The position numbers and the translations under genes were made by a program. The notes below the pieces were generated by a model. It worked only from the letters and a program-made list of their open reading frames with translations. It did no database searches and was not told the DNA's origin. DNA of 64,000 nucleotides from contig NZ_VKOG01000001.1 of assembly GCF_007474545.1 (NCBI RefSeq), positions 310,001 through 374,000 of the forward strand, read 5' to 3'. Positions 1-64,000 of this stretch are shown here, in pieces (position 1 is the first letter of the stretch; every line of letters begins with the position of its first letter). The stretch comes from Chryseobacterium binzhouense. GTDB taxonomy: Bacteria; Bacteroidota; Bacteroidia; Flavobacteriales; Weeksellaceae.

Positions 1-182
1 ATCAAAACGGTTCTCCAGAACTGTCCGCTGGTAAATTTATTTTCGTTATTCCATTCATAAATCACTTTTGTAATAGCGGCAATCACCAGAGAAACTACAA
101 AAAGTATAACCAAAATAAGCCCTATAATCATTACAAGAAAAGCTTCAAGACCACCAACTTCAAGGATTGTTAAATTTTTCAT
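1..182 (-). CDS. Small membrane protein, C-terminus cut by window edge
   Basis: The reading frame starts at an ATG at 182 on the minus strand and runs off the left edge, giving about 60 residues that begin MKNLTILEVGGLEAF. Residues about 14-39 form one strongly hydrophobic helix, followed by a polar stretch (YEWNNENKFTSGQFWR). The start overlaps the stop codon of the upstream Lgt-like gene (ATGA), so the two are probably co-translated. I do not recognise the family; only the N-terminal part is visible. Confidence 0.6.
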   Translation of the reverse strand, partial: MKNLTILEVGGLEAFLVMIIGLILVILFVVSLVIAAITKVIYEWNNENKFTSGQFWRTVL

Positions 183-940
183 GATGTGATATTTTCAGGT
201 GAAGTTAAAGAATTTATTTTTCTCAGTTTCAAGAAATAATAAAAAATGACACAAAGACAGGTAATCTGAATTGTTCCTAAATTTCCGACAATTTCTATTT
301 TCGGTTTTATAAAATCCAGCATAAACCTAAAGCTGAAATAACTCAACATAAATATCTGAAAAACAAAACCTGACGGATATATTTTTTTATCCTGAATAGT
401 TTTTAAAATAATCCATAAGACTATAAGAAAAGTAATTTCGTAAAGCGCAACAGGATGCCGAAGATATTCATCTCCTAAATGCATTCCGAAAATAAAATCT
501 GTAGGAATTCCATACGTTTCTTCGTGAATTCCTGTCAGAAAACATCCGATTCTACCAATAATCATTGCGAGGATTAATGGAAAAACAATCAGATCTCCTG
601 TGCTTTCTTTATGACCGACAATTTTTTTTGCCCATTCTACACCGATTAAACCAAAAGCCAGTCCGCCGACGATGGTATTGTTTGTCCAGAATCTTTTAAA
701 ATCAAAATCATTAAAAAATACATACGGATTTTCTAAATTCCCTATAAGCTTTGAACCCAATAATGCTCCTGCCGTAGCTCCGATTAAAACCGCAGCAGAG
801 ATGTTGAATGACAGTTTTTCTTTTGATTTCCGTTTTAAATAAAAATAATACCGCATTCCGATGAAAACCCCAATCGTTTCAAGAACAGGATGTGCAAGGA
901 TTGTATGACCAAAAATCTGAAAAGTAACAGGAAAATCCAT
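179..940 (-). CDS. Prolipoprotein diacylglyceryl transferase (Lgt) family protein, divergent
   Basis: This is a multi-pass membrane protein with several hydrophobic helices. It carries an Lgt-like core: a GGLAFGLIG segment, then GRIGCFLTG followed downstream by HPVALYE. Canonical Lgt moves diacylglycerol from phosphatidylglycerol to the lipobox cysteine of prolipoproteins. Here the usual GRIGNFxNGE is altered to GRIGCFLTGIHEE and the HGGL motif is VGGL, so it may be a paralogue with a different role. I chose the ATG at 940 (MDFPVTFQIFGH), where the family-like part begins. In-frame ATGs also exist at 1009 and 1084, and the last would leave only three bases before the divergent guaC. A CAAAAATA (-7 box, minus strand) at 946-953 is consistent with the short start. 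Confidence 0.65.
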   Translation of the reverse strand: MDFPVTFQIFGHTILAHPVLETIGVFIGMRYYFYLKRKSKEKLSFNISAAVLIGATAGALLGSKLIGNLENPYVFFNDFDFKRFWTNNTIVGGLAFGLIGVEWAKKIVGHKESTGDLIVFPLILAMIIGRIGCFLTGIHEETYGIPTDFIFGMHLGDEYLRHPVALYEITFLIVLWIILKTIQDKKIYPSGFVFQIFMLSYFSFRFMLDFIKPKIEIVGNLGTIQITCLCVIFYYFLKLRKINSLTSPENITS

Positions 941-1087
941 GAAATCAAAAATAGGATATTTCAAAAGATGATGACACCAATTATAAGAATTAAATTCTAA
1001 ATCACTCATAAATATTCTATAAAATCCTCTCCTTTCGATGTTTCTAAAAATCTTTTCCATACTTTTATTTAAAATATCTTCCAAATT

Positions 1088-2128
1088 ATGAGAATAGAAT
1101 ATGATATAAAGCTGGGCTTTAAAGATGTAATGTTTCGTCCTAAACGTTCAACCTTAAAATCGCGCTCCGAGGTTAACTTAGAAAGAGAATTCACATTCCT
1201 CCACACTCAGAAAAAATGGAAAGGCACTCCTATTATCGCAGCCAATATGGATACGGTAGGAACTTTCGAAATGGCAGTTGAACTCGCAAAAGACAAAATA
1301 ATTACTGCTGTACACAAACATTACTCTGTAACAGAATGGGCTGATTTCCTGCAGGATAAGAATGATGAAATCTATCAGTACATCGCATTGAGCACCGGAA
1401 CCGGAACAGCAGATGAAGAAAAAATAAAAACCATTCTCACGCAACATCCAAAAATTGAGTTTCTCTGCATAGATGTCGCCAATGGTTATTCTGAGCATTT
1501 CGTACAGTTTGTGAAGAAAGCCAGACAGAATTTTCCTGATAAGATTATCATTGCAGGGAATGTAGTAACAGGCGAAATGGTAGAAGAGTTACTTTTAGTT
1601 GGTGCCGATATTATTAAAGTCGGAATCGGCCCAGGTTCGGTCTGTACGACAAGAGTAAAAACCGGTGTTGGTTATCCTCAACTTTCAGCCATTATAGAAT
1701 GTTCTGATGCCGCTCACGGATTGAAAGGGCACATTATTGCAGACGGAGGATGTAAAGTTCCGGGAGATGTGGCAAAAGCTTTTGGCGGAGGTGCAGATTT
1801 TGTGATGCTCGGCGGAATGTTTGCCGGTCACGATGAAAGCGGTGGTGAAATGGTGGAAGAAAACGGAAAAAAATATAAGCTCTTCTACGGAATGAGTTCT
1901 AAAACAGCAATGGATAAACATTCCGGAGGTGTGGCAGAATACAGAGCTTCCGAAGGAAAAACGGTGAAAGTAGAATATAAAGGTCCGGTTGCGGAAACGG
2001 TAAAAGATATTTTAGGCGGCGTACGTTCTACCTGTACTTATGTTGGTGCTTCCACACTGAAGGAATTGTCAAAAAGAACTACTTTTATACGAGTTCAGGA
2101 ACAGGAAAACCAGGTCTTTAAGGATTAA
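1088..2128 (+). CDS. guaC: GMP reductase
   Basis: GuaC reduces GMP to IMP with NADPH, releasing ammonia, and so returns guanine nucleotides to the adenine pool. The 346 residues match the E. coli-type length. The N-terminus [18 protein letters not shown] is typical of the family and fixes the start. The IMPDH/GMPR barrel loop [20 protein letters not shown] carries the catalytic cysteine, and there is an IADGGCK phosphate-binding segment. It is divergent from the Lgt-like gene, and a stem-loop terminator follows it, so it is probably monocistronic. Confidence 0.95.
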
Positions 2129-2159
2129 TTTCATCTAAGTGTAATTGATATAAATATCA

Positions 2160-2212
2160 ATCCTCATTAATAAAGAATTCTTTTATTCTAAATTAATGAG
2201 GGTTTTATTTTT
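2160..2212 (+). terminator. Terminator of guaC
   Basis: The arms CCTCATTAAT (2162-2171) and ATTAATGAGG (2192-2201) pair perfectly, with an inner AGAAT/ATTCT pairing, and are followed by a T-rich run. Confidence 0.75.
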
Positions 2213-2394
2213 ATTTATTTCCCATTTTTTTTCATTAAAAATTTTTAATAAACAATGAAAAATTTTAATTGTTAGCTTTCATAACATCATATATTTCATA
2301 TTAACACAATAATAAACATTTATAGATGCGTATTATGCTTGTAGATTTTTATCTACAAACAGCTTATTATCAGCAAATTAATTAAAATTTAATT

Positions 2395-2402
2395 TAACTT
2401 TG
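2395..2402 (+). promoter_or_regulatory. -7 promoter box TAACTTTG
   Basis: Exact match to the Bacteroidota TAnnTTTG box, about 50 bases before the TTG start at 2453. No clear -33 TTTG is seen. Confidence 0.5.
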
Positions 2403-2452
2403 CTGAATTAAAGGCTATTCCAATCAACAATTTTATCTCACATATTGATAAT

Positions 2453-3118
2453 TTGATATTAAACCCAATTTTTTCACAAAGAAAATATTGGAAAATTTTA
2501 TTGTTGCCTTTTTTGTTATTTTATGTGAAATCTTATTCACAAGAAAACGACAGTTTGAGCGAACGCTCTTCTAATACAATTTTTTTGAAGGGAGAAGCAG
2601 CAATTTACTCATCTGATGATAATTTTAATTATCAGATTGCTGAAAGATCTATTGTAATCAAAGGTAATTCGATACAATACACAAAAAACTCAGGGAAATC
2701 ATTAATAATAATTGCCAGTTCTTCTGACTATGTAAGCACAAGTAGGGATTTAAAAAACAATAAAAAAAATTTAGTTAAGAGAATTAAAAATGATGATATA
2801 AAATCAAAAAAAATAATTGATGAATACCAATCAAAACTAAAGTATCATATCATCAGAAAATTTGAAAATCACCACTCAGAAGAAAGATTTTCAAATCTAA
2901 AAAATCAAACATTATATTATTTACTTCCTGAATCTGGTTTGAAGAAAAAAATAAAAAAAGCTTGTTTAAGTTTTTTAACTTTCTTCTCTTATTTGTCATG
3001 TTTGTTTTTGCTTGTGCTGTTATCCGATTGGTACAACAAACAATTCATAGATTATCATTATTCAAGAGTTTTTAATATAAGACCGCCTCCATCTTTGTTG
3101 AGTTTTATCAAATTCTAA
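2453..3118 (+). CDS. Hypothetical exported membrane-anchored protein
   Basis: The 221-residue protein has an N-terminal hydrophobic segment ending in VKSYSQEN, like a flavobacterial signal peptide, a Lys/Ser-rich middle, and a strong transmembrane helix near the C-terminus (LSFLTFFSYLSCLFLLVLL, about residues 173-192). No in-frame ATG lies before the signal peptide, so a TTG start at 2453 is used; a TAACTTTG box upstream supports it. The gene is very AT-rich. It precedes a large lectin-like secreted protein on the same strand and may serve it. I do not recognise the family. Confidence 0.6.
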   Translation: MILNPIFSQRKYWKILLLPFLLFYVKSYSQENDSLSERSSNTIFLKGEAAIYSSDDNFNYQIAERSIVIKGNSIQYTKNSGKSLIIIASSSDYVSTSRDLKNNKKNLVKRIKNDDIKSKKIIDEYQSKLKYHIIRKFENHHSEERFSNLKNQTLYYLLPESGLKKKIKKACLSFLTFFSYLSCLFLLVLLSDWYNKQFIDYHYSRVFNIRPPPSLLSFIKF

Positions 3119-3165
3119 TCTATTAATTAGTTGAATACTCGTTTTTATTCAACGAATATATGGTA

Positions 3166-3198
3166 TTTGATAAACAATGGGTTTGATAAGTATATTTG
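3166..3198 (+). promoter_or_regulatory. Promoter for the lectin/DUF11 protein
   Basis: TTTG at 3166-3169, a 21-base spacer and TATATTTG at 3191-3198 fit the Bacteroidota -33/-7 consensus. The leader would be about 80 bases. Confidence 0.6.
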
Positions 3199-3283
3199 AA
3201 ATTGATTCTTACACCGTTGATAATTACTATTACAAAATCTTTCAGCAGTTTACAATCAACATCTTTAACACAAATAATATAAA

Positions 3284-6121
3284 ATGGTAAAAAATAATAA
3301 TTTTTTTAAGTTATTCACTATGCTTTTAATTATACTTGGAAGCTGTAGTGAAATACAAGCTCAATTGTATGGAAGTTTTCCATACAGTGAAAGTTTTACG
3401 TCTGGAAGTCAGCCAAGTGAAATAACCCTTATGACACCTCAAACCGGAATAAACTCTACAACATTTACTACCAATGGTATGCGTCTTACATCAGCAGTAA
3501 ACAATCAGTTTGGTGCAGTATATATTAATAATAAACAATTCTCTTCTCTGAACGGTATCAAAATAGAGTTTGAATACGGAATGTATGGTGGTACAGGTGC
3601 AGATGGATTATCAGTATTTTTGTTTGACGCATCAGTTGCTTCACCTGTAGTTGGTGCAAACGGAGCGGGTTTAGGCTATGGGTACAACAGGGCTCATAAT
3701 ACCTTTGCTTCAAACAGGCAAACGGGACTTTCCGGAGCTTATTTAGGAATAGGTATTGATGCTTTTGGTAACTTCAAAAGACAAGTTTATCAGGGTGATC
3801 AAAGAAGCAATGGTGTAAGAGCTACTTTTGCACAAAATGGCAGCCAGGTGACACTTAGAGGAAAGAGAGGAACACTGAATCTTTCGAATGGTTTGGGATT
3901 GGGCTATACTGGATATCCCACTCTAATCACACAATCAACACTTGCTTCTGCGGGAATAGCATCTGCTACTATCAATCCGGCTACGGGTGCTTATACTACC
4001 GGAGTAGGTTTACCAGCTAATTTTAATCTAAGAACAACTACATTCACTACAAATCCGGCTAATGCTGATTATAGAAAAGCGTTTATTGAACTAATTCCAA
4101 ATGCCTTAGGCGGATTTAATGTTACGGTAAAAATACAACACGGATCTACAGTATCTACAGTGATTAACAATTACTGGTATAGAACTTCGTATGTGTATAA
4201 TGAAAACGCAAACCCTGTTTCAACTGATTTTAATACTTCAGATGTGCAGGGCGCTGACGCAACTTACACCTTAGATACAAGTCCGCCGGCAAACTTTAGA
4301 ATTGGTTTCGGAGCTTCTAATGGCGGACTGAATGACATTCATCTTATCCGTGGACTGAAAGTTACCCTTCCTTATTCTGCAGTTTCCAGTGATGACTCTT
4401 TTTCTACGTGCAAAAACTCTTCTGCAACGATAGCCCCTTTAACAAATGATATAGCGTATTCCGGACCCATAACAGGGACACCAACTTCTTCATCCTCTAA
4501 TATAGATGCTAATTCATTTCAGTTTATTGATGTAGCGGGAACACCTCAAGGAATTTCCTATACTCAGAGCGGTGTAGGTACTTGGACCTATTCTGCATCT
4601 ACTAAGCTGGTTACTTTTTCGCCGGCGACGGGATACACAGGTACGGCAACTATCAGATATAATATCAAAGGTCTTACTGCTCCATACAATGATGACGGCT
4701 ATCGCAGTGAGCCTTCAACTATTACAGCTACCGTAAATAATTGCTTTGGCTGTACATCTAAATTATATCTTTCTCAGGCAAATTCGCTTTATGAAGTTGT
4801 TACATCAAGCAATCCACTTACTTATCCTCTCATAGGCACAGCATCTGTAAATTACAATTCTACAGCGATAAATCCTTTGAATGGTGTTATGTACGGAATT
4901 CAGACTCCTACGTCTAATGTTCTGGTAGCCATCAATGCAGACGGAACATCTGTTAATTTGGGAGCAGTAAGCGGTTTACCTACAGGAGTAACATTTAATT
5001 CCGGAGAAATTGATAATCTTGGAAATTATTATGTAAAAGTAAATACCAATAATAATCAGATTTACAGAATCAACCTTTCCACTTTAACTGCTACATTAAT
5101 AACATTAAATACAAGTGTAAATTTACCCGATATGGCATTTAATATTACAAATGGTTTATTGTATGGGGTAAACTCTACCAACGGGCAGCTTGTATCCGTA
5201 AATCCATCTACAGGAGCCGTTGTTGGAATAGGCATTACTCCGGGAGCAGTAAATTTTGGGGCTATGTTTGCTTCCAGCACAGGTGAGATGTACGGAGCTG
5301 ATAATGCAGGAGGCTTTTATCAGTTTAATCTTACCACCGGACAGAGAGTATTGATTTCTAATTCTCCTGCAAGTAACGGAAATGATGGTGCACATTGTGT
5401 AACAGCTCCAATCAGCTTCGGTTCAAATTTATCTGTAACTAAAACAGACGGAAAAACCGAATATATTCCGGGAACTACAAATACCTATACCATTGTTGTA
5501 AGCAATTCAGGGCCGTTTGGTGTACTCAACGCAACGGTAAGTGATCCCGTTCCTGCAGGAATTCCTGCCGCAAACGTTTCTTATACAGCTGTAGCATCAT
5601 CAGGAAGCACAACCAGTATTGTAGGAACACAGGTGGGAGCTATCAACGATTTGGTTTCAGTTCCGGTAAATGGTACAATTACCTATACCGTAAATATCAA
5701 TGTGCCTCTTACTTTTACGGGTAACCTTGTAAACATCGTTACAGTAACACCTCCTGCAAACTCTACAGATTCTAATCTTGCAGACAATACGGCTACAGAT
5801 ACAGATAGCAATGGTGTCTGTTATAAACCCGCCGTTACCGATGGTAATACTTACCCTACTCAACATGGTATTACAGCACTTTCAAGAGCGGGTAATGACA
5901 ACAGCAACTGGCCAATGGTAAGACAGAGCGGATGGACTGCTTTAGAAGCAAAAACAAAAGGATTTGTCATCAACAGAATTGCAACAACAGCAGCCGTAAA
6001 TGCAATCCCAAATCCTGTAGAAGGAATGATTGTGTTTGACATACAGGCAGACTGTTTGAAAATTAATACAACCGGTACATCTGCAGGCTGGAAATGTATA
6101 AATACTCAGACGTGTCCTTAA
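3284..6121 (+). CDS. Large secreted protein: L-type lectin-like, DUF6923-like and DUF11 domains
   Basis: A 945-residue exported protein. The signal segment ends LGSCSEIQAQ, so either lipoprotein processing at the Cys or signal peptidase I cleavage after AQA is possible. Domains by eye: an L-type lectin-like beta sandwich at about 25-365 (FEYGMYGGTGADGLSVFLFD is the metal/carbohydrate-loop-like stretch); a linker with a cadherin-like, Ser/Thr-rich segment at about 370-485; a YncE/DUF6923-like segment at about 490-710 (LYLSQANSLYEVV, INPLNGVMYGI); and a DUF11 repeat at about 715-845 (NTYTIVVSNSGPFGVLNATVSD). The C-terminus has a GMIVFD...CLKIN...GWKC motif shared in outline with the next gene. 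A surface adhesin or sheath role is inferred. No classical T9SS tail is obvious. Confidence 0.8.
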   Translation: MVKNNNFFKLFTMLLIILGSCSEIQAQLYGSFPYSESFTSGSQPSEITLMTPQTGINSTTFTTNGMRLTSAVNNQFGAVYINNKQFSSLNGIKIEFEYGMYGGTGADGLSVFLFDASVASPVVGANGAGLGYGYNRAHNTFASNRQTGLSGAYLGIGIDAFGNFKRQVYQGDQRSNGVRATFAQNGSQVTLRGKRGTLNLSNGLGLGYTGYPTLITQSTLASAGIASATINPATGAYTTGVGLPANFNLRTTTFTTNPANADYRKAFIELIPNALGGFNVTVKIQHGSTVSTVINNYWYRTSYVYNENANPVSTDFNTSDVQGADATYTLDTSPPANFRIGFGASNGGLNDIHLIRGLKVTLPYSAVSSDDSFSTCKNSSATIAPLTNDIAYSGPITGTPTSSSSNIDANSFQFIDVAGTPQGISYTQSGVGTWTYSASTKLVTFSPATGYTGTATIRYNIKGLTAPYNDDGYRSEPSTITATVNNCFGCTSKLYLSQANSLYEVVTSSNPLTYPLIGTASVNYNSTAINPLNGVMYGIQTPTSNVLVAINADGTSVNLGAVSGLPTGVTFNSGEIDNLGNYYVKVNTNNNQIYRINLSTLTATLITLNTSVNLPDMAFNITNGLLYGVNSTNGQLVSVNPSTGAVVGIGITPGAVNFGAMFASSTGEMYGADNAGGFYQFNLTTGQRVLISNSPASNGNDGAHCVTAPISFGSNLSVTKTDGKTEYIPGTTNTYTIVVSNSGPFGVLNATVSDPVPAGIPAANVSYTAVASSGSTTSIVGTQVGAINDLVSVPVNGTITYTVNINVPLTFTGNLVNIVTVTPPANSTDSNLADNTATDTDSNGVCYKPAVTDGNTYPTQHGITALSRAGNDNSNWPMVRQSGWTALEAKTKGFVINRIATTAAVNAIPNPVEGMIVFDIQADCLKINTTGTSAGWKCINTQTCP

Positions 6122-6185
6122 AAATTATAGTTGATGGCTGTAGTATACTCAAGCTTTGCTAAAGTTTAATTTAAAAAAAATTACA

Positions 6186-6725
6186 ATGAAAAAAATAATC
6201 ATCATAATAACCATACTTATTGCTAATCTGGCATTTTCCCAAATAGCAATTGGTAAAGCTGCAATAAGCACACTGGCTGACAATGTAACTCCTAATCCTA
6301 ATATTTCATTAGAATTCGGAACGGGTAATAAAGGAATTATTTTACCTTGGGTAACCTCTGCTGCAGGAGTAACTTCAGCAGTTCCGGGAACGATAATTTT
6401 CGACACTACAGATTATAAAATAAAAGTGAAACTAGCCGCTTCATGGAAAGATCTGACAATAGATACAAACGGAGCAGCAGATACATCACTGCAGAATAGT
6501 CTCACAGATCAAAACACAGCGAAAACGGTGATAGGATCGAACGCAGGTACAGATAATACGCCGGGTATTTTAGTCCTTACAGATACGGATAAAGCCATGA
6601 TACTTCCTAAAATGGCAAGTCCTCATCTTAATATCAAAAACCCGGCTCCGGGAATGATGGCTTACGATACTTCAACGAAGCAGCTTGCTGTTTTCAACGG
6701 AACTGTCTGGAGTTTTTGGAAATAG
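6186..6725 (+). CDS. Small secreted protein sharing the GMxxxD/W C-terminal motif
   Basis: The 179-residue protein starts at the ATG at 6186, giving a clean signal peptide (MKKIIIIITILIANLAFSQ). An in-frame TTG at 6156 is less likely. It contains two copies of a motif in which a Pro-Gly or Gly-Met pair precedes a Asp-Thr: GTIIFDTTDYKIKV with SWKDL, and GMMAYDTSTKQLAV with GTVWSFW at the extreme C-terminus. The same motif closes the large protein upstream, which suggests a shared assembly or surface function. It lies 64 bases after that gene, likely in the same transcript, and ends at a strong terminator. Function unknown. Confidence 0.75.
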   Translation: MKKIIIIITILIANLAFSQIAIGKAAISTLADNVTPNPNISLEFGTGNKGIILPWVTSAAGVTSAVPGTIIFDTTDYKIKVKLAASWKDLTIDTNGAADTSLQNSLTDQNTAKTVIGSNAGTDNTPGILVLTDTDKAMILPKMASPHLNIKNPAPGMMAYDTSTKQLAVFNGTVWSFWK

Positions 6726-6762
6726 AATTATTGTATACTTAATTATTCCAATTCCGAGTAAC

Positions 6763-6797
6763 AAAAACCCTTTCATAGCAGCTATGAAAGGGTTTTT
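6763..6797. terminator. Bidirectional terminator
   Basis: A near-perfect inverted repeat (AAAAACCCTTTCATAGC, one base, then its complement) sits between convergent genes, with A and T runs on either side so that it works both ways. Confidence 0.9.
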
Positions 6798-6817
6798 ATA
6801 TTAATTTAAATTTACTT

Positions 6818-7561
6818 TTAAGTCAGCATTCCACCGTCCACGTTCAGAACCTGTCCGGAAATATAAGAAGACATTTCGCTTCCTAAAAAAACACATGCAT
6901 TAGCTACATCTTCAGGCTGTCCTCCTCTTTTCAAAGGAATTCCGTCTCTCCATCCCTGAACTGTTTTTTCGTCTAAAGCTGCCGTCATTTCAGTTTCAAT
7001 AAATCCCGGAGCAATAGCATTACAACGAATGTTTCTGGATCCTAATTCAAGCGCAATAGATTTGGTAAATCCAATAACACCTGCCTTAGAAGCTGCATAG
7101 TTTGCCTGTCCTGCATTTCCTTTTACTCCCACTACAGAAGTCATATTGATGATAGAACCAGATTTTACCTTCATCATTGGCTTGATTACCGCTTTGGTAA
7201 GGTTGAATACAGAATCCAGATTTACTTTGATAATTGTATCCCAATCATCTTTTGACATTCTCATCAGAAGATTATCTTTTGTAATTCCGGCGTTATTCAC
7301 CAAAATATCAATTTTTCCAAATTCAGCCATTACCTCATCAACCAATTTCTGAGCCGCATCAAAATCTGAAGCATCAGACTGATAACCTTTAATTTGAGTT
7401 ACAGAACTTAAAGCAGTTTCTAATTCTTTAGCTTTTTCTACAGAGCCAGCGTAAGTAAATGCTACTTTCGCTCCCTGTTGAGCAAAAATTTCTGCAATTC
7501 CTTTTCCGATTCCTCTTGTAGCTCCGGTAATTAGCGCTACTTTTCCTTCCAATAGTTTCAT
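6818..7561 (-). CDS. fabG: 3-oxoacyl-[acyl-carrier-protein] reductase
   Basis: FabG reduces 3-oxoacyl-ACP to 3-hydroxyacyl-ACP with NADPH in fatty-acid elongation. The 247-residue length is standard. It shows the short-chain dehydrogenase pattern: GATRGIGKG cofactor loop near residue 14, NNAG, a Ser in MTSVVG, and the YAASKAG catalytic Tyr/Lys, with a C-terminal GQVLNVDGGM typical of FabG. It has its own promoter upstream and a terminator behind it, so it is probably transcribed alone. Confidence 0.93.
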   Translation of the reverse strand: MKLLEGKVALITGATRGIGKGIAEIFAQQGAKVAFTYAGSVEKAKELETALSSVTQIKGYQSDASDFDAAQKLVDEVMAEFGKIDILVNNAGITKDNLLMRMSKDDWDTIIKVNLDSVFNLTKAVIKPMMKVKSGSIINMTSVVGVKGNAGQANYAASKAGVIGFTKSIALELGSRNIRCNAIAPGFIETEMTAALDEKTVQGWRDGIPLKRGGQPEDVANACVFLGSEMSSYISGQVLNVDGGMLT

Positions 7562-7617
7562 ATAATGATTATTTATTTTAAACTTAAATAATTTGTTTGG
7601 TGTAAATTATTAGTCTG

Positions 7618-7645
7618 CAAAGATATTATAATTTGCTGTCTGCAA
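7618..7645 (-). promoter_or_regulatory. fabG promoter
   Basis: On the minus strand, TATCTTTG (7618-7625) with a TTG (7643-7645) 17 bases further upstream. The leader would be about 50 bases. Confidence 0.55.
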
Positions 7646-7670
7646 TATATGCAAAGCACAATTTCTTTCT

Positions 7671-8348
7671 TTATTTCAGCGAATTATTCACAATCAGAAC
7701 AATTTCCCCTTTCAGAGTTTTACTTTTTGAAAATTCAATCAATTCATCAATTGTCCCACGCTTAGTTTCTTCAAATCTTTTCGAAATCTCCCGGCTTAAG
7801 CTGGCTTTGGTTTCAGCTCCGAAAAATTCTTTAATCTGCTCTAGAGTCGTATTAATCTTATGGGGACTTTCGTACAAAACAATCGTTTTTTTCTCTTCTG
7901 CTAATTGTTTCAGCTTGGTTTGCCGTCCTTTTTTCTGTGGTAGAAAACCTGCAAAAAGAAATTCGTTATTAGGCAGACCGGAAACTACCAAAGCAGGAAT
8001 TAAAGCTGTTGCTCCGGGAAGGCAGATCATCTCAATATTATGATCCGAACCTGCTTTTGCCAATAAATAACCCGGATCTGAAATTCCCGGTGTTCCTGCA
8101 TCAGTAATAATCGCAATGTTTTGTCCGTTCTTAAGATCAGCAATTACTTTTTCTGTAGCTTGATGTTCATTATGTAAATGATAGGATTTCAGAGGTTTAG
8201 CTATTTCAAAGTGTTTCAGGAGAATTCCCGAAGTTCGGGTATCTTCACAAAGAATATAATCTACTTCTTTAAGGATTTTTATTGCCCTGAAAGTCATATC
8301 ATCCAGATTTCCTACTGGAGTAGGTACAAAGTATAGGATTCCGCTCAT
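7671..8348 (-). CDS. rsmI: 16S rRNA (cytidine-1402-2'-O)-methyltransferase
   Basis: RsmI methylates the 2'-OH of C1402 of 16S rRNA in the decoding centre, using S-adenosylmethionine. The 225-residue protein is of the tetrapyrrole-methylase fold. It has the N-terminal LYFVPTPVGNLDDMTFRAI and CEDTRTSGILL motifs, the AIITDAGTPGISDPG loop, and the LPGATALIPALVVSGLP segment that mark RsmI. Its start overlaps the stop of the membrane protein gene upstream (TAATG), indicating one operon. Confidence 0.93.
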   Translation of the reverse strand: MSGILYFVPTPVGNLDDMTFRAIKILKEVDYILCEDTRTSGILLKHFEIAKPLKSYHLHNEHQATEKVIADLKNGQNIAIITDAGTPGISDPGYLLAKAGSDHNIEMICLPGATALIPALVVSGLPNNEFLFAGFLPQKKGRQTKLKQLAEEKKTIVLYESPHKINTTLEQIKEFFGAETKASLSREISKRFEETKRGTIDELIEFSKSKTLKGEIVLIVNNSLK

Positions 8349-8914
8349 TAATTTAAGTATTTGAATCCAAACAAACCTTTGTCATAAAGAACATTTACAG
8401 TGTCTCCATGCTTTATCTGAATTAAAATTTTTTGCTGGTTCAATTTTCTTTTTTTATCTATTTTCTCTATAAAATTATTCTGGATAATAAATTCCTGACT
8501 ATTCGTGTTATGTAATGAGACTATTTTATCATAATTAAACAGCTGATAAACAACATTTTCCTTATTAAGAGACTTCATTTGATTTAAAAACATAACATTT
8601 GTTGTTATGAAACCTCTGAAAAATGTATAAAAAAGAATAACAAATAAAAACCAACCCAATATTAACATTCCCATTTGCTCTTTACTTTTTTCAATTTTAA
8701 AAAAACCAAATAAGAGTATAAAAATACTAATTGCCAGATAAATTTTCCAGAAATAATTATTTTCAAAATATTTAATATCACTATCCAAATATTTATCTTT
8801 TACAAATGGTTTTTCAATAAAACTATAAATAGAAAGAACCAAAATTAAAATTATTGAAGTCAGAAGCTTGCTAATTGATATTTGATTTCCTAAAACATTG
8901 ATATTTCGATCCAT
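8348..8914 (-). CDS. Hypothetical multi-pass membrane protein
   Basis: The 188-residue protein has about four transmembrane helices: residues about 13-32, 52-69, 80-100 and a shorter one around 100-110. A basic, soluble C-terminal half follows (KKRKLNQQKILIQIKHGDTVNVLYDKG). It overlaps rsmI by one base and sits 7 bases after the acidic repeat gene, so the three form one transcript. It is AT-rich and not recognised; no catalytic motif is visible. Confidence 0.65.
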   Translation of the reverse strand: MDRNINVLGNQISISKLLTSIILILVLSIYSFIEKPFVKDKYLDSDIKYFENNYFWKIYLAISIFILLFGFFKIEKSKEQMGMLILGWFLFVILFYTFFRGFITTNVMFLNQMKSLNKENVVYQLFNYDKIVSLHNTNSQEFIIQNNFIEKIDKKRKLNQQKILIQIKHGDTVNVLYDKGLFGFKYLN

Positions 8915-8921
8915 GTAGATT

Positions 8922-10307
8922 TTACATAAATTTATTTTCTACCAACAGCCAAAGTCTCTGTGCATATTCATCTACCTTATCCCATTTTTTATCGTAATAG
9001 AGATCACTGAGATACTCTTTCGCTTCTTCAAGATTTTTACATCTGTTAAGCTCAGAAATAGCATTATTTAAATCTGTCTGGCTGCCTCCGAAAAGCACTT
9101 TTGTAAAAGCAAGTCTGTCATTCAGATCCAATCTGAACTCAGGTCTTGGTTTTGCAGCCTCCATAAAATCAGTCGGAATATTGCTTTTTATCAAACTTCC
9201 CGGATCTTCTTTTACAACCGGATCTTCAGATTTTTCTTCTTTTTCTCTTTCCAGAGGATCATCATCAAACAAAGTCTGAATAGATTTCAGCCCTCTTATA
9301 TTCGCAAGTTTAATTTTCTTTTCGTTTTTATAAGCTTCGATATTTTCAAAGCTCTGATCCGATAGCGGTGTACCTTCTACTGTTTCAGAAGCTGGCTTTT
9401 CAATATCCATGATTTTGCTTCTATCAGATTCATCCGATGTATCTTCATCATAATGAGAATCTTTTTTTATTTCTTCTAAAACAGTTTCTACATTAGAATT
9501 TTCAGTAATTATTTCTTCCTGATTCAGTTTTACAGCATCTGAAACATCTTGATTTTCTGTTTCTTCAATCAGAATATCATCTTCTTGGTAATGATCAGCA
9601 TCAAAAATATCGGCAATTTTTTCTGAAATTTCCGGTTGGCTTTGTTCCTGAATATCAGCTTCGCTCAATTGTTCCGTAGAAGCGTTTTCTTCGGTCTTAT
9701 CACCATAAAAAGCTTCATCTTCTTCTACGAAATCATCTTCGGGTTCAGCATTTTCCAGAATTCTTTCTTCGTCTACAAAACTCAGGACAAGATTTTTATT
9801 TTCCGGATATTCCTCGTCAATTTCATTCAGCTCGTTATTAAATACAGCTTCCTCCTCAAGATGATCTGATATTTCATCAGAAACAAAGTCTACAGCTGCT
9901 TCGGGTTTGTGTTCTTCAACAAAATTAACCAGTTCCTCATGCAGATCACTCTCGATAATCTCATTGATTTTCTGGTTAAAAATAGCTTCCTCTTCTTTTA
10001 CTTCAAAGCTGTCTTCAGATTCTGACTGATAATTGCTTCCAATTTCGTTCAGCTCATTATTAAAAATAGCTTCTTCTTCAAGATATTCGTTAGTACTACT
10101 ATATTCTGCCTTTTCAGAATACGGCAGATTCTCAAAATTTCTCAGATTTTTGTTCAACAGCTTCAAAAAAGTGATCTTCTCTGCGAGATCATCAGCAAGA
10201 CTGTGCTTTGAAATCAGCTCTTCGACATTATTTATGCCGCTTAGAATATGAATGATATTCCGGGATTCGGAAAAAATCTTATCCTTTAAATCTTGAATGT
10301 TCTGCAT
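8922..10307 (-). CDS. Acidic, largely disordered protein with a repeated EEEAIFNNELNEI motif
   Basis: The 461-residue protein has no signal peptide. An N-terminal helical part (1-65) is followed by a very acidic, low-complexity region (about 70-390). This region carries a 13-residue motif three times: EEEAIFNNELNEI at about 77-89, EEEAIFNQKINEI at 105-117 and EEEAVFNNELNEI at 151-163; an EEDEAFYGDK further on may be a fourth, weaker copy. A conserved-looking C-terminal helical domain follows (DLNDRLAFTKVLFGGSQTDL to the end). The spaced identical motifs in a disordered region look like short binding peptides for a partner. It heads the operon with the membrane protein and rsmI and is divergent from tdk. 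Function unknown. Confidence 0.75.
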   Translation of the reverse strand: MQNIQDLKDKIFSESRNIIHILSGINNVEELISKHSLADDLAEKITFLKLLNKNLRNFENLPYSEKAEYSSTNEYLEEEAIFNNELNEIGSNYQSESEDSFEVKEEEAIFNQKINEIIESDLHEELVNFVEEHKPEAAVDFVSDEISDHLEEEAVFNNELNEIDEEYPENKNLVLSFVDEERILENAEPEDDFVEEDEAFYGDKTEENASTEQLSEADIQEQSQPEISEKIADIFDADHYQEDDILIEETENQDVSDAVKLNQEEIITENSNVETVLEEIKKDSHYDEDTSDESDRSKIMDIEKPASETVEGTPLSDQSFENIEAYKNEKKIKLANIRGLKSIQTLFDDDPLEREKEEKSEDPVVKEDPGSLIKSNIPTDFMEAAKPRPEFRLDLNDRLAFTKVLFGGSQTDLNNAISELNRCKNLEEAKEYLSDLYYDKKWDKVDEYAQRLWLLVENKFM

Positions 10308-10319
10308 CGTAGATCTTAT

Positions 10320-10337
10320 TAAATTTGCTTACTTTTG
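10320..10337 (+). promoter_or_regulatory. Two -7 boxes before tdk
   Basis: TAAATTTG (10320-10327) and TACTTTTG (10330-10337) both fit TAnnTTTG and lie 30-40 bases before the tdk start. The -33 element is unclear. Confidence 0.45.
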
Positions 10338-10366
10338 ATGATAAAATATTACGGCTAATTTAACAA

Positions 10367-10951
10367 ATGTTTTTAGAAAATACAATTAATCATTCCAAAC
10401 AGAGCGGTTGGATGGAAGTTATTTGTGGCTCAATGTTTTCCGGAAAAACCGAAGAGTTGATCCGAAGACTGAGAAGAGCCGAAATGGCGGGGCAGAATGT
10501 GGAGATTTTTAAACCTAAAATTGATGTACGGTATTCCGAAGATGATGTAATTTCACATAATCAGACTAAAATACGGAGTACACCGGTGGAAAATCCCAAC
10601 GAAATTCTTCTTTTGGCTTCCAATTGTGCGGTAGTGGGAATAGATGAAGCTCAGTTTTTTGATGAAAGTATTGTAGATGTAGCCAATCAGCTTGCAAACA
10701 GCGGTGTAAGAGTTGTCATTGCCGGTCTGGATATGGATTTTCTGGGAAGACCTTTCGGACCAATGCCGAATCTTATGGCAACCGCAGAATACGTTACAAA
10801 AGTACATGCTATCTGCAGGAGAACCGGAAATCTTGCCAACTATTCTATGAGAACTTCTGCAGGGAAAGATCTTGTAGAACTCGGAGAGACAGAAGCTTAT
10901 GACGCAGTCAGCAGAAGAGTTTTTGTAGACGAAGTTTTAAATAAAAAATAA
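10367..10951 (+). CDS. tdk: Thymidine kinase (type II), zinc site lost
   Basis: Tdk phosphorylates thymidine with ATP in the nucleoside salvage pathway. The 194-residue protein has a P-loop (GSMFSGKTEE, 21-30), a Walker-B-like GIDEAQFF with the catalytic Glu at 94, and the lasso-region YVTKVHAICRRTGNLANYS. Classical type II enzymes have four zinc cysteines in two CxxC pairs; here only Cys150 remains and the others are Thr, Ser and Arg. I recall the same loss in other flavobacterial Tdk proteins, so it is probably a clade trait and not damage. The start MFLENTINH matches those relatives. Confidence 0.92.
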   Translation: MFLENTINHSKQSGWMEVICGSMFSGKTEELIRRLRRAEMAGQNVEIFKPKIDVRYSEDDVISHNQTKIRSTPVENPNEILLLASNCAVVGIDEAQFFDESIVDVANQLANSGVRVVIAGLDMDFLGRPFGPMPNLMATAEYVTKVHAICRRTGNLANYSMRTSAGKDLVELGETEAYDAVSRRVFVDEVLNKK

Positions 10952-10990
10952 TTTAATATCAAATTAATTATTATTTTTGTTTAAATATTA

Positions 10991-11004
10991 ATAGTAAAAA
11001 CTAT
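10991..11004 (+). promoter_or_regulatory. Possible operator before the toxin-antitoxin pair
   Basis: Inverted repeat ATAGT-aaaa-ACTAT lies between a TATTTTTG -7 box (10972-10979) and the antitoxin ATG, a plausible place for autoregulation. Short and AT-rich, so weak. Confidence 0.35.
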
Positions 11005-11010
11005 CATAAA

Positions 11011-11331
11011 ATGATATTGGAAATCAAAAACTATATCAAAATCAGTAATTCTATTGATGAAATTCTGAAGAACTCTCCGTTTAAGATGAAATATATCATT
11101 GAGAAAAGCGGTATTTCTGAGCCTACTTTTTTTAGAAAAATGAAGGAAAAAAAATTTCTTCCCGAAGAATTATTAAAAATTGCTGAGATTATTGAACCGG
11201 AAAAGTCTTTTTTACATTCTTTGGAAGAAGCTGAAAAAGATTTTGAAAGTGGAATTTACCATTCTCATGACGAAGTAACGAAAATTACTGAAGAACGTTT
11301 TCTGAAAAAGTATGGAAATAAGGTGGTCTAA
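11011..11331 (+). CDS. Antitoxin-like helix-turn-helix protein
   Basis: The 106-residue protein has an N-terminal helix-turn-helix-like segment (MKYIIEKSGISEPTFFRKMKEKK, quoted in part, residues about 27-49) and an acidic C-terminal tail (HSHDEVTKITEERFLKKYG) of the kind that wraps a toxin. The next gene begins 20 bases before this one ends and encodes a RelE/ParE-like toxin, an arrangement typical of type II toxin-antitoxin pairs in which the antitoxin comes first. It probably binds its own promoter. The exact family is not recognised. Confidence 0.7.
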   Translation: MILEIKNYIKISNSIDEILKNSPFKMKYIIEKSGISEPTFFRKMKEKKFLPEELLKIAEIIEPEKSFLHSLEEAEKDFESGIYHSHDEVTKITEERFLKKYGNKVV

Positions 11332-11614
11332 ATTCGCTTTAAAAGATCTTGAGCAGATAGAAGATTATATCGGAAACCGATTTACTTTCAGAGAATATCA
11401 GAACTTTATGAATACTCTTAATCATAATATAACCATAATTCTTGATAAAAAAGTGACATTCCAAAAACTGGGAAAATTTCCTGATTATAATAAGCAATTA
11501 ATTACAGAACAAACAACTCTGATTTACAAACTAGAGCCAAAATATCTGAAAATATTACGTTTATACAATAATTTTCAGGATGATCACAAAAAATTTATAA
11601 TAGACGATTTATAA
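11312..11614 (+). CDS. RelE/ParE-family toxin-like protein
   Basis: The 100-residue protein begins MEIRWSKFALKDLEQIEDYI, the usual start of RelE/ParE toxins, and ends in the beta strands TTLIYKLEPKYLKILRLYNN. Such toxins cleave ribosome-bound mRNA (RelE) or poison gyrase (ParE); which applies here cannot be told from sequence. The gene overlaps the antitoxin by 20 bases, and its stop codon is followed directly by the ATG of murF-alr, with no gap at all, so all three are likely on one mRNA. Confidence 0.75.
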   Translation: MEIRWSKFALKDLEQIEDYIGNRFTFREYQNFMNTLNHNITIILDKKVTFQKLGKFPDYNKQLITEQTTLIYKLEPKYLKILRLYNNFQDDHKKFIIDDL

Positions 11615-14059
11615 ATGAATTATACAGTAGAAGATATCGCAAAGATCACCAATGCAAAAATCATTGGTGATAAAGAATTAATCAAAAATATTGCTTTCGA
11701 CAGCAGAACGATTTATTCTACTAAAAATACAGCGTTTATAGCGATCAATACTCCAAAAAATTCAGGAGAAAAATTCATTGAATCTGCGGTCGACCGTGGA
11801 ATAAAAGTCATCATTTCCGAACATCATTATCCTCAGTTTGAAAATATCACATGGATTATTGTTGACAATTCTGTGGAATTTCTTCGGAAATTGGCAAAAT
11901 TTCATTTTGAAAATTCTCACATAAAATCTGTAGGAATTACAGGGAGCAACGGGAAAACCATTTTAAAAGAATGGCTGTATCAATGTCTCTGGAATGAATT
12001 TCCTACGGTAAAAAGCCCAAAAAGTTTTAATTCTCAGATTGGTCTTCCGCTTTCTCTTCTCCAGATCAATGATTCTCATAAGCTTGGAATCTTTGAAGTA
12101 GGTATTTCGGAACCTGATGAAATGGAAAAACAGGAAAATATTTTTCATCCTCAAATTGGTTTGTTAACCCATATCGGAACTGCTCATCTTGCGAATTTTA
12201 AATCTGAAGAAGAATTGATTGATGAAAAAATCAAACTTTTCAGAAATTCAGAAGTTATTATTTATAATGGCAATAACCTATTGGTTGACAAAAAGATAAA
12301 AGAACTTTATTCAAGTAAAAAATTAATTTCATACGGTTTTAAAGATCACAATCAGGTATACTACAAAAACAATACTTCTAAAAATGAAGATGTTGTTGTA
12401 CAGTATTTGGATGAAGAAATGTCATTTCCGATACAACAAAGAGATGAAGCCACTTTAAGCAATGCTCTGGCTTTGATAACGGTATTAAAGGAGCTAGGAG
12501 TAGAAACTCAAAAGATCATCGAAAAAATCAATGCGTTGAAAGCTGTTGAAATGAGACTTGAAGCCATTGAGGGAATTAAAGATAATATAATCATCAATGA
12601 TTCTTTCAATCTTGATCTTGACTCACTGAAAACGGCTCTTCAGTTTCTGAATGAATATAACAAGTCAAAAAAATCTTTGGTTTTAACGGATATTATTGGT
12701 GTAAATGCCAACTCAAAGGCACTTTATGAGGAAGTTTCAGATCTTGTGAATGAACAAAAATTTGAATCTGTTTTTCTGATCGGTACAGAAATAACACAAT
12801 TTTCAGCACTTTTCAAATATAAAACTTTTACTTTTATTGATACAAAGGAACTCATTGATAGTAAATATCTTAATGAAATAGAAAATCAGATTATTTTATT
12901 GAAAGGAGCAAGAAAATTTGAAATTGAAAAACTTAAAGATATTCTTGAGCTCAGAAAACATGATACAGTGCTGGAAATTAATCTGAATGCTATTCTTCAC
13001 AATATTAATTACCATAAATCTTTACTGAAACCATCCACAAAAATGATGGCAATGGTGAAAGCAAATGCGTATGGATTGGGAAGTTATGAGATTTCAGAAT
13101 TCTTACAGCATCATCATATTGATTATCTCGGCGTTGCTTTTGTAGATGAAGGAGTAGAACTCCGAAAAAAAGGGATAACAGTACCTATTATTGTGATGAA
13201 TCCTGAACAGCACAGCTATGAAGCGGTGATTGAGTATAATCTTGAACCTGAAATCTACAGTTTCAGAGTTTTAGAATTGTTTTATGAAGCTGTACAAAAA
13301 TCAGGACATGATAAAAAATATCCAATTCACATTAAACTGGAAACCGGTATGCACCGTCTTGGTTTCAAAGATCATGAGCTGGATGAACTCAGTAATGCTT
13401 TAGTCAATAAAAATCTGAAAGTTCAAAGTATTTTCAGCCATCTTTCGTCTTCAGATATACCTGACGAAAGAGAATTTACTCTCAATCAGCTAAAAACTTT
13501 TGAAAAAAATTCAGCTTATTTGATAGAAAAATTGGGATATACTCCTATCAGACATATACTCAATTCATCAGGAATTACAAATTATACCGATCATCAACAT
13601 GATATGGTGAGAATTGGTATTGGAATGCTTGGTGAATCTTCAGATTCTGAAATACAAAAACAATTACGCTCTGTTGTAAGCTTCAAAACGGTCATTTCCC
13701 AGATTTCTGTAGTAGAAAATGGAGAATCAGTAGGTTACAGCAGGAGATTTAAAGCACAACATCCGACTAAAATTGCTACAATACCTGTAGGCTATGCAGA
13801 CGGAATACCAAGACTGATTGGGAATCAGATAGGAAATGTGGGCATCAGCAAAACCTTAGCTCCTATTGTAGGAAGTATTTGCATGGATATGATGATGATC
13901 AATATAGATCACATTCCCCATGTAAAAGAAGGAGATAAGGTTACTATTTTCAATGCAAAACCCAGTTTAAAAGAATTTGCATCCTATTGCAAAACAATAA
14001 CTTACGAAGTTTTAACATCCATTTCGCCACGAGTGAAAAAAATTTATGTAAAAGATTAA
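11615..14059 (+). CDS. murF-alr: Fused UDP-MurNAc-tripeptide:D-Ala-D-Ala ligase / alanine racemase
   Basis: The 814-residue fusion joins two peptidoglycan steps: Alr makes D-alanine from L-alanine with PLP, and MurF adds D-Ala-D-Ala to the UDP-MurNAc-tripeptide. The MurF half (about 1-450) has the Mur-ligase P-loop GSNGKT at 110-115 and an EVGISEPDEME segment. The Alr half (about 453-814) has the PLP lysine 482 in MAMVKANAYGLG, and the catalytic-tyrosine region GSICMDMMMINI. The fusion is characteristic of Bacteroidota. The gene abuts the toxin gene and is followed by a four-base gap to the patatin gene, so one operon is likely. Confidence 0.95.
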   Translation: MNYTVEDIAKITNAKIIGDKELIKNIAFDSRTIYSTKNTAFIAINTPKNSGEKFIESAVDRGIKVIISEHHYPQFENITWIIVDNSVEFLRKLAKFHFENSHIKSVGITGSNGKTILKEWLYQCLWNEFPTVKSPKSFNSQIGLPLSLLQINDSHKLGIFEVGISEPDEMEKQENIFHPQIGLLTHIGTAHLANFKSEEELIDEKIKLFRNSEVIIYNGNNLLVDKKIKELYSSKKLISYGFKDHNQVYYKNNTSKNEDVVVQYLDEEMSFPIQQRDEATLSNALALITVLKELGVETQKIIEKINALKAVEMRLEAIEGIKDNIIINDSFNLDLDSLKTALQFLNEYNKSKKSLVLTDIIGVNANSKALYEEVSDLVNEQKFESVFLIGTEITQFSALFKYKTFTFIDTKELIDSKYLNEIENQIILLKGARKFEIEKLKDILELRKHDTVLEINLNAILHNINYHKSLLKPSTKMMAMVKANAYGLGSYEISEFLQHHHIDYLGVAFVDEGVELRKKGITVPIIVMNPEQHSYEAVIEYNLEPEIYSFRVLELFYEAVQKSGHDKKYPIHIKLETGMHRLGFKDHELDELSNALVNKNLKVQSIFSHLSSSDIPDEREFTLNQLKTFEKNSAYLIEKLGYTPIRHILNSSGITNYTDHQHDMVRIGIGMLGESSDSEIQKQLRSVVSFKTVISQISVVENGESVGYSRRFKAQHPTKIATIPVGYADGIPRLIGNQIGNVGISKTLAPIVGSICMDMMMINIDHIPHVKEGDKVTIFNAKPSLKEFASYCKTITYEVLTSISPRVKKIYVKD

Positions 14060-14063
14060 GCCT

Positions 14064-16220
14064 ATGAGAAAGTTTCTGATTTTACTTTTCATATTACAGA
14101 TAGTTTTCATTAACGCTCAGGTTAAGAAAAATCTTGTGATTCCGAAAAATCCCAAAATAGGACTTTCTTTAGCTGGTGGCGGAGCTAAAGGCTTTTCTCA
14201 TATCGGAGTTCTCAAAGTTTTAGATTCTTTAGGTGTAAAAGTCGATTACATTTCCGGAACAAGTATGGGAGCTATCGTTGGTGGATTATATGCAGCAGGA
14301 TACACTGGTAAAGATATCGAAAAAATTGTCATGGATACCGATTTTTACTCTCTCATCAGAGATCCGAAATCAAGAAAGGAAAGTACCTTTTTTAATAAAT
14401 CTGTTGATAAGTATCTGCTTACCATTCCACTTCAGAACGGCAAAATTACTTTACCTTCTTCCATCAGTTCCGGACAAAAAAATGTTTATCTTTTGAAAGA
14501 ACTATTTAAAAATGTCTCCAATATTGATGATTTTTCTAAGCTTCCTATTCCTTTTATGTGCGTGGCGACCAATCTGGAAAGCGGTAATATGGAAATTTTT
14601 GAAAAAGGAGATTTAGTACAGTCTATCATGGCAAGCTCAGCATTTCCTTCTTTGATGGATCCCGTAAAAATTGGTGACAGCATTTATATTGACGGAGCAA
14701 TGACCGTTAATTATCCGTCAAAACCTTTAAAAGATAAGGGAATTGATATTGTTATAGGTGTAGATCTTAATCAGGATTTATCCAAGAGAGAAGATTTAAA
14801 CAACATTATCTCTATTCTGAACCAGATTATAGATTTTGGAATAAAAAAAGATACAAGAAGACAGTACAGGTTTACAGATATCAATATTAAGCCAAATCTT
14901 ACAGGAATGACTGCTACAAGCTATGATGATAAGAAAAAAATTCTAGACAGCGGTTTTGTAGAAGGACTTAAATATGCTGAAACTCTGGATCAGCTTCCAA
15001 AAAGAAATTTTGACCGTCTTAGACAGCCCGTAAATCCAATATTTTCTAATGTATATAAGATAGACAGCATACAGATAGATGGCGGAAAAATATACGGAAA
15101 AAACTATGTCTTAGGGAAAATGGGACTACGGCTTCCATCAATGCAAACCTACGGAAGTATCAATCGGGGGATAGATAAACTTATTGCAACCAATAATTAT
15201 CGCTTTATCAACTATGATATTATCTCGGGTAACAGCTCCAATTATCTTAAGCTTTACGTAAATGAAGATGAAACAAGACATTTCTTAAAAGTCGGTTTGC
15301 ATTATGATGAAATTTTTAAAACAGGATTACTGATGAATTATTCAGCAAAGAGGCTTTTATTCAAAAACTCCAATTTATCTGTAGATGTTGTCGTAGGAGA
15401 TAAGCCAAGATATTATTTAAACTATTTTATAGATAACGGATATATTCCCGGATTTGGAATTTATTCTTCGGGAATGAGCTTCGATATAAAAGACATGAAT
15501 AATTATAATATAGAACGATGGGAATGGCTCAGAAATGAAGCGTATATACAATCTGTCTGGAGAGATAAATTTGCTATTGGAGGAGGTTTAAGCTATGATT
15601 ATTTTGAAGCAGAATCAAATGGAATAAACAAAAGATACAACAGATTTTTAAATCCCTATGTATTTCTAAAAAGTGATACGCAAAATGACAAAGATTTCGC
15701 AACACAGGGAATTTACATTAATGCTGAAGGTAAAGTGATAGATTTACTCAAATCTGAAGTCGAAAAAAGAATTGTCCAGGTGAAAGCTGATATAAAAATT
15801 AACATTCCCCTTTCAAGACAATTTGCTTATAAGCTTAATCTTTATGGAGGGATTACCATAGGAGAAAATACTCCTCAATTTTATAAATACAGATTGGGAG
15901 GAATTTTTGAGCAGAACATGATTAATTTCAAATCTTTCTCCGGCTTTTATTTTGCTCAGTTAAACTCAAATAATACTGTTTTAATATCCAATGATCTTCA
16001 ATTTAAATTCAACAAAAATTATTTTTTAACAGGTAATTTCTCTTTTGCAAATTTATCTGATGACATCAGTTTTGAAGATGCTGTAAAACTCAATTACAGT
16101 TCTGCCGGTATTTCTGCAGGATACAAATCCCCTTTCGGACAGATAAAAATAAATTTCAGTCATTCACTCAAAACTAACCAAAAAGGAATATTCAGTGTGA
16201 TTTTAGGACACTGGTTTTAA
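14064..16220 (+). CDS. Patatin-like phospholipase with outer-membrane beta-barrel
   Basis: The 718-residue protein has a signal peptide (to about residue 18, INAQ). A patatin domain follows: oxyanion loop GGGAKG at 38-43, nucleophile Ser67 in GTSMG, and catalytic Asp210 in DGAM. After it come a POTRA-like segment (about 325-390) and a C-terminal barrel of alternating strands ending in VILGHWF, an aromatic final residue typical of outer-membrane proteins. This layout matches PlpD-type proteins (type Vd secretion) and the related flavobacterial family. It would hydrolyse phospholipid at or outside the outer membrane. It is four bases after murF-alr and three before ybeY. Confidence 0.88.
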   Translation: MRKFLILLFILQIVFINAQVKKNLVIPKNPKIGLSLAGGGAKGFSHIGVLKVLDSLGVKVDYISGTSMGAIVGGLYAAGYTGKDIEKIVMDTDFYSLIRDPKSRKESTFFNKSVDKYLLTIPLQNGKITLPSSISSGQKNVYLLKELFKNVSNIDDFSKLPIPFMCVATNLESGNMEIFEKGDLVQSIMASSAFPSLMDPVKIGDSIYIDGAMTVNYPSKPLKDKGIDIVIGVDLNQDLSKREDLNNIISILNQIIDFGIKKDTRRQYRFTDINIKPNLTGMTATSYDDKKKILDSGFVEGLKYAETLDQLPKRNFDRLRQPVNPIFSNVYKIDSIQIDGGKIYGKNYVLGKMGLRLPSMQTYGSINRGIDKLIATNNYRFINYDIISGNSSNYLKLYVNEDETRHFLKVGLHYDEIFKTGLLMNYSAKRLLFKNSNLSVDVVVGDKPRYYLNYFIDNGYIPGFGIYSSGMSFDIKDMNNYNIERWEWLRNEAYIQSVWRDKFAIGGGLSYDYFEAESNGINKRYNRFLNPYVFLKSDTQNDKDFATQGIYINAEGKVIDLLKSEVEKRIVQVKADIKINIPLSRQFAYKLNLYGGITIGENTPQFYKYRLGGIFEQNMINFKSFSGFYFAQLNSNNTVLISNDLQFKFNKNYFLTGNFSFANLSDDISFEDAVKLNYSSAGISAGYKSPFGQIKINFSHSLKTNQKGIFSVILGHWF

Positions 16221-16223
16221 AGT

Positions 16224-16634
16224 ATGATACAATATTTTTACGAAAACATTACAAAAACTGTAGACCAGAATTATAAAATTTGGCTTCAGGAAATAATTAT
16301 TTCAGAACAAAAAAAGATTGGCGTGATCAACTACATATTTTGTGATGACGAATATATTCTTAAAGTAAATCAAGATTATCTTCAGCATGATTACTACACC
16401 GACATTATTACATTCGATTACGTAAAAGGCAAAACCATAAGCGGTGAGATTTTTGTATCTTTGCAACGCATTTCGGATAACGCTTCTACCCTTTTGAAAA
16501 ATTATGAAGACGAATTGAGAAGAGTTTTAGCTCACGGGATTCTGCATCTCTGCGGTTATAAAGACAAGTCTGAGGAAGAAGAAAAAGAAATGCGAAACAA
16601 AGAAGATTTTTATTTGAATAAATATTCAAAATAA
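16224..16634 (+). CDS. ybeY: Endoribonuclease / rRNA maturation factor YbeY
   Basis: YbeY is a metal-dependent RNase involved in 16S rRNA 3'-end maturation and ribosome quality control. The 136-residue protein has the family's HGILHLCGY motif with His104 and His108. In the usual HxxxHxxxxxH zinc site the third ligand is His; here GYKDKSEEEE has no His, and Asp114 occupies the place. I recall the same in other Bacteroidota, so the ligand change seems clade-typical. The gene is last in the operon after the patatin protein. Confidence 0.9.
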   Translation: MIQYFYENITKTVDQNYKIWLQEIIISEQKKIGVINYIFCDDEYILKVNQDYLQHDYYTDIITFDYVKGKTISGEIFVSLQRISDNASTLLKNYEDELRRVLAHGILHLCGYKDKSEEEEKEMRNKEDFYLNKYSK

Positions 16635-16647
16635 GATCTTTTTTATT

Positions 16648-16740
16648 AGGAGCTAGATCCCGCTCTCCGCACTCGCTATTTTTCTTTTCAAGAAAAATGA
16701 GCTTAAACAATTGCTTCGATCGGGGCTAAAACAGCCATTT
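16648..16740. repeat. Flavobacterial intergenic repeat (AGGAGCTAGATCCCGCTCTC type)
   Basis: The segment begins AGGAGCTAGATCCCGCTCTC and ends near CGATCGGGGCTAAAACAG. It resembles a short repeat I recall scattered between genes in Flavobacteriia. Only one copy is in this window, so its repeat status rests on memory. Confidence 0.45.
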
Positions 16741-16769
16741 TAAAGGCTTTTTAAGCCTTCTAAATAAGA

Positions 16770-16787
16770 ATGTTTCACGTGAAACAT
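16770..16787. promoter_or_regulatory. parS: parS centromere site, left of mnmG
   Basis: The perfect palindrome ATGTTTCACGTGAAACAT contains the 16-base bacterial parS consensus TGTTTCACGTGAAACA with no mismatch (16771-16786). ParB binds such sites to organise and segregate the origin region. There is no T-run, so it is not a terminator. Confidence 0.9.
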
Positions 16788-16833
16788 TAAGGATAGAAAA
16801 TAAAAAAAATAAGCTTTAAATAAGCAATATAAA

Positions 16834-18696
16834 ATGATTTCAGAAATATATGACGTAATTGTCGTAGGCGCTGGTCACGCAGGATGTGAAGCAGCAGCAG
16901 CAGCAGCAAATTTAGGATCGAAAACCCTGCTTATTACGATGAATATGCAGACTATCGGACAAATGAGCTGCAACCCTGCAATGGGAGGAATCGCGAAGGG
17001 ACAAATTGTGCGCGAGATTGATGCAATGGGCGGCTATTCAGGGATTATAGCTGATAAATCTGCTATTCAATTCAAAATGCTTAACCTTTCAAAAGGTCCT
17101 GCAATGTGGTCTCCGAGAACGCAAAATGACAGAATGCTTTTTGCAGAAGAATGGCGTTTAGCTTTAGAAAATACACCTAATCTTGATTTCTTTCAGGATA
17201 TGGTAAAACAGCTGATTATTGAAAATAATAAAGTTACAGGTGTTGTTACTTCATTGGGTATTGAAATTAAAGGACAGTCAGTAGTATTAACAAACGGAAC
17301 TTTCCTTAACGGACTAATCCACGTTGGCGACAAGCAGTTAGGAGGCGGAAGAATGGGGGAACCGAGAGCTTTTGGAATTACAGAACAGCTCGTGTCTTTA
17401 GGATTTGAAGCAGGAAGAATGAAGACCGGTACTCCACCAAGAGTCGATGGAAGAAGTCTTGATTACTCTAAAATGGAAGAACAGAAAGGTGACGAAAAAC
17501 CACAAAAATTCAGCTATCTTAATACTCCTAAATTAACAAAGCAATTAAGCTGTCATATTGTTTATACCAACGAAACAGTACATGATATTTTACGTGAAGG
17601 TTTTGACAGAAGTCCTATGTTCAACGGAACTATTCAAAGTTTAGGACCAAGATACTGTCCCTCAATCGAAGATAAAATCAACCGTTTTGCAGAACGAAAC
17701 AGACATCAGTTGTTTGTAGAACCAGAAGGCTGGAAAACAGTAGAAATATACGTAAACGGATTCAGCTCTTCCCTACCTGAAGATGTTCAGATCAAGGCAA
17801 TGAAACATATTCCGGGATTTGAAAATGTAAAGGTATTCCGTCCTGGTTATGCTATTGAATATGACTACTTTTCTCCTACTCAGTTAAAACATACTTTAGA
17901 AACTAAATTAGTTGAAAATTTATATTTCGCAGGTCAGATTAACGGTACAACAGGTTATGAGGAAGCTGCTGGACAGGGTTTGATTGCTGGTATCAATGCT
18001 CATAACAAGGTAAAAGAAAAAGAAGAATTTATTTTAAACCGAGATGAAGCTTATATTGGCGTTTTGATAGATGATCTCATCACAAAAGGAACAGAAGAGC
18101 CTTACAGAATGTTTACTTCCAGAGCAGAATACAGGCTGCTTTTAAGACAGGATAATGCAGATATCCGCTTAACTCAAAAAGCTTTTGATTTAGGATTAGC
18201 TTCACGAGAAAGATTGGAAAGAGTACATGAAAAAGTGTCTAAAAGTGAGGAACTTGAAAACTTTCTTCGAGAAACTTCTTTAAAACCAGGCATGATCAAT
18301 CCGATTTTAGAAAGTATCGAAAGCAGTCCGGTAGATCAGGCTTACAGAGCTGCCCAGATTTTAACCAGACCTCACATGAATTTAAATAAACTTGAAGAAC
18401 TTGATTTCATCAAAGAAGTTTCTTCTCAATATAATGATGAAGTAAGAGAACAGGCTGAAGTGAACATTAAATATAAAGGGTATATTGAAAAAGAAAAAGA
18501 AAATGTAGCCAAGCTGAATCGTCTGGAAAATGTAAAAATCCCTGAAGATTTTGATTACCTGCAAATTTCCAGTTTATCTTCTGAAGCCAAACAAAAAATG
18601 AATAAACTTAAACCAAAAACTGTTGCACAGGCAGGTAGAATAAGTGGTGTATCTCCTGCAGATATCAACGTATTGCTTGTTTATTTAGCTAAATAA
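16834..18696 (+). CDS. mnmG: tRNA uridine-5-carboxymethylaminomethyl modification enzyme MnmG
   Basis: With MnmE, MnmG (GidA) installs the cmnm5 group on the wobble uridine of several tRNAs, using FAD and methylene-tetrahydrofolate. The 620-residue length is standard. It has the FAD-binding [10 protein letters not shown] near residue 12, the signature [17 protein letters not shown], the catalytic-cysteine loop CPSIEDK, and the C-terminal [11 protein letters not shown] segment for MnmE binding. In many bacteria this gene lies beside the replication origin; here it has a parS site on each side and a DnaA-box cluster 3 kb away. Confidence 0.96.
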
Positions 18697-18702
18697 TCCT
18701 AA

Positions 18703-18720
18703 ATGTTTCACGTGAAACAT
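18703..18720. promoter_or_regulatory. parS: parS centromere site, right of mnmG
   Basis: A second perfect copy of ATGTTTCACGTGAAACAT, identical over 18 bases to the site at 16770 and 1.9 kb from it. It lies 6 bases after the mnmG stop. Confidence 0.9.
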
Positions 18721-18787
18721 TTTATAATAAAGCTGAAATATTAGGCTTAAATAAATCTAATTTTCAATCTTGAATGTTTTAAAATTT

Positions 18788-19609
18788 ATGAAAATAAAAG
18801 ACCATTTTCTCACTCAGGAAGAATTTGAAATTGTAGAGACTCCTACAAAAGGCGTGTATAAAACCTACCCTATTCCATCTGATCTTTCAAAATATTATGA
18901 GAGTGAAGACTACATATCGCATCATCAGGATTCCGGAAGTATTAAGGAAAAACTATATAAATTTTTACAGTCTTTTAATTTAAAGTATAAAAAAACAATT
19001 CTTTTAGATAGAGTAAATAGAGGATCAAGAGTTTTAGACTATGGTTGCGGAGCAGGCGAATTTGTAAAATATATAGAAAATGACTTTAATACATTTGGTT
19101 TTGAACCGAATGCTGATGCAAGAAATGCAGCTCAAAATAAAATTTCAAGAGCAGTTATTTTGGATGATATTCAATCTATAGAGGATAACAGTTTAGATGC
19201 AATTACATTATGGCACGTTTTTGAGCACATAGAAAATCAGGACGAAATACTTGAAGTTTTTAATAAAAAATTAAAAGAAAAAGGTCTTCTGATCATTGCC
19301 GTACCCAATCCCACTTCTTACGATGCCAAACATTATAAAGAATATTGGGCAGCTTATGATGTTCCGAGACACGTTTATCATTTTTCAAAAAAAGGTATGG
19401 AAACATTGATTTCAAAAAAGCCAAATTGGAAAATGAGAAAAATAAAACCTTTGGTCTTGGATTCATTTTATATCTCCATGTTGAGCGAAAAATATAAAAA
19501 ATCTCCGCTTTTTTGGCTTAAAGCAATCATTCATGGAACAATTTCTGACGTAAAAGCACTTTTTTCTAACGAATTTTCAAGTTTGATATACATTATCGAA
19601 AAAAAGTAG
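18788..19609 (+). CDS. Class I SAM-dependent methyltransferase
   Basis: The 273-residue protein has a class I methyltransferase core: motif I VLDYGCGAGEF near residue 82, the acidic end of strand 2 in FGFEPNAD, and a motif around LDAITLWHVFEHIEN. An N-terminal extension (about 60 residues) precedes the core, and the C-terminus is basic and aromatic. The substrate is unknown; the WHVFEH pattern is common in O- or C-methyltransferases acting on sugars, lipids or quinones. I chose the ATG at 18788; an in-frame TTG at 18770 is possible. Confidence 0.8.
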   Translation: MKIKDHFLTQEEFEIVETPTKGVYKTYPIPSDLSKYYESEDYISHHQDSGSIKEKLYKFLQSFNLKYKKTILLDRVNRGSRVLDYGCGAGEFVKYIENDFNTFGFEPNADARNAAQNKISRAVILDDIQSIEDNSLDAITLWHVFEHIENQDEILEVFNKKLKEKGLLIIAVPNPTSYDAKHYKEYWAAYDVPRHVYHFSKKGMETLISKKPNWKMRKIKPLVLDSFYISMLSEKYKKSPLFWLKAIIHGTISDVKALFSNEFSSLIYIIEKK

Positions 19610-19731
19610 AAAATAGATTTTTGAGCTATTTATGAAGGTCAATTTTTAGAATTTTGGAATAATTTTATTAAAAAATAAAATTTAGTAATTAAGATTTCGG
19701 ATTTTTAAAAAGGAGATTAATAAAACTCTTT

Positions 19732-20337
19732 ATGAAAAATAATATTTTGCTCATCATTTTATTCTTACAAATTTCATGTAATAAAAAGGAAAAGGAAAAA
19801 TTCGGAGATGAATGGAAAACTATTGTGGTAAATTATGAAATTAAAAATAATATCAATTTCAAAAAGTTTAATGATGAAAAAGAATTTTCTTTTTTATTTG
19901 ACAATGCTACTCTACAGAAAAAAACAAATAATATAATTTTCTTACAAGATGAAAAAATCGATCTGAAAGATACTTTGGAAAAGAATGACATGTTTCTTAG
20001 AAATATAACCTGCGCAGCAAATTTTTATAATTCTGACACACTTTCAATTCATGTCATGAATAGTAACGGATATACAGGAAATGGTTTTAAAATTTCAGTA
20101 TTTAAAAAGAAATATAAAGTCACCTATTCATCTTTTTCAGATGCAGGACCCACTTATCAAAACTCAAGTTTAAAATTTATCTTCAGCAAGTTGATTTTAA
20201 ATAAAAAGACATATAAGAAAAATGACAGTATTTTCGGGTATGTAGAATTCAAATGTACAGATGAAAAAACCTATTTAAAACCTGTAGAATATTATGCAAA
20301 AGGTTATTTCAAAACGAGAATTGAAAAAATCAAGTAA
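19732..20337 (+). CDS. Hypothetical lipoprotein
   Basis: The 201-residue protein has a short signal peptide with a lipobox (FLQISC, Cys at about 16) followed by a lysine-rich stretch (NKKEKEKFG). The remainder is a beta-rich sequence without recognisable motifs (for example SIFGYVEFKCTDEKTY). It is anchored in the membrane by a lipid. It is AT-rich, separated from the methyltransferase by 122 bases, and ends at a bidirectional terminator shared with pgk. Family not recognised. Confidence 0.65.
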   Translation: MKNNILLIILFLQISCNKKEKEKFGDEWKTIVVNYEIKNNINFKKFNDEKEFSFLFDNATLQKKTNNIIFLQDEKIDLKDTLEKNDMFLRNITCAANFYNSDTLSIHVMNSNGYTGNGFKISVFKKKYKVTYSSFSDAGPTYQNSSLKFIFSKLILNKKTYKKNDSIFGYVEFKCTDEKTYLKPVEYYAKGYFKTRIEKIK

Positions 20338-20365
20338 AAACCTCCGAAAAATCGGAGGTCTTATT
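20336..20365. terminator. Bidirectional terminator
   Basis: The stem ACCTCCGA/TCGGAGGT with an AAAA loop (20340-20359) lies between the convergent lipoprotein gene and pgk, flanked by A- and T-rich bases. Confidence 0.85.
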
Positions 20366-20379
20366 TAAATATAGGAATT

Positions 20380-21570
20380 CTAATTATTGATTGCCGAAAC
20401 ACCTGGAAGTTCAAGTCCTTCCAAACTTTCCAGCATTGCTCCTCCTCCGGTAGAAACATAGCTTACTTTATCACCGTAACCAAACTGTTTTACAAAAGCA
20501 ACGCTATCCCCTCCTCCAACTAAAGAAAATGCACCTAACTTAGTGGCTTCTGCAATACTTTCACCAAGTGCAACAGTTCCGGCTGCAAAATTTGACATCT
20601 CAAATACACCGATAGGACCATTCCATAAAATAGTTCTTGAATTTAAGAGTACGTCATTAAACTGCTCTCTTGATTGGGTTCCAGCATCAAGTCCCATCCA
20701 ACCTTCCGGAATTTCGTAGATATTCACCTCTTTTCTTTCAGCATCGTTATTGAAACTTTCAGCAATTATCGTATCTGAAGGAAGATATACCTTAACATTA
20801 TTTTCTTTTGCTTTTTCCAAAATTTCCAATGCTAAACTGAGTTTGTCATCCTCTACCAAAGATGTTCCTATTTTTCCGCCTAAAGCTTTGATGAATGTGA
20901 ATGCCATTCCTCCGCCAATAATCAAATTATCAACTGCTGGAAGAATATTTTCAATAATTGTAATTTTAGTAGAAACTTTAGAACCTCCAAGAATAGCAGT
21001 TACAGGTTTTTCACCTGATTTTAAGACTTTATCAATGGCTTTAAGTTCATTCGTCATCAAAATACCGAAAAATTTAGTTGAAGGAAAAAACTGAGCGATT
21101 ACAGCCGTTGAAGCATGTGCTCTGTGAGCTGTACCGAATGCATCATTTACATACGCATCTCCAAGTTTAGACAATTGTTCTGCAAATTTTACATCTCCTT
21201 TCTCTTCTTCATTATGAAATCTGAGATTCTCAAGCAAAAGAATTTCACCAGGCTGCAGTTCAGCTGCAGCTTTTACAGCATTTTCACCAATACAGTCTTC
21301 TGCAAATTTTACTTTATTACCCAACACATCAGAAATTTCATCTACAATATGTTTTAAAGAAAACTCATCCTTAGCTTCTCCTTTTGGTCTTCCCAGATGC
21401 GCCATCAAGATAACAGAACCTCCATCCGAAAGAATCTTATCTATAGTAGGCTTTACCGCTGCAATTCTCGTATTATCGGTTACTTTAAGCTGATCATCCT
21501 GCGGAACATTAAAATCTACTCTTACCAGAGCTTTCTTTCCTTGAAAATTGTAATCTTTGATTGTTTTCAT
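20380..21570 (-). CDS. pgk: Phosphoglycerate kinase
   Basis: Pgk transfers phosphate from 1,3-bisphosphoglycerate to ADP, an ATP-forming glycolytic step, reversible in gluconeogenesis. The 396-residue length and motifs are standard: [10 protein letters not shown] at the N-terminus, [13 protein letters not shown], the [14 protein letters not shown] segment, the hinge GGSKVSTK, and the ATP loop GGGDSVAF. It is the only gene transcribed leftward from the origin-like region, with a TACATTTG box at 21656-21663. Confidence 0.96.
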
Positions 21571-21655
21571 ATTGTTTAAAATATTGTAAGGGTTATCATA
21601 TTAGACTAAAAGAACTCATGTTATTCATGCGCGGTTCTTTTAAATTTTACTTTCA

Positions 21656-21663
21656 CAAATGTA
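21656..21663 (-). promoter_or_regulatory. pgk -7 box
   Basis: CAAATGTA on the plus strand reads TACATTTG on the minus strand, 86 bases before the pgk start. A hairpin (AAAAGAAC at 21608-21615, GTTCTTTT at 21633-21640) would be in the leader. Confidence 0.45.
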
Positions 21664-22376
21664 AGATTTTAAATTTTCGGAGGAAACGGAAACATCTAAA
21701 AGTTTTCAAAAAAAAATGAGAAACCCGTTCATTCAATAATCAACATTAATTTCTTTTTTTTAAATAAAAGAATGAGTAATGTTGTTGAGTGATGTGAATT
21801 TCGGGGATAAGTTTTCTCATAAAACTTCATCACATAAAAATGATCTGAAACTCATAGTTAATCCACAATTTAATTATCTGTAAATGTGATTATTTCTGGT
21901 TTTACCAACAATTATGGATAACTTTCTAGATATCATCTTTCTTAATAAACGGAATATGGAAAAAAATAATAATACCTGAAAAAAGTTTTGAAAAAGTTTT
22001 GAAATTTTTTTTGGAAGAATATTTCATTACGAATTTTAATGAAGCAAAAAAACATTATTTTCAACAAAGTTTTCCACACTTATTCACATTGCTCTTAACA
22101 ATTTATACTGGTTTAATTAACAATTGTGGAATACACAGCTTTACAAGAAAATAGAATCATATTATAACTTGACAATCAATTACTTATTATATAGATAGAT
22201 TGAAATGAATACTTATTCTGAAAATTAATTCTTATAAGCAATTCCAAAATGGGTTAATTCTGGTATATGTATGTGTAAAATATTAAAATGAGGAGTTATA
22301 CCAATTTTTGGCAAATATTGCCTTACTAACTAAAAATTTAGTTAAATAAAAATAATATAATATCTTAGATTTACAG

Positions 22377-22384
22377 TAACTTTG
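22377..22384 (+). promoter_or_regulatory. rpiB -7 box
   Basis: TAACTTTG lies 27 bases before the rpiB ATG, an exact TAnnTTTG match; no -33 element is clear. Confidence 0.5.
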
Positions 22385-22410
22385 TAAGATAAATCTAGTA
22401 TTAAGTTAAA

Positions 22411-22845
22411 ATGAAAAGAAAAATCGCTATCGCAGCAGATCACGCAGGTTTTGAATATAAAGAATATCTGAAACAGCAGCTTCAGGATGAATTTGAAATT
22501 CAGGATTTTGGAACTCATTCTCTGGAAAGTGTAGATTATCCGGATTTTGTACATCCAGCTGCAACTTCGGTTGAAAATGGAGAAAACGAATTAGGAATTT
22601 TAGTTTGCGGAAGCGGACAAGGCGTTCAGCTTTCTGCCAATAAACATCAGGGAATTCGTTGTGCATTAGCATGGATGCCGGAAATTGCGGCATTATCTAA
22701 GCAACATAATAATGCCAATATGGTTGCTTTACCGGCAAGATTTGTAGCAAAAGAGTTTGCTTTGGAGATTGCAAAAACATTTCTGAATACAGAATTTGAA
22801 GGTGGAAGACACCAAAACAGAGTTGACAAAATTGCATTTTGCTAA
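22411..22845 (+). CDS. rpiB: Ribose-5-phosphate isomerase B
   Basis: RpiB interconverts ribose 5-phosphate and ribulose 5-phosphate in the pentose phosphate pathway. The 144-residue protein has the LacA/RpiB family marks AADHAGFEYKE near the N-terminus, the VCGSGQGVQLSANK loop with the catalytic cysteine, and the RCALAWMPEIAALSKQHNNA stretch with the anion-binding residues. It starts immediately right of the origin-like region and ends at a strong terminator. Confidence 0.95.
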   Translation: MKRKIAIAADHAGFEYKEYLKQQLQDEFEIQDFGTHSLESVDYPDFVHPAATSVENGENELGILVCGSGQGVQLSANKHQGIRCALAWMPEIAALSKQHNNANMVALPARFVAKEFALEIAKTFLNTEFEGGRHQNRVDKIAFC

Positions 22846-22851
22846 ATTGAT

Positions 22852-22889
22852 AAAGGCTTGAAAATCATTTTTCAGGCCTTTTATTTTTT
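22852..22889 (+). terminator. Terminator of rpiB
   Basis: A 13-bp stem (AAAGGC, a wobble pair, TGAAAA; loop TCAT) from 22852 to 22881 is followed by a T-rich run. Confidence 0.85.
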
Positions 22890-23055
22890 ATTGTATATTT
22901 GCAATTCAAAACAGAACTTATCAGACTGTTGATTCCATTAAAATTTTTGATCATCTTTTAGAACATCAAAAAGTTTTCCTCGCACTTCTCCATATTTATT
23001 ATAAATTTATAGAAAGATTATCACAAGATTCTATCTTGATATTAATAAATATTCG

Positions 23056-23139
23056 ATGATGAAATCTGTTTCAATTTTCTTCATATTCATTTCTGCAGCT
23101 CAGACAGAAATTATTGGCAAGAAAAATGATGAATTTTAA
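23056..23139 (+). other. Small open reading frame, signal-peptide-like
   Basis: A 27-codon frame begins with two ATGs (MMKSVSIFFIFISAAQTEI) and looks like the start of an exported protein, then stops after KKNDEF. It may be a leader peptide, a remnant of a lost secreted protein or chance. Confidence 0.2.
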
Positions 23140-23192
23140 TGAGAATAAATAGAATTCATATTTACAACTGTATATTCAGGATAAAATCGGAA

Positions 23193-23200
23193 TATATTTG
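23193..23200 (+). promoter_or_regulatory. rnr -7 box
   Basis: TATATTTG lies 16 bases before the rnr ATG, giving a very short leader. Confidence 0.45.
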
Positions 23201-23215
23201 AATAATTAATTAAAA

Positions 23216-25366
23216 ATGGCAAAAAAGAAAAAATATATAAGTCAGAAAAATGATCATAAACTCATGGAAATCGGAAAGCTGATTATGAGATTTATGAATC
23301 AGAATCAAACAAAGCTGTACAATTACAAGCAAATCTCAGACGGGATAGATTATAAAAATCCGAGACAGCGTGAGATGGTGATTCAGGCTTTGCACAAATT
23401 ATTAGCAAACCAGAGAATAAAAGAAACCGAAAAAGGAAAATTCAGTATTAATCTTAATATTGAAGGTACTTTAACAGGAACCATAGATTTCAACCAAAGC
23501 GGAAATGCTTATGTTACCGTGGAAAATTTAAAAGACGATATTTTCATTCATTCAAAGAATGTAAAAGATGCTTTGCAGGGTGACACGGTACTCATTGTAA
23601 CTTACAATTTCAAAGGGAAAAAGCTGGAAGGTTCCGTTTTGGAAGTTTTAGAAAGAAAAAGAACAGAATTTGTGGGTACTTTTCAGCTGGTTCCGCATAA
23701 AGAGTTTGGTTTTGTGGTTTGTGATAAAAAGACGATCAACACCGATATTTTCATTCCGAAAAATAAAATTAACGGTGCTGAAAACGGCAATAAAGTCATC
23801 GTAAAAATGACCGAATGGAAACCTGGAGACAAAAATCCTGAAGGTGAAATTCTACAGGTTCTTGGAAATCCTGGGGAACATGAAACGGAGATCCACTCTA
23901 TTCTCGCTGAATATGGTTTACCATACAATTTCCCTGAAGAGGTGGAAATAGATGCTGATAAAATAGACCGAAGAATTACAGATGAAGAGGCAGCAAAACG
24001 CTGGGATATGCGTGATGTACTTACTTTTACAATAGATCCTAAAGATGCAAAAGATTTTGATGATGCATTATCAATCAGAAAATTAGAGAACGGCAACTGG
24101 GAAGTTGGGGTTCATATTGCAGATGTTTCTCACTATGTAGTTCCGGGAACAATTCTGGATGATGAAGCGTACCAAAGAGCAACATCCGTGTATTTGGTAG
24201 ACCGTGTTGTACCGATGCTTCCTGAAGTTTTAAGCAATGATGTCTGTTCACTTCGTCCGAACGAGGATAAATACACATTTTCTGCTGTTTTTGAACTGAA
24301 TGATAAAGCAGAAGTTAAAAAAGAATGGTTCGGAAGAACGGTTATTCATTCCGACAGAAGATTTACGTATGAAGAAGCTCAGGAAAGAATCGAAACCAAA
24401 GAAGGTGATTTGCAGGAAGAAATCAATGTTTTGGATGGTTTAGCTAAAATTATGCGCGGAGAACGTATCAGAAATGGCGCAATTACTTTCGACAGAAGCG
24501 AAGTCCGGTTTAATTTGGATGAAAACAATCAGCCGATTGGTGTTTATTTTAAAATCAGTAAAGATTCAAACCACCTGATTGAAGAATTTATGCTTTTGGC
24601 TAATAGAAAAGTTTCGGAATTTGTATCGCTGAAAAAAGGAAGACCGAATGGAAATACCTTTATTTACAGAGTTCACGATGATCCGGATCCTGCAAAGCTG
24701 GAAGCTTTACGAGATTTTGTTTCCACTTTCGGATACAAAATGGATTTGGCAAATACCAAAAAAGTCGCTGAATCTTTGAATAATTTATTAAAAGATGTAA
24801 AAGGAAAAGGCGAAGAGAATATGATCGAAACTCTGGCAATGCGAAGCATGAGCAAAGCCATCTACTCTACCGAACCGATCGGTCACTATGGTTTAGGATT
24901 CGATTATTACTCACACTTCACCTCTCCTATCCGCCGTTATCCGGATTTGCTTGCGCACAGACTGCTTCAGCATTATCTTGATGGAGGAAAATCTCCAGAC
25001 AGAAACGAACTGGAAGAAAAAGCAAAACACTGCAGCGCCATGGAGCGTTTAGCGGCAGATGCAGAAAGAGATTCAATCAAGTTCATGCAGGTGAAATTTA
25101 TGGAAAAACATTTAGGAGAAACTTTCACCGGGGTTATTTCAGGAGTTGCAGAATTTGGTTTCTGGGTTGAAATTCCTGAAAACGGAGCGGAAGGTTTAAT
25201 AAAACTCCGTGATTTGATGGATGATTCTTACACCTACGATAAATCTACTCATGCAGTTTACGGAAACCGTACAGGAAACCGCTATCAGTTGGGAGATCAG
25301 GTAAAAATTAAAGTAGTAAAAGCTAACTTAATTGCAAAACAGTTGGATTTTAAAATCATTAATTAG
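23216..25366 (+). CDS. rnr: Ribonuclease R
   Basis: RNase R is a processive 3'-5' exoribonuclease of the RNB family that degrades structured RNA. The 716-residue protein has an N-terminal winged-helix-like part (about 1-75), two cold-shock domains, the RNB catalytic core (TIDPKDAKDFDDALSI near residue 284, with the Mg-binding aspartates; SPIRRYPDLLAHR), and a C-terminal S1 domain (TFTGVISGVAEFGFWVEI). The start MAKKKKYISQKNDHK fits, close behind a TATATTTG box. Confidence 0.95.
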   Translation: MAKKKKYISQKNDHKLMEIGKLIMRFMNQNQTKLYNYKQISDGIDYKNPRQREMVIQALHKLLANQRIKETEKGKFSINLNIEGTLTGTIDFNQSGNAYVTVENLKDDIFIHSKNVKDALQGDTVLIVTYNFKGKKLEGSVLEVLERKRTEFVGTFQLVPHKEFGFVVCDKKTINTDIFIPKNKINGAENGNKVIVKMTEWKPGDKNPEGEILQVLGNPGEHETEIHSILAEYGLPYNFPEEVEIDADKIDRRITDEEAAKRWDMRDVLTFTIDPKDAKDFDDALSIRKLENGNWEVGVHIADVSHYVVPGTILDDEAYQRATSVYLVDRVVPMLPEVLSNDVCSLRPNEDKYTFSAVFELNDKAEVKKEWFGRTVIHSDRRFTYEEAQERIETKEGDLQEEINVLDGLAKIMRGERIRNGAITFDRSEVRFNLDENNQPIGVYFKISKDSNHLIEEFMLLANRKVSEFVSLKKGRPNGNTFIYRVHDDPDPAKLEALRDFVSTFGYKMDLANTKKVAESLNNLLKDVKGKGEENMIETLAMRSMSKAIYSTEPIGHYGLGFDYYSHFTSPIRRYPDLLAHRLLQHYLDGGKSPDRNELEEKAKHCSAMERLAADAERDSIKFMQVKFMEKHLGETFTGVISGVAEFGFWVEIPENGAEGLIKLRDLMDDSYTYDKSTHAVYGNRTGNRYQLGDQVKIKVVKANLIAKQLDFKIIN

Positions 25367-25399
25367 TTTTTTTATATTTTTAAACCTTAAATTATCAGA

Positions 25400-26281
25400 A
25401 TGGCTAAGAAAAAACAAATTAATGTAGATAATTTACCAATTTCAATTTTAGATATTAATGATAGTGATTATATATGTCTCACTGATATGACGTCTAATCA
25501 AGAAGAAGGTAGCAAGCTGATTGAAAAATGGTTGACAAATAAAAACACAATTGAATTTTTAGGTATTTGGGAACAACTAAATAATCCAAATTTTAATTCC
25601 CCCGAATTCGGGGGAATTATGTCAGAAGCTGGAACTAATAGGTTTTATATGTCTGTAAAACAATGGGTAACAAAAACTAATTCTATTGGTATTCTAGCTA
25701 AAAGTGGAAAGTTCGGAGGAACATATGCTCATAAGGATATTGCCTTTAATTTTGGATTATATATAAGTCCTTTATTTAATCTCTTACTTATAAAGGAATT
25801 TCAAAGGCTTAAAGAAATTGAAAGCAATCAATACGGTCTTGAATGGAATGTAAAAAGAATTCTAAGTAAAGCTAATTATCAAATACAAACAGATGCGGTA
25901 AAAAAATACATAATTCCAAAAGCAAATTTTTCTCAGGCTAAAGAGTGGCTCTTATATGCTGATGAAGCAGATCTATTAAATATTGTTTTATTTGGTTGTA
26001 CAGCAAGACAATGGAGAGAGTCAAACCCGCAAAGGGTTTTAAAAGGAGAAAATATAAGAGATATGGCAAGTATTAATGAACTAGCAATTTTAACTAATAT
26101 TGAAAGCTTAAATGCTACTCTAATTAAAAATAATTTAAGTAAAAAAGATAGATTTAAGATACTACTAGAAACAGCAAAAGAACAAAGAGAAACTTTAGAT
26201 AAGATAGATTATTTAAAATCTATCAAAAAATTAACTGATTCTACATTTATAGATAAGATAGAGGATGATACTCAAAAATAA
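25400..26281 (+). CDS. KilA-N domain protein, probably acquired
   Basis: The 293-residue protein has a KilA-N domain (about 18-120): YICLTDMTS at its start, then FGGTYAHKDIAFNFGLYISPLFNLLLI, quoted in part, which ends the domain. KilA-N is a DNA-binding domain common in phages and DNA viruses. The C-terminal part is helical (KILLETAKEQRETLDKIDYL). It lies 33 bases after rnr on the same strand, is markedly AT-rich with many ATA and AAT codons unlike rnr, and contains a 26-base perfect palindrome at 25594-25619. Such stand-alone genes recur in flavobacterial genomes. Horizontal origin is inferred. Function unknown. Confidence 0.85.
   Translation: MAKKKQINVDNLPISILDINDSDYICLTDMTSNQEEGSKLIEKWLTNKNTIEFLGIWEQLNNPNFNSPEFGGIMSEAGTNRFYMSVKQWVTKTNSIGILAKSGKFGGTYAHKDIAFNFGLYISPLFNLLLIKEFQRLKEIESNQYGLEWNVKRILSKANYQIQTDAVKKYIIPKANFSQAKEWLLYADEADLLNIVLFGCTARQWRESNPQRVLKGENIRDMASINELAILTNIESLNATLIKNNLSKKDRFKILLETAKEQRETLDKIDYLKSIKKLTDSTFIDKIEDDTQK
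25594..25619. repeat. 26-base perfect palindrome inside the KilA-N gene
   Basis: TAATTCCCCCGAA followed directly by its reverse complement. It encodes NSPEFGGI in frame. Confidence 0.8.
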
Positions 26282-26298
26282 AAATAAAATCTTCTATT

Positions 26299-26991
26299 AT
26301 GTTTGAACTCATACTTTCTGCCATTGGTTTAGGTTTTATGCTGAGTCTCGTTTTTATCGGGCCAATCTTTTTTCTCTTAATTGAAACCAGTTTTTCCCGT
26401 GGTCCGAAACATGCTTTAGCACTAGATTTTGGGGTAATTACTGCAGATTTACTTTGTATCATTGCAGCTTATTACGCCAGTGCAGATATTGTTGATCTTA
26501 TCGACAAACATCCCGGGTTTTATAGAATTACTTCCATTCTTATCCTTACTTATGGAATTATAATGCTGGTAACCAAGACCAAAATGAGGATGCCCGGAGA
26601 AGAAAAACTCATCAGTCAGAATTATTTTAAAACTTTTATCAACGGATTTTTATTAAATCTTTTGAATGTAGGTGTAATACTGTTCTGGCTCGTCACAGTA
26701 ATTGGAGTGAGAAATCAGTATCCGGATACCGAAAGCGTAATTTTATATTTGGGAATCGTGATCGCAACGTATCTGGCAATAGATTTTCTTAAAATTTTTC
26801 TGGCAAAGCAATTTCATGACAAACTGACTCAAAAGCTCGCCAACAATATCAGAAAAGGAGTTGGTGTAGTTTTAATTATATTCAGTTTTTTCATTTTCCT
26901 CCAAAGTTTTAAAATGTTTAACCAGTTTGAAAAACAGCTTGAGGAAGCAGAAAAAAAGGAATTAAAATACAAAAAAACAGATAAAATTTAA
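26299..26991 (+). CDS. LysE-family transporter
   Basis: The 230-residue protein has six hydrophobic helices. The N-terminus (SAIGLGFMLSLVFIGPIFFLLIETSFSRG, quoted in part) with a GPIFF bend is the LysE/RhtB pattern, a family that exports amino acids and related metabolites from the cytoplasm. The substrate cannot be told. A charged, lysine-rich tail follows the last helix. It is 17 bases after the KilA-N gene. Confidence 0.85.
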   Translation: MFELILSAIGLGFMLSLVFIGPIFFLLIETSFSRGPKHALALDFGVITADLLCIIAAYYASADIVDLIDKHPGFYRITSILILTYGIIMLVTKTKMRMPGEEKLISQNYFKTFINGFLLNLLNVGVILFWLVTVIGVRNQYPDTESVILYLGIVIATYLAIDFLKIFLAKQFHDKLTQKLANNIRKGVGVVLIIFSFFIFLQSFKMFNQFEKQLEEAEKKELKYKKTDKI

Positions 26992-27014
26992 AGACATAAT
27001 AATTCTTATCATAA

Positions 27015-27075
27015 ATCCAACCTTGCTGAGAAACGTACTTGCGAAAAAAAAATCATTTCGCACATTGCGTAAAAA
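27015..27075. repeat. Possible decayed copy of the CTTTGCG intergenic repeat
   Basis: CCTTGCTGAGAAACGTACTTGCG followed by ATTGCGTAAAAAAA (quoted in parts) resembles the CTTTGCG...TTTGCGTTAAAAA repeats at 44.5-46.4 kb, in a degraded form. Confidence 0.3.
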
Positions 27076-27116
27076 AAAGTTTTGAACATTAATTTAAATA
27101 AAAACGACATCTGATA

Positions 27117-28043
27117 ATGAAAATATTTCCCAAAGCCCTTAAAAAAGGTGATAAAATAGCAATCATTTCTCCTGCAGGTTCTGTTGAGCCTGCTCAATTG
27201 GAAAAAGGTTTAGAGATGATTAAATCTAAAGGTTATGAACCTGTTTTAGGTGAAAATCTTTACACAAAATTTTCCAACGGCTACAATTACGCAGGAACTG
27301 AGTCAGAAAGATTAAAAGATCTCAACTGGGCATTAAATGACAGCGAGATTTCTGCAATCTGGGCTTCAAGAGGCGGTTACGGATGTCAGCATTTATTAGA
27401 AGGTTTAAACTTAAAGGAATTTGCTAAAAACCCTAAATGGTACATCGGGTATTCTGATAATACAGCTATTCAAAGTTATTTACTGAAAAAAGGTTTCGTT
27501 TCCATTAACGGACAAACCATCAAAACGTCAAGTTTTGGGGTTACTACAGAAAGTTATGATCTTATTTTTGATATTTTAAAAGGAAAAAGACCAGAATATA
27601 GTTTAAAATCTCATCAGCTTAATAAGCTGGGAAATAATATTGAAGGAGAATTGATCGGAGGAAATTTAGCATTAGTTTATGCGCTTTTAGGAACGAAATA
27701 TTCATTTGATTTTAATGACAAAATTTTATTCATAGAAGAAATTGGTGAAAAATTTTATGCGCTCGATCGGATGATGATGAGTCTGGAACTGGCGGGAGTT
27801 TTCAAAAAAATCAAAGGTTTAATTATTGGTGGAATGACCAATATGGGGGATAAAAAAGATAACAGCCAATACGAAGAAAGTTTCGATGAATTTGCTTTTA
27901 AACTTATTTCAGACCGAATTTCAAAATATCATTTTCCGGTAGTTTTTGGTTTTCCGAATGGTCATATTAAAAACAACCGACCATTGATTATCGGAAGCGA
28001 AATTAAGATGAAGATTGATGATAAAGTAAAGATTGAGTTTTAA
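27117..28043 (+). CDS. LD-carboxypeptidase (peptidase family S66)
   Basis: LdcA-type enzymes cleave the terminal D-alanine from murein tetrapeptides during cytoplasmic peptidoglycan recycling. The 308-residue protein has the S66 catalytic Ser in YIGYSDNTA, a Glu in FIEEIGEKFYALDRMM, and the His in GFPNGHIKNN. The N-terminus KKGDKIAIISPAG is typical. There is no signal peptide, so it is cytoplasmic. Confidence 0.92.
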   Translation: MKIFPKALKKGDKIAIISPAGSVEPAQLEKGLEMIKSKGYEPVLGENLYTKFSNGYNYAGTESERLKDLNWALNDSEISAIWASRGGYGCQHLLEGLNLKEFAKNPKWYIGYSDNTAIQSYLLKKGFVSINGQTIKTSSFGVTTESYDLIFDILKGKRPEYSLKSHQLNKLGNNIEGELIGGNLALVYALLGTKYSFDFNDKILFIEEIGEKFYALDRMMMSLELAGVFKKIKGLIIGGMTNMGDKKDNSQYEESFDEFAFKLISDRISKYHFPVVFGFPNGHIKNNRPLIIGSEIKMKIDDKVKIEF

Positions 28044-28091
28044 TTAAAAACTATTAATAGCCGGACTCTCCCACTCTCAAAAACTCATCCA

Positions 28092-28463
28092 ATGGCAGAT
28101 CATAACGAATTAGGCAAAAAAGCAGAAGACTTGGCAGCTGAATATTTAGTAAAAAACGGGTACAAAATTCTTGTCAGAAACTTCCGCTTTCAAAAATCTG
28201 AAATTGATATTATTGCCGAAAAAGATCATCTGATTGTTGTGGTTGAAGTAAAAGCGCGTTCCACTGATATTTTTATTCTTCCTCAGGAAGCGGTTACAAA
28301 AGCAAAGATCAAATCTATTGTTTTGGCAGCCAATCATTTTATGGAAGAGTTCAATAAAAATCAGGAAGTAAGATTTGATATTATTTCCGTACTCCCCGAT
28401 AAAACCGGAAAATTAGAAATAGAACATATTGAAGATGCTTTTGAAGCATTCGATGCGAATTAA
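28092..28463 (+). CDS. YraN family endonuclease-like protein (UPF0102)
   Basis: The 123-residue protein has the family's restriction-endonuclease-like motif: LGKKAEDLAAEYLVKNGYKIL, then FRFQKSEIDIIAEK and VVVEVKARS, giving a catalytic Glu...Asp...ExK pattern. YraN proteins are small nucleases of unclear role, often near ribosomal or murein genes. It is 48 bases after the LD-carboxypeptidase gene. Confidence 0.9.
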   Translation: MADHNELGKKAEDLAAEYLVKNGYKILVRNFRFQKSEIDIIAEKDHLIVVVEVKARSTDIFILPQEAVTKAKIKSIVLAANHFMEEFNKNQEVRFDIISVLPDKTGKLEIEHIEDAFEAFDAN

Positions 28464-28464
28464 T

Positions 28465-28529
28465 CAATGTAATAATGTGGCAATTTACCAGTGTAAAAAT
28501 GATTGTTACATTGCTAAATTATTACATTG
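28465..28529. repeat. Palindromic intergenic repeat
   Basis: Left arm CAATGTAATAAT-n3-GCAAT (28465-28484) pairs with the right arm ATTGC-n3-ATTATTACATTG (28510-28529), with only the three central bases unpaired. The hairpin lies 2 bases after the yraN stop. It looks like a REP-type element. Confidence 0.7.
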
Positions 28530-28554
28530 TTACATTTAAAAATTGAAAATTTTT

Positions 28555-29307
28555 ATGAAAACAATACTCATCACGGGAGCTACTTCCGGAATCGGAAAAG
28601 CAACAGCAGAACTTTTAGCAAAACAGGGAAACAGAATCATCATCTGCGGAAGACGTGCAGAAGTTTTAGAAAAGGTAAAATCAGAATTATCAGAATCAAC
28701 TGAAGTTTTCAGTTTACAATTTGATGTTCGCAATTTACAAGAGGTTGAAAATGCCATTTCATCGCTTCCCGAAGAATGGAAAAATGTGGATGTTCTTATC
28801 AATAATGCTGGAAATGCACATGGTTTAGAGCCGCTTTCAGCAGGAAGTACAGATGATTGGGATAATATGATTGATGGAAATGTAAAAGGACTTTTATACG
28901 TTTCTAAAACCCTGATTCCGATGATGAAAGAAAGAAATTCGGGGCAGATTATCAACATCAGTTCAGTTGCTGCGAGACAGACGTATGCAAACGGTGTTGT
29001 TTACTGCGCAACAAAAAAAGCGGTTGATGTCATTTCCGAAGGAATGAGAATTGAACTGACAGAATTTGGAATTCGGGTGACCAATATTCAACCCGGAGCT
29101 GTAGCAACAGATTTTTCTTTAATCCGGTTTAAAGGAGATCAGGAAAGAGCTGCAACAGTTTATGCTGGTTATGAAGCCTTAAGAGCCGAAGATATTGCCG
29201 ATGCGATTGCCTATTGCATCAACGCTCCGCAACATGTCACAGTTTCGGATATGACCATTTATCCGAGCGCGCAGAGCGAACCGAGAACGATTTACAGAAA
29301 AGGATAA
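28555..29307 (+). CDS. Short-chain dehydrogenase/reductase (YdfG-like)
   Basis: The 250-residue protein has the NAD(P)-binding GATSGIGKA loop at the N-terminus, NNAGNAHGLEP, a Ser in INISSVAARQ and the catalytic Tyr/Lys in YCATKKAV. The pattern resembles YdfG-type 3-hydroxy acid dehydrogenases (serine/3-hydroxypropionate). The ATG at 28555 fits; a TTG at 28543 would add four residues. Confidence 0.9.
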   Translation: MKTILITGATSGIGKATAELLAKQGNRIIICGRRAEVLEKVKSELSESTEVFSLQFDVRNLQEVENAISSLPEEWKNVDVLINNAGNAHGLEPLSAGSTDDWDNMIDGNVKGLLYVSKTLIPMMKERNSGQIINISSVAARQTYANGVVYCATKKAVDVISEGMRIELTEFGIRVTNIQPGAVATDFSLIRFKGDQERAATVYAGYEALRAEDIADAIAYCINAPQHVTVSDMTIYPSAQSEPRTIYRKG

Positions 29308-29344
29308 TCTCAATCTAAGAATGAATTAATCTGAGAATTGGAAA

Positions 29345-29776
29345 ATGAGGTTGTTCCCTATCCTACTTTTGTTTTGTTTTGCTTTGGGATTTTCTCAGAA
29401 GTATTCAAAACAGGAAAGACAATTGCTTTCCCAAACAGAAAAACTGGATTATTTGATGCAGAATAATGATTCCGGGATTATAGATTTGTTTGAAAAGGAT
29501 GTTTCTTTCGGTCATTCCAATGGCTGGATTCAGAATCTGGATGATTTTAAAAAAGATTTTTTGTCCAAAAAAGTTATTTATAAAGAAATCAGGCAGACAG
29601 AAATTTCCGAAATTAAGAAATTCAACAATACATTCAGCATCCGAAGAAAAATAAACGTCTCGGGTTTGTATAAAAATCAGGAATTTAAAATGACTTTATC
29701 ACTTCTGGAAATTTGGATCAAAAAGAATTCCGGCTGGAAACTGTGGAGCCGACAAAGTGTGGAAATAAAGCCATAA
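29345..29776 (+). CDS. Secreted NTF2-like (DUF4440-type) protein
   Basis: The 143-residue protein has a signal peptide (FALGFSQ) and then a single cone-shaped NTF2/SnoaL-like domain: KLDYLMQNNDSGIIDLFEKDVSFGHSNG, quoted in part, and the strand pattern leading to EIWIKKNSGWKLWSRQSVEIKP at the end. Such domains bind small ligands or act as small hydrolases. The role is unknown. Confidence 0.75.
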   Translation: MRLFPILLLFCFALGFSQKYSKQERQLLSQTEKLDYLMQNNDSGIIDLFEKDVSFGHSNGWIQNLDDFKKDFLSKKVIYKEIRQTEISEIKKFNNTFSIRRKINVSGLYKNQEFKMTLSLLEIWIKKNSGWKLWSRQSVEIKP

Positions 29777-29822
29777 ATTTGCGTGATTAGAAAAAGATAA
29801 ATTATTTTAAAATTTAGTCTAA

Positions 29823-30500
29823 ATGAAAATCCTATACCTTGAAACCTCGTCCAAAAACTGTTCAGTTGCCATTTCTGATGGTGATAAATTGTTATGTGTA
29901 TGCGAAGAAGTTTCAGAAAACTATAAACAATCAGAATCGCTTCACACATTTGTAGAATGGGCTTTAGAAGGCGCAAAACTTTCTATGAAAGATATTGAGG
30001 CGGTTTCTTTAGGAAAAGGACCCGGTTCTTACACAGGTTTGAGAATTGGTGCAGCTTCGGCAAAAGGATTTTGTTATGGTCTGAAAATACCTTTGGTTGC
30101 TGTTAATTCTATGGAAAGCATGATTGAGCCGTTTTTAGGGCAAAACTATGATTTGGTTATCCCTTTAGTCGATGCGAGACGAATGGAGGTTTATACGGCC
30201 GCTTATGATGGAAATTCAGGTGAAGAAATCTTACCGACAGAAGCAAAAATTTTAGATGAATATGCTTTTGAAGAATTTAAAGATAAAAAAATTCTTTTCG
30301 TAGGAGACGGAGCTGCAAAGGCAAAAGATATTCTAAAACTTTCGAATGCCGAATTTAAAACGGATATCTATCCTTCTGCACAGTATTTAGTCAAAAAAAC
30401 TTTAGAAAAAATACAAAATAAGGAATTTGAGGATATTGCTTATTTTGAACCTTTTTATCTGAAAGATTTTCATGGAGTTAAAAAGAAAAAGGCAGAATAA
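29823..30500 (+). CDS. tsaB: tRNA threonylcarbamoyladenosine biosynthesis protein TsaB
   Basis: TsaB is the ASKHA-fold partner of TsaD in making the t6A modification at position 37 of ANN-decoding tRNAs. The 225-residue protein begins with ILYLETSSKNCSVAI and has the KGPGSYTGLRIGAASAKGFC motif typical of TsaB. It ends at a bidirectional terminator. Confidence 0.93.
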   Translation: MKILYLETSSKNCSVAISDGDKLLCVCEEVSENYKQSESLHTFVEWALEGAKLSMKDIEAVSLGKGPGSYTGLRIGAASAKGFCYGLKIPLVAVNSMESMIEPFLGQNYDLVIPLVDARRMEVYTAAYDGNSGEEILPTEAKILDEYAFEEFKDKKILFVGDGAAKAKDILKLSNAEFKTDIYPSAQYLVKKTLEKIQNKEFEDIAYFEPFYLKDFHGVKKKKAE

Positions 30501-30507
30501 CATCATT

Positions 30508-30539
30508 AAAAAAGCGAAGAAAATAATCTTCGCTTTTAT
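30508..30539. terminator. Bidirectional terminator
   Basis: AAAGCGAAGA (30511-30520) and TCTTCGCTTT (30527-30536) form a perfect 10-bp stem with a six-base loop between the convergent tsaB and porW genes. Confidence 0.9.
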
Positions 30540-30542
30540 ATT

Positions 30543-33116
30543 TTATTTCCCGAAAGGATTTGCCGGAACAGCATTGGGCACTGTCTGAAGTTCATTTTCT
30601 TGCGGTTTTTTGGGAACACCATTTTTCTGATTATTCATTGGCTGCATATTCTTATTCTGCTGAATTTGATTTTGCTGCTGCTGATTGATCTTATTCTGAG
30701 GAATATTTCCTGCCTGATTGTTTTGATTACCTACCATCTGCTGATTATTCTGAATCGCATTTCCTTTATTATCCGTTGCCTGAAACTTCAGATCACTTTT
30801 CAGGTAATTCAGCATTTCTTTGGCTTTAATGCCTTCCGGAGTTTTGGCGTAATTCAGAACCAGTTGTTCAAGCTGCAGAATCATTACTTCTTTGCCATTG
30901 GTTTTTCCGGCATTGAAAGCATTTAGAAGACTTAGTTTAGGAACCAGCGCATCTTTCGGATATTTGAGGATAATCTCTTCTATTTTACCTTGGCTTTGCG
31001 AAAATTTTTCAGATTCATACAATGAATATGCAGTTTTATATGCATTTTCTACTTCATCGGATGATTTTACAAAATTGCTGTTTTTAGGATTTCTGGCAAA
31101 TTCAGCGTACGATGTGTAAGGATAATCTGTCAGTAAAATCTGTTTTGCTCTTGCAGCAATCTGAGGATTTTTCTCGTAATTCATTGTAAAAATTTCATAC
31201 AAAGCCTGCAGCATTACTTTTTCTTCGGGTTTCACATCTACCAGGTCGTATAATGTTTTGGTAGCTAAAGGAGTATTGGTAAAATAATTCTGATACATTA
31301 CGCCCAGTCCCAGAGAAGCTGTATCTCTGTCTTTTTTCAGCTGTGAAAGTCTGGCTGCGTCTGTAGGAATCTGCTCAATGTAGAAAGCCGGCTCAAAACG
31401 TCTGGGATTAGGAGCTGTGTTTACGCCCAGAGCTTCATTTTTCAAATCCTCAAGAGAAGCCATTTTTTTAGAATAACGCCAATTGTCTGACAACGCACGG
31501 TCGCCCCAAACCTGCTTAAAGGTTGCAGAACCTTTACTTACCGTATTGTTGTTGCTGAAATAAAAGCCTTTCGCAGCTACCCCGAAATCCTCAAAACTTC
31601 CGCCTCCGTTGGCAAAAATAGAGTTGGCGTTATAATCTCCGGAATCAAAACCTTTGCTTCTTTCGGCTCTTCTTCTCTCCAGTTCTTCTTTTTCTTCTTT
31701 AATTTTTAGTTTTTCGATGTATTTGGCAAAATATTCATTTTTTTGCGGTTCTGTCATTTTAGCCAAAGAAAGAATACTGTCGTTTTTCTTGATCAGGTAA
31801 TAATTTTTTGAGATTTTTTTGATGTAATTAGACTGATCCTGCAGTAAAATTTTTGAAGGTTCGTACGTCATCGCTACCAATGCAGAATCATAATAAGCTC
31901 CTGCTCCGATGTAATCATTCTTTTCCAGATAGCTCTTCCCTATTTCATAATAAGCCAACCCTCTTACCTGCGAATCGGACACTTTTTCCAGTAAAGATTT
32001 TCTGAAAAATTCCTGTGCCTCTGTCTTTTTGCCGGCTTTATTTGCCATTAATCCGAGTGCATAGTAAAATTCATTTTTTCTTGATCCGTAAGTTCCTTTT
32101 TTGCTTATTTTTTCAAGATAATCTTTTGCGCCTTCATAATTTCCTTTTCCGTTGAATGTCTTTGCGATTTCGATCTGAGATTTTACTTCAAACTCAAAAT
32201 CATTGGCATATTTATAGGCAGAAAGAAAACTTTCTCTTGCAAGATCAGATTTTCCTTGTTCCTGTAATACCTGTCCTCTTAAAAAAGCGATTCTGCTTTT
32301 CAGTTTTCTGTTGCCGTTAAGATCAAATGCACGGTCTAATTCTTTTACTGCTTCTTCTTTTTTTCCGGCATCCAGAAGAGATTCTGCATAGTAAATACTC
32401 AGAATTTTTTCGTGGTCTTTACTTATTTTTTCACTTTTAAGCTGAGCAAATATTTCTTCAGATTTATGAAAGTTTTTCATCTGAGCATACGCCAAGGCCT
32501 CATACACATGAGCCAGAGGAAGTCTTTTATCCTCTTTCATGTGGGTAAAAACATAATTCAGCGCATCTAAAGCAGGAAGATATTTTCCCTGATAAATTCT
32601 GGACTGTGCCAGAATAATATAAGCATCAAAAATGGTTTTGTTCTGCTCCTCTCCTTTCCGGATAACAGAATATTTATTAATGGCTTTCAGAGCTTTTGCT
32701 TCGGCAATTTCTAGAACGGAAGCTCCGGGATTTTCGGTTCCGTCTGCATTTTGAGACATAGGATTATTTCCCGGCATTCCTGGTGGCATTCCCGGAGCAC
32801 TTCTTTTGCTTGCAGACCGATTAACTTCCGCCATTTTCATTGAATTTTCTGCAAATGCTGCAGATTGACCCAAATCACTCCCCAAAGGTTGCTCTTCATA
32901 AGTAAGAATAGGAATATATGGCGCATAAAAGTTATCCTTATGCTCTTTATCTCTGGCTGTAAACTCACTGTTTAAGGCATCTTTGGCATTAAACAATGTA
33001 TTGTAGTATGTGGAAAAACCTTTCAAAAACTTTGATCTCGCTTCCGGCTTTTTCACTTTTGTGGAACAGGAAACGATAGCAATTGCTGCTAAAAGGAATA
33101 TGATCTTCTTTTTCAT
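30543..33116 (-). CDS. porW/sprE: T9SS/gliding lipoprotein PorW/SprE (TPR protein)
   Basis: The 857-residue lipoprotein has lipobox Cys17 (IVSCSTK) and many tetratricopeptide repeats across about 140-420 and 630-770. The N-terminal YYNTLFNAKDAL and the middle segment around YFSNNNTVSKGSATFKQVWG, with DNWRYSKK after it, match the PorW/SprE family. That protein is required for type IX secretion and, in gliders, motility. The C-terminus is rich in Gln and Asn (QNKINQQQQNQIQQNKNMQP). It acts at the inner face of the outer membrane or in the periplasm. Its presence supports an active T9SS, as does the secreted amylase at 54-57 kb. Confidence 0.82.
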   Translation of the reverse strand: MKKKIIFLLAAIAIVSCSTKVKKPEARSKFLKGFSTYYNTLFNAKDALNSEFTARDKEHKDNFYAPYIPILTYEEQPLGSDLGQSAAFAENSMKMAEVNRSASKRSAPGMPPGMPGNNPMSQNADGTENPGASVLEIAEAKALKAINKYSVIRKGEEQNKTIFDAYIILAQSRIYQGKYLPALDALNYVFTHMKEDKRLPLAHVYEALAYAQMKNFHKSEEIFAQLKSEKISKDHEKILSIYYAESLLDAGKKEEAVKELDRAFDLNGNRKLKSRIAFLRGQVLQEQGKSDLARESFLSAYKYANDFEFEVKSQIEIAKTFNGKGNYEGAKDYLEKISKKGTYGSRKNEFYYALGLMANKAGKKTEAQEFFRKSLLEKVSDSQVRGLAYYEIGKSYLEKNDYIGAGAYYDSALVAMTYEPSKILLQDQSNYIKKISKNYYLIKKNDSILSLAKMTEPQKNEYFAKYIEKLKIKEEKEELERRRAERSKGFDSGDYNANSIFANGGGSFEDFGVAAKGFYFSNNNTVSKGSATFKQVWGDRALSDNWRYSKKMASLEDLKNEALGVNTAPNPRRFEPAFYIEQIPTDAARLSQLKKDRDTASLGLGVMYQNYFTNTPLATKTLYDLVDVKPEEKVMLQALYEIFTMNYEKNPQIAARAKQILLTDYPYTSYAEFARNPKNSNFVKSSDEVENAYKTAYSLYESEKFSQSQGKIEEIILKYPKDALVPKLSLLNAFNAGKTNGKEVMILQLEQLVLNYAKTPEGIKAKEMLNYLKSDLKFQATDNKGNAIQNNQQMVGNQNNQAGNIPQNKINQQQQNQIQQNKNMQPMNNQKNGVPKKPQENELQTVPNAVPANPFGK

Positions 33117-33187
33117 TATTTCAATATAACTCGCTAATTTACTTTTTATTATCAGCAGTTTGATGATTTTGTAAAAATAATAAAAAA

Positions 33188-33757
33188 TTATTTTGGAAAT
33201 TCCTGCAATTGCTTCAGTATTTTATTCACCAAATGAGTAGGCAGTCCCATGATGGTATAGAAACTTCCTTTGATGCTTTTTATTTTAGCCATTCCTAGCC
33301 ATTCCTGTATTCCGTAGCTTCCGGCTTTATCGAAAGGCTGATAATTTTTAATATAAAAATCTATTTCATCATCAGATATTTCATCAAATTCTACATTGGC
33401 AACATCAGTTTCTGTGATGGTTGTATCTGTAGTTTTAATAGTTATTCCTGTAAAAACCTGATGAATTTTTCCGGATAAAAGGCGAAGCATTTTTTTTGCT
33501 TCCTGCTGATCTTTTGGCTTTCCGAGAATTTGGCTGTCAATAGCAACTACAGTATCTGCGGTGAGTAAAATTTCATTTCCAGAAAGATTTTGATAAGCTT
33601 TTGCTTTGAGTTCTGAGAGGTATGCAGCCGAATCTTCGATGGCAATGTTTTCAGGCAAAATTTCGTCACAATCAATTTTTACGACCTCAAACTCTAAACC
33701 CAGCCCGGATAACAGTTCTTTTCTTCTTGGAGATTGCGAAGCTAAAAGTAATTTCAT
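33188..33757 (-). CDS. maf: Maf-like nucleotide pyrophosphatase
   Basis: Maf proteins hydrolyse nucleoside triphosphates, including modified ones, to monophosphates. The start MKLLLASQSPRRKELL gives the family's SPRRKELL loop. TADTVVAIDSQILGKPKD and the GSYGIQE segment are also typical. I chose the ATG at 33757, as relatives begin MKLLLASxSPRR; a frame from 33796 would overlap the upstream gene. It sits 13 bases after the KdsC-like gene. Confidence 0.9.
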   Translation of the reverse strand: MKLLLASQSPRRKELLSGLGLEFEVVKIDCDEILPENIAIEDSAAYLSELKAKAYQNLSGNEILLTADTVVAIDSQILGKPKDQQEAKKMLRLLSGKIHQVFTGITIKTTDTTITETDVANVEFDEISDDEIDFYIKNYQPFDKAGSYGIQEWLGMAKIKSIKGSFYTIMGLPTHLVNKILKQLQEFPK

Positions 33758-33770
33758 TGTAAAAAGTTTT

Positions 33771-34289
33771 TTAAACTGATTGTGTATTGTCATCATGCCA
33801 TTTTCCCTGTACTTTCATCACCTGTTCAACTACATCGCGTACAGCTCCGCTCCCACCCTTTTTAGACGAAATATAATCAGCAATATTTTTAATTTCCGGA
33901 ACGGCATTTTCTGGACATGCAGCAATCACAGAGTTTTGCATCATATTCAGATCAGGAATATCGTCTCCCATGGTAAGAATTTCTTCATTTTTAAGATTGT
34001 ATTTCTCCTTAAAATTTTCAAAATCAATCATTTTGTCGTGAGATTTTGCATAATAATCTTCTATTCCCAGATAATTGAGACGGTGTCTTACCATCTCGTC
34101 ATTTCCCCCGGTAATCACACCGATTCGGTAGTCATTTTTAAGGGCTTTTACAATGGCATAACCGTCAAGCACATTCATCACTCTGCACATATTTCCGCCG
34201 GGCATCAGATAAACGCTACCGTCTGTGAAAACACCGTCTACATCAAATACAAATGCTTTTATATTTTTTAAATTTTCTTTATAACTCAT
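33771..34289 (-). CDS. KdsC-type HAD phosphatase (3-deoxy-manno-octulosonate 8-phosphate phosphatase)
   Basis: The 172-residue protein has HAD motifs FDVDGVFTDG (nucleophile and acid Asp), TGGND, and MGDDIPDLNMM, and the KdsC-like GGSGAVRDVVEQVM near the end. KdsC removes phosphate from Kdo-8-phosphate in lipopolysaccharide core synthesis. The related family of small HADs also includes N-acylneuraminate-9-phosphate phosphatases. The ATG at 34289 overlaps the end of the upstream gene by a few codons, so the genes are coupled. Confidence 0.85.
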   Translation of the reverse strand: MSYKENLKNIKAFVFDVDGVFTDGSVYLMPGGNMCRVMNVLDGYAIVKALKNDYRIGVITGGNDEMVRHRLNYLGIEDYYAKSHDKMIDFENFKEKYNLKNEEILTMGDDIPDLNMMQNSVIAACPENAVPEIKNIADYISSKKGGSGAVRDVVEQVMKVQGKWHDDNTQSV

Positions 34290-35028
34290 ACATTTTTTTA
34301 ATAGAATTGTTGATAGTCTTGTAGATTGTAAGACTTTCATCTTTTAATAATTGTTCGTGTAACTGCAAAACTCTCTGATCATTTCTTACAGCAGGTCCGG
34401 TCTGTGCATATTTAGGCTCAATTTCATGAATTTTCTGAATGGTTTCATCAATCAACGGCAAAAAATAGTCAAAAGGAATATCCTGCGAATCTGAAATTTC
34501 TTTGGCTCTAGCAAAAAGATGATTCACAAAATTACAGGCAAAAACTGCGGTGAGATGAATATATTTTCTTTTTTCATGAGTACTTTCCATCACATTTGCT
34601 GAAATTCTGGAAGCGAGTTCTATCAAAAGTTGCTGATCTTCAATATTTTCGGTTTCAATAAAGAAAGGAATTTTTCTGTAGTCCAGAGATTTAGATTTAG
34701 AAAAAGTCTGCAAAGGATAAAAGCTTGATTTTCTGTACTCTCCTGCTAATATTTCTTTAGGTAAAGAACCCGAAGTATGCGCAACAAGACAGTTTTTTTT
34801 AGAAATGATTCTGGAAACTTCTTCAATAGACTGGTCACTTACGGAAATAATATATAAATCAGCATCTTCCAGTTTCTGAGTAGAATACGGAATATCTAAC
34901 TCGTCTGAAATCTTCTGAAGTTCATTTTCATTTCTTCCAAAAATTTGTGATAAAGGAATGTTATTCTGTGTAAAAGCTTTAGCAAGATGATAAGCCACAT
35001 TCCCCGAACCTATAATGACTGTTTGCAT
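34279..35028 (-). CDS. Rossmann-like DUF2520 protein
   Basis: The 249-residue protein begins with a nucleotide-binding GSGNVAYHLAKAF loop, with VSDQSIEEVS and the HTSGSLP motif in the middle, and ends in a helical DUF2520 domain that includes VFACNFVNHLFA. This family is related to pyrroline-5-carboxylate reductase and 6-phosphogluconate dehydrogenase-like proteins; the substrate is unknown. It heads the minus-strand group with the KdsC-like and maf genes. A TATCTTTG box at 35033-35040 would give a near-leaderless mRNA. Confidence 0.82.
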   Translation of the reverse strand: MQTVIIGSGNVAYHLAKAFTQNNIPLSQIFGRNENELQKISDELDIPYSTQKLEDADLYIISVSDQSIEEVSRIISKKNCLVAHTSGSLPKEILAGEYRKSSFYPLQTFSKSKSLDYRKIPFFIETENIEDQQLLIELASRISANVMESTHEKRKYIHLTAVFACNFVNHLFARAKEISDSQDIPFDYFLPLIDETIQKIHEIEPKYAQTGPAVRNDQRVLQLHEQLLKDESLTIYKTINNSIKKMYEL

Positions 35029-35032
35029 CTAA

Positions 35033-35040
35033 CAAAGATA
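35033..35040 (-). promoter_or_regulatory. -7 box of the DUF2520-kdsC-maf operon
   Basis: CAAAGATA reads TATCTTTG on the minus strand, five bases before the start codon. A leaderless transcript would follow. Confidence 0.4.
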
Positions 35041-35142
35041 ATAGTTTTTGTTTTGGATTTGAAATCAATCCGGAGGCAAATCGGAAGTTTTATCTATATT
35101 TATCAAAAGAAGTTTTAAAAATTTAATTTATTGGACTAAAAA

Positions 35143-35175
35143 TTGAATGATTAATTTAACTTTTAAATATTTTTG
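35143..35175 (+). promoter_or_regulatory. Promoter of the ECF sigma operon
   Basis: TTG (35143-35145), a 22-base spacer and TATTTTTG (35168-35175) match the housekeeping -33/-7 pattern, about 25 bases before the sigma ATG. Confidence 0.6.
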
Positions 35176-35199
35176 TAATCCAAACAATGAAAGCATCAC

Positions 35200-35751
35200 A
35201 TGAAGAGTAAAGACGCAGAGATTATTGCGCTTATGCAAAACTCACGAACACTTGATAAAGGGATTCGTGTGATGATGGATGCTTATCAGAGTAGATTGTA
35301 TTGGCACATCAGACGTATTATTGTAGATGGAGATCTTGCTCAGGACATACTGCAGGAAACTTTTATAAAAGCATATCAGAACTTTCATCAGTTTAAAAAT
35401 GACAGCCAGCTGTATACCTGGTTATACAGAATTGCAACGAATGAGGCTTTGCAGCAGATCAATAAGCTTAAGAGAATGCAGAAGACCGATGAAGATCCGG
35501 AATATTATATGCAGAATATAGTTGCTGATAATACGGAAGGAGATGCCGAAGAAATACAGGTTCTGTTACAGAAAGCAATACAAAGCCTTCCGGAAAAGCA
35601 GAAGCTAGTATTTACGATGAGGTATTATGATGATTTGCCCTATGAAGAAATATCTAAAATTGTGGATATGTCTGTAGGAACTCTGAAGACAAATTATCAT
35701 TACGCAAAACAAAAAATAGAAGAGTACATCAAAGAAAATTATGAAAAATAA
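35200..35751 (+). CDS. ECF RNA polymerase sigma factor
   Basis: The 183-residue protein has sigma region 2 (DGDLAQDILQETFIKAYQNF) and region 4 (LPEKQKLVFTMRYYDDLPYEEISKIVDMSVGTLKTNYHYAKQKI, quoted in part) of extracytoplasmic-function sigma factors. It is followed within 22 bases by a likely anti-sigma factor and by a periplasmic protein, so the three form a stress-response module. Confidence 0.93.
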   Translation: MKSKDAEIIALMQNSRTLDKGIRVMMDAYQSRLYWHIRRIIVDGDLAQDILQETFIKAYQNFHQFKNDSQLYTWLYRIATNEALQQINKLKRMQKTDEDPEYYMQNIVADNTEGDAEEIQVLLQKAIQSLPEKQKLVFTMRYYDDLPYEEISKIVDMSVGTLKTNYHYAKQKIEEYIKENYEK

Positions 35752-35772
35752 TTTTTGAGAAAAAAACCAGAC

Positions 35773-36387
35773 ATGAAAGATTTTAATCTAAATAATTTAG
35801 AACGCAAAAACATTTATAAAGTTCCTGAAAATATGTTTGACAATATTCAGGAAAAGGTGTTGAGCGGAGTGAAAGATTTTGATCTTGATAAACTAGAACG
35901 CAAAAACATTTATAAAGTTCAGGATGATTTATTTTCTACCGTTCAGAATAATGTTTTAAAAGAGATTTCAGGAAATAAGAAAACGCCGATATTCAACCTA
36001 AATTGGGGTTATGCAGCAGCAGCTTCCTTAGCACTTATTTTTGGATCGACTTTTATTTTTAGTAATAATGAAGCTAATGTTGTTGAAACAGAAAACAGCA
36101 TCACAAAATCTGACACTCAGATTAATGAAAGCCAGATTGCTTATCAAACTTTGAAAGATGATTTAACTTCAGTTGAAAATATCAATCAAAAAGCTATAAG
36201 TCAGAAAGATGCGAAAGTTTCCGTTGTTAAAAGTGAAGTTACCCAGAATACAAATAAAGCAAACCTGCCCAAGAAAGTTTCAGCAGAGACCAGAATGAAT
36301 GAGTATCTGGATTCTTTTACCAGCTCGGAAATTGCGGAATTAGCCAATAATTCTAATCAGGATGTCTATTTAGACTTGTATAATTAA
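35773..36387 (+). CDS. Anti-sigma-factor-like membrane protein with an internal 31-residue duplication
   Basis: The 204-residue protein starts at the ATG at 35773 (an in-frame TTG at 35755 is less likely). Two copies of a 31-residue unit, DFNLNNLERKNIYKV... and DFDLDKLERKNIYKV..., lie at about 3-33 and 35-65. The two DNA copies share an exact 24-26-base run, so the duplication seems recent. One transmembrane helix (AAAASLALIFGSTFIF) follows, with a periplasmic Ser/Asn-rich remainder. Position directly after the sigma gene suggests it is its anti-sigma factor; no zinc-finger motif is seen. Confidence 0.75.
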   Translation: MKDFNLNNLERKNIYKVPENMFDNIQEKVLSGVKDFDLDKLERKNIYKVQDDLFSTVQNNVLKEISGNKKTPIFNLNWGYAAAASLALIFGSTFIFSNNEANVVETENSITKSDTQINESQIAYQTLKDDLTSVENINQKAISQKDAKVSVVKSEVTQNTNKANLPKKVSAETRMNEYLDSFTSSEIAELANNSNQDVYLDLYN

Positions 36388-36392
36388 AGAGG

Positions 36393-36902
36393 ATGAAGAA
36401 AATATTATTTACACTTTTAATGATCTCTGGGTTTGGACTAAATGCCCAAGTTAAAGATTATGACTGGAAGAAAATGAATCCGGAGCAGAGAAAGGAGATA
36501 ATAAACAATCTTTCGCCGGAAGAGAGAAAAAATCTTCTTACTCAGTTCAGAAATAATATGATGATTGAAATGCTGAACGTTCCGGCACAGGACAAAGATG
36601 AGTTTACCAGAATGTATACTGAGTACATTGAAAGTCAGAACAAGATAAAAAGTAAATTCGACTCAGATTTTGATCCGGATAAACTGTCAGAAGAAGAGGC
36701 AAAACAAAAACTTCAGCAAAGTTTTGATGTAGGACAGCAGTTGTTTGAAAACAGAAAAAAGTATGCAGAAAAGATGCAGACTGTAATTCCTTGCCAGAAA
36801 GTACTTAAGCTTTTCCAGTCTGAGGGAATGATGAGAGATAAAATGAATGAAAGAAAACCTCACGGAAGAAATAAAGCTTCGGGAAAAAAGCAAAGCCCAT
36901 AA
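36393..36902 (+). CDS. Exported Spy/CpxP-like protein
   Basis: The 169-residue protein has a signal peptide (GFGLNAQ), then helical, charged sequence: MNPEQRKEIINNLSPEERKN, an LTxxQ-like repeat pattern, and EEAKQKLQQSFDVGQQL. The C-terminus is basic (HGRNKASGKKQSP). It resembles Spy/CpxP-type periplasmic chaperones and sensors. As the third gene of the sigma module it could be the protein that senses stress or a target of the sigma factor. Confidence 0.7.
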   Translation: MKKILFTLLMISGFGLNAQVKDYDWKKMNPEQRKEIINNLSPEERKNLLTQFRNNMMIEMLNVPAQDKDEFTRMYTEYIESQNKIKSKFDSDFDPDKLSEEEAKQKLQQSFDVGQQLFENRKKYAEKMQTVIPCQKVLKLFQSEGMMRDKMNERKPHGRNKASGKKQSP

Positions 36903-36924
36903 TAGTTTATTTTTTTAATGTTGG

Positions 36925-36960
36925 ACGACCCTTGCAATCTATTGTGAGGGTCGTTTAATT
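36925..36960 (+). terminator. Terminator of the sigma module
   Basis: ACGACCCT (36925-36932) and AGGGTCGT (36947-36954) pair, followed by T-rich sequence. Confidence 0.75.
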
Positions 36961-37073
36961 TTATCTTAAACAATAAAAAAGTTATGATAAATCTGTAAGC
37001 TAAAATAAATGATATTACACGATTTTTAAAAAATTTACCTTAATAATCACAAAATAATACATACTATAACATT

Positions 37074-37100
37074 AAGAGAGACGAATTGTCTCTCTTTTTT
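37074..37100 (+). terminator. Strong hairpin with T-run before lepA
   Basis: AAGAGAGAC-gaatt-GTCTCTCTT followed by eight T. It overlaps the lepA promoter region and may insulate lepA from upstream transcription. Confidence 0.75.
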
Positions 37101-37101
37101 T

Positions 37102-37109
37102 TATCTTTG
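37102..37109 (+). promoter_or_regulatory. lepA -7 box
   Basis: TATCTTTG lies 19 bases before the lepA ATG, directly behind the T-run. Confidence 0.5.
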
Positions 37110-37128
37110 CAAATTACATAGTTCTTAA

Positions 37129-38925
37129 ATGAAAAACATACGAAATTTTTGCATAATCGCCCATATCGACCACGGTAAATCTACTTTGGCAGACCGTCTT
37201 TTGGAGTACACTAATACTGTGACTCAGAGAGAATTACAATCTCAGACGCTTGATGATATGGATTTGGAAAAAGAACGTGGGATTACGATAAAATCTCACG
37301 CCATCCAGATGGATTATGAGCTTAATGGCGAAAAATATATTTTAAACCTAATCGATACACCTGGACACGTAGATTTTTCTTACGAAGTTTCCCGTTCTAT
37401 TGCTGCCTGTGAAGGTGCGCTTCTCATTGTAGATGCTGCACAAAGTATTCAAGCACAAACAATTAGTAATTTGTATTTGGCTTTGGAAAACGATCTGGAA
37501 ATTATTCCGATTTTGAATAAAATAGATCTTCCGTCTGCAAATCCTGAGGAGGTTACCGACGAAATTATGGGGCTTTTAGGTTGTAAATATGAAGATGTTC
37601 TTCGAGTTTCAGGGAAAACAGGAGAAGGCGTTCATGATTTGCTTGAGCAGATTGTAAAAAGAGTTCCGCCACCAGTAGGAGATCCGAAAGCACCACTTCA
37701 GGCGTTAATTTTTGATTCAGTTTACAATCCGTTCCGGGGAATTGAAGCTTATTTCAAAGTCGTAAACGGAAGTATTTCTAAAAATGAAAAAATTAAATTC
37801 TTCGCAACAGGAAAAGAATACGGTGCAGATGAGGTAGGAACACTGAAACTGAAACAAGTACCTAAAAAAACTATTGAATGCGGTGATGTGGGCTATATTA
37901 TTTCCGGGATTAAAGATGCCCGAGAAGTAAAAGTAGGAGATACCATTACTTCTTTTGTAAATCCGGCTGCTGCTGCAATTGATGGGTTTGAGGAAGTAAA
38001 ACCAATGGTTTTTGCCGGAATTTATCCAATTGAATCTGAAGATTTTGAAGAATTGAGATTCTCTTTAGAAAAATTAAGACTGAATGATGCTTCTTTGGTT
38101 TTTGAACCAGAAAGTTCTGCTGCACTTGGTTTTGGTTTCCGTTGCGGATTCTTAGGAATGCTGCATATGGAAATCGTTCAGGAGCGTTTGGATAGAGAAT
38201 TTAATATGGATGTGATTACGACGGTTCCCAACGTGTCTTATCACGGCTATTCCAAAAAAGATCCAGAAACAGCAATTCTCATCAATAATCCGTCTGAAAT
38301 GATTGATCCGAATCTTTTAGACAGAGTAGAAGAACCTTACATTAAAGCGGCAATTATTACTAAATCTGATTTCGTAGGTGCCGTAATGACTTTGTGTATT
38401 GAAAAAAGAGGTGAAATTGTTAATCAAAGTTATTTAACCGCGGATAGAGTAGAATTAACCTTCAATATGCCTTTGGCAGAAGTTGTTTTTGATTTTTACG
38501 ACAGACTAAAATCGATTTCAAAAGGTTATGCTTCATTTGATTATTCGCCAATCGGAATGCGTGCTTCTAAGCTGGTAAAAATGGATATTTTGATTAATGG
38601 AGATATGGTTGATGCTTTATCATCATTGATTCACGATTCTAACGCTTATCACATCGGTAAAAAAATGTGTGAAAAATTGCGCGAACTGATTCCGAGACAA
38701 CAGTTTGATATTGCAGTTCAGGCAGCTTTGGGAGCGAAAGTTATCGCAAGAGAAACTATTAAAGCTTTAAGAAAAGATGTTACCGCAAAATGTTACGGAG
38801 GAGATATTTCCCGTAAGAGAAAACTTCTTGAAAAGCAGAAAGAAGGTAAAAAGAAAATGAAACAAATCGGTAGAGTGGAAGTGCCACAAACAGCATTTAT
38901 GGCAGTTTTGAAACTGAATGACTAG
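37129..38925 (+). CDS. lepA: Elongation factor 4 (LepA)
   Basis: EF4 is a ribosomal GTPase that helps translation under stress and in initiation/biogenesis. The 598-residue protein has G1 [14 protein letters not shown] at residue 11, [21 protein letters not shown], the LepA-specific C-terminal [25 protein letters not shown] (quoted in part), and a typical start [19 protein letters not shown]. It stands alone between two terminators. Confidence 0.97.
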
Positions 38926-38952
38926 GAAGTTAATGAGCAAAAGATAAAAACG

Positions 38953-38984
38953 AAATCCGCAGAAATTTTCTGCGGATTTTTTTA
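38953..38984. terminator. Bidirectional terminator
   Basis: AAATCCGCAGAAA (38953-38965) and its reverse complement (38967-38979), plus T-run, lie between the convergent lepA and DUF1579 genes. Confidence 0.9.
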
Positions 38985-38999
38985 TTGAGATTAATGTTT

Positions 39000-39638
39000 T
39001 TATTTTTTCGTAAACTTGATTTCCATTGTTTTAAATTCTTTTCCTGTTTTAGAATCTGGTCCGTACATTTCCATTTTTTGGGTATTATCATCTACGAAAG
39101 TGAAAACTTCTCTTACATTACAGTCTTTTCCGGATCTTGACGGATCTGTCATTTTTCCTTTAAATTCAATAGATTTTGTTGACGGATTCCAATCGCCTTC
39201 CATATTCATAATTCCTGTTCCCATATTGTCGATCCATGTACTTACAAATTTCTTTTTAGAGTTGTCATAAGCCAGAATGCTCATTCCTTCAAAAGGCATT
39301 CCCATCATATTTCCCTTATGACTGCTCATTTGATAGCGCCCGTCAAACATCATTTTGTTTGTTGCTTCAGATTTGCTTGTTATGGGTTGTCCGCCATCTT
39401 CCATCCACATGGTAGTTTCCCCAGTCCAGTTTCCATCAGATTTTGCTAACATTTTGTGTATTTCTCCGGGAGTTGCATAATCCATCCAGGCTTTGGTTGC
39501 GGTTGCAGAATCTACAGGCTTCCATTCTTCATTGGTTAATGAATCTGTTTTATCTGAATCTGTTTTTGCAGCAGTTTTAGCTTTATCACAGGATGCAAGA
39601 AGAAAAAAAGTACAGGCAGTAAAAAATAAATTTTTCAT
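39000..39638 (-). CDS. DUF1579 domain lipoprotein
   Basis: The 212-residue lipoprotein has a lipobox (LLASC, Cys about 17) and a lysine/aspartate-rich linker, then a DUF1579 domain: DGNWTGETTMWMEDGGQPI, quoted in part, GRYQMSSHKGNMMGMPFEG, and WIDNMGTGIMNMEG. The fold is a calycin-like beta barrel and the function is unknown. It faces lepA across a shared terminator. Confidence 0.82.
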   Translation of the reverse strand: MKNLFFTACTFFLLASCDKAKTAAKTDSDKTDSLTNEEWKPVDSATATKAWMDYATPGEIHKMLAKSDGNWTGETTMWMEDGGQPITSKSEATNKMMFDGRYQMSSHKGNMMGMPFEGMSILAYDNSKKKFVSTWIDNMGTGIMNMEGDWNPSTKSIEFKGKMTDPSRSGKDCNVREVFTFVDDNTQKMEMYGPDSKTGKEFKTMEIKFTKK

Positions 39639-39706
39639 AATAGTTTAGTTTTAAGTTGATTATAAATTTAATAAAAAAATTCATGTAAAAAATAATAATC
39701 TTTATG

Positions 39707-39737
39707 TTGATATTAATGATTCTAAATTGTAGCTTTG
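39707..39737 (+). promoter_or_regulatory. Promoter of the NrtR-type gene
   Basis: TTG (39707-39709), a 20-base spacer and TAGCTTTG (39730-39737). The -7 box runs straight into a palindromic operator, see the next entry. Confidence 0.65.
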
Positions 39738-39754
39738 TGTATTCGTAACGCAAA
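39734..39754. promoter_or_regulatory. Putative NrtR operator 1
   Basis: Palindrome TTTGTGT-ATTCGTA-ACGCAAA spans 39734-39754. Its TTTG is the end of the -7 box. The arms are complementary except one G-T/C difference. Autoregulation of the gene is implied. Confidence 0.6.
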
Positions 39755-39762
39755 TTAGAACA

Positions 39763-40458
39763 ATGGAGTCTCCAAAAAAATTACAGGATATAAAAGTGGC
39801 TGTAGATGCAGTAATTTTCGGATATTTTGATAAGAAAGATCTTCAGATTCTTCTCATTAAAAGAAACATTGAGCCTTTCAAAGGAGGCTGGGCGCTTCCC
39901 GGAGGTCTGGTTTTGGATGATGAAAACCTGGATGATGCCGTAAAACGCGAACTCCATGAAGAAGCAGGAATAAAGCCCGATTTTTTGGAGCAGCTTTACA
40001 CTTTCGGAAACGTCGGTCGCGATCCTCGAAACCGTGTGGTTTCCATCGCTTATTTAGGACTTGTCAATCCATCCTACCATGAATTGTTTGCTGATTCTGA
40101 TGCGGAAGATGCACAATGGTTCAGCTTGAATCAGCTTCCGAAACTGGCTTTTGATCATCAATCCATTATTGATATTGCATTAAAAAGACTTCGTACAAAA
40201 CTCCAGTATCAGCCGATTGGTTTTAATCTTTTAAACGATGAATTTGCCTTTTCAGATCTTGAAAACCTTTACAAAACCATCATCGGAAAAGAAATAGACC
40301 GCCGTAATTTCCGCAAAAAGATCATGAGCTACGGATTGCTTAATGAAACCAATAATCTTAAAAAAGAAGGCAGCGGAAGACCCGGAAAACTCTTTACCTT
40401 CAATCAGGAAAAATATAAGGAACTGGAAGAGCAGGGATTTTATTTCGAAATCAAATAG
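39763..40458 (+). CDS. NrtR-type regulator: Nudix hydrolase with winged helix
   Basis: The 231-residue protein has an N-terminal Nudix domain (about 8-150) and a C-terminal winged-helix (about 160-231). NrtR proteins use the Nudix domain to sense ADP-ribose or related ligands and control NAD genes. Here the Nudix box is intact, G-x5-E-x7-RELHEEAGI, so hydrolysis of ADP-ribose is also plausible; many NrtR members have lost it. The winged helix has DRRNFRKKIMSYGLL and GSGRPGKLFTFN, a pattern typical of NrtR. Matching palindromes occur at its own promoter and at the promoter of the NAD/ADP-ribose cluster that follows, which fits a role as regulator. Confidence 0.88.
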   Translation: MESPKKLQDIKVAVDAVIFGYFDKKDLQILLIKRNIEPFKGGWALPGGLVLDDENLDDAVKRELHEEAGIKPDFLEQLYTFGNVGRDPRNRVVSIAYLGLVNPSYHELFADSDAEDAQWFSLNQLPKLAFDHQSIIDIALKRLRTKLQYQPIGFNLLNDEFAFSDLENLYKTIIGKEIDRRNFRKKIMSYGLLNETNNLKKEGSGRPGKLFTFNQEKYKELEEQGFYFEIK

Positions 40459-40823
40459 TTTTTCTTAAACACTAATAGCACAAATATTTACACTAATTTT
40501 CACGAATGATTCTGTTGTGTTCGCTGTCATTCAGAATGAAGCGAAATGAAGAATCTTTTAACTTAAACTAAACATAACAATAGATTCATCCTTCATCAGA
40601 ATGATACAAAGTGTGTATATTTTATTCTCTATATTAATTTTAAGATCAAGTTTTAGAGTTATAAGTACTGAACATTAGTCCGTTTTTTCATTTAATATCC
40701 CCAAATTAGATTTCACCTAAATGTAATAATAATTAAATATTGTCTCCTTTATCAAAGACATTTGCGCCATTCGTGTTTCAATAAAATAAATTTTTAATAC
40801 TGAAAATCAACCAATTAAAGTAT

Positions 40824-40844
40824 TTAGCGTAAAAATAACACAAA
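40824..40844. promoter_or_regulatory. Putative NrtR operator 2
   Basis: Palindrome TTAGCGT-AAAAATA-ACACAAA, one mismatch to TTTGYGT in the left arm, centred 54 bases upstream of operator 3, about five helical turns. Confidence 0.5.
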
Positions 40845-40848
40845 TAAA

Positions 40849-40881
40849 TTTGGAAGATAAAATCAGATTCCTTTAAATTTG
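40849..40881 (+). promoter_or_regulatory. Promoter of the NAD/ADP-ribose gene cluster
   Basis: TTTG (40849-40852), a 21-base spacer and TAAATTTG (40874-40881), an excellent match to the -33/-7 consensus, with the gene start at 40900. Confidence 0.7.
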
Positions 40882-40898
40882 TGTAAAAATAACGCAAT
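40878..40898. promoter_or_regulatory. Putative NrtR operator 3
   Basis: Palindrome TTTGTGT-AAAAATA-ACGCAAT begins on the TTTG of the -7 box and covers the transcription start and the leader up to the ATG at 40900, the same design as operator 1. Confidence 0.65.
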
Positions 40899-40899
40899 C

Positions 40900-41442
40900 A
40901 TGAAATATACATTAAATAATACCATCGAAAGATTCCATCAAAAAGAAAATCCGGAATTTCTTTTCTTTTGGGGACATACCGTGAAAGATGAAATTACAAA
41001 AGCCTGTTTCAGTCAGTGGTTTCCTTTTGAGTTTAAAGAAAACGGAATCATTTATAAAACAGCAGAACATTATATGATGGGCGGAAAAGCGAGATTATTT
41101 AATGATCATGAAATTTTAGAGCAAATTTTAAAAGCAGAAACTCCGAATCAGGCAAAAAATTTAGGCAGAAAAGTCAGAAATTTTGATCCTCAAATTTGGG
41201 ACGAGCATAAATATGAAATTGTAAAACAGGGAAATCTATTAAAGTTTTCTCAAAACGAAAAGTTTAAAGAATTCCTGCTTTCAACAGGCGATAGAATTTT
41301 AGTAGAGGCAAGTCCGTACGATAAAATCTGGGGAATCGGGATGCTGGAAACCAATGCAAAAGCAAAAGATCCTTCAAAATGGAATGGTGAAAATTTATTA
41401 GGATTTGCTTTAATGGAAGTAAGAGACGAATTAAGAGGGTAA
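40900..41442 (+). CDS. NADAR family protein (YbiA-like N-glycosidase fold)
   Basis: The 180-residue protein has the NADAR signatures FFWGHTV, AEHYMMGGKARLFND, and EASPYDKIWGIGM near the C-terminus. The family includes YbiA, acting on a riboflavin intermediate, and members that remove ADP-ribose from guanine in nucleic acids as antidotes to DarT-like toxins. The ATG at 40900 is chosen; the region upstream is promoter and operator. First gene of the cluster, followed by the oxygenase after a 31-base gap. Confidence 0.88.
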   Translation: MKYTLNNTIERFHQKENPEFLFFWGHTVKDEITKACFSQWFPFEFKENGIIYKTAEHYMMGGKARLFNDHEILEQILKAETPNQAKNLGRKVRNFDPQIWDEHKYEIVKQGNLLKFSQNEKFKEFLLSTGDRILVEASPYDKIWGIGMLETNAKAKDPSKWNGENLLGFALMEVRDELRG

Positions 41443-41473
41443 AAACACAATAACCGTAAACAAATTAGGAATC

Positions 41474-42022
41474 ATGAGAAAAACAGAACTTCATCCTCAA
41501 ATATTTGTGATAGAAAACTTTCTTTCCGACCAAGAATGCGATCATTATATTGAAATGACTCAGGACAAAGTATTTGAGGAAGCAAAAATCAATATGAGAG
41601 GTCGACAGGTGATGAGCAAAGGAATCCGAAACAACGACAGATTAATGATTTTCGATGAAAACTTAGCCGAAAATCTTTATGAAAGAGCCATCGAATTTCT
41701 TCCTCAGATTCATGATAACTATGAAGTTTCGGGCTTTAATGAAATGTTCAGGATTTATAAATATTCTCCGGGACAGCAGTTTAAAATGCACCACGACGGA
41801 AGCTACATCAGAAATGAGAATGAAAAAAGCTTTTACACTTTTTTAATCTATCTGAATGATGATTTTGAAGGCGGAGAAACAGAGTTTGAACATCTGTTCA
41901 CTGTAGCTCCGAAGAAAGGTTCAGCATTGGTTTTCTATCATCCTTTGAGACACGAAGGAAAAACATTGATCAGCAGACAGAAATATGTTTTAAGAACAGA
42001 TGTAATGTATTTAAAGACTTAA
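41474..42022 (+). CDS. 2OG-Fe(II) oxygenase (prolyl-4-hydroxylase-like)
   Basis: The 182-residue protein has the iron-binding HxD (His106 and Asp108 in MHHDGS) and distal His160 (RHEG), with a basic residue nearby for 2-oxoglutarate. IYLNDDFEGGETEF is typical of the prolyl-4-hydroxylase-like (P4Hc) subfamily. Such enzymes hydroxylate or demethylate proteins, nucleic acids or small molecules; the substrate is not known. It sits two bases before the next gene. Confidence 0.87.
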   Translation: MRKTELHPQIFVIENFLSDQECDHYIEMTQDKVFEEAKINMRGRQVMSKGIRNNDRLMIFDENLAENLYERAIEFLPQIHDNYEVSGFNEMFRIYKYSPGQQFKMHHDGSYIRNENEKSFYTFLIYLNDDFEGGETEFEHLFTVAPKKGSALVFYHPLRHEGKTLISRQKYVLRTDVMYLKT

Positions 42023-42024
42023 AA

Positions 42025-42429
42025 ATGAAAAAGATCTATGTATCAGGAAACGGAAATGTGTCCTGGGAGAAATTTCAGCAGTTTTATATCGAACTGTTAA
42101 AGAAATTCAATCTTGATGAGTGTGAATTTATCATCGGGGATTTTTCGGGAACCGATACATTAATGATGGAATTTTTAAAAGATAAAACAGAGAATGTAAC
42201 CATTCTTCATGTTGGAAAAAGACCGAGATATTTTGCCAATTCTTTTAAAACAAAGGCAGAAAAATGGAAAATTATAGGAGGATTTACTTCAAATTATGAA
42301 AGAGATACGTTTGGAATTGATCTATGCACTCATTTTCTGGCGGTTGATTTCAATACCGATGAAAAAAGAAAAAGCGGAACATTAAAAAACATCGAAAAGT
42401 GTTTTGCTTTAAATAAAATAAAAGTGTAA
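42025..42429 (+). CDS. SLOG-like nucleotide-binding protein
   Basis: The 134-residue protein starts KKIYVSGNGNVSWEKFQQF, then has CEFIIGDFSGTDTLMMEFLK and VTILHVGKRPRYF. This pattern of a glycine-rich first strand, GDxxGxD and a second strand resembles SLOG (SMF/DprA-LOG) Rossmann-like domains, which have been predicted to bind NAD-derived or nucleotide ligands. The assignment is by pattern and context, not by strong signature. It starts directly after the oxygenase gene. Confidence 0.6.
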   Translation: MKKIYVSGNGNVSWEKFQQFYIELLKKFNLDECEFIIGDFSGTDTLMMEFLKDKTENVTILHVGKRPRYFANSFKTKAEKWKIIGGFTSNYERDTFGIDLCTHFLAVDFNTDEKRKSGTLKNIEKCFALNKIKV

Positions 42430-42500
42430 AAAATTTTACCCATAATTTGCTTAAAAAAACACGAAAATTAACAAATTGTTTCACTAAAAATCATAAAGCT

Positions 42501-43504
42501 ATGTTTGGATTTACACACATCAAATTTGATTCTATGACGTACGTTCTTCATTTTAAAAATGGAAAGATTGCCAAAGAAGGAAGAGGTTTATCGTTCTTTT
42601 ATTTCGCTCCCAATTCGTCTATTGTGGCGATTCCGTTGGGAAGCAACGATCTGCCGTTTATCTTTAATGAAAACACGAACGATTATCAGACCGTGAAAAT
42701 TCAGGGACAGATCAGCTATAAAGTGACCGATCCTAAAGCACTTTCCAACACGCTGGATTTTACCGTGGACGGAGAAGGAGTTTACAAAAAGAATGATATT
42801 GAAAAGCTGAACCAGAGAATCATTAATCTTGCACAGACAGCGACTTCTTCTTTTGTACACAATCTTAGTTTAAAAGAAGCAATCCGTTCTGCCAAACAGA
42901 TTGAAGATCATATTCTGAAAGGATTAATAGATTCCGAATCCATTAAAAGCATGGGAATTGAAATTCTGGGAGCCAATATTTTAGCCGTTCAGACCACTCC
43001 GGAAATGGCAAGAGCCCTGGAAACGGAAACCCGGGAAAAACTGCAACAGCAAGCCGATGAAGCGATTTATGAAAGAAGAAATTTTGCGGTGGAACAGGAA
43101 AGAAAAATCAAGGAATCTGAACTAAATACGGAAATTGCTGTTGAAGAAAAGCAAAAGCAGATTGAAGAAAAAAGAATGGAAACCGAAGTTCAGCAGGAAG
43201 AAAACAACAGAATCCTTCGTGAAATGAAAATTGCCGCCGATATTTCTGTAGAAAACCAGAGAAAAAAACTGATCGAGCAAAAAACAGAAAACGACAGAAA
43301 AGAGCAGAGACTCAAGGTTATATTCTGGAAACTTCCTTAAAGCCATACAAAGAAATCGACTGGAAAGTACTGACTGCTTTGAGCGGAAGACAGGATGCGA
43401 GAAACAACATCGCCTTAGCATTCAGAGAATTGGCAGAAAATGCCGGAAAAATCGGAAACCTGAATATCAGTCCGGATTTGCTGGATACTATTTTGAAAAA
43501 GTAA
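42501..43504 (+). pseudogene. SPFH/band-7 domain protein, one-base frameshift
   Basis: The frame begins at the ATG at 42501 (MFGFTHIKFDSMTYVLHF) and runs into a stop at about 43340. A coiled-coil after the SPFH domain (about 190-290; EEKQKQIEEKRMETEVQQE) is typical of the family. In the next frame the natural continuation appears: GYILETSLKPYKEIDWKVL and on to LDTILKK, stop 43502-43504. Adding one A in CTCAAGG (43311-43317) would restore a 334-residue protein. It is either a real mutation, a sequencing error or a rare frameshift. SPFH proteins form membrane-associated scaffolds. Confidence 0.8.
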
Positions 43505-43552
43505 AGGAATTTTAAACTAAATTCTAGTTTCTAACCTCTAACTTCTAATGCA

Positions 43553-44461
43553 ATGAAAATCGAATACGCCATCATCATTAAAAATAAAACCCGCCTCGAG
43601 TCTTTGGTCGAAAGATTCAACACGCAGGCTCAGGCGAAGTTTTATATTGAAAGTTCCGGAGGAAATTTTAAGGAATATGTGGATGAACACGAAAAATTCG
43701 GTCAGTCATTTGTGGAAGTTCAGACACAGCTTTCCAAAATCATTAAAAATAAAGTGATTGAAAGGGAGTTTGTTCCTTCTTATATTTTCTCTGAAAACAA
43801 CCTGATTGTGGTGGTCGGACAGGACGGTTTGGTAGCCAATGTTGCCAAATACTCCAAACACATTCCGATCATTGCGGTGAATCCCGATCCCGAAAGATAT
43901 GACGGCGTTTTGCTTCCATTCACCGCAAAAAACTTTTTAAAAGGAGTGCAAGCTGTGATGAACGGAAATTTTAGTTCAAAAAAAATGAAGTTTGCCGAAG
44001 CAGTGCTGAATGACGGACAAAAATTACGGGCAGTGAATGATTTATTTGTAGGAATTTCTTCCCATTCTTCCGCGAGATACAAAATTATGCTGAACGGAAA
44101 ACAAGAAACCCATTCTTCCAGCGGAATCATAGTTTCCACAAAAACAGGAAGTACAGGTTGGCTGAGTTCCATTTTCAATATGGCATTTGGAATTTTAGGC
44201 GAAACCGGATTAAAATATCCGCAGCTCAATGAAGAAGATTTGTATTTTGCAGTAAGAGAACCTTTCAAAAGCATCCGAACGCAGACCGATATCTGCAGCG
44301 GAAAACTGAAAAAAGGAAACAAATTAATCATCGAATCACTAATGCCGAATAATGGTTTTATATTTAGCGACGGAATTGAGCAGGATTTTCTACAGTTCAA
44401 CAGCGGAGCAACAGCCGAAATCAGGCTTTCTGACGATGAAGCTGTTTTAGTTTTAAATTAA
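43553..44461 (+). CDS. NAD-kinase-like protein (paralogue)
   Basis: The 302-residue protein has the ATP-NAD kinase fold marks: a glycine-rich loop GQDG at 89-92, where true NAD kinases have GGDG; AVNPDPERYDGVLLPF; and the conserved STKTGSTGW loop at 195-203. NAD kinases make NADP. The changes in the GGDG and following motif suggest altered substrate or activity. Its place in an NAD-related cluster suggests a specialised NAD or ADP-ribose kinase. The housekeeping NAD kinase is expected elsewhere in the genome. Confidence 0.8.
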   Translation: MKIEYAIIIKNKTRLESLVERFNTQAQAKFYIESSGGNFKEYVDEHEKFGQSFVEVQTQLSKIIKNKVIEREFVPSYIFSENNLIVVVGQDGLVANVAKYSKHIPIIAVNPDPERYDGVLLPFTAKNFLKGVQAVMNGNFSSKKMKFAEAVLNDGQKLRAVNDLFVGISSHSSARYKIMLNGKQETHSSSGIIVSTKTGSTGWLSSIFNMAFGILGETGLKYPQLNEEDLYFAVREPFKSIRTQTDICSGKLKKGNKLIIESLMPNNGFIFSDGIEQDFLQFNSGATAEIRLSDDEAVLVLN

Positions 44462-44470
44462 ATAATAACC

Positions 44471-44554
44471 ATGAAAACTATACTATATTTAAAAGGCGAC
44501 GCAACAACCCTCAAGTTGAAGAGAATAAATCATTATTCTATAGTAGAACTCTGA
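44471..44554 (+). pseudogene. Possible remnant of a macro-domain gene
   Basis: A 27-codon frame, 9 bases after the kinase-like gene, encodes MKTILYLKGDATTLK and then unrelated residues to a stop. The first 12 residues match the usual start of TARG1/Poa1-like macro-domain proteins (xYxKGDAT). The sequence then loses similarity and runs into a dispersed repeat, as if the rest of the gene had been deleted. Confidence 0.4.
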
Positions 44555-44635
44555 GATCTTAGCTGAGTAGAACGCCTTTGCGAACTTAAACACAGTTAGT
44601 AATAAATAAAACCTTTGCGGTCTTTGCGTTAAAAA
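44551..44635. repeat. CTTTGCG-type intergenic repeat, copy 1
   Basis: GCCTTTGCGAACTTAAA, then AGTAATAA, and CTTTGCGGTCTTTGCGTTAA. Similar segments occur at 45722-45810 and 46360-46445. Confidence 0.7.
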
Positions 44636-44647
44636 AATAAAACAATC

Positions 44648-45082
44648 ATGAAAACAACAACTTTATACAGACCCGTCGGAGAAAAAGAAATGCTCTTAAT
44701 CATCGAAAGCAATTACAGAAAATTCCCTCCAAGACTAAACTGGCAACCCATTTTCTACCCCGTTCTGAATGAAGAATACGCTTCCGAAATCGCAGAAAAA
44801 TGGAACACACGAGACGAAGCCGGAAATTATCTCGGTTTTGTTACGAAGTTTGAAGTTTCTGAGGAAGTTGTCAGCAAATATCCCTCACAAAACGTAGGAG
44901 CAAGAAATCACAACGAACTCTGGATTCCTTCCGAAGAACTTGAAGAATTTAATCAAGCCATTATCGGAAGGATCGAAGTACCGAAAGTTTTCATTGGAAA
45001 AGATTTTAAAAAGGCGGCAAATAAAGAGATAGAAAATTTATTATTAAAAATTAACAATGAAAATCAATTTAAAAAAATATAA
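44648..45082 (+). CDS. Unknown protein, possible ADP-ribosyltransferase-like fold
   Basis: The 144-residue protein starts MKTTTLYRPVGEKEMLLI and has FPPRLNWQPIFYPVLN, then NHNELWIPSEELEEF. I recall similar proteins annotated as ADP-ribosylation/crystallin J1-like. An N-terminal pattern (xLYRP...L..I) faintly resembles ADP-ribosyltransferase folds such as KptA and DarT; this is speculation. It overlaps the DUF4291 gene by 26 bases, so the two are translated together. Confidence 0.6.
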   Translation: MKTTTLYRPVGEKEMLLIIESNYRKFPPRLNWQPIFYPVLNEEYASEIAEKWNTRDEAGNYLGFVTKFEVSEEVVSKYPSQNVGARNHNELWIPSEELEEFNQAIIGRIEVPKVFIGKDFKKAANKEIENLLLKINNENQFKKI

Positions 45083-45692
45083 AGAACAGCTACAGGATTG
45101 GCCGGAAAAAGGCTATCATATCATGTCTCAGTATGATGAAGATAAAATTATTGTCTACCAGTCGTATCGGAAAGAAATAGGTCAATTTGCCGTTAAAAAT
45201 CAATACTTTGGCGGAGCATTCAGTCTGGAAAGAATGACGTGGATAAAACCGAATTTTCTTTGGATGATGTTCCGAAACGGTTGGGGAACAAAAGAAGGGC
45301 AGGAATCTGTTCTCGCCATTCATTTGAAGATGGATGCTTTTAAAAATTATCTGAAAAATGCAGTCTATTCTTCATACAACGAGAAATTAGGAATTTCAAG
45401 GGAAGAATGGCAGAATCAGGTGAAAGAATCTTCTGTGAGACTGCAATGGGATCCGGATCACGATCCTTTCGGAAACAAACTGGAAAGAAGAGCGATTCAG
45501 ATTGGTTTGAGAAATGACTTCATTAAATCCTTTGCTAAAGAAGACCTCCTTTTGATTGAAGATATTTCAGATTTTGTTAAAGAACAGCACCAGTTTGTTT
45601 TGAATGATGATTTAGACAATTTAGTTCTTCCGGAAGAAAAACCGTTATTGTTTGATGATGAAGATTTAAATAAGAAATTAAGGTTAAAATAA
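45057..45692 (+). CDS. DUF4291 domain protein
   Basis: The 211-residue protein matches DUF4291: IIVYQSYRKEIGQFAVKNQ, FSLERMTWIKPNFLWMMFRN, GWGTKEGQE, and the VRLQWDPDHDPFGNKLERRA signature (quoted to 20) with IQIGLRN. The biochemistry is unknown. The conserved R-W-D-H-D residues look catalytic. It overlaps the preceding gene and sits in the cluster before the macro domain. Confidence 0.85.
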   Translation: MKINLKKYKEQLQDWPEKGYHIMSQYDEDKIIVYQSYRKEIGQFAVKNQYFGGAFSLERMTWIKPNFLWMMFRNGWGTKEGQESVLAIHLKMDAFKNYLKNAVYSSYNEKLGISREEWQNQVKESSVRLQWDPDHDPFGNKLERRAIQIGLRNDFIKSFAKEDLLLIEDISDFVKEQHQFVLNDDLDNLVLPEEKPLLFDDEDLNKKLRLK

Positions 45693-45721
45693 TGCTTATC
45701 CAAATTTCATGTCATGAAAAG

Positions 45722-45810
45722 CTCTCTGTGAACTTAGTTAAGTGAAACGGCTTTGCGAACTTAAAAGCATATAGTAGTAACAAAAAATTTTGCGGACTTT
45801 GTGTTAAAAA
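45722..45810. repeat. CTTTGCG-type intergenic repeat, copy 2
   Basis: AAGTGAAACGGCTTTGCGAAC, given in part, then AGTAGTAAC and TTTGCGGACTTTGTGTTAA. Closest to copy 3. Confidence 0.7.
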
Positions 45811-45832
45811 CTAAAACAAAATAAACACAACG

Positions 45833-46342
45833 ATGGAAATTGAATTAATAAAAGGTGACATCACTAAAATAAATACGGAAGCCATTGTGAATGCAGCCAA
45901 TTCTTCATTATTGGGAGGAGGTGGAGTAGACGGAGCCATTCATCGGGCAGGAGGAAAAAAGATTCTTGATGAGTGTTTAGAAATCCGAAAACGACAGGGC
46001 AAATGCAAAACAGGAGAAGCCGTTGTTACAACCGGTGGAAATCTCCCTGCGAAATACGTCATTCATACCGTTGGTCCGGTCTGGAATGGAGATGAAGAAA
46101 AAGGGTCGAAATTATTGGCAAACTGTTATTATAATTCATTGAAATTAGCAGAAAGTCTGAATGTTAAAACCATTGCTTTTCCCAACATCAGTACAGGAAT
46201 TTATCGGTTCCCAAAAGAATTGGCTGCTAAAATTGCCATAGATGAGGTGAAAAACTCTACATCGGAGATCATTGAAAAAGTTATTTTCGTATGTTTTGAT
46301 GATGAAAATGAGGAAATTTACAGAACACTGTTAAAAGAATAA
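45833..46342 (+). CDS. Macro-domain protein (O-acetyl-ADP-ribose deacetylase, YmdB type)
   Basis: The 169-residue protein has the macro-domain marks [20 protein letters not shown] and VIHTVGPVW, and [12 protein letters not shown] before the end. MacroD-type domains hydrolyse O-acetyl-ADP-ribose, made by sirtuins, and ADP-ribose on acidic residues. It lies between DUF4291 and the Sir2 gene, which makes the sirtuin product a likely substrate. A leader with a dispersed repeat precedes it. Confidence 0.92.
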
Positions 46343-46359
46343 TACAGAATAATAGTTTT

Positions 46360-46445
46360 TGTAAGCTTCGCTAAGTGAAACGGCTTTGCGAACTAAAAAC
46401 GTTTAGTAGTAACAAAAAAACTTTGTGGTCTTTGCGTTAAAAATA
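46360..46445. repeat. CTTTGCG-type intergenic repeat, copy 3
   Basis: CTTCGCTAAGTGAAACGGC, TTTGCGAACTAAAAACG, AGTAGTAAC, then CTTTGTGGTCTTTGCGTTAA. Very like copy 2. Confidence 0.7.
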
Positions 46446-46473
46446 ATACAAAAACAATGAAAAACTAAAACAA

Positions 46474-47160
46474 ATGAAAAAACTAACCATATTAACCGGC
46501 GCCGGAATCAGTGCCGAAAGCGGAATAAAAACTTTCAGAGACGGAGACGGTCTTTGGGAAAATCATAGCATCACAGATGTGGCAAGTCCGGAAGGATGGC
46601 GAAAAGACAGAGCTTTGGTTCTTGAGTTTTACAACCAGAGACGAAGACAGCTTCACGAAGTCGAGCCGAATGATGCACACCGATTATTGGCAGAACTGGA
46701 AAAACATTTTGAAGTTCAGATCATTACCCAGAATATTGATGATCTGCATGAAAGAGCAGGTTCAACCAATATTTTACATTTACACGGCGAATTATTCAAA
46801 TCCTGTTCCTGCAACAATAAAAACCTGATTTACGAGCAGAAAGACGACATTAACATCGGCGATAAAGCAGAAGACGGAGCGCAGCTAAGACCATTTATTG
46901 TCTGGTTCGGAGAAGATGTTCCGCTGATGAAAGAAGCTACGAAAATGGCAAAAGAAGCAGATATTTTTATTGTTATCGGAACTTCTTTACAGGTGTATCC
47001 TGCAGCGGGATTGCTACATAATATCAAGGATGACTGTCTTTTAATCGTGATCAATCCCAACGAAACAGGTTTCGGATACGGACAAAGAGCTGTTGTGATG
47101 AAAGAAACCGCAACGCAGGGAATGAAACTGCTTTTTGACAAACTCGTAAATCTTGCATAA
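46474..47160 (+). CDS. cobB: Sir2-family NAD-dependent protein deacylase
   Basis: The 228-residue protein has GAGISAESGI (9-18), QNID (86-89) and catalytic His104 in LHLHGEL. Tyr53 and Arg56 in FYNQRRRQ match the Y-xx-R pattern of class III sirtuins that remove succinyl and malonyl groups. The zinc cysteine pairs are mostly absent (only CSC at 111-113), as in other Bacteroidota. The reaction consumes NAD and yields O-acyl-ADP-ribose and nicotinamide. Its stop overlaps the next ATG (TAATG), so coupled translation with the ADP-ribosylglycohydrolase is likely. Confidence 0.94.
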   Translation: MKKLTILTGAGISAESGIKTFRDGDGLWENHSITDVASPEGWRKDRALVLEFYNQRRRQLHEVEPNDAHRLLAELEKHFEVQIITQNIDDLHERAGSTNILHLHGELFKSCSCNNKNLIYEQKDDINIGDKAEDGAQLRPFIVWFGEDVPLMKEATKMAKEADIFIVIGTSLQVYPAAGLLHNIKDDCLLIVINPNETGFGYGQRAVVMKETATQGMKLLFDKLVNLA

Positions 47161-48107
47161 TGGAAAATATTGTAAAAGCTGGAATTTTCGGCGTTTGTGT
47201 GGGTGATGCGTTGGGCGTTCCTGTAGAATTTAAAAGCAGAGAAAATTTAAAAGTGTTTCCCGTTGAAAATATGCGGGAATTCGGATCGTGGAACCAGCCG
47301 AAAGGAACATGGAGCGACGACAGTTCGTTAACGCTTTGCATTGCAGACGAACTCACAAAAGGCTATGATCTGGAAAAAATAGGACAAAGCTTTGTGAAGT
47401 GGGTAAAATACGGACATTGGACGGCTCACGGAAGATTATTCGATATTGGAGGAACAACAAGGCATTCTATCGCAAGATTAATAAAAGGAGAAAGCGCAAA
47501 ATTTTCGGGAAATATTTTCGAAGAAGATAACGGAAACGGTTCCTTAATGAGAACACTTCCGTTGGCGTTCTATCTTAAAGACGAAGAAAATATTGAAAAA
47601 CTTTATCAGACAGTAAAAGAAGTCTCTGCAATCACACACGGACATTTTCGTTCAGTGTTTGCCTGCTTTGTTTATGTAATTTTTGCCATTGAATTAATCA
47701 AAGGAAAAGATAAAAAAGAAGCGTATCAATATACTCAGAAATTGGTGTTGCAATTTTCAGAAATTCAAGGTTTTAACCCAAAAGAGATACAGCTTTTTGA
47801 CAGGGTTTTAAAGAATGATATTTCAGAATATCATGAAGATTCCATCAGTTCGGGAGGCTACGTTCTTCACAGTCTGGAAGCTTCATTATGGTGTTTTCTG
47901 AACTCTGAAAATTATGCTGAAGCCGTTTTAAAAGCCGTCAATCTGGGAGAAGATACCGACACAACCGGCGCCATAACAGGTGGAATTGCCGGAATATATT
48001 ACGGTTTTGAAAGTATTCCGAAAGAGTGGATTGATGTTTTGGCGAGAAAGGAGGATATTGAGACATTGTGTGAGAGATTAGAAAATAAATTAAAAATTAA
48101 ACCATGA
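47160..48107 (+). CDS. ADP-ribosylglycohydrolase (DraG/ARH family)
   Basis: The 315-residue protein has GDALGVPVEF at 15-24, the metal-binding SDDSS at 52-56, DIGGTTRHS, NGSLMR, and a C-terminal NLGEDTDTTGAITGG loop. ARH enzymes remove ADP-ribose from proteins (Arg or Ser) or nucleic acids, or hydrolyse O-acetyl-ADP-ribose. It overlaps the sirtuin by one base and KptA by four (ATGA). Confidence 0.92.
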   Translation: MENIVKAGIFGVCVGDALGVPVEFKSRENLKVFPVENMREFGSWNQPKGTWSDDSSLTLCIADELTKGYDLEKIGQSFVKWVKYGHWTAHGRLFDIGGTTRHSIARLIKGESAKFSGNIFEEDNGNGSLMRTLPLAFYLKDEENIEKLYQTVKEVSAITHGHFRSVFACFVYVIFAIELIKGKDKKEAYQYTQKLVLQFSEIQGFNPKEIQLFDRVLKNDISEYHEDSISSGGYVLHSLEASLWCFLNSENYAEAVLKAVNLGEDTDTTGAITGGIAGIYYGFESIPKEWIDVLARKEDIETLCERLENKLKIKP

Positions 48108-48646
48108 ACGAAATACAAAAGAAGAAAATAAGCAAATACCTAAGCTTGGTGCTTAGACACAAACCCGAAGTTATCGGGCTGAATTTAGACGAAAACGGAT
48201 GGGCAGATGTGGAAGAACTACAGGAAAAATGTGCAAAACAAAATCGCGCTTTTACACTGGAAGAATTGGATGAGTTGGTGGAAACCAACGATAAAAAACG
48301 CTTTATTTTAAACGAAGATAAAACCAGAATTCGTGCAAATCAGGGACATTCTATTAATGTCGATTTAGCTTTAAAGCCGCAACAGCCGCCGAAATTTTTG
48401 TACCACGGAACTTCAGAAGCCAATCTTGCATCCATCTTTGAAAAAGGAATTGAAAAGAGAAACAGACAGCACGTTCATCTAAGTCAGGACAAAGAAACCG
48501 CAACCAAAGTCGGAATGCGCCATGGAAAGCCTGTTATTTTAACCATTGAAACCGGGAAAATGCATGAATATGGAATGGTATTCTATCTTTCTGAAAATAA
48601 TGTTTGGCTGACTGATTTTATAGATGCAGAATATATTTTGCGATAA
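48104..48646 (+). CDS. kptA: RNA 2'-phosphotransferase (KptA/Tpt1)
   Basis: KptA moves a 2'-phosphate from RNA to NAD, producing ADP-ribose 1'',2''-cyclic phosphate and nicotinamide; some members also ADP-ribosylate or de-ADP-ribosylate RNA ends. The 180-residue protein has KYLSLVLRH (R18, H19), RANQGHS, and LYHGTSEANL (HGT at 101-103), the catalytic R-H-R-R pattern. The macro domain in the same cluster could process the product. Last of the coupled Sir2-ARH-KptA trio. Confidence 0.94.
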   Translation: MNEIQKKKISKYLSLVLRHKPEVIGLNLDENGWADVEELQEKCAKQNRAFTLEELDELVETNDKKRFILNEDKTRIRANQGHSINVDLALKPQQPPKFLYHGTSEANLASIFEKGIEKRNRQHVHLSQDKETATKVGMRHGKPVILTIETGKMHEYGMVFYLSENNVWLTDFIDAEYILR

Positions 48647-48661
48647 AAATACTCTTATAAG

Positions 48662-48670
48662 TTATCCACA
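48662..48670 (+). promoter_or_regulatory. Perfect DnaA box before the WYL gene
   Basis: TTATCCACA, exact consensus, 72 bases before the WYL gene start. A single copy, so it may be a regulatory DnaA site or chance. Confidence 0.35.
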
Positions 48671-48681
48671 AAAATTAAACA

Positions 48682-48696
48682 CGACAAGTTTTGTCG
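48682..48696. promoter_or_regulatory. Palindrome CGACAA-gtt-TTGTCG before the WYL gene
   Basis: A perfect 6-bp inverted repeat sits upstream of a TATATTTG -7 box (48708-48715), in the place of the -33 region, so a regulator bound there would block the promoter. The WYL protein itself is the natural candidate. Confidence 0.5.
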
Positions 48697-48707
48697 CATT
48701 AAGAATA

Positions 48708-48715
48708 TATATTTG
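48708..48715 (+). promoter_or_regulatory. -7 box of the WYL gene
   Basis: TATATTTG, an exact TAnnTTTG match, 19 bases before the ATG. The TTTG of the palindrome lies too close to be a normal -33 element. Confidence 0.45.
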
Positions 48716-48733
48716 TGGTAGAAACTTCTAAGA

Positions 48734-49654
48734 ATGAAAAAAGATTTTTACCTCACGAGATACGCACTGATTATTAAAAAATTAGAATCTGCACCTTCTA
48801 CCTATTCCCAGATAGAAGAATATCTGCTCAATTCTTTTGAATTTCAGGATGCAGAAATCAAAAGCTATTCTATGCGGACGCTGCAAAGAGACATCCGGGA
48901 AATTTCCAATCTTTTTAATCTCACCATTCATAATAAAAAAAGGAGGGACAACCGGTACTATATCGACAGCCGCCCCATGATGGAAGTTGATGAATATAAC
49001 CAAAAATTGCTTGAGTCTTTTCAGGTAAGCAATGCATTAAATCTTCATCCCGATTTTTCAGATTTTATTTTTTTTGAAAGCAGAAAGCCTACAGGATTAG
49101 AACATTTTTACGATCTTTTTTTTGCCATCAGAAACAAAAGAATTGTTCTGTTTGAGCATTATAATTACAAAAATAAAAAGATGACATCAAGGAAAGTTCA
49201 TCCCTTAGCGCTCAAAGAATCCAAAGACAGATGGTATCTGATTGCGGTTGACACAAAAGATAAAACCTTAAAATCATTTGGATTAGACCGGATAAATCAT
49301 CTTTCGGTAACTCCGCAGAAATTCAGAGAAAAATATAAATACAATTTTAGAGAGCATTTTAAAAATGCTTTTGGAGTGATGAATCTTACTGAGCAAAATC
49401 CGCAGAAGATTGTTCTGAAATGCAGCAGGCATCAGGGTGAATATATCAGAAGCTTTCCGCTTCACCAGTCTCAAAAAGAGGTAAAAGAAACACCGGATGA
49501 TATTTATTTCGAGTTTTTTCTTCATCCGACTTATGATTTCAGACAAGAAATTTTATCTTACGGAAAAGAGGTAAAAGTAATGGAACCCGAAAGCCTGATC
49601 AGAGAAATCAGAGAGAGTTTATCAGATTCTCTGCAGGCATATTCTGAAGACTAA
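48734..49654 (+). CDS. WYL-domain transcriptional regulator
   Basis: The 306-residue protein has an N-terminal helix-turn-helix (about 1-75; SYSMRTLQRDIREIS) and a WYL domain (about 125-210; WYLIAVDT at its core, preceded by KVHPLALKESKDR) plus a C-terminal WCX-like extension (YDFRQEILSYGKEVKV). WYL domains sense nucleic acid or nucleotide ligands and often regulate DNA-damage or defence genes. It follows KptA by 87 bases, with its own palindrome and -7 box. Confidence 0.9.
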   Translation: MKKDFYLTRYALIIKKLESAPSTYSQIEEYLLNSFEFQDAEIKSYSMRTLQRDIREISNLFNLTIHNKKRRDNRYYIDSRPMMEVDEYNQKLLESFQVSNALNLHPDFSDFIFFESRKPTGLEHFYDLFFAIRNKRIVLFEHYNYKNKKMTSRKVHPLALKESKDRWYLIAVDTKDKTLKSFGLDRINHLSVTPQKFREKYKYNFREHFKNAFGVMNLTEQNPQKIVLKCSRHQGEYIRSFPLHQSQKEVKETPDDIYFEFFLHPTYDFRQEILSYGKEVKVMEPESLIREIRESLSDSLQAYSED

Positions 49655-49703
49655 TGTAAACTGCACTCTTTTTGATTATATTTACATCTACAACCAGCAT
49701 CTT

Positions 49704-50348
49704 TTGAAAACGATTTACTTTTTTTTTCTTTTAGCATCTTCGTTTTGCTTTTCGCAGCAGAATGAAGATTTCAAAATGATAAAAACCTACTACAATCAGC
49801 ACCGCACGATGCTGAATAATGAGTTTCGGAAAAAATTTGATAAGGAAAGCAATCCGCTTTTTAAAGCTGCCGTTAAGAATGATTTTCTTTTTTTTATGAA
49901 GAAAATGGATAGCATTGAAAATGTTGCGCTTATCGGAGCTTTACTCAAAGTTAAAAATCTGGAAGATCTCAAAAAAATTAAAGCTCATCCCGTTATTGTT
50001 TCTGATCAGAATAATGCAGATCATGACCGTGAAGATAATCTTACAGTGAATGTAGAAAAAACAGCAGATTATCCCGGAGGAATCAATGCTTTGAGAAAAG
50101 AAGTTGCCGATTTATTTTATGCTGAAGGGGTATATTCTGAAAATCCCAGTCTGAAAACAGTTGTCGTATTTGTTGTTGAAAAAGACGGAACCATCAGCAA
50201 CGTAAAAGCAGAAGGAGAAAATTTTACGTTTAACAGGCAGGCAGAAATAGCTGTTTACTCAATCTCCGGCAGGTTTTCTCCGGCTTACATTAACGGTATT
50301 CCTGTAAGATACAGGTTTCGTTTTCCTTTGGCAATGAACTTTGAATAA
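49704..50348 (+). CDS. Exported protein with TonB C-terminal-like domain
   Basis: The 214-residue protein has a signal peptide (ASSFCFSQQ), a helical N-terminal half, and a C-terminal domain like TonB's: KTVVVFVVEKDGTISNVKAE and IPVRYRFRFPLAM. No ATG lies before the signal peptide, so a TTG start at 49704 is used. Similar proteins lack a membrane anchor and may act with peptidoglycan or other envelope proteins. Confidence 0.72.
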   Translation: MKTIYFFFLLASSFCFSQQNEDFKMIKTYYNQHRTMLNNEFRKKFDKESNPLFKAAVKNDFLFFMKKMDSIENVALIGALLKVKNLEDLKKIKAHPVIVSDQNNADHDREDNLTVNVEKTADYPGGINALRKEVADLFYAEGVYSENPSLKTVVVFVVEKDGTISNVKAEGENFTFNRQAEIAVYSISGRFSPAYINGIPVRYRFRFPLAMNFE

Positions 50349-50375
50349 TTTTTCACAAGTTGTTGTTTTATTATT

Positions 50376-50383
50376 TATATTTG
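50376..50383 (+). promoter_or_regulatory. -7 box of the small outer-membrane protein gene
   Basis: TATATTTG, an exact match, lies about 150 bases before the ATG at 50533; -33 unclear. Confidence 0.35.
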
Positions 50384-50532
50384 AATCAAATTTTTCTGGG
50401 AGATATTTAATCATTTAAGATATTGAAAGCGGGGAAATTTGTATTAAAAACTGAATATATTTTAAAGTATAAGCTTAAACCTGATACGGTTTAAGTTATT
50501 GAAAACTACTGAAAACGATAAATAAACTGAAT

Positions 50533-51084
50533 ATGAGAAAAATCTTTCTGGCATTATTTCTTACCGCCGGACTTTGCTCTGCACAGACTGCAGATGTTGC
50601 AGAAAAACAAAGGAAAAACGATATCGTTGCCGATCCTGTTTTGTTGATTGCAGTTCCGCTTGCCAATATTTCGTATGAAAGGCTGATTTCTGAAAACAAA
50701 GGAGTGGGTATCAATGCAATGATGCTTCTGGATCGTAAGGAAGACAGGTTTACCCAGTTTTCTGCATACTACAGAATGTATTTCGGAAAAAAATATGCTT
50801 CCGGATTTTTTCTTGAAGGTTTTATTCCTGCTACCACAAATTCCAATGATGATTATAATTATGTTTATGAGGAAACTACGGGCTTTTACTATACTTCATC
50901 TGTGAATAAAAGAAATATTACTACCGTAGGAATCGGATTTGGAGTAGGAGGAAAGTGGGTTCTGAGAAATAATCTGGTTATTGAAGCGAGTGGGGGATTG
51001 GCAAGGAGGTTTGGCGACCGGGATAACTACTCTTTTGAAGAAGTTACCGGAAAAATCATGGGCGGCATCGGATACCGGTTCTAA
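50533..51084 (+). CDS. Small outer-membrane beta-barrel protein
   Basis: The 183-residue protein has a signal peptide (TAGLCSAQ), followed by alternating hydrophobic and polar strands such as AVPLANISYERLI, FFLEGFIP, TVGIGFGVGGKWVL and a C-terminal GGIGYRF with a final Phe, the usual end of an outer-membrane barrel. It resembles small eight-stranded DUF3575-like proteins. Function unknown. Confidence 0.75.
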   Translation: MRKIFLALFLTAGLCSAQTADVAEKQRKNDIVADPVLLIAVPLANISYERLISENKGVGINAMMLLDRKEDRFTQFSAYYRMYFGKKYASGFFLEGFIPATTNSNDDYNYVYEETTGFYYTSSVNKRNITTVGIGFGVGGKWVLRNNLVIEASGGLARRFGDRDNYSFEEVTGKIMGGIGYRF

Positions 51085-51106
51085 AAATATAAAATTTGAT
51101 GATGAA

Positions 51107-51137
51107 AAGCTTAGTTTTGTACTAAGCTTATTTTTTT
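51107..51137 (+). terminator. Terminator before tadA
   Basis: AAGCTTAGT-tttgt-ACTAAGCTT (51107-51129) followed by a run of T, ending where tadA begins. Confidence 0.85.
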
Positions 51138-51569
51138 ATGTTTACCGATGAATATTATATGAAACTTGCGCTGCAGGAAGCGCAGGAAGCTTTTGAGAAA
51201 GATGAGGTTCCCGTTGGCTGTGTAATCGTTTCAAACAACCGTGTGATTGCAAGATCTCATAATCTTACCGAAACGCTGAATGACGTAACGGCGCACGCAG
51301 AAATGCAGGCAATAACGTCTGCTGCTAATTTTCTCGGAGGGAAATATCTCATCAACTGTACTTTGTATGTGACTTTAGAACCTTGTGTAATGTGTTGCGG
51401 GGCTTTATCATGGTCACAAATCTCCAGAGTTGTGATAGGAGCAAGAGACGTGCAACGGGGATTTATCAATAAAAATCTTCAGCTTCATCCCAAAACAGAA
51501 ATTATTACCGGAATTTTGGAAAACGAATGTTCTTCGATAGTAAAAGAATTTTTTAAAACAAAAAGATAA
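51138..51569 (+). CDS. tadA: tRNA-specific adenosine deaminase (TadA-like)
   Basis: TadA deaminates A34 of tRNA-Arg(ACG) to inosine at the wobble position. The 143-residue protein has the zinc-site HAEMQAI (His and catalytic Glu) and LEPCVMCCGAL. The start MFTDEYYMKLALQEAQEAF is typical. Its ATG immediately follows a terminator T-run, so its promoter may overlap the hairpin. Confidence 0.9.
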   Translation: MFTDEYYMKLALQEAQEAFEKDEVPVGCVIVSNNRVIARSHNLTETLNDVTAHAEMQAITSAANFLGGKYLINCTLYVTLEPCVMCCGALSWSQISRVVIGARDVQRGFINKNLQLHPKTEIITGILENECSSIVKEFFKTKR

Positions 51570-51609
51570 AACAATCTCAAGGCTTAATTTGAATAATAAT
51601 CCTGTACTT

Positions 51610-52365
51610 TTATTCTCTTCCCAGAAAATAAAGTCCTTTCAGCGTGTGAAGCCGATCTGTAATATGAATTTTATTGGTCAAAGGTTTGTAAACGTGAGAA
51701 ACTCCTCCGGTAGCTATCACAAAGCATTCATCATCTACTTCATTATTAATGCGGTCTATAAAGCCTTCTACCATACCCAAAAACCCGTAAACCATTCCGC
51801 TTTGCATACAGGTTATGGTGTCTAATCCCAAAACAGTTTTTGGCTTTACCAGTTCTATTTCCGGGAGCTGTGCAGTCTGGCTGATTAAAGAATTAAGAGA
51901 AGTAATAATTCCGGGTGCGATGATAACGCCCAAAGTTTCGCCATCTTCTGCAACACAGCTTGCTGTAAGTGCGGTGCCAAAGTCAAGGACAATTTTTTTT
52001 CTGTCGGGATATAAATTATGAGCAGCAACCAGATTGGCATAAATATCTGTTCCCATCTGCTTAGATTTTGCCTGTACAGCAGAGAAAGTGGTGCGGTCAA
52101 CAACAACAGGTTCTTTACCGTGAATTTTTCGGATGGCTGAGCTCATAACTTTCGTAAGCTGCGGAACAACAGAACCCATAATTACTTTCTCGATATTTTG
52201 AGGATCAACCTTATAGGTTTGGTAAAGCATAAGAATCTGCACATACAATTCGTCAGCAGTTCTGTAAGGTTTAGTATTGATTACCCAGGAAATATCACAG
52301 TTGTCATCATCGAAAAGGCCAAATCTGATATTGCTGTTTCCAACATTGATTACAATTGAATTCAT
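51610..52365 (-). CDS. coaX: Type III pantothenate kinase
   Basis: CoaX phosphorylates pantothenate, the first step of coenzyme A synthesis. The 251-residue protein starts NSIVINVGNSNIRFGLF, with a first-phosphate loop DFGTALTASCV and the ATGGVSHVYKPL glycine-rich end. It is of the ASKHA fold, and insensitive to CoA feedback in this class. Convergent with tadA. Confidence 0.93.
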   Translation of the reverse strand: MNSIVINVGNSNIRFGLFDDDNCDISWVINTKPYRTADELYVQILMLYQTYKVDPQNIEKVIMGSVVPQLTKVMSSAIRKIHGKEPVVVDRTTFSAVQAKSKQMGTDIYANLVAAHNLYPDRKKIVLDFGTALTASCVAEDGETLGVIIAPGIITSLNSLISQTAQLPEIELVKPKTVLGLDTITCMQSGMVYGFLGMVEGFIDRINNEVDDECFVIATGGVSHVYKPLTNKIHITDRLHTLKGLYFLGRE

Positions 52366-52603
52366 TAAAATGATTTTTCAGCCAGAAACTATCATACTAC
52401 TTAAAAAGAGCGATAAAATTCCTGCAATTTTTACAGGGTAAAAATAATACTTTCGTAACAATTATTATAGAAAGTACATTCTTTAAATATCATTATCCTT
52501 GCGGAAGTTATGTCATAATTTATAATAACAAATATCGCAGTTATTTTGGAGAATATTCTAAAGACCAAATTTACAAAGATTTAAGAAAAATTTTAAAATA
52601 AAA

Positions 52604-52629
52604 AAAACTTCTGATTTCTCAAAAGTTTT
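52604..52629 (-). terminator. Weak terminator of prfA
   Basis: AAAACTT and AAGTTTT pair across a 12-base loop; the minus strand then continues in T. Short AT stem, so weak. Confidence 0.4.
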
Positions 52630-52650
52630 AAAATTTTATTTTAAATAATC

Positions 52651-53736
52651 TTAATAATTATCTTCTTCACCTTTCATTTTTTCGGCGTTTTCTGCCATAA
52701 TTACGGCATCAATCATTTCAGAAATATCACCATTCATGTAGGCATCAAGATTATATATAGATTTGTTGATTCTGTGATCAGTAACTCTTCCCTGCGGATA
52801 ATTGTAGGTTTTAATCTTTGCAGAACGGTCTCCGGTAGAAACCATTGTTTTTCTCTGTGCCGCAATATCTCCCTGAACTTCCTGTAATTTAATATCATAT
52901 AGCTTTGCACGAAGCATTTCCATTGCCAGTTCACGGTTTGCAAGCTGCGAACGGGCTTGTTGACATACAACTACCAATCCGGAAGGTTTATGCGTAAGCT
53001 GAACTTTTGTTTCAACCTTGTTTACGTTCTGTCCTCCTGCTCCTCCGGAACGTGAAGTCTGCATTTCGATATCAGCAGGGTTGATTTCTACATCCACTTC
53101 TTCAGCTTCCGGTAAAACAGCAACCGTAATAGCAGAAGTGTGAACTCTTCCCTGAGATTCGGTTTCAGGAACACGCTGCACACGGTGAACACCGGACTCA
53201 AATTTCATGATTCCGTAGACTCCTTCTCCCTCCACTTTCATGATGAGTTCTTTATATCCTTTTGCAGCTTCGTTGGAATCAGTTACCTCATGTCTCCATC
53301 CTTTTGCTTTAAAATACATAGAGTACATTCTGTAAATATCTTCCACAAAAATAGCCGCTTCGTCTCCGCCGGTTCCTGCACGAAGTTCTACGATAATATT
53401 CTTATCATCAGCAGGATCTTTGGGAATCAAAAGAACTTTGAGCTGTTCTTCAAGCCCCGGAATTTTTTCCAGTGCTTCGTTTTTTTCAATTTTTGCCAGA
53501 TCTACGAAGTCTTTATCAGATCCGTCGGCGATAATTTCATCAGATTCTTCAATGGTGTTTAAAGCGCCTTTGTACTGATCATATACTGATACAATTTTGC
53601 CCAAATCACTGTATTCTTTATTGAGAGAAGAATATCTTTTCTGGTCTGAAATTACATCAGGCTGAATAATAAGGTCTGCAACCTCATTATATCTTTGTTT
53701 AATCGCTTCTAATTTCGGAATTAAAGATTTAGACAT
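52651..53736 (-). CDS. prfA: Peptide chain release factor 1
   Basis: RF1 recognises UAA and UAG and triggers peptide release. The 361-residue protein has the GGQ motif in [20 protein letters not shown]. Its TNY... region is followed by [16 protein letters not shown], a typical RF1 C-terminal segment, and the RF1 domain order is normal. It is transcribed from its own promoter, next to the GH13 gene's terminator. Confidence 0.95.
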
Positions 53737-53753
53737 AGTGAAAATTTAGTGTG

Positions 53754-53784
53754 CAAAGATACGGAATTGATAGTGAAGAACAAA
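53754..53784 (-). promoter_or_regulatory. prfA promoter
   Basis: On the minus strand, TTTG (53781-53784), a 19-base spacer and TATCTTTG (53754-53761), 18 bases before the prfA start. The -33 box overlaps the GH13 terminator hairpin. Confidence 0.65.
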
Positions 53785-53804
53785 AGCTCATTTTCATGAG
53801 CTTT
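53783..53804 (-). terminator. Terminator of the GH13 gene
   Basis: AAAGCTCAT-tttc-ATGAGCTTT, a perfect 9-bp stem just after the GH13 stop. It also lies in the prfA promoter. Confidence 0.75.
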
Positions 53805-53813
53805 CGTTAGTAT

Positions 53814-56651
53814 TTATTTGATAATCATTTTTTGAATGGCTGTTCCGGTGTCAGATTTTAAATGGACAAGATAAGTTCCTGCCGGATAATCCGCTTTCAG
53901 TTCATGCATTCCCGTCTCATTTTTCAGCCTGAAGGAATCCTGCTTTTTTCCACTTATATCGTAAATGGTGATTTCCCCATTTTTAGCTTTGGTGTACATA
54001 AGCTTTGCAACACCGTTTTTCACGGGATTATCTGCAATTTGCAGAGAAAGCCTGTTCTCGGAATTTACTTCAGATGTTCCTAATGTTCCGTTTGTACTTC
54101 CCAAAATTCTAAATTCACCGGGCTGTAGTGTAATGGGAGCTATTGTTGAAGTAATATTCAATGTTGTATTATCCATCAGATTTTGCCATTGTCCGGTATA
54201 AGGGAAGTATGGAACAACATTTCTGGCGGTAATGCCGTAATTGGCAAGAACGACAATGTTTTTCAGGTTTCCTGCAGGAAGAGAATTATCATACACATAG
54301 ATGCGGGTAATAAGACCATCCGGATCATTCGCAAGGTTGTTAGATTCTACCGTATACGTTTTAGATTTAAAAACCGGATGCAAATTTCTGATATTAATAA
54401 TTTGTGCCCAGGTATTATAAATTGCCTTTCTGTTGACGTTTGTGTCGTATCCTAGCGTAAAAGCAATAGGTTTTTCATCAGTTCTGCAAGCGTTGTTGAT
54501 AGATCCGTCCGGACATCTGTTGATGCTGAATTCATATCCAAGCTCTCCAAACTGCCAGATCATTTTAGGACCAGGAATGGTAAAAAATGCAGCTCCGAAA
54601 GTTTTCATTCTCTCTAAGGCGGTATTTAGCGTTTGCACATTATAAGTTCCGTTGGACGCTCCATAAGCCAGATTTTTAAACATTAATCTTTCCTCATCAT
54701 GACTTTCACCAAATCCTACTGCGTGCATATTGGTAAATCCGTGAAGCTCATGATCCATTCTGTCATAGTTACTGTTGTCCTTATATCCCATAGTATTTTG
54801 GTTGTAAGGATCTGTCTGCTTGTTCCAAAGCATGACGCCTTTTCCTTCATTTACTCTGTAATTTGCCCACTGCTGCTCTTCTGCATCTGTTCCTAAATGT
54901 TCGAAGATGATATAAGAAGTAGGATCTGCTGCCCATTGTTTGTCTGCATAATATTTCAGAACATCTACTCTGTCCTGTTGATACGCATTGGTACAGGTTT
55001 CATCATTCGCAGAACAGTTTTGTGTAAATCCTTTGGTAAGATCCCATCGGAATCCGTCAATCTTATATTCTGAAATCCAGTGCTGTATTGTACGTTCTAC
55101 GTAATATTTTGTAGCATTGCTGGAATGATTGAAATCATTGAAAACATTGTATGAATGTTTAGGAACCTGATTAAAGTAAGGATTATTTGCCGCCACATCT
55201 CCAAAACCGTCTCCATCAGGATCTATATTCCAAAGTCTTACCAAGGGCGATCTCCCTGTTGCATGATTGAATGCAATGTCTAAAATTACGGCAATTCCGT
55301 TTTGGTGACACAGATCTACAAATTCTTTGAATTTTTCCGGGGTTCCGTAAGCTTTATCTAAAGCATAATGAAAGGATGTGTTATAACCCCATGAAAGATT
55401 GCCTTCAAACTCCATTATAGGCATCAGTTCAATAGCATTGATGTTGAGATTTTTAAGATAATTAATTTTATTAATAAGTGACTGCCAGTTTTTTTCCTGT
55501 GTAAAATCTCTCAACAGCAATTCATAGATAACAAGATTTTCTTTATTAGGTTTCTGAAAAGAGGTAACCTGCCAGTTATAAGGTGTCTGTCCCGTTTTAA
55601 ATGTAGAAACTTCAAAACCTTGTCCTGCAGGAAATGCCGGAAGATTAGGATAAGTAGCTGCTGAAATCCACTGGTCATCATAGGAAGACAATATTTGGGG
55701 AGAAAAAGGATCTGCTACTTTTTTCAGATCATTTGTTCTGTACTGAAATGTGTATAATTGCTGGGGTGTGAGTCCGCTTAATTCAATCCAGTATAAATCA
55801 GGGTTTGCAGTATCTCTTTTCATGAGATAAGTATCATTTACCGTCCAATTATTAAAGCTTCCGATGACATGGACGAAATTTTTATGCGGTGCGTAAAGAG
55901 CCAGACCTACTTTTGTCTGGTCTGCTGGATGATAATTAATTCCCTGTCTGATCCATGTCGGAATTGCCTGAGAAACCACATTTCTAGGAATCTGGAGCAT
56001 AAATGCAGCATTTTTTGTCGTCGAACCGGAAGTAGCAACCAGTTCCATATCAGCATCTTGAGTAACAGTATAGCTGTAAACATACGAAGTAGATGGAGTA
56101 GAAGTAGAGTTTACTACAATACCATTGGCTTTTAGCTGAAAAGTTGCATTAATATTGGTGATTGCTGTAATGTTAATAGAATTTCCTGCAGCGATTGAGG
56201 TTAGGCTGTTTGCTGCCGGATTCGTCATATTCAGGTTTAATGTTCCGACATTAACCAGGTTGTCAGAAGTTTGATGTGACCCCGTTTTATTCTTCAGCAA
56301 GAATCCAAAACGCCCGATTCCTGTTCTGTTAAAAAAAGTAGTTGGAGTAAAAGTTAAAGAATAACTGTCGGAAGCTGAGTTGTAAGCCAGTCTGTTTGCC
56401 TCGCTTGAATTAGTCCAGCTTCCGTTGGTTGGGCAATCCTGGCTGTTAGCAAAGTTCTGATCCAAAGACCACGACCAGATATAGACAGCATTATTGACAA
56501 CTCCCCATGCAGTTTCATCAATTTGGTTTCCCGGAACGGTTAAAGTAATTTGATCTGTTTCATTAAAAGGATTAGGTGTAATAGTGTAGCTTATTTGTCC
56601 GAATATTACGGTCATTACAAAAAGCAGTAATGCAGAATAATTTTTTTTCAT
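53814..56651 (-). CDS. Secreted GH13 alpha-amylase-family enzyme with T9SS sorting tail
   Basis: The 945-residue protein has a signal peptide (VMTVIFGQ), two starch-binding/early-set-like domains (about 20-330; VHVIGSFNNWTVNDTYLMKRD, quoted in part, is CBM48-like), and a GH13 catalytic barrel (about 365-800). Conserved regions: ELMPIMEFEGNLSWGYN, DIAFNHATGRS, DGFRWDL (nucleophile Asp about 536), FEHLGTD (acid/base Glu about 582) and SHDEERL. The C-terminal 80 residues (NPVKNGVAKLMY and YDISGKKQDSF to IQKMIIK) form a T9SS type A sorting domain. It degrades alpha-glucans outside the cell or on its surface. Confidence 0.93.
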   Translation of the reverse strand: MKKNYSALLLFVMTVIFGQISYTITPNPFNETDQITLTVPGNQIDETAWGVVNNAVYIWSWSLDQNFANSQDCPTNGSWTNSSEANRLAYNSASDSYSLTFTPTTFFNRTGIGRFGFLLKNKTGSHQTSDNLVNVGTLNLNMTNPAANSLTSIAAGNSINITAITNINATFQLKANGIVVNSTSTPSTSYVYSYTVTQDADMELVATSGSTTKNAAFMLQIPRNVVSQAIPTWIRQGINYHPADQTKVGLALYAPHKNFVHVIGSFNNWTVNDTYLMKRDTANPDLYWIELSGLTPQQLYTFQYRTNDLKKVADPFSPQILSSYDDQWISAATYPNLPAFPAGQGFEVSTFKTGQTPYNWQVTSFQKPNKENLVIYELLLRDFTQEKNWQSLINKINYLKNLNINAIELMPIMEFEGNLSWGYNTSFHYALDKAYGTPEKFKEFVDLCHQNGIAVILDIAFNHATGRSPLVRLWNIDPDGDGFGDVAANNPYFNQVPKHSYNVFNDFNHSSNATKYYVERTIQHWISEYKIDGFRWDLTKGFTQNCSANDETCTNAYQQDRVDVLKYYADKQWAADPTSYIIFEHLGTDAEEQQWANYRVNEGKGVMLWNKQTDPYNQNTMGYKDNSNYDRMDHELHGFTNMHAVGFGESHDEERLMFKNLAYGASNGTYNVQTLNTALERMKTFGAAFFTIPGPKMIWQFGELGYEFSINRCPDGSINNACRTDEKPIAFTLGYDTNVNRKAIYNTWAQIINIRNLHPVFKSKTYTVESNNLANDPDGLITRIYVYDNSLPAGNLKNIVVLANYGITARNVVPYFPYTGQWQNLMDNTTLNITSTIAPITLQPGEFRILGSTNGTLGTSEVNSENRLSLQIADNPVKNGVAKLMYTKAKNGEITIYDISGKKQDSFRLKNETGMHELKADYPAGTYLVHLKSDTGTAIQKMIIK

Positions 56652-56955
56652 ATACAGGGATTTATTGTATTAATTTGGCATATTGAATGTTGAAACCATT
56701 TTTATAGCAGATTTATGTAAGTAAATTTTATTTAAGTAGTTAATTATTACGAATTTAATTTATTTTTTTTGAAATTACACTTACTTTTATATTGTTACAA
56801 ACAATAAAAAACTATGCAAAGAATATCTTTTTTTTGGTAAGGCGAATATTATGTTAAACAAAAAAACCACTTAGAAAACTAAGTGGTTTTAATATATGTT
56901 GTTTTGCTTTGATAGTCCTTTTTCAGAATTCAGGTGAAAAAGAACTGACAGTCAA
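56652..56955. other. Intergenic region (304 b)
   Basis: Upstream of the GH13 gene; AT-rich with no gene. A near-match ATTCTTTG on the minus strand lies near 56820. The terminator of the small membrane protein gene (56863-56890) lies at the right end. Confidence 0.55.
56863..56890 (-). terminator. Terminator of the small membrane protein gene
   Basis: AAAACCACTTAG-aaaa-CTAAGTGGTTTT, a 12-bp perfect stem; T-rich on the minus strand after it. Confidence 0.85.
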
Positions 56956-57246
56956 TTAATGATGTCCGTGATCGTGACCATGGCTGTCATGAATGAAAGG
57001 ACCATGACCTTTTGGAGAATTATAAATAACTTCAACTCCTTCCTGCTCTGTCAAAAGCTTGCTTCTGATTTGTTCCGGGTCGAATGGCTTTACCTTACCG
57101 AAATATTCTTTCAGACCTTCTGTTAACCACAAAGGAATAACAAATCCGAAAAACATAAAGATACACCAGAAACCTACAAGGAACATTGTAATGAAATAAA
57201 CTGTCCAAAGGAACTGATAAAACGGCCAAAATGCTGATAAAATCAT
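56956..57246 (-). CDS. Small membrane protein with histidine-rich tail
   Basis: The 96-residue protein has two transmembrane helices (about 2-20 and 22-43; VGFWCIFMFFGFVIPLW), a charged cytoplasmic-looking stretch, and a C-terminal HDSHGHDHGHH that could bind Zn, Ni or Cu. It is not recognised, but such a conserved small protein looks typical of Bacteroidota. It has its own strong promoter and terminator and is next to the fumarase gene. Confidence 0.75.
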   Translation of the reverse strand: MILSAFWPFYQFLWTVYFITMFLVGFWCIFMFFGFVIPLWLTEGLKEYFGKVKPFDPEQIRSKLLTEQEGVEVIYNSPKGHGPFIHDSHGHDHGHH

Positions 57247-57268
57247 TTTTTATTCTTAAAGATTAGGG

Positions 57269-57300
57269 CAAAAATATAACATTTTTCTTTTTCAGACAAA
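57269..57300 (-). promoter_or_regulatory. Promoter of the small membrane protein gene
   Basis: On the minus strand, TTTG (57297-57300), a 20-base spacer and TATTTTTG (57269-57276). Confidence 0.65.
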
Positions 57301-57343
57301 AGATCAAAGCTGATTTTTGCTATTTATTTTAAATTTAAACTAA

Positions 57344-58951
57344 TTAATGCGCAAGATTAGCAAAGAAATCATTTCCCTTATCGTCAGTAATGATGAATGC
57401 AGGGAAGTCTTTCACTTCAATTTTTCTTACCGCTTCCATTCCCAATTCCGGGAAATCTACCACTTCAACTGACAAAATATTGTCTTTCGCCAAAATTGCA
57501 GCAGGTCCTCCGATCGAACCAATATAGAAACCTCCGTATTTATGACAGGCATTGGTAACATCTGCCGTTCTGTTCCCTTTTGCCAACATGACCATGCTTC
57601 CGCCATGACTCTGGAATTCATCTACATAAACATCCATTCTTCCTGCCGTTGTCGGTCCGAAACTTCCCGAAGCCATTCCTTCCGGAGTTTTTGCAGGTCC
57701 TGCGTAATAAATCGGGTGATTTTTGAAATATTCAGGCATTGGTTGTCCTGCATCCAACAATTCTTTAATTTTTGCATGAGCAATATCTCTTGCAACGATC
57801 AGAGTTCCGTTTAATTTCAATCTTGTTTTGATCGGATATTTTGAAAGTTCGGCTAAAATTTCCGGCATTGGTTTATTTAAGTCGATTTCAACTGCTTCTT
57901 CTAAATGTGGAGGTGTTTCAGGTAAAAACCTTTTCGGATTTTGTTCCAGTTGCTCAAGGAAGATTCCTTCTTTTGTAATTTTTCCTTTAATATTTCGGTC
58001 TGCAGAACAGGAAACTCCCATTCCTACAGGACACGAAGCCGCATGACGAGGCAATCTGATTACTCTAACATCATGTGTTAAATATTTTCCGCCAAACTGA
58101 GCTCCGATGGCACTTTCCTGACAGATTTTCTGAACTTTAGCTTCCCATTCCAGATCTCTGAAAGCCTGCCCTGCTTCATTCCCTTCTGTAGGAAGATTGT
58201 CATAATATTTTGCAGATGCTTTTTTTACGGCAGCTAAATTTGCTTCAGCAGAAGTTCCACCAATCACCAAAGCCAGATGATAAGGCGGACAAGCTGCCGT
58301 TCCCAAATCTGAAATTCTTTCTTTTACAAAAGCTTCAAGAGACTTTTCATTTAATAAAGATTTTGTTTTCTGATACAAAAACGTTTTGTTGGCGGAACCT
58401 CCTCCTTTCGTTAAAAATAAAAATTCGTAGTAATCTCCTTTTTTAGCATAAATATCAATCTGTGCCGGGAGATTTGAACCAGAATTTTTCTCATCAAACA
58501 TCGTCAACGGAACAACCTGAGAATATCTTAAATTCCTTTTTTGATACGTATTATAAATTCCTTTGCTTAAATATTCACCATCATCAACACCTGTGTAAAC
58601 ATTTTCACCTTTTTTACCCATCACAATCGCAGTTCCTGTATCCTGACAAGAAGGTAAAGCTCCTTCTACGGCAACTGCAGCATTCTGTAATAGATTATAT
58701 GCAACAAATCTGTCATTATCAGTTGCTTCAGGATCATCAATAATTCTTCTTAAACTTCCTAAATGTGAAGAACGAAGCATGAAAGAAACATCTGCCATTG
58801 CTTCTTCAGCCAAAAGTTCAAGACCTTTTGGATCGATGGTCAAAATTTCTCTTTCTCCTAGCTTTTCAACTTTTACATAATCTGAAGTCAATTTTTTATA
58901 AACCGTATCGTCTTTTAGAATTGGGTACGGATCCTGATATTTAAATTCCAT
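57344..58951 (-). CDS. Class I fumarate hydratase (iron-sulfur type)
   Basis: Fumarase interconverts fumarate and malate in the TCA cycle. The 535-residue protein is a class I enzyme with an oxygen-sensitive [4Fe-4S] cluster: [29 protein letters not shown], and the beta-domain [15 protein letters not shown]. Length matches E. coli FumA/FumB. Its neighbour on the other strand is an unrelated class II fumarase. Confidence 0.94.
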
Positions 58952-59269
58952 TTACTTTTTATTTTCGGTGCAAAAATACAGCTTACTCAAAAAAGCGTAA
59001 TTAAAAATCATTCATTGAAATTGATATTTATAATGATTATAAATTGCGAGGTTTTTATGCATTACTTAACTTTAGAGAAACTTTAACCACAAAAGTTTTA
59101 ACACATTAGTTCCTGAAGTTTAATAAATAATTTAAAAGCACACATTAGTTTGGAAACCTCTTCGAGATTTCATTTTGTGAACTGTACAGCAAAATAATTA
59201 AGCTTAAAACTTCCAACTAAATATTTTTTGTCTTTTGTGGTTAAAAAAATTAAAAAAATCTCAATCACA
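58952..59269. other. Intergenic region (318 b) between the two fumarases
   Basis: Holds a minus-strand TATTTTTG box (58971-58978) for the class I gene, and a 14-bp inverted repeat TTTAACCACAAAAG (59082-59095) with CTTTTGTGGTTAAA (59232-59245) spaced by 136 bases; CACATTAGTT occurs twice (about 59102 and 59141). The inverted repeat resembles an intergenic repeat of flavobacteria. Confidence 0.55.
58971..58978 (-). promoter_or_regulatory. -7 box of class I fumarase gene
   Basis: CAAAAATA reads TATTTTTG on the minus strand, 20 bases before the start codon; no good -33. Confidence 0.45.
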
Positions 59270-60664
59270 ATGAATTACAGAATAGAAAAAGACACCATGG
59301 GTGAAGTGCAGGTTCCGGCAGATAAATTTTGGGGAGCACAAACAGAAAGATCTAGAAATAATTTTAAAATAGGTCCGGAAGGCTCAATGCCTCACGAAAT
59401 TATCGAAGCTTTTGCTTATTTAAAAAAAGCCGCCGCATTTACTAATTCGGATTTGGGAGTTTTAGCTCCGGAGAAAAGAGACATGATTGCCCAGGTTTGC
59501 GATGAAATTTTAGAAGGTAAACTCAACGATCAGTTTCCTTTGGTAATTTGGCAGACTGGCTCAGGAACGCAGTCGAATATGAATGTGAATGAAGTGATTG
59601 CCAATCGGGCGCATTTCAATTCAGGAGGGAATTTAGGTGATAAAACAGAAGTTCATCCTAATGATGATGTGAACAAGTCTCAATCTTCCAATGACACTTA
59701 CCCGACAGCAATGCATATTGCGGCTTATAAAAAAGTGGTTGAAACCACGATTCCTGCTGTTGAAAAACTAAGAGATACGTTAAAAGAGAAATCCGAAGCA
59801 TTTAAAGAAATAGTTAAAATCGGAAGAACGCATTTAATGGATGCAACGCCTTTAACTTTAGGTCAGGAATTTTCAGGATATGTCGCCCAATTGAATTACG
59901 GCATTAAAGCTTTAAAAAATACATTACCACATCTTTCCGAGCTTGCTTTGGGAGGAACGGCGGTTGGAACCGGCTTAAATACACCTCAAGGTTATGATGT
60001 AAAAGTGGCAGAATATATTTCTAAATTCACCAATCTTCCTTTTGTAACTGCAGAAAATAAATTTGAAGCTTTGGCCGCTCACGATGCGATTGTGGAATCT
60101 CATGGTGCTTTAAAACAACTGGCAGTTTCTTTATATAAAATTGCTCAGGACATCAGATTACTGGCTTCCGGTCCACGTTCTGGAATCGGAGAAATTCACA
60201 TTCCGGAAAATGAGCCCGGTTCTTCGATTATGCCCGGAAAAGTAAATCCTACTCAAAATGAAGCAATGACAATGGTTTGCGCTCAGGTTTTAGGAAATGA
60301 CACCACGATTTCTTTTGCCGGAACGCAGGGAAATTATGAACTGAATGTTTTTAAGCCTGTGATGGCTTATAACTTCCTTCAATCTGCACAATTAATTGCA
60401 GATGCCTGTATTTCGTTTAATGATCATTGCGCAGTCGGAATTGAACCCAACCATGAAAGAATCAAAGAATTGGTAGATAAATCTCTAATGTTGGTAACTG
60501 CTCTGAACACGCACATCGGTTATGAAAACGCTGCAAAAATTGCAAAAACTGCACATAAAAACGGAACAACTTTAAAAGAAGAAGCTGTGAATCTTGGACT
60601 TTTAACAGCCGAACAATTCGATAAGTGGGTAAAACCTGAAGATATGGTAGGAAGTTTGAAATAA
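59270..60664 (+). CDS. fumC: Class II fumarate hydratase
   Basis: FumC is the stable, iron-free fumarase. The 464-residue protein has [19 protein letters not shown] at the N-terminus, the [13 protein letters not shown] loop, and the superfamily signature [17 protein letters not shown] with the catalytic Ser. It is unrelated in fold to the class I enzyme beside it. The ATG at 59270 begins [12 protein letters not shown]; a TTG at 59228 is not needed. Confidence 0.95.
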
Positions 60665-60676
60665 TCCTAAACATAA

Positions 60677-60720
60677 AACAAAACACTCCGCAGAATATTC
60701 TACAGAGTGTTTTGTTTGTT
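60677..60720 (+). terminator. Terminator of fumC
   Basis: AACAAAACACTC (60677-60688) and GAGTGTTTTGTT (60705-60716), with an inner AGAATATTCT palindrome, followed by T. Confidence 0.85.
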
Positions 60721-60802
60721 AATGTTAATGTTAATTTTTATTATTCAATTCTTATACCAAATTGAATTTCGGCTATTTTGTCATATTTTGTATCAATTAT
60801 TT

Positions 60803-60983
60803 AACCTCAGTTCGGGATAAGAAATAAATTAAATAATTGATTTATAGCATCATATTAATTTATCGCAAAGAAAAAAAAAAGATTTTTTACTTTTTGAAAA
60901 TTTTAAGCTAAACAAAGGCACTTCGTTTATTGAAAAAAGACAAAAATGGTATTATTTTGATAAGTTTATCCCGAACTCAGGTT
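60803..60983. mobile_element. MITE-like element, 181 bp
   Basis: AACCTCAGTTCGGGATAA (60803-60820) and TTATCCCGAACTCAGGTT (60966-60983) are 18-base inverted repeats with one mismatch, bounding an AT-rich interior without a gene. This is the form of a non-autonomous transposon remnant. No clear target duplication is seen. Confidence 0.5.
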
Positions 60984-60997
60984 ATTCAGGTAATTAA

Positions 60998-62035
60998 CTA
61001 CCATCCCAAAGTAAGTCCGAAAACCAAAGCTTTATCATTTTCAAAATATCCGTCTTTAAAGAAATTGCTGAAATCTTTTTTCACAAAAAGACTGATGTTA
61101 TCGTATGAAACGGTAAACTGAGCTCCGTAAACGAAAGGGTTTACCTGATAATTGGAACGGTCTCTGATGCTCTGGCTGTCACTTTTGATGATATTATTGG
61201 TAGACATTCTTATTCCTCCGTAAGCATTTGCACCAACTCTGAATCCTTCCGAATAAGGTCTGTACTGAATGTCCATTCCTGCATTTTTCAGTTTTGAAAA
61301 ATTATACTGAAATCCCAGAGGAACCATGATATAGCCGGTTCTTAACTTAGCTTTATCCAGATTTCCATCATATTTGCTTAAAATAACATCAGAATCCTGC
61401 TTTGCAAAAATCATATTGTTATCTGGTCTTACCGTTCTCCATGAAAAACCGATTCCAGAGATTAATCCCCACGGACTCGTTCTGCTGAACTGATAATTAA
61501 ATTTTAAGCCAAATTCCAGATTATTGGCGTAACCTAAATTTCTGTCTAAGTCATTATCTGGTCTGTCATTCGTTAAAGTCATGATTCCGTAAGAAAAATA
61601 TCCGTCAAAACTTTTTGTAGGACGAAATTTTTTCATCAGGTTTTGCTTCATTTCTTCATTTGAAGTTACATCTGAATTGAGAAGAGAATATCTTACCTGT
61701 TTCTGGATTACCTGATCCAGGTCAAAACCCAAAGCTTCAATTCTGGTGTCTATTTTTTGAGAATATTGGTCTGCAATCTGAGCTTTTTGTCTGTCAAATT
61801 CTGCTTTATCCAGATTTTTTTCCTGCAGAAACTTTAGCTCGGTTTCCATCTGTTTTTTTTCTTCCTGGATGATACCATTTATTTTCGCAGCATATTCTTC
61901 AACTTTCTCTTTTACAATCGGGCTTACTGTTGTGTCTTCTTTAGGCTGAAGATTTAAGCTCAATGCTTTTTTTTGCGCATTCATAGAGATGGCGACAAAG
62001 CACAGCATTCCTGAGATGATAAATTTCTTAATCAT
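60998..62035 (-). CDS. Outer-membrane beta-barrel protein with coiled-coil
   Basis: The 345-residue protein has a signal peptide (AISMNAQ), a helical N-terminal coiled-coil segment (about 35-110; IVKEKVEEYAAKINGIIQEE), then a beta-barrel (SYGIMTLTNDRPDND to the final LVFGLTLGW). It is the third gene of the operon after sigma and anti-sigma genes, so it may be the envelope target or sensor of that system. Confidence 0.75.
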   Translation of the reverse strand: MIKKFIISGMLCFVAISMNAQKKALSLNLQPKEDTTVSPIVKEKVEEYAAKINGIIQEEKKQMETELKFLQEKNLDKAEFDRQKAQIADQYSQKIDTRIEALGFDLDQVIQKQVRYSLLNSDVTSNEEMKQNLMKKFRPTKSFDGYFSYGIMTLTNDRPDNDLDRNLGYANNLEFGLKFNYQFSRTSPWGLISGIGFSWRTVRPDNNMIFAKQDSDVILSKYDGNLDKAKLRTGYIMVPLGFQYNFSKLKNAGMDIQYRPYSEGFRVGANAYGGIRMSTNNIIKSDSQSIRDRSNYQVNPFVYGAQFTVSYDNISLFVKKDFSNFFKDGYFENDKALVFGLTLGW

Positions 62036-62066
62036 TTTTATTATTTTTTAAAGTTAAATTAAATAA

Positions 62067-62672
62067 TTATTTAGCGTTGAGATCTATTTTAGCAACATTG
62101 CTACCATCTTTGGTTTTCTCAATAGCATCTTTGTGTTCTACCGAAAAAAGCAGGGTAGAAGGATCTACATATCTTTTTTTCTTGGGTGATCTTATAGAGT
62201 CAGCCTTTGCGATAATTTTTGACGGTTGACTCTGAATTATTTGTGATGCAACCTCAGTAGGGTTTTCCTTGATCAATGGAAGATCAGTATTGACAGGAAT
62301 TTCTTTTTCATTTTTTAATCCGGGAGAATTTTTGATTTGAGTAAATTTTTCCTGTTTTGGTGTTACAATAGCGTTCTGAGAAAAAGTTGTTGCGGGCTGT
62401 AAAACAATATCTTCTTTTTGAGTAGATGACTTTTCTGTTTCTGCGATTTGTATTTTGGGTTCAGTTTCATTGGTTAAAAACAAAACGGTTCCTAAGCCAA
62501 ACAGCAGTACAAAACAAGCAGCCAGTAAAATCGGGTTAAGATTAGATTTTTTTGAATAAGTATTTTCGGTCTGAGCCTGAATCTCTGACCATAAATCTCT
62601 TGACGGGCTGATTTCTCTGCCGGAAATCTGCTCTTTTATCTGATGATCCAAATTATTTTTATACGAGTTCAT
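62067..62672 (-). CDS. Anti-sigma-factor-like membrane protein
   Basis: The 201-residue protein has an N-terminal cytoplasmic part (EQISGREISPSRDLWSEIQA), one transmembrane helix (ILLAACFVLLFGLGTVLFL), and a low-complexity periplasmic part. It overlaps the end of the sigma gene by 14 bases, the usual order of an ECF sigma and its anti-sigma factor. Confidence 0.78.
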   Translation of the reverse strand: MNSYKNNLDHQIKEQISGREISPSRDLWSEIQAQTENTYSKKSNLNPILLAACFVLLFGLGTVLFLTNETEPKIQIAETEKSSTQKEDIVLQPATTFSQNAIVTPKQEKFTQIKNSPGLKNEKEIPVNTDLPLIKENPTEVASQIIQSQPSKIIAKADSIRSPKKKRYVDPSTLLFSVEHKDAIEKTKDGSNVAKIDLNAK

Positions 62673-63219
62673 TTTTCAGTTTTTTTTGTTGTTGAAAGTA
62701 GATCTTTCTCAGTTTTTCTTTAGCTCTGAAGAGTTGCGTCTTGCTTACTGCAGTAGAAATATTCAATGTATCTGCAATTTCCTGATGGGAATATTCTTCC
62801 AGTACATAGAGATTAAAAACCATTCTGTAGGAATCCGGAAGCTGATCCAGAAGTTCCTGTGCATTAAAATCGAAAACAATTTCCTCCTCATGAATTTCCT
62901 CCAGAACAGAAGCGTGAACATCATCCAGATAAAAAACCGTTTTGTGACTTTTAATAAAATTAAGACATTCGTTCACCACTATTTTTCTCGCCCAGCCATC
63001 AAAGTTTCCTTCACCACGATAGCTTTCTATGTGTTTGAAAATTTTGCAGAAAGCTTTGATAACGCAGTCTTCTGCCTGATACAAATCACTGATGTAGCCT
63101 CTCGCCGTACCGAGATATTTTTTCACATTCTGATCATAAAATATTTTCTGGGCAGCGGGATCATGTTTTTTAAGCCGGCTCAGCAAATCTTCTTTTTTAT
63201 TTCCAAACAAAAGCTTCAT
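62659..63219 (-). CDS. ECF RNA polymerase sigma factor
   Basis: The 186-residue protein has region 2 (LYQAEDCVIKAFCKIFKHIE) and region 4 (LPDSYRMVFNLYVLEEYSHQEIADTLNISTAVSKTQLFRAKEKL, quoted in part) of extracytoplasmic-function sigma factors. It heads a three-gene operon with the anti-sigma and outer-membrane protein, and is the second such module in the window. Confidence 0.92.
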   Translation of the reverse strand: MKLLFGNKKEDLLSRLKKHDPAAQKIFYDQNVKKYLGTARGYISDLYQAEDCVIKAFCKIFKHIESYRGEGNFDGWARKIVVNECLNFIKSHKTVFYLDDVHASVLEEIHEEEIVFDFNAQELLDQLPDSYRMVFNLYVLEEYSHQEIADTLNISTAVSKTQLFRAKEKLRKIYFQQQKKLKNELV

Positions 63220-63365
63220 GGTTGTATGCTGTTTCTATATAAAAGACAGAGAAAGTTTAAAATGGTTACAGAAAACTTTGAAAAATTATTACACAACAAT
63301 GTAAATAACTGATTTTCATAGTGTAAAATTTAATTTTGTTTTGCTTTTTATTTGCAGTATAAGAA

Positions 63366-63388
63366 AAACCGCAGCGTTACTGCGGTTT
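63366..63388 (-). terminator. Terminator of the lipoprotein gene
   Basis: AAACCGCAG-cgtta-CTGCGGTTT, followed by T on the minus strand. Confidence 0.85.
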
Positions 63389-63394
63389 GGTTGG

Positions 63395-63769
63395 TTATCT
63401 TTTCAGATCTTCTTTAAGTTTTTTAGCACCGTCTTCTACTTTTTGTGCTCCTTTTGCGGCGGCATCTTTTGCATCACGGCTCACCTCCTGTACTCCTTTT
63501 TTGAGGTCTTGACCTACAGCATTAATATCCTGTTTGGCTTTCTCTGCACTGTTATCAATCTTTTGTCCGGCATTATCTACGGTATTTTTAATGTCATTTT
63601 TAGCCTGATTGATTTTTGATGAGTCTACAAGTCCGGTTGTAGTTTCAGTAGTTGTTGTGGTGGTTACAGATCCGTCAGGATTTTCAACTGTTTCGGTTTT
63701 AGTAGTGGATTCTTTGCAAGAAATAATCATTGATGTTGCTGCAAAAGCGGCTAAAATGTGTTTTTTCAT
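63395..63769 (-). CDS. Hypothetical lipoprotein with coiled-coil, YtxH/LEA-like
   Basis: The 124-residue lipoprotein has a lipobox (SMIISCKE), a Thr-rich linker (VTTTTTTETTT), and a C-terminal amphipathic repeat of Lys/Ala/Asp (KAKQDINAVGQDLKKGVQEV, AKDAAAKGAQKVEDGAKKL) like LEA or YtxH stress proteins. Possibly a stress-protection protein at the membrane; the role is inferred. Confidence 0.7.
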   Translation of the reverse strand: MKKHILAAFAATSMIISCKESTTKTETVENPDGSVTTTTTTETTTGLVDSSKINQAKNDIKNTVDNAGQKIDNSAEKAKQDINAVGQDLKKGVQEVSRDAKDAAAKGAQKVEDGAKKLKEDLKR

Positions 63770-63797
63770 TGTGTGAATTTTTTTAATGTATATAAAA

Positions 63798-64000
63798 TTA
63801 TTGATTAGGATCTTTCAACGGTTTTTCCTTCAGTTTATTTTCTTCCTCGGCTTTCTTTTTTTCTTTATCCAGCTCTTCTTTTATCCGCTTTTCTTCCTGC
63901 TGCATTTTTAAAACTTCCTTCAAAGAATCCTGGTATTTTTGCGAAGACATTCTGATTTGTCTTGCGACATCAACAGAAACAGCACCATCTGAAAAAGAAT
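63798..64000 (-). CDS. Truncated protein, C-terminal end only
   Basis: Reading from the right edge, the minus strand gives about 67 residues, SDGAVSVDVARQIRMSSQKY, then a very charged coiled-coil tail (KMQQEEKRIKEELDKEKKKA) ending KDPNQ before a stop at 63798. The N-terminus is outside the window. I do not recognise the family. Confidence 0.55.
   Translation of the reverse strand, partial: SFSDGAVSVDVARQIRMSSQKYQDSLKEVLKMQQEEKRIKEELDKEKKKAEEENKLKEKPLKDPNQ

What the first reader, a model, noticed from the sequence alone, without database searches (positions are those of the whole stretch)
39734..49654. NAD/ADP-ribose gene island under a Nudix regulator
Twelve genes on one strand encode enzymes or ligand-binders that use or remove ADP-ribose, NAD or 2'-phosphates: NrtR-type Nudix, NADAR, 2OG oxygenase, SLOG-like, SPFH, NAD-kinase-like, unknown, DUF4291, macro, Sir2, ARH, KptA, with WYL at the end. 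From known families, KptA and Sir2 consume NAD and yield ADP-ribose derivatives that macro, ARH and NADAR can process, so the island could make, read and erase such marks on RNA, DNA or protein. Inference: it is a defence or damage-repair module, perhaps against ADP-ribosylating toxins. Parts of such neighbourhoods have been noted before, but I do not know of this full set.
Basis: partly seen in the sequence, partly recalled or inferred. Interest (0 to 1): 0.85.

Follow-up and report, generated by a model that had tools for sequence, protein, structure and literature searches.

The report
ADP-ribose gene island with hidden writers
A Chryseobacterium-type bacterium carries a conserved block of genes, apparently switched by one ADP-ribose-sensing repressor together with an NAD salvage gene, that looks built to attach, remove and recycle ADP-ribose marks, and two of its unexplained proteins have the shape of ADP-ribose-attaching enzymes.

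Summary
The island is real and conserved. Twelve genes from NrtR to KptA lie on one strand (39763-48646) and most family calls hold. In 93 distinct loci holding lepA and Sir2, the marker genes present are colinear in 93 of 93; NrtR 93, KptA 90, P7 89, ARH 83, NADAR 81, Macro 73 (loci were picked by P7 or DUF4291). WYL is a neighbour: 2 of 93.

New here: (1) a 15-bp operator, GYGTN7ACRC, before nrtR in 90 of 93 loci and as a tandem pair before NADAR in 81 of 81. The same site precedes pncB in 12 of 12 genomes looked at and in the window's own, so NrtR probably controls NAD salvage and the island together. (2) The 'unknown' gene (P7) has an ADP-ribosyltransferase fold, best match RhsP2, with invariant R8-Y37-E90; it is fused to PARG in 26 of 80 named loci. 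(3) DUF4291 has the RhsP2 fold but no obvious R-Y-E triad.

Best reading: an ADP-ribose-derepressed module that writes, erases and recycles ADP-ribose, probably on RNA. Nearest precedents: the ARG-centred systems of Iyer et al. 2022 and the YarT-YbiA pair. No activity has been tested.

The parts
39730..39737 (+). -7 box TAGCTTTG of the nrtR promoter (TAnnTTTG consensus of Bacteroidota, recalled)
   Evidence: sequence
39737..39751 (+). NrtR operator GTGTATTCGTAACGC, shares one base with the -7 box, starts 26 bp before the nrtR ATG
   Evidence: same region in 90 of 93 distinct loci
39763..40458 (+). NrtR: Nudix domain with intact Nudix box plus winged-helix repressor domain
   Evidence: Pfam NrtR_WHD 4.7e-22, NUDIX 8.2e-21; box intact in 108 of 109 NrtR ORFs, not de-duplicated
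40827..40841 (+). upstream operator of the tandem pair, GCGTAAAAATAACAC
   Evidence: pair in 81 of 81 loci, 53-54 bp apart
40874..40881 (+). -7 box TAAATTTG of the island promoter (consensus recalled)
   Evidence: sequence
40881..40895 (+). downstream operator GTGTAAAAATAACGC, shares one base with the -7 box
40900..41442 (+). NADAR ADP-ribosylhydrolase family
   Evidence: Pfam 1.9e-58; in 81 of 93 loci
41474..42022 (+). 2OG-Fe(II) oxygenase, role unknown
   Evidence: Pfam 2.9e-12; in 59 of 93 loci
42025..42429 (+).
   Evidence: no match; in 20 of 93 loci
42447..43340 (+). SPFH/Band 7 protein, reading frame cut short against relatives
   Evidence: Pfam 1.6e-17; frame comparison; in 18 of 93 loci
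43553..44461 (+). NAD-kinase-like protein (GQDG for GGDG, TGST kept; motifs recalled)
   Evidence: NCBIfam NAD kinase models, best 1.4e-8, below cut-off; motifs; in 18 of 93 loci
44648..45082 (+). P7: predicted ADP-ribosyltransferase, R8-Y37-E90, fused to PARG in part of the relatives
45057..45692 (+). DUF4291: RhsP2-like ART fold, triad not recognised
45833..46342 (+). Macro domain, O-acetyl-ADP-ribose deacetylase type
   Evidence: Pfam 1.9e-49; NCBIfam NF001664 236.2 bits, cut-off 200
46474..47160 (+). Sir2, with motifs that I recall from CobB-like deacylases
   Evidence: Pfam 7.8e-45; motifs
47160..48107 (+). ADP-ribosylglycohydrolase (ARH)
   Evidence: Pfam 1.2e-76
48104..48646 (+). KptA RNA 2'-phosphotransferase
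   Evidence: Pfam 2.2e-54; recalled motifs found

Best explanation
The island is an ADP-ribose-handling gene block held down by NrtR. Free ADP-ribose, the known ligand of some NrtR relatives, probably releases the repressor from the operators that abut the nrtR, NADAR and pncB promoters. Derepression makes NAD-consuming enzymes (KptA, which removes RNA 2'-phosphates; Sir2; the predicted transferase P7 and perhaps DUF4291), enzymes that remove ADP-ribose from RNA, protein or small products (NADAR, ARH, Macro, and PARG in many relatives), and PncB, which refills NAD. NrtR's intact Nudix box suggests it may also destroy its own inducer, so the response would switch itself off. The likely setting is RNA or NAD damage. 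Shown by sequence: the gene set, its conserved order, the operator-like sites, the pncB site, the intact Nudix box. Predicted: the ART folds of P7 and DUF4291. Inferred: every enzymatic activity, binding of NrtR to these sites, the inducer, and RNA as the main target.
Against: No activity has been measured. In the 12 genomes the matches outside the islands (46 of 80, my count from the listed places) equal the backward-pattern control (45), so most outside matches are chance and the pncB claim rests on its place and recurrence alone; species of one genus are also not independent. P7 has no recognised ADP-ribose hydrolase beside it in 7 distant loci (L171, L172, L174, L175, L186, L187, L188; neighbours tested only in part), so it need not work in a writer-eraser pair. 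DUF4291 occurs without any other island gene that I could recognise in 4 of 11 loci outside the genus (L134, L135, L136, L143) and in L004. The window's own genome gave no PARG match (whose control genomes were silent too). DUF4291 lacks a recognised triad. P7 and DUF4291 show no significant sequence similarity to each other or to KptA. P7's Foldseek E-value is weak (0.0037) and its VIA score of 8.8 stands only about 1 above the next rows. Three gaps of 131-186 bp (before P7, Macro and Sir2) leave room for further promoters; there are no transcript data.
Confidence: 0.5

Rival explanations
1. Eraser-only defence: the island repairs ADP-ribose damage done by outsiders (phage or rival-bacterium transferases), as proposed for the ARG-centred systems of Iyer et al. 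2022; P7 and DUF4291 would be ADP-ribose binders or hydrolase helpers, not writers.
For: Similar cast (Nudix repressor, ARG, Macro, NADAR; in relatives a calcineurin-like phosphatase and a protein that I read as vWA-like, Pfam none) to PMC9503650 section 3.8 (read in full). Modular gene content with exclusive cassettes, [SPFH+NAD-kinase-like] 18 loci, [vWA-like+PurA-like] 68, both 0, neither 7 of 93; that paper lists variable modules and displacement as hallmarks of conflict systems.
Against: Those systems were picked for the absence of coupled ARTs or sirtuins, whereas this one has Sir2 in 93 of 93 (a condition of the count) and KptA in 90 of 93 loci. P7 keeps residues expected of an active transferase. 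The repressor also has a site before pncB. KptA in 165 of 174 genomes of the genus is unlike a sporadic defence gene.
Confidence: 0.25
2. Metabolite housekeeping: the island only clears and recycles small ADP-ribose products of KptA and Sir2 and keeps NAD level; macromolecular marks are not its business.
For: pncB site; NadR-like genes in 7 of 93 islands; PRPP-synthetase and NAMPT genes in islands of another genus, the enzyme families of the NAD-rebuilding NARP1 pathway (PMC12774641, passages); Macro of O-acetyl-ADP-ribose deacetylase type. Iyer et al. think phage Macro and NADAR mostly act on small ADP-ribose derivatives (PMC9503650 section 3.7.2).
Against: NADAR, ARH-like and PARG enzymes remove marks from nucleic acids in published assays (PMC11833690, passages and a section; PMC11125620, section). 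KptA acts on RNA. P7 looks like a transferase.
Confidence: 0.2
3. P7 is the toxin of a toxin-antitoxin arrangement like YarT-YbiA, the NADAR/PARG/ARH genes being antitoxins, and the rest a NAD-metabolism neighbourhood.
For: YarT, a 114-aa ART with an H-Y-E motif next to a YbiA-type NADAR, is toxic in E. coli and rescued by its YbiA (PMC11125620, section 6 and passages). P7 directly follows NADAR in L140, L182 and L184 and lies beside NADAR in Deinococcus; P7-ARH pairs in L183 and L185; P7-PARG fusions.
Against: First motif residue is R, not H, and no sequence comparison with YarT was made. In the window four genes lie between NADAR and P7. No recognised hydrolase neighbour in 7 distant loci. 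Fixed chromosomal place after lepA in the genus.
Confidence: 0.2

Closest known systems
ARG-centred anti-ADP-ribosylation systems (Iyer et al. 2022, PMC9503650, section 3.8)
   Same: ADP-ribosylglycohydrolase, NrtR-like Nudix repressor, Macro, NADAR; in relatives also a calcineurin-like phosphatase and a protein that I read as vWA-like; modular content; ADP-ribose as proposed inducer
   Different: Has Sir2 and KptA (and P7, DUF4291), which their search criterion excluded; no phosphatase in the window; that section names actinobacteria, planctomycetes and proteobacteria among its lineages, here Flavobacteriales; operator and pncB link not described in that section
NrtR regulons of NAD metabolism (background in PMC4666351, passages)
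   Same: Nudix plus winged-helix repressor; operator before its own gene and before an NAD gene (pncB)
   Different: Nudix box intact, said there to be impaired in NrtR regulators of NAD metabolism; putative regulon includes ADP-ribose writers and erasers
YarT-YbiA toxin-antitoxin pair (PMC11125620)
   Same: small stand-alone ART-fold protein tied to a NADAR gene in some lineages; conserved Tyr and Glu
   Different: R-Y-E instead of H-Y-E; many lineages; fused to PARG or next to ARH; embedded in a large gene block
RhsP2 RNA 2'-OH ADP-ribosyltransferase (PMC12340436, passages; PMC11833690)
   Same: best VIA match of both P7 and DUF4291; P7 has conserved R, Y, E
   Different: no Rhs or secretion part; chromosomal block; activity and substrate unknown; DUF4291 lacks a recognised triad
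NARP1 (Adps-Namat) NAD-rebuilding pathway (PMC12774641, passages)
   Same: PRPP-synthetase-like plus NAMPT-like genes in islands of another genus
   Different: absent from the window's island; Namat clamp residues not tested

Membership tests
ARG-centred systems (Iyer 2022) | ADP-ribosylglycohydrolase gene | tested here: met
   Pfam 1.2e-76
ARG-centred systems (Iyer 2022) | Nudix or WYL one-component repressor (over 42% of them) | tested here: met
   NrtR_WHD and NUDIX
ARG-centred systems (Iyer 2022) | no coupled ART or sirtuin | tested here: not met
   Sir2 and KptA in the island; KptA in 90 of 93 loci
ARG-centred systems (Iyer 2022) | coupled phosphatase (a little over 55% of them) | tested here: not met
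   none among the window's island proteins; Metallophos protein in 82 of 93 loci
NrtR NAD regulon | Nudix plus NrtR winged-helix domain | tested here: met
NrtR NAD regulon | shared operator before own gene and an NAD gene | tested here: met
   by sequence only:
NrtR NAD regulon | impaired Nudix box | tested here: not met
   box intact in 108 of 109 NrtR ORFs; impaired in L023, L138 and L140 of another genus
NrtR NAD regulon | ADP-ribose or NAD as effector | not testable with these tools
   needs a binding assay
ART superfamily (P7) | ART fold | tested here: met
ART superfamily (P7) | catalytic triad in place (R-Y-E type) | tested here: inconclusive
   R8, Y37, E90 invariant in 16 of 16 sequences, but no residue-level superposition was available
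ART superfamily (P7) | NAD-dependent transferase activity | not testable with these tools
   needs an assay
ART superfamily (DUF4291) | ART fold | tested here: met
ART superfamily (DUF4291) | R-Y-E, H-Y-E or R-S-E triad | tested here: inconclusive
   invariant residues near these places are Y34-Q35, W69-R73, Q130 and D132; no such triad stands out, but no residue-level superposition
YarT-YbiA pair | small ART gene directly next to NADAR | tested here: not met
   in the window four genes lie between them; adjacent in L140, L182, L184 and L173
YarT-YbiA pair | H-Y-E motif | tested here: not met
   R at the first place in 16 of 16
RhsP2 / Rhs toxins | Rhs delivery part fused to the ART domain | tested here: not met
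   P7 144 aa, DUF4291 211 aa, no Rhs domain in Pfam

The most novel reading that the evidence does not exclude
P7 is a new, widely spread family of non-secreted RNA ADP-ribosyltransferases, and the island is an endogenous, reversible RNA ADP-ribosylation system: P7 (and perhaps DUF4291) marks RNA, probably at ribose 2'-OH, the fused or neighbouring PARG removes the mark, KptA clears 2'-phosphates from the same damaged RNAs, and an NrtR with a working Nudix enzyme senses and destroys the released ADP-ribose while inducing NAD salvage.
Probability: 0.2. Interest if true: 0.85.

Novelty: new variant of a known kind. Interest (0 to 1): 0.62.

Why it matters
As far as I know, KptA in bacteria, NADAR outside toxin pairs, DUF4291 and endogenous bacterial RNA ADP-ribosylation all lack a settled role. 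This locus puts them in one block with a predicted switch, gives the operator sequence, names two candidate transferases, and lies in Chryseobacterium, where deletion, RNA-seq and ADP-ribosyl-RNA blots would be direct tests. If P7 is active, an enzyme family found in Flavobacteriales, Streptomyces, Rhizobium, Deinococcus and huge phages gets a function.

Tried and rejected
Rejected: WYL as a member (2 of 93 loci). An island-only regulon: the pncB site contradicts it. The extra site before secA in the own genome (ORFs) was taken as chance, since backward-pattern controls gave similar genome-wide counts (4 against 5, 10 against 11). A word that also recurs in the 12 genomes, GTGTAGCGGTAACAC, lies in a tRNA-Gln gene in the two places checked. 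GTGTAGAATTAACGC lies inside a coding frame (L169, L170). Sites near transaldolase/galactokinase genes were left aside as possibly another NrtR-family regulator's. Of the 46 outside matches, 19 were fetched. Sequence-only homology of P7, DUF4291 and KptA: not significant. PDB sequence searches with the P7 and DUF4291 profiles gave nothing useful. Sigma-70 and terminator scans were at background. DUF4291 in print: 0 papers in the held library.

Limits of the counts: the 80 named loci were chosen by P7 (best 80 of 173) and the 40 unnamed loci by DUF4291 (from the hits), so the frequencies of these two are inflated; Sir2 and lepA are conditions of the 93. 121 loci (these plus the window) collapsed to 105 distinct and 93 with lepA and Sir2. 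The 93 are of one genus and were not corrected for kinship, so the Fisher p of 6.6e-14 for cassette exclusivity is not a true probability. Presence was scored by tblastn, so broken genes may count as present. Of the 18 further stretches (L134-L144) were mapped. P7 alignment: 39 of 80 named loci plus the window; L063 and L087 were dropped because their stretch held a stop, and L081, L085, L091, L110, L115 and L125, given, were left out from then on without a test. DUF4291 alignment: 39 of the 52 stretches listed plus the window. The P7 homologue of Deinococcus (L173) is in the alignment, not in that. One of the 26 P7-PARG fusions was checked in Pfam (L048). 'vWA-like', 'TonB receptor' and 'NadR-like' are my readings; Pfam gave none for the first, AAA_28 and CTP_transf_like for the last, and the receptor was not searched.
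Full report
What is there. Twelve + strand ORFs run from 39763 to 48646: NrtR, NADAR, 2OG oxygenase, a 134-aa protein, SPFH, an NAD-kinase-like protein, P7 (the 'unknown'), DUF4291, Macro, Sir2, ARH and KptA. The NAD-kinase-like call is remote and the SLOG-like call could not be confirmed. Motifs that I recall for KptA, Macro, Sir2 and ARH active sites are present. WYL follows at 48734.

Is it conserved? DUF4291 was found in 61 of 148 relatives. Forty stretches of up to 20 kb around it, then 80 named loci found with P7 (all Chryseobacterium), show one pattern: lepA, often a DUF1579 gene, nrtR, NADAR, 2OG, a variable cassette, P7, PARG, DUF4291, Macro, Sir2, ARH, KptA, calcineurin-like phosphatase. 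After removing duplicates, 93 loci hold lepA and Sir2: NrtR 93, KptA 90, P7 89, ARH 83, phosphatase 82, NADAR 81, Macro 73, PurA-like 68, PARG 66, 2OG 59, DUF4291 56, SLOG-like 20, SPFH 18, NAD-kinase-like 18, WYL 2. Eight markers, where present, are colinear on one strand in 93 of 93; all eight are present in 57. KptA alone is in 165 of 174 genomes of the genus. The cassettes [SPFH + NAD-kinase-like] (18) and [vWA-like + PurA-like] (68) never occur together; 7 loci have neither. Outside the genus, related islands occur in L023, L137-L142, L144, L182 and L184; those of L023, L137, L138, L140, L144 and L184, all of one other genus, add PRPP-synthetase and NAMPT genes. In four of the eleven stretches mapped (L134, L135, L136, L143) DUF4291 had no other recognised island gene near it.

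The switch. Reading upstream DNA gave a palindromic word GYGTN7ACRC. The own genome holds four exact matches to GYGTWWNNRTAACRC, three of them at 39737, 40827 and 40881, control 5; because the pattern came from these sites, that count is not independent. In relatives there is a site before nrtR in 90 of 93 loci, a tandem pair 53-54 bp apart before NADAR in 81 of 81, and a site before the vWA-like block in 60 of 68, with 107 matches elsewhere (the vWA-block sites included) in 1.84 Mb; over 252 sites the arms are fixed by the pattern, while the third to seventh inner bases vary. These species are one genus and share descent. In 12 genomes (11 of one contig) the pattern GYGTANNNNTAACRC gave 80 matches, 34 in the islands and 46 outside by my count, against 45 for the backward control, so the outside matches in bulk are chance. 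Among them the word GTGTAATTTTAACGC lies 5-7 bases before the start of the same gene in 9 genomes; its orthologue in the own genome is a nicotinate phosphoribosyltransferase, pncB, with the same site. The three genomes without the exact word carry GCGTATAAAATACAC or GCGTATAAATTACAC there: arms kept, centre changed. In the own genome the nrtR, NADAR and pncB operators share one base with a TAnnTTTG -7 box (the consensus is recalled), the geometry expected of a repressor. NrtR relatives bind ADP-ribose or NAD (PMC4666351, passages). That paper says the Nudix signature is impaired in NrtR regulators of NAD metabolism; here it is intact in 108 of 109 ORFs, so this NrtR may hydrolyse its own ligand (inference).

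How it works, most likely. ADP-ribose released by NAD-consuming reactions lifts NrtR; the cell then makes KptA, Sir2 and P7, the hydrolases that strip ADP-ribose, and PncB to refill NAD. Among the hydrolases tested in PMC11833690 only PARG types reversed RhsP2's 2'-OH marks; the NADAR, ARH and other macrodomains did not (section read). A P7-PARG fusion therefore hints at RNA 2'-OH marks. The window's genome showed no PARG (its control genomes were silent), so there P7 would have to work with NADAR, ARH or Macro, or on another substrate. All of this paragraph is inference from sequence and those papers.

Known relatives. The closest published idea that I read is the ARG-centred system of Iyer et al. 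2022 (section 3.8 read in full), which already joins ARG, NrtR-like Nudix or WYL repressors, phosphatases, vWA, Macro and NADAR and proposes ADP-ribose induction. The present island fails that paper's criterion of no coupled ART or sirtuin, so I call it a variant, not a member. YarT-YbiA (section and passages read) is the nearest published case to P7 plus NADAR. I saw no description of this full set in the listings, in a library that lacks most subscription journals; older Aravind-group surveys of NADAR and RNA repair are known to me only by recall and were not read.

Noticed in passing
window 44549-44635, 45724-45810, 46357-46443: An 87-nt direct repeat (69-79% alike) fills three intergenic gaps of the island; its core AACGNCTTTGCGAACT occurs 5 times in the own genome, 3 of them here, control 0. 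Role unknown.
   Followed up: partly
window 42447-43505: The SPFH reading frame ends early; the last ~60 residues seen in four relatives lie in another frame. Real frameshift or assembly error.
   Followed up: partly
L129 (Vibrio phage Va1), L130 (Rhizobium phage RHph_Y65), L131 (Mycobacterium phage Turret): The vWA-like plus PurA-like gene pair that stands in for SPFH + NAD-kinase-like in most relatives is also paired in one phage of each of three groups looked at; in the Rhizobium phage it is near an NMN adenylyltransferase/Nudix gene.
   Followed up: partly
L023, L137, L138, L140, L144, L184: Islands of another genus of the order carry PRPP-synthetase-like and NAMPT-like genes, the families that form the NAD-rebuilding NARP1 pathway; whether they are Adps/Namat was not tested.
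   Followed up: partly
L161, L162, L163, L167, L168: Operator-like words also lie near transaldolase or galactokinase genes (named by my reading of their translations), perhaps sites of a second NrtR-family sugar regulator.
   Followed up: no
L024, L027, L039, L040: A TonB-receptor-like and a NadR-like gene sit just before Sir2 in some relatives, possibly uptake and conversion of an NAD precursor.
   Followed up: no
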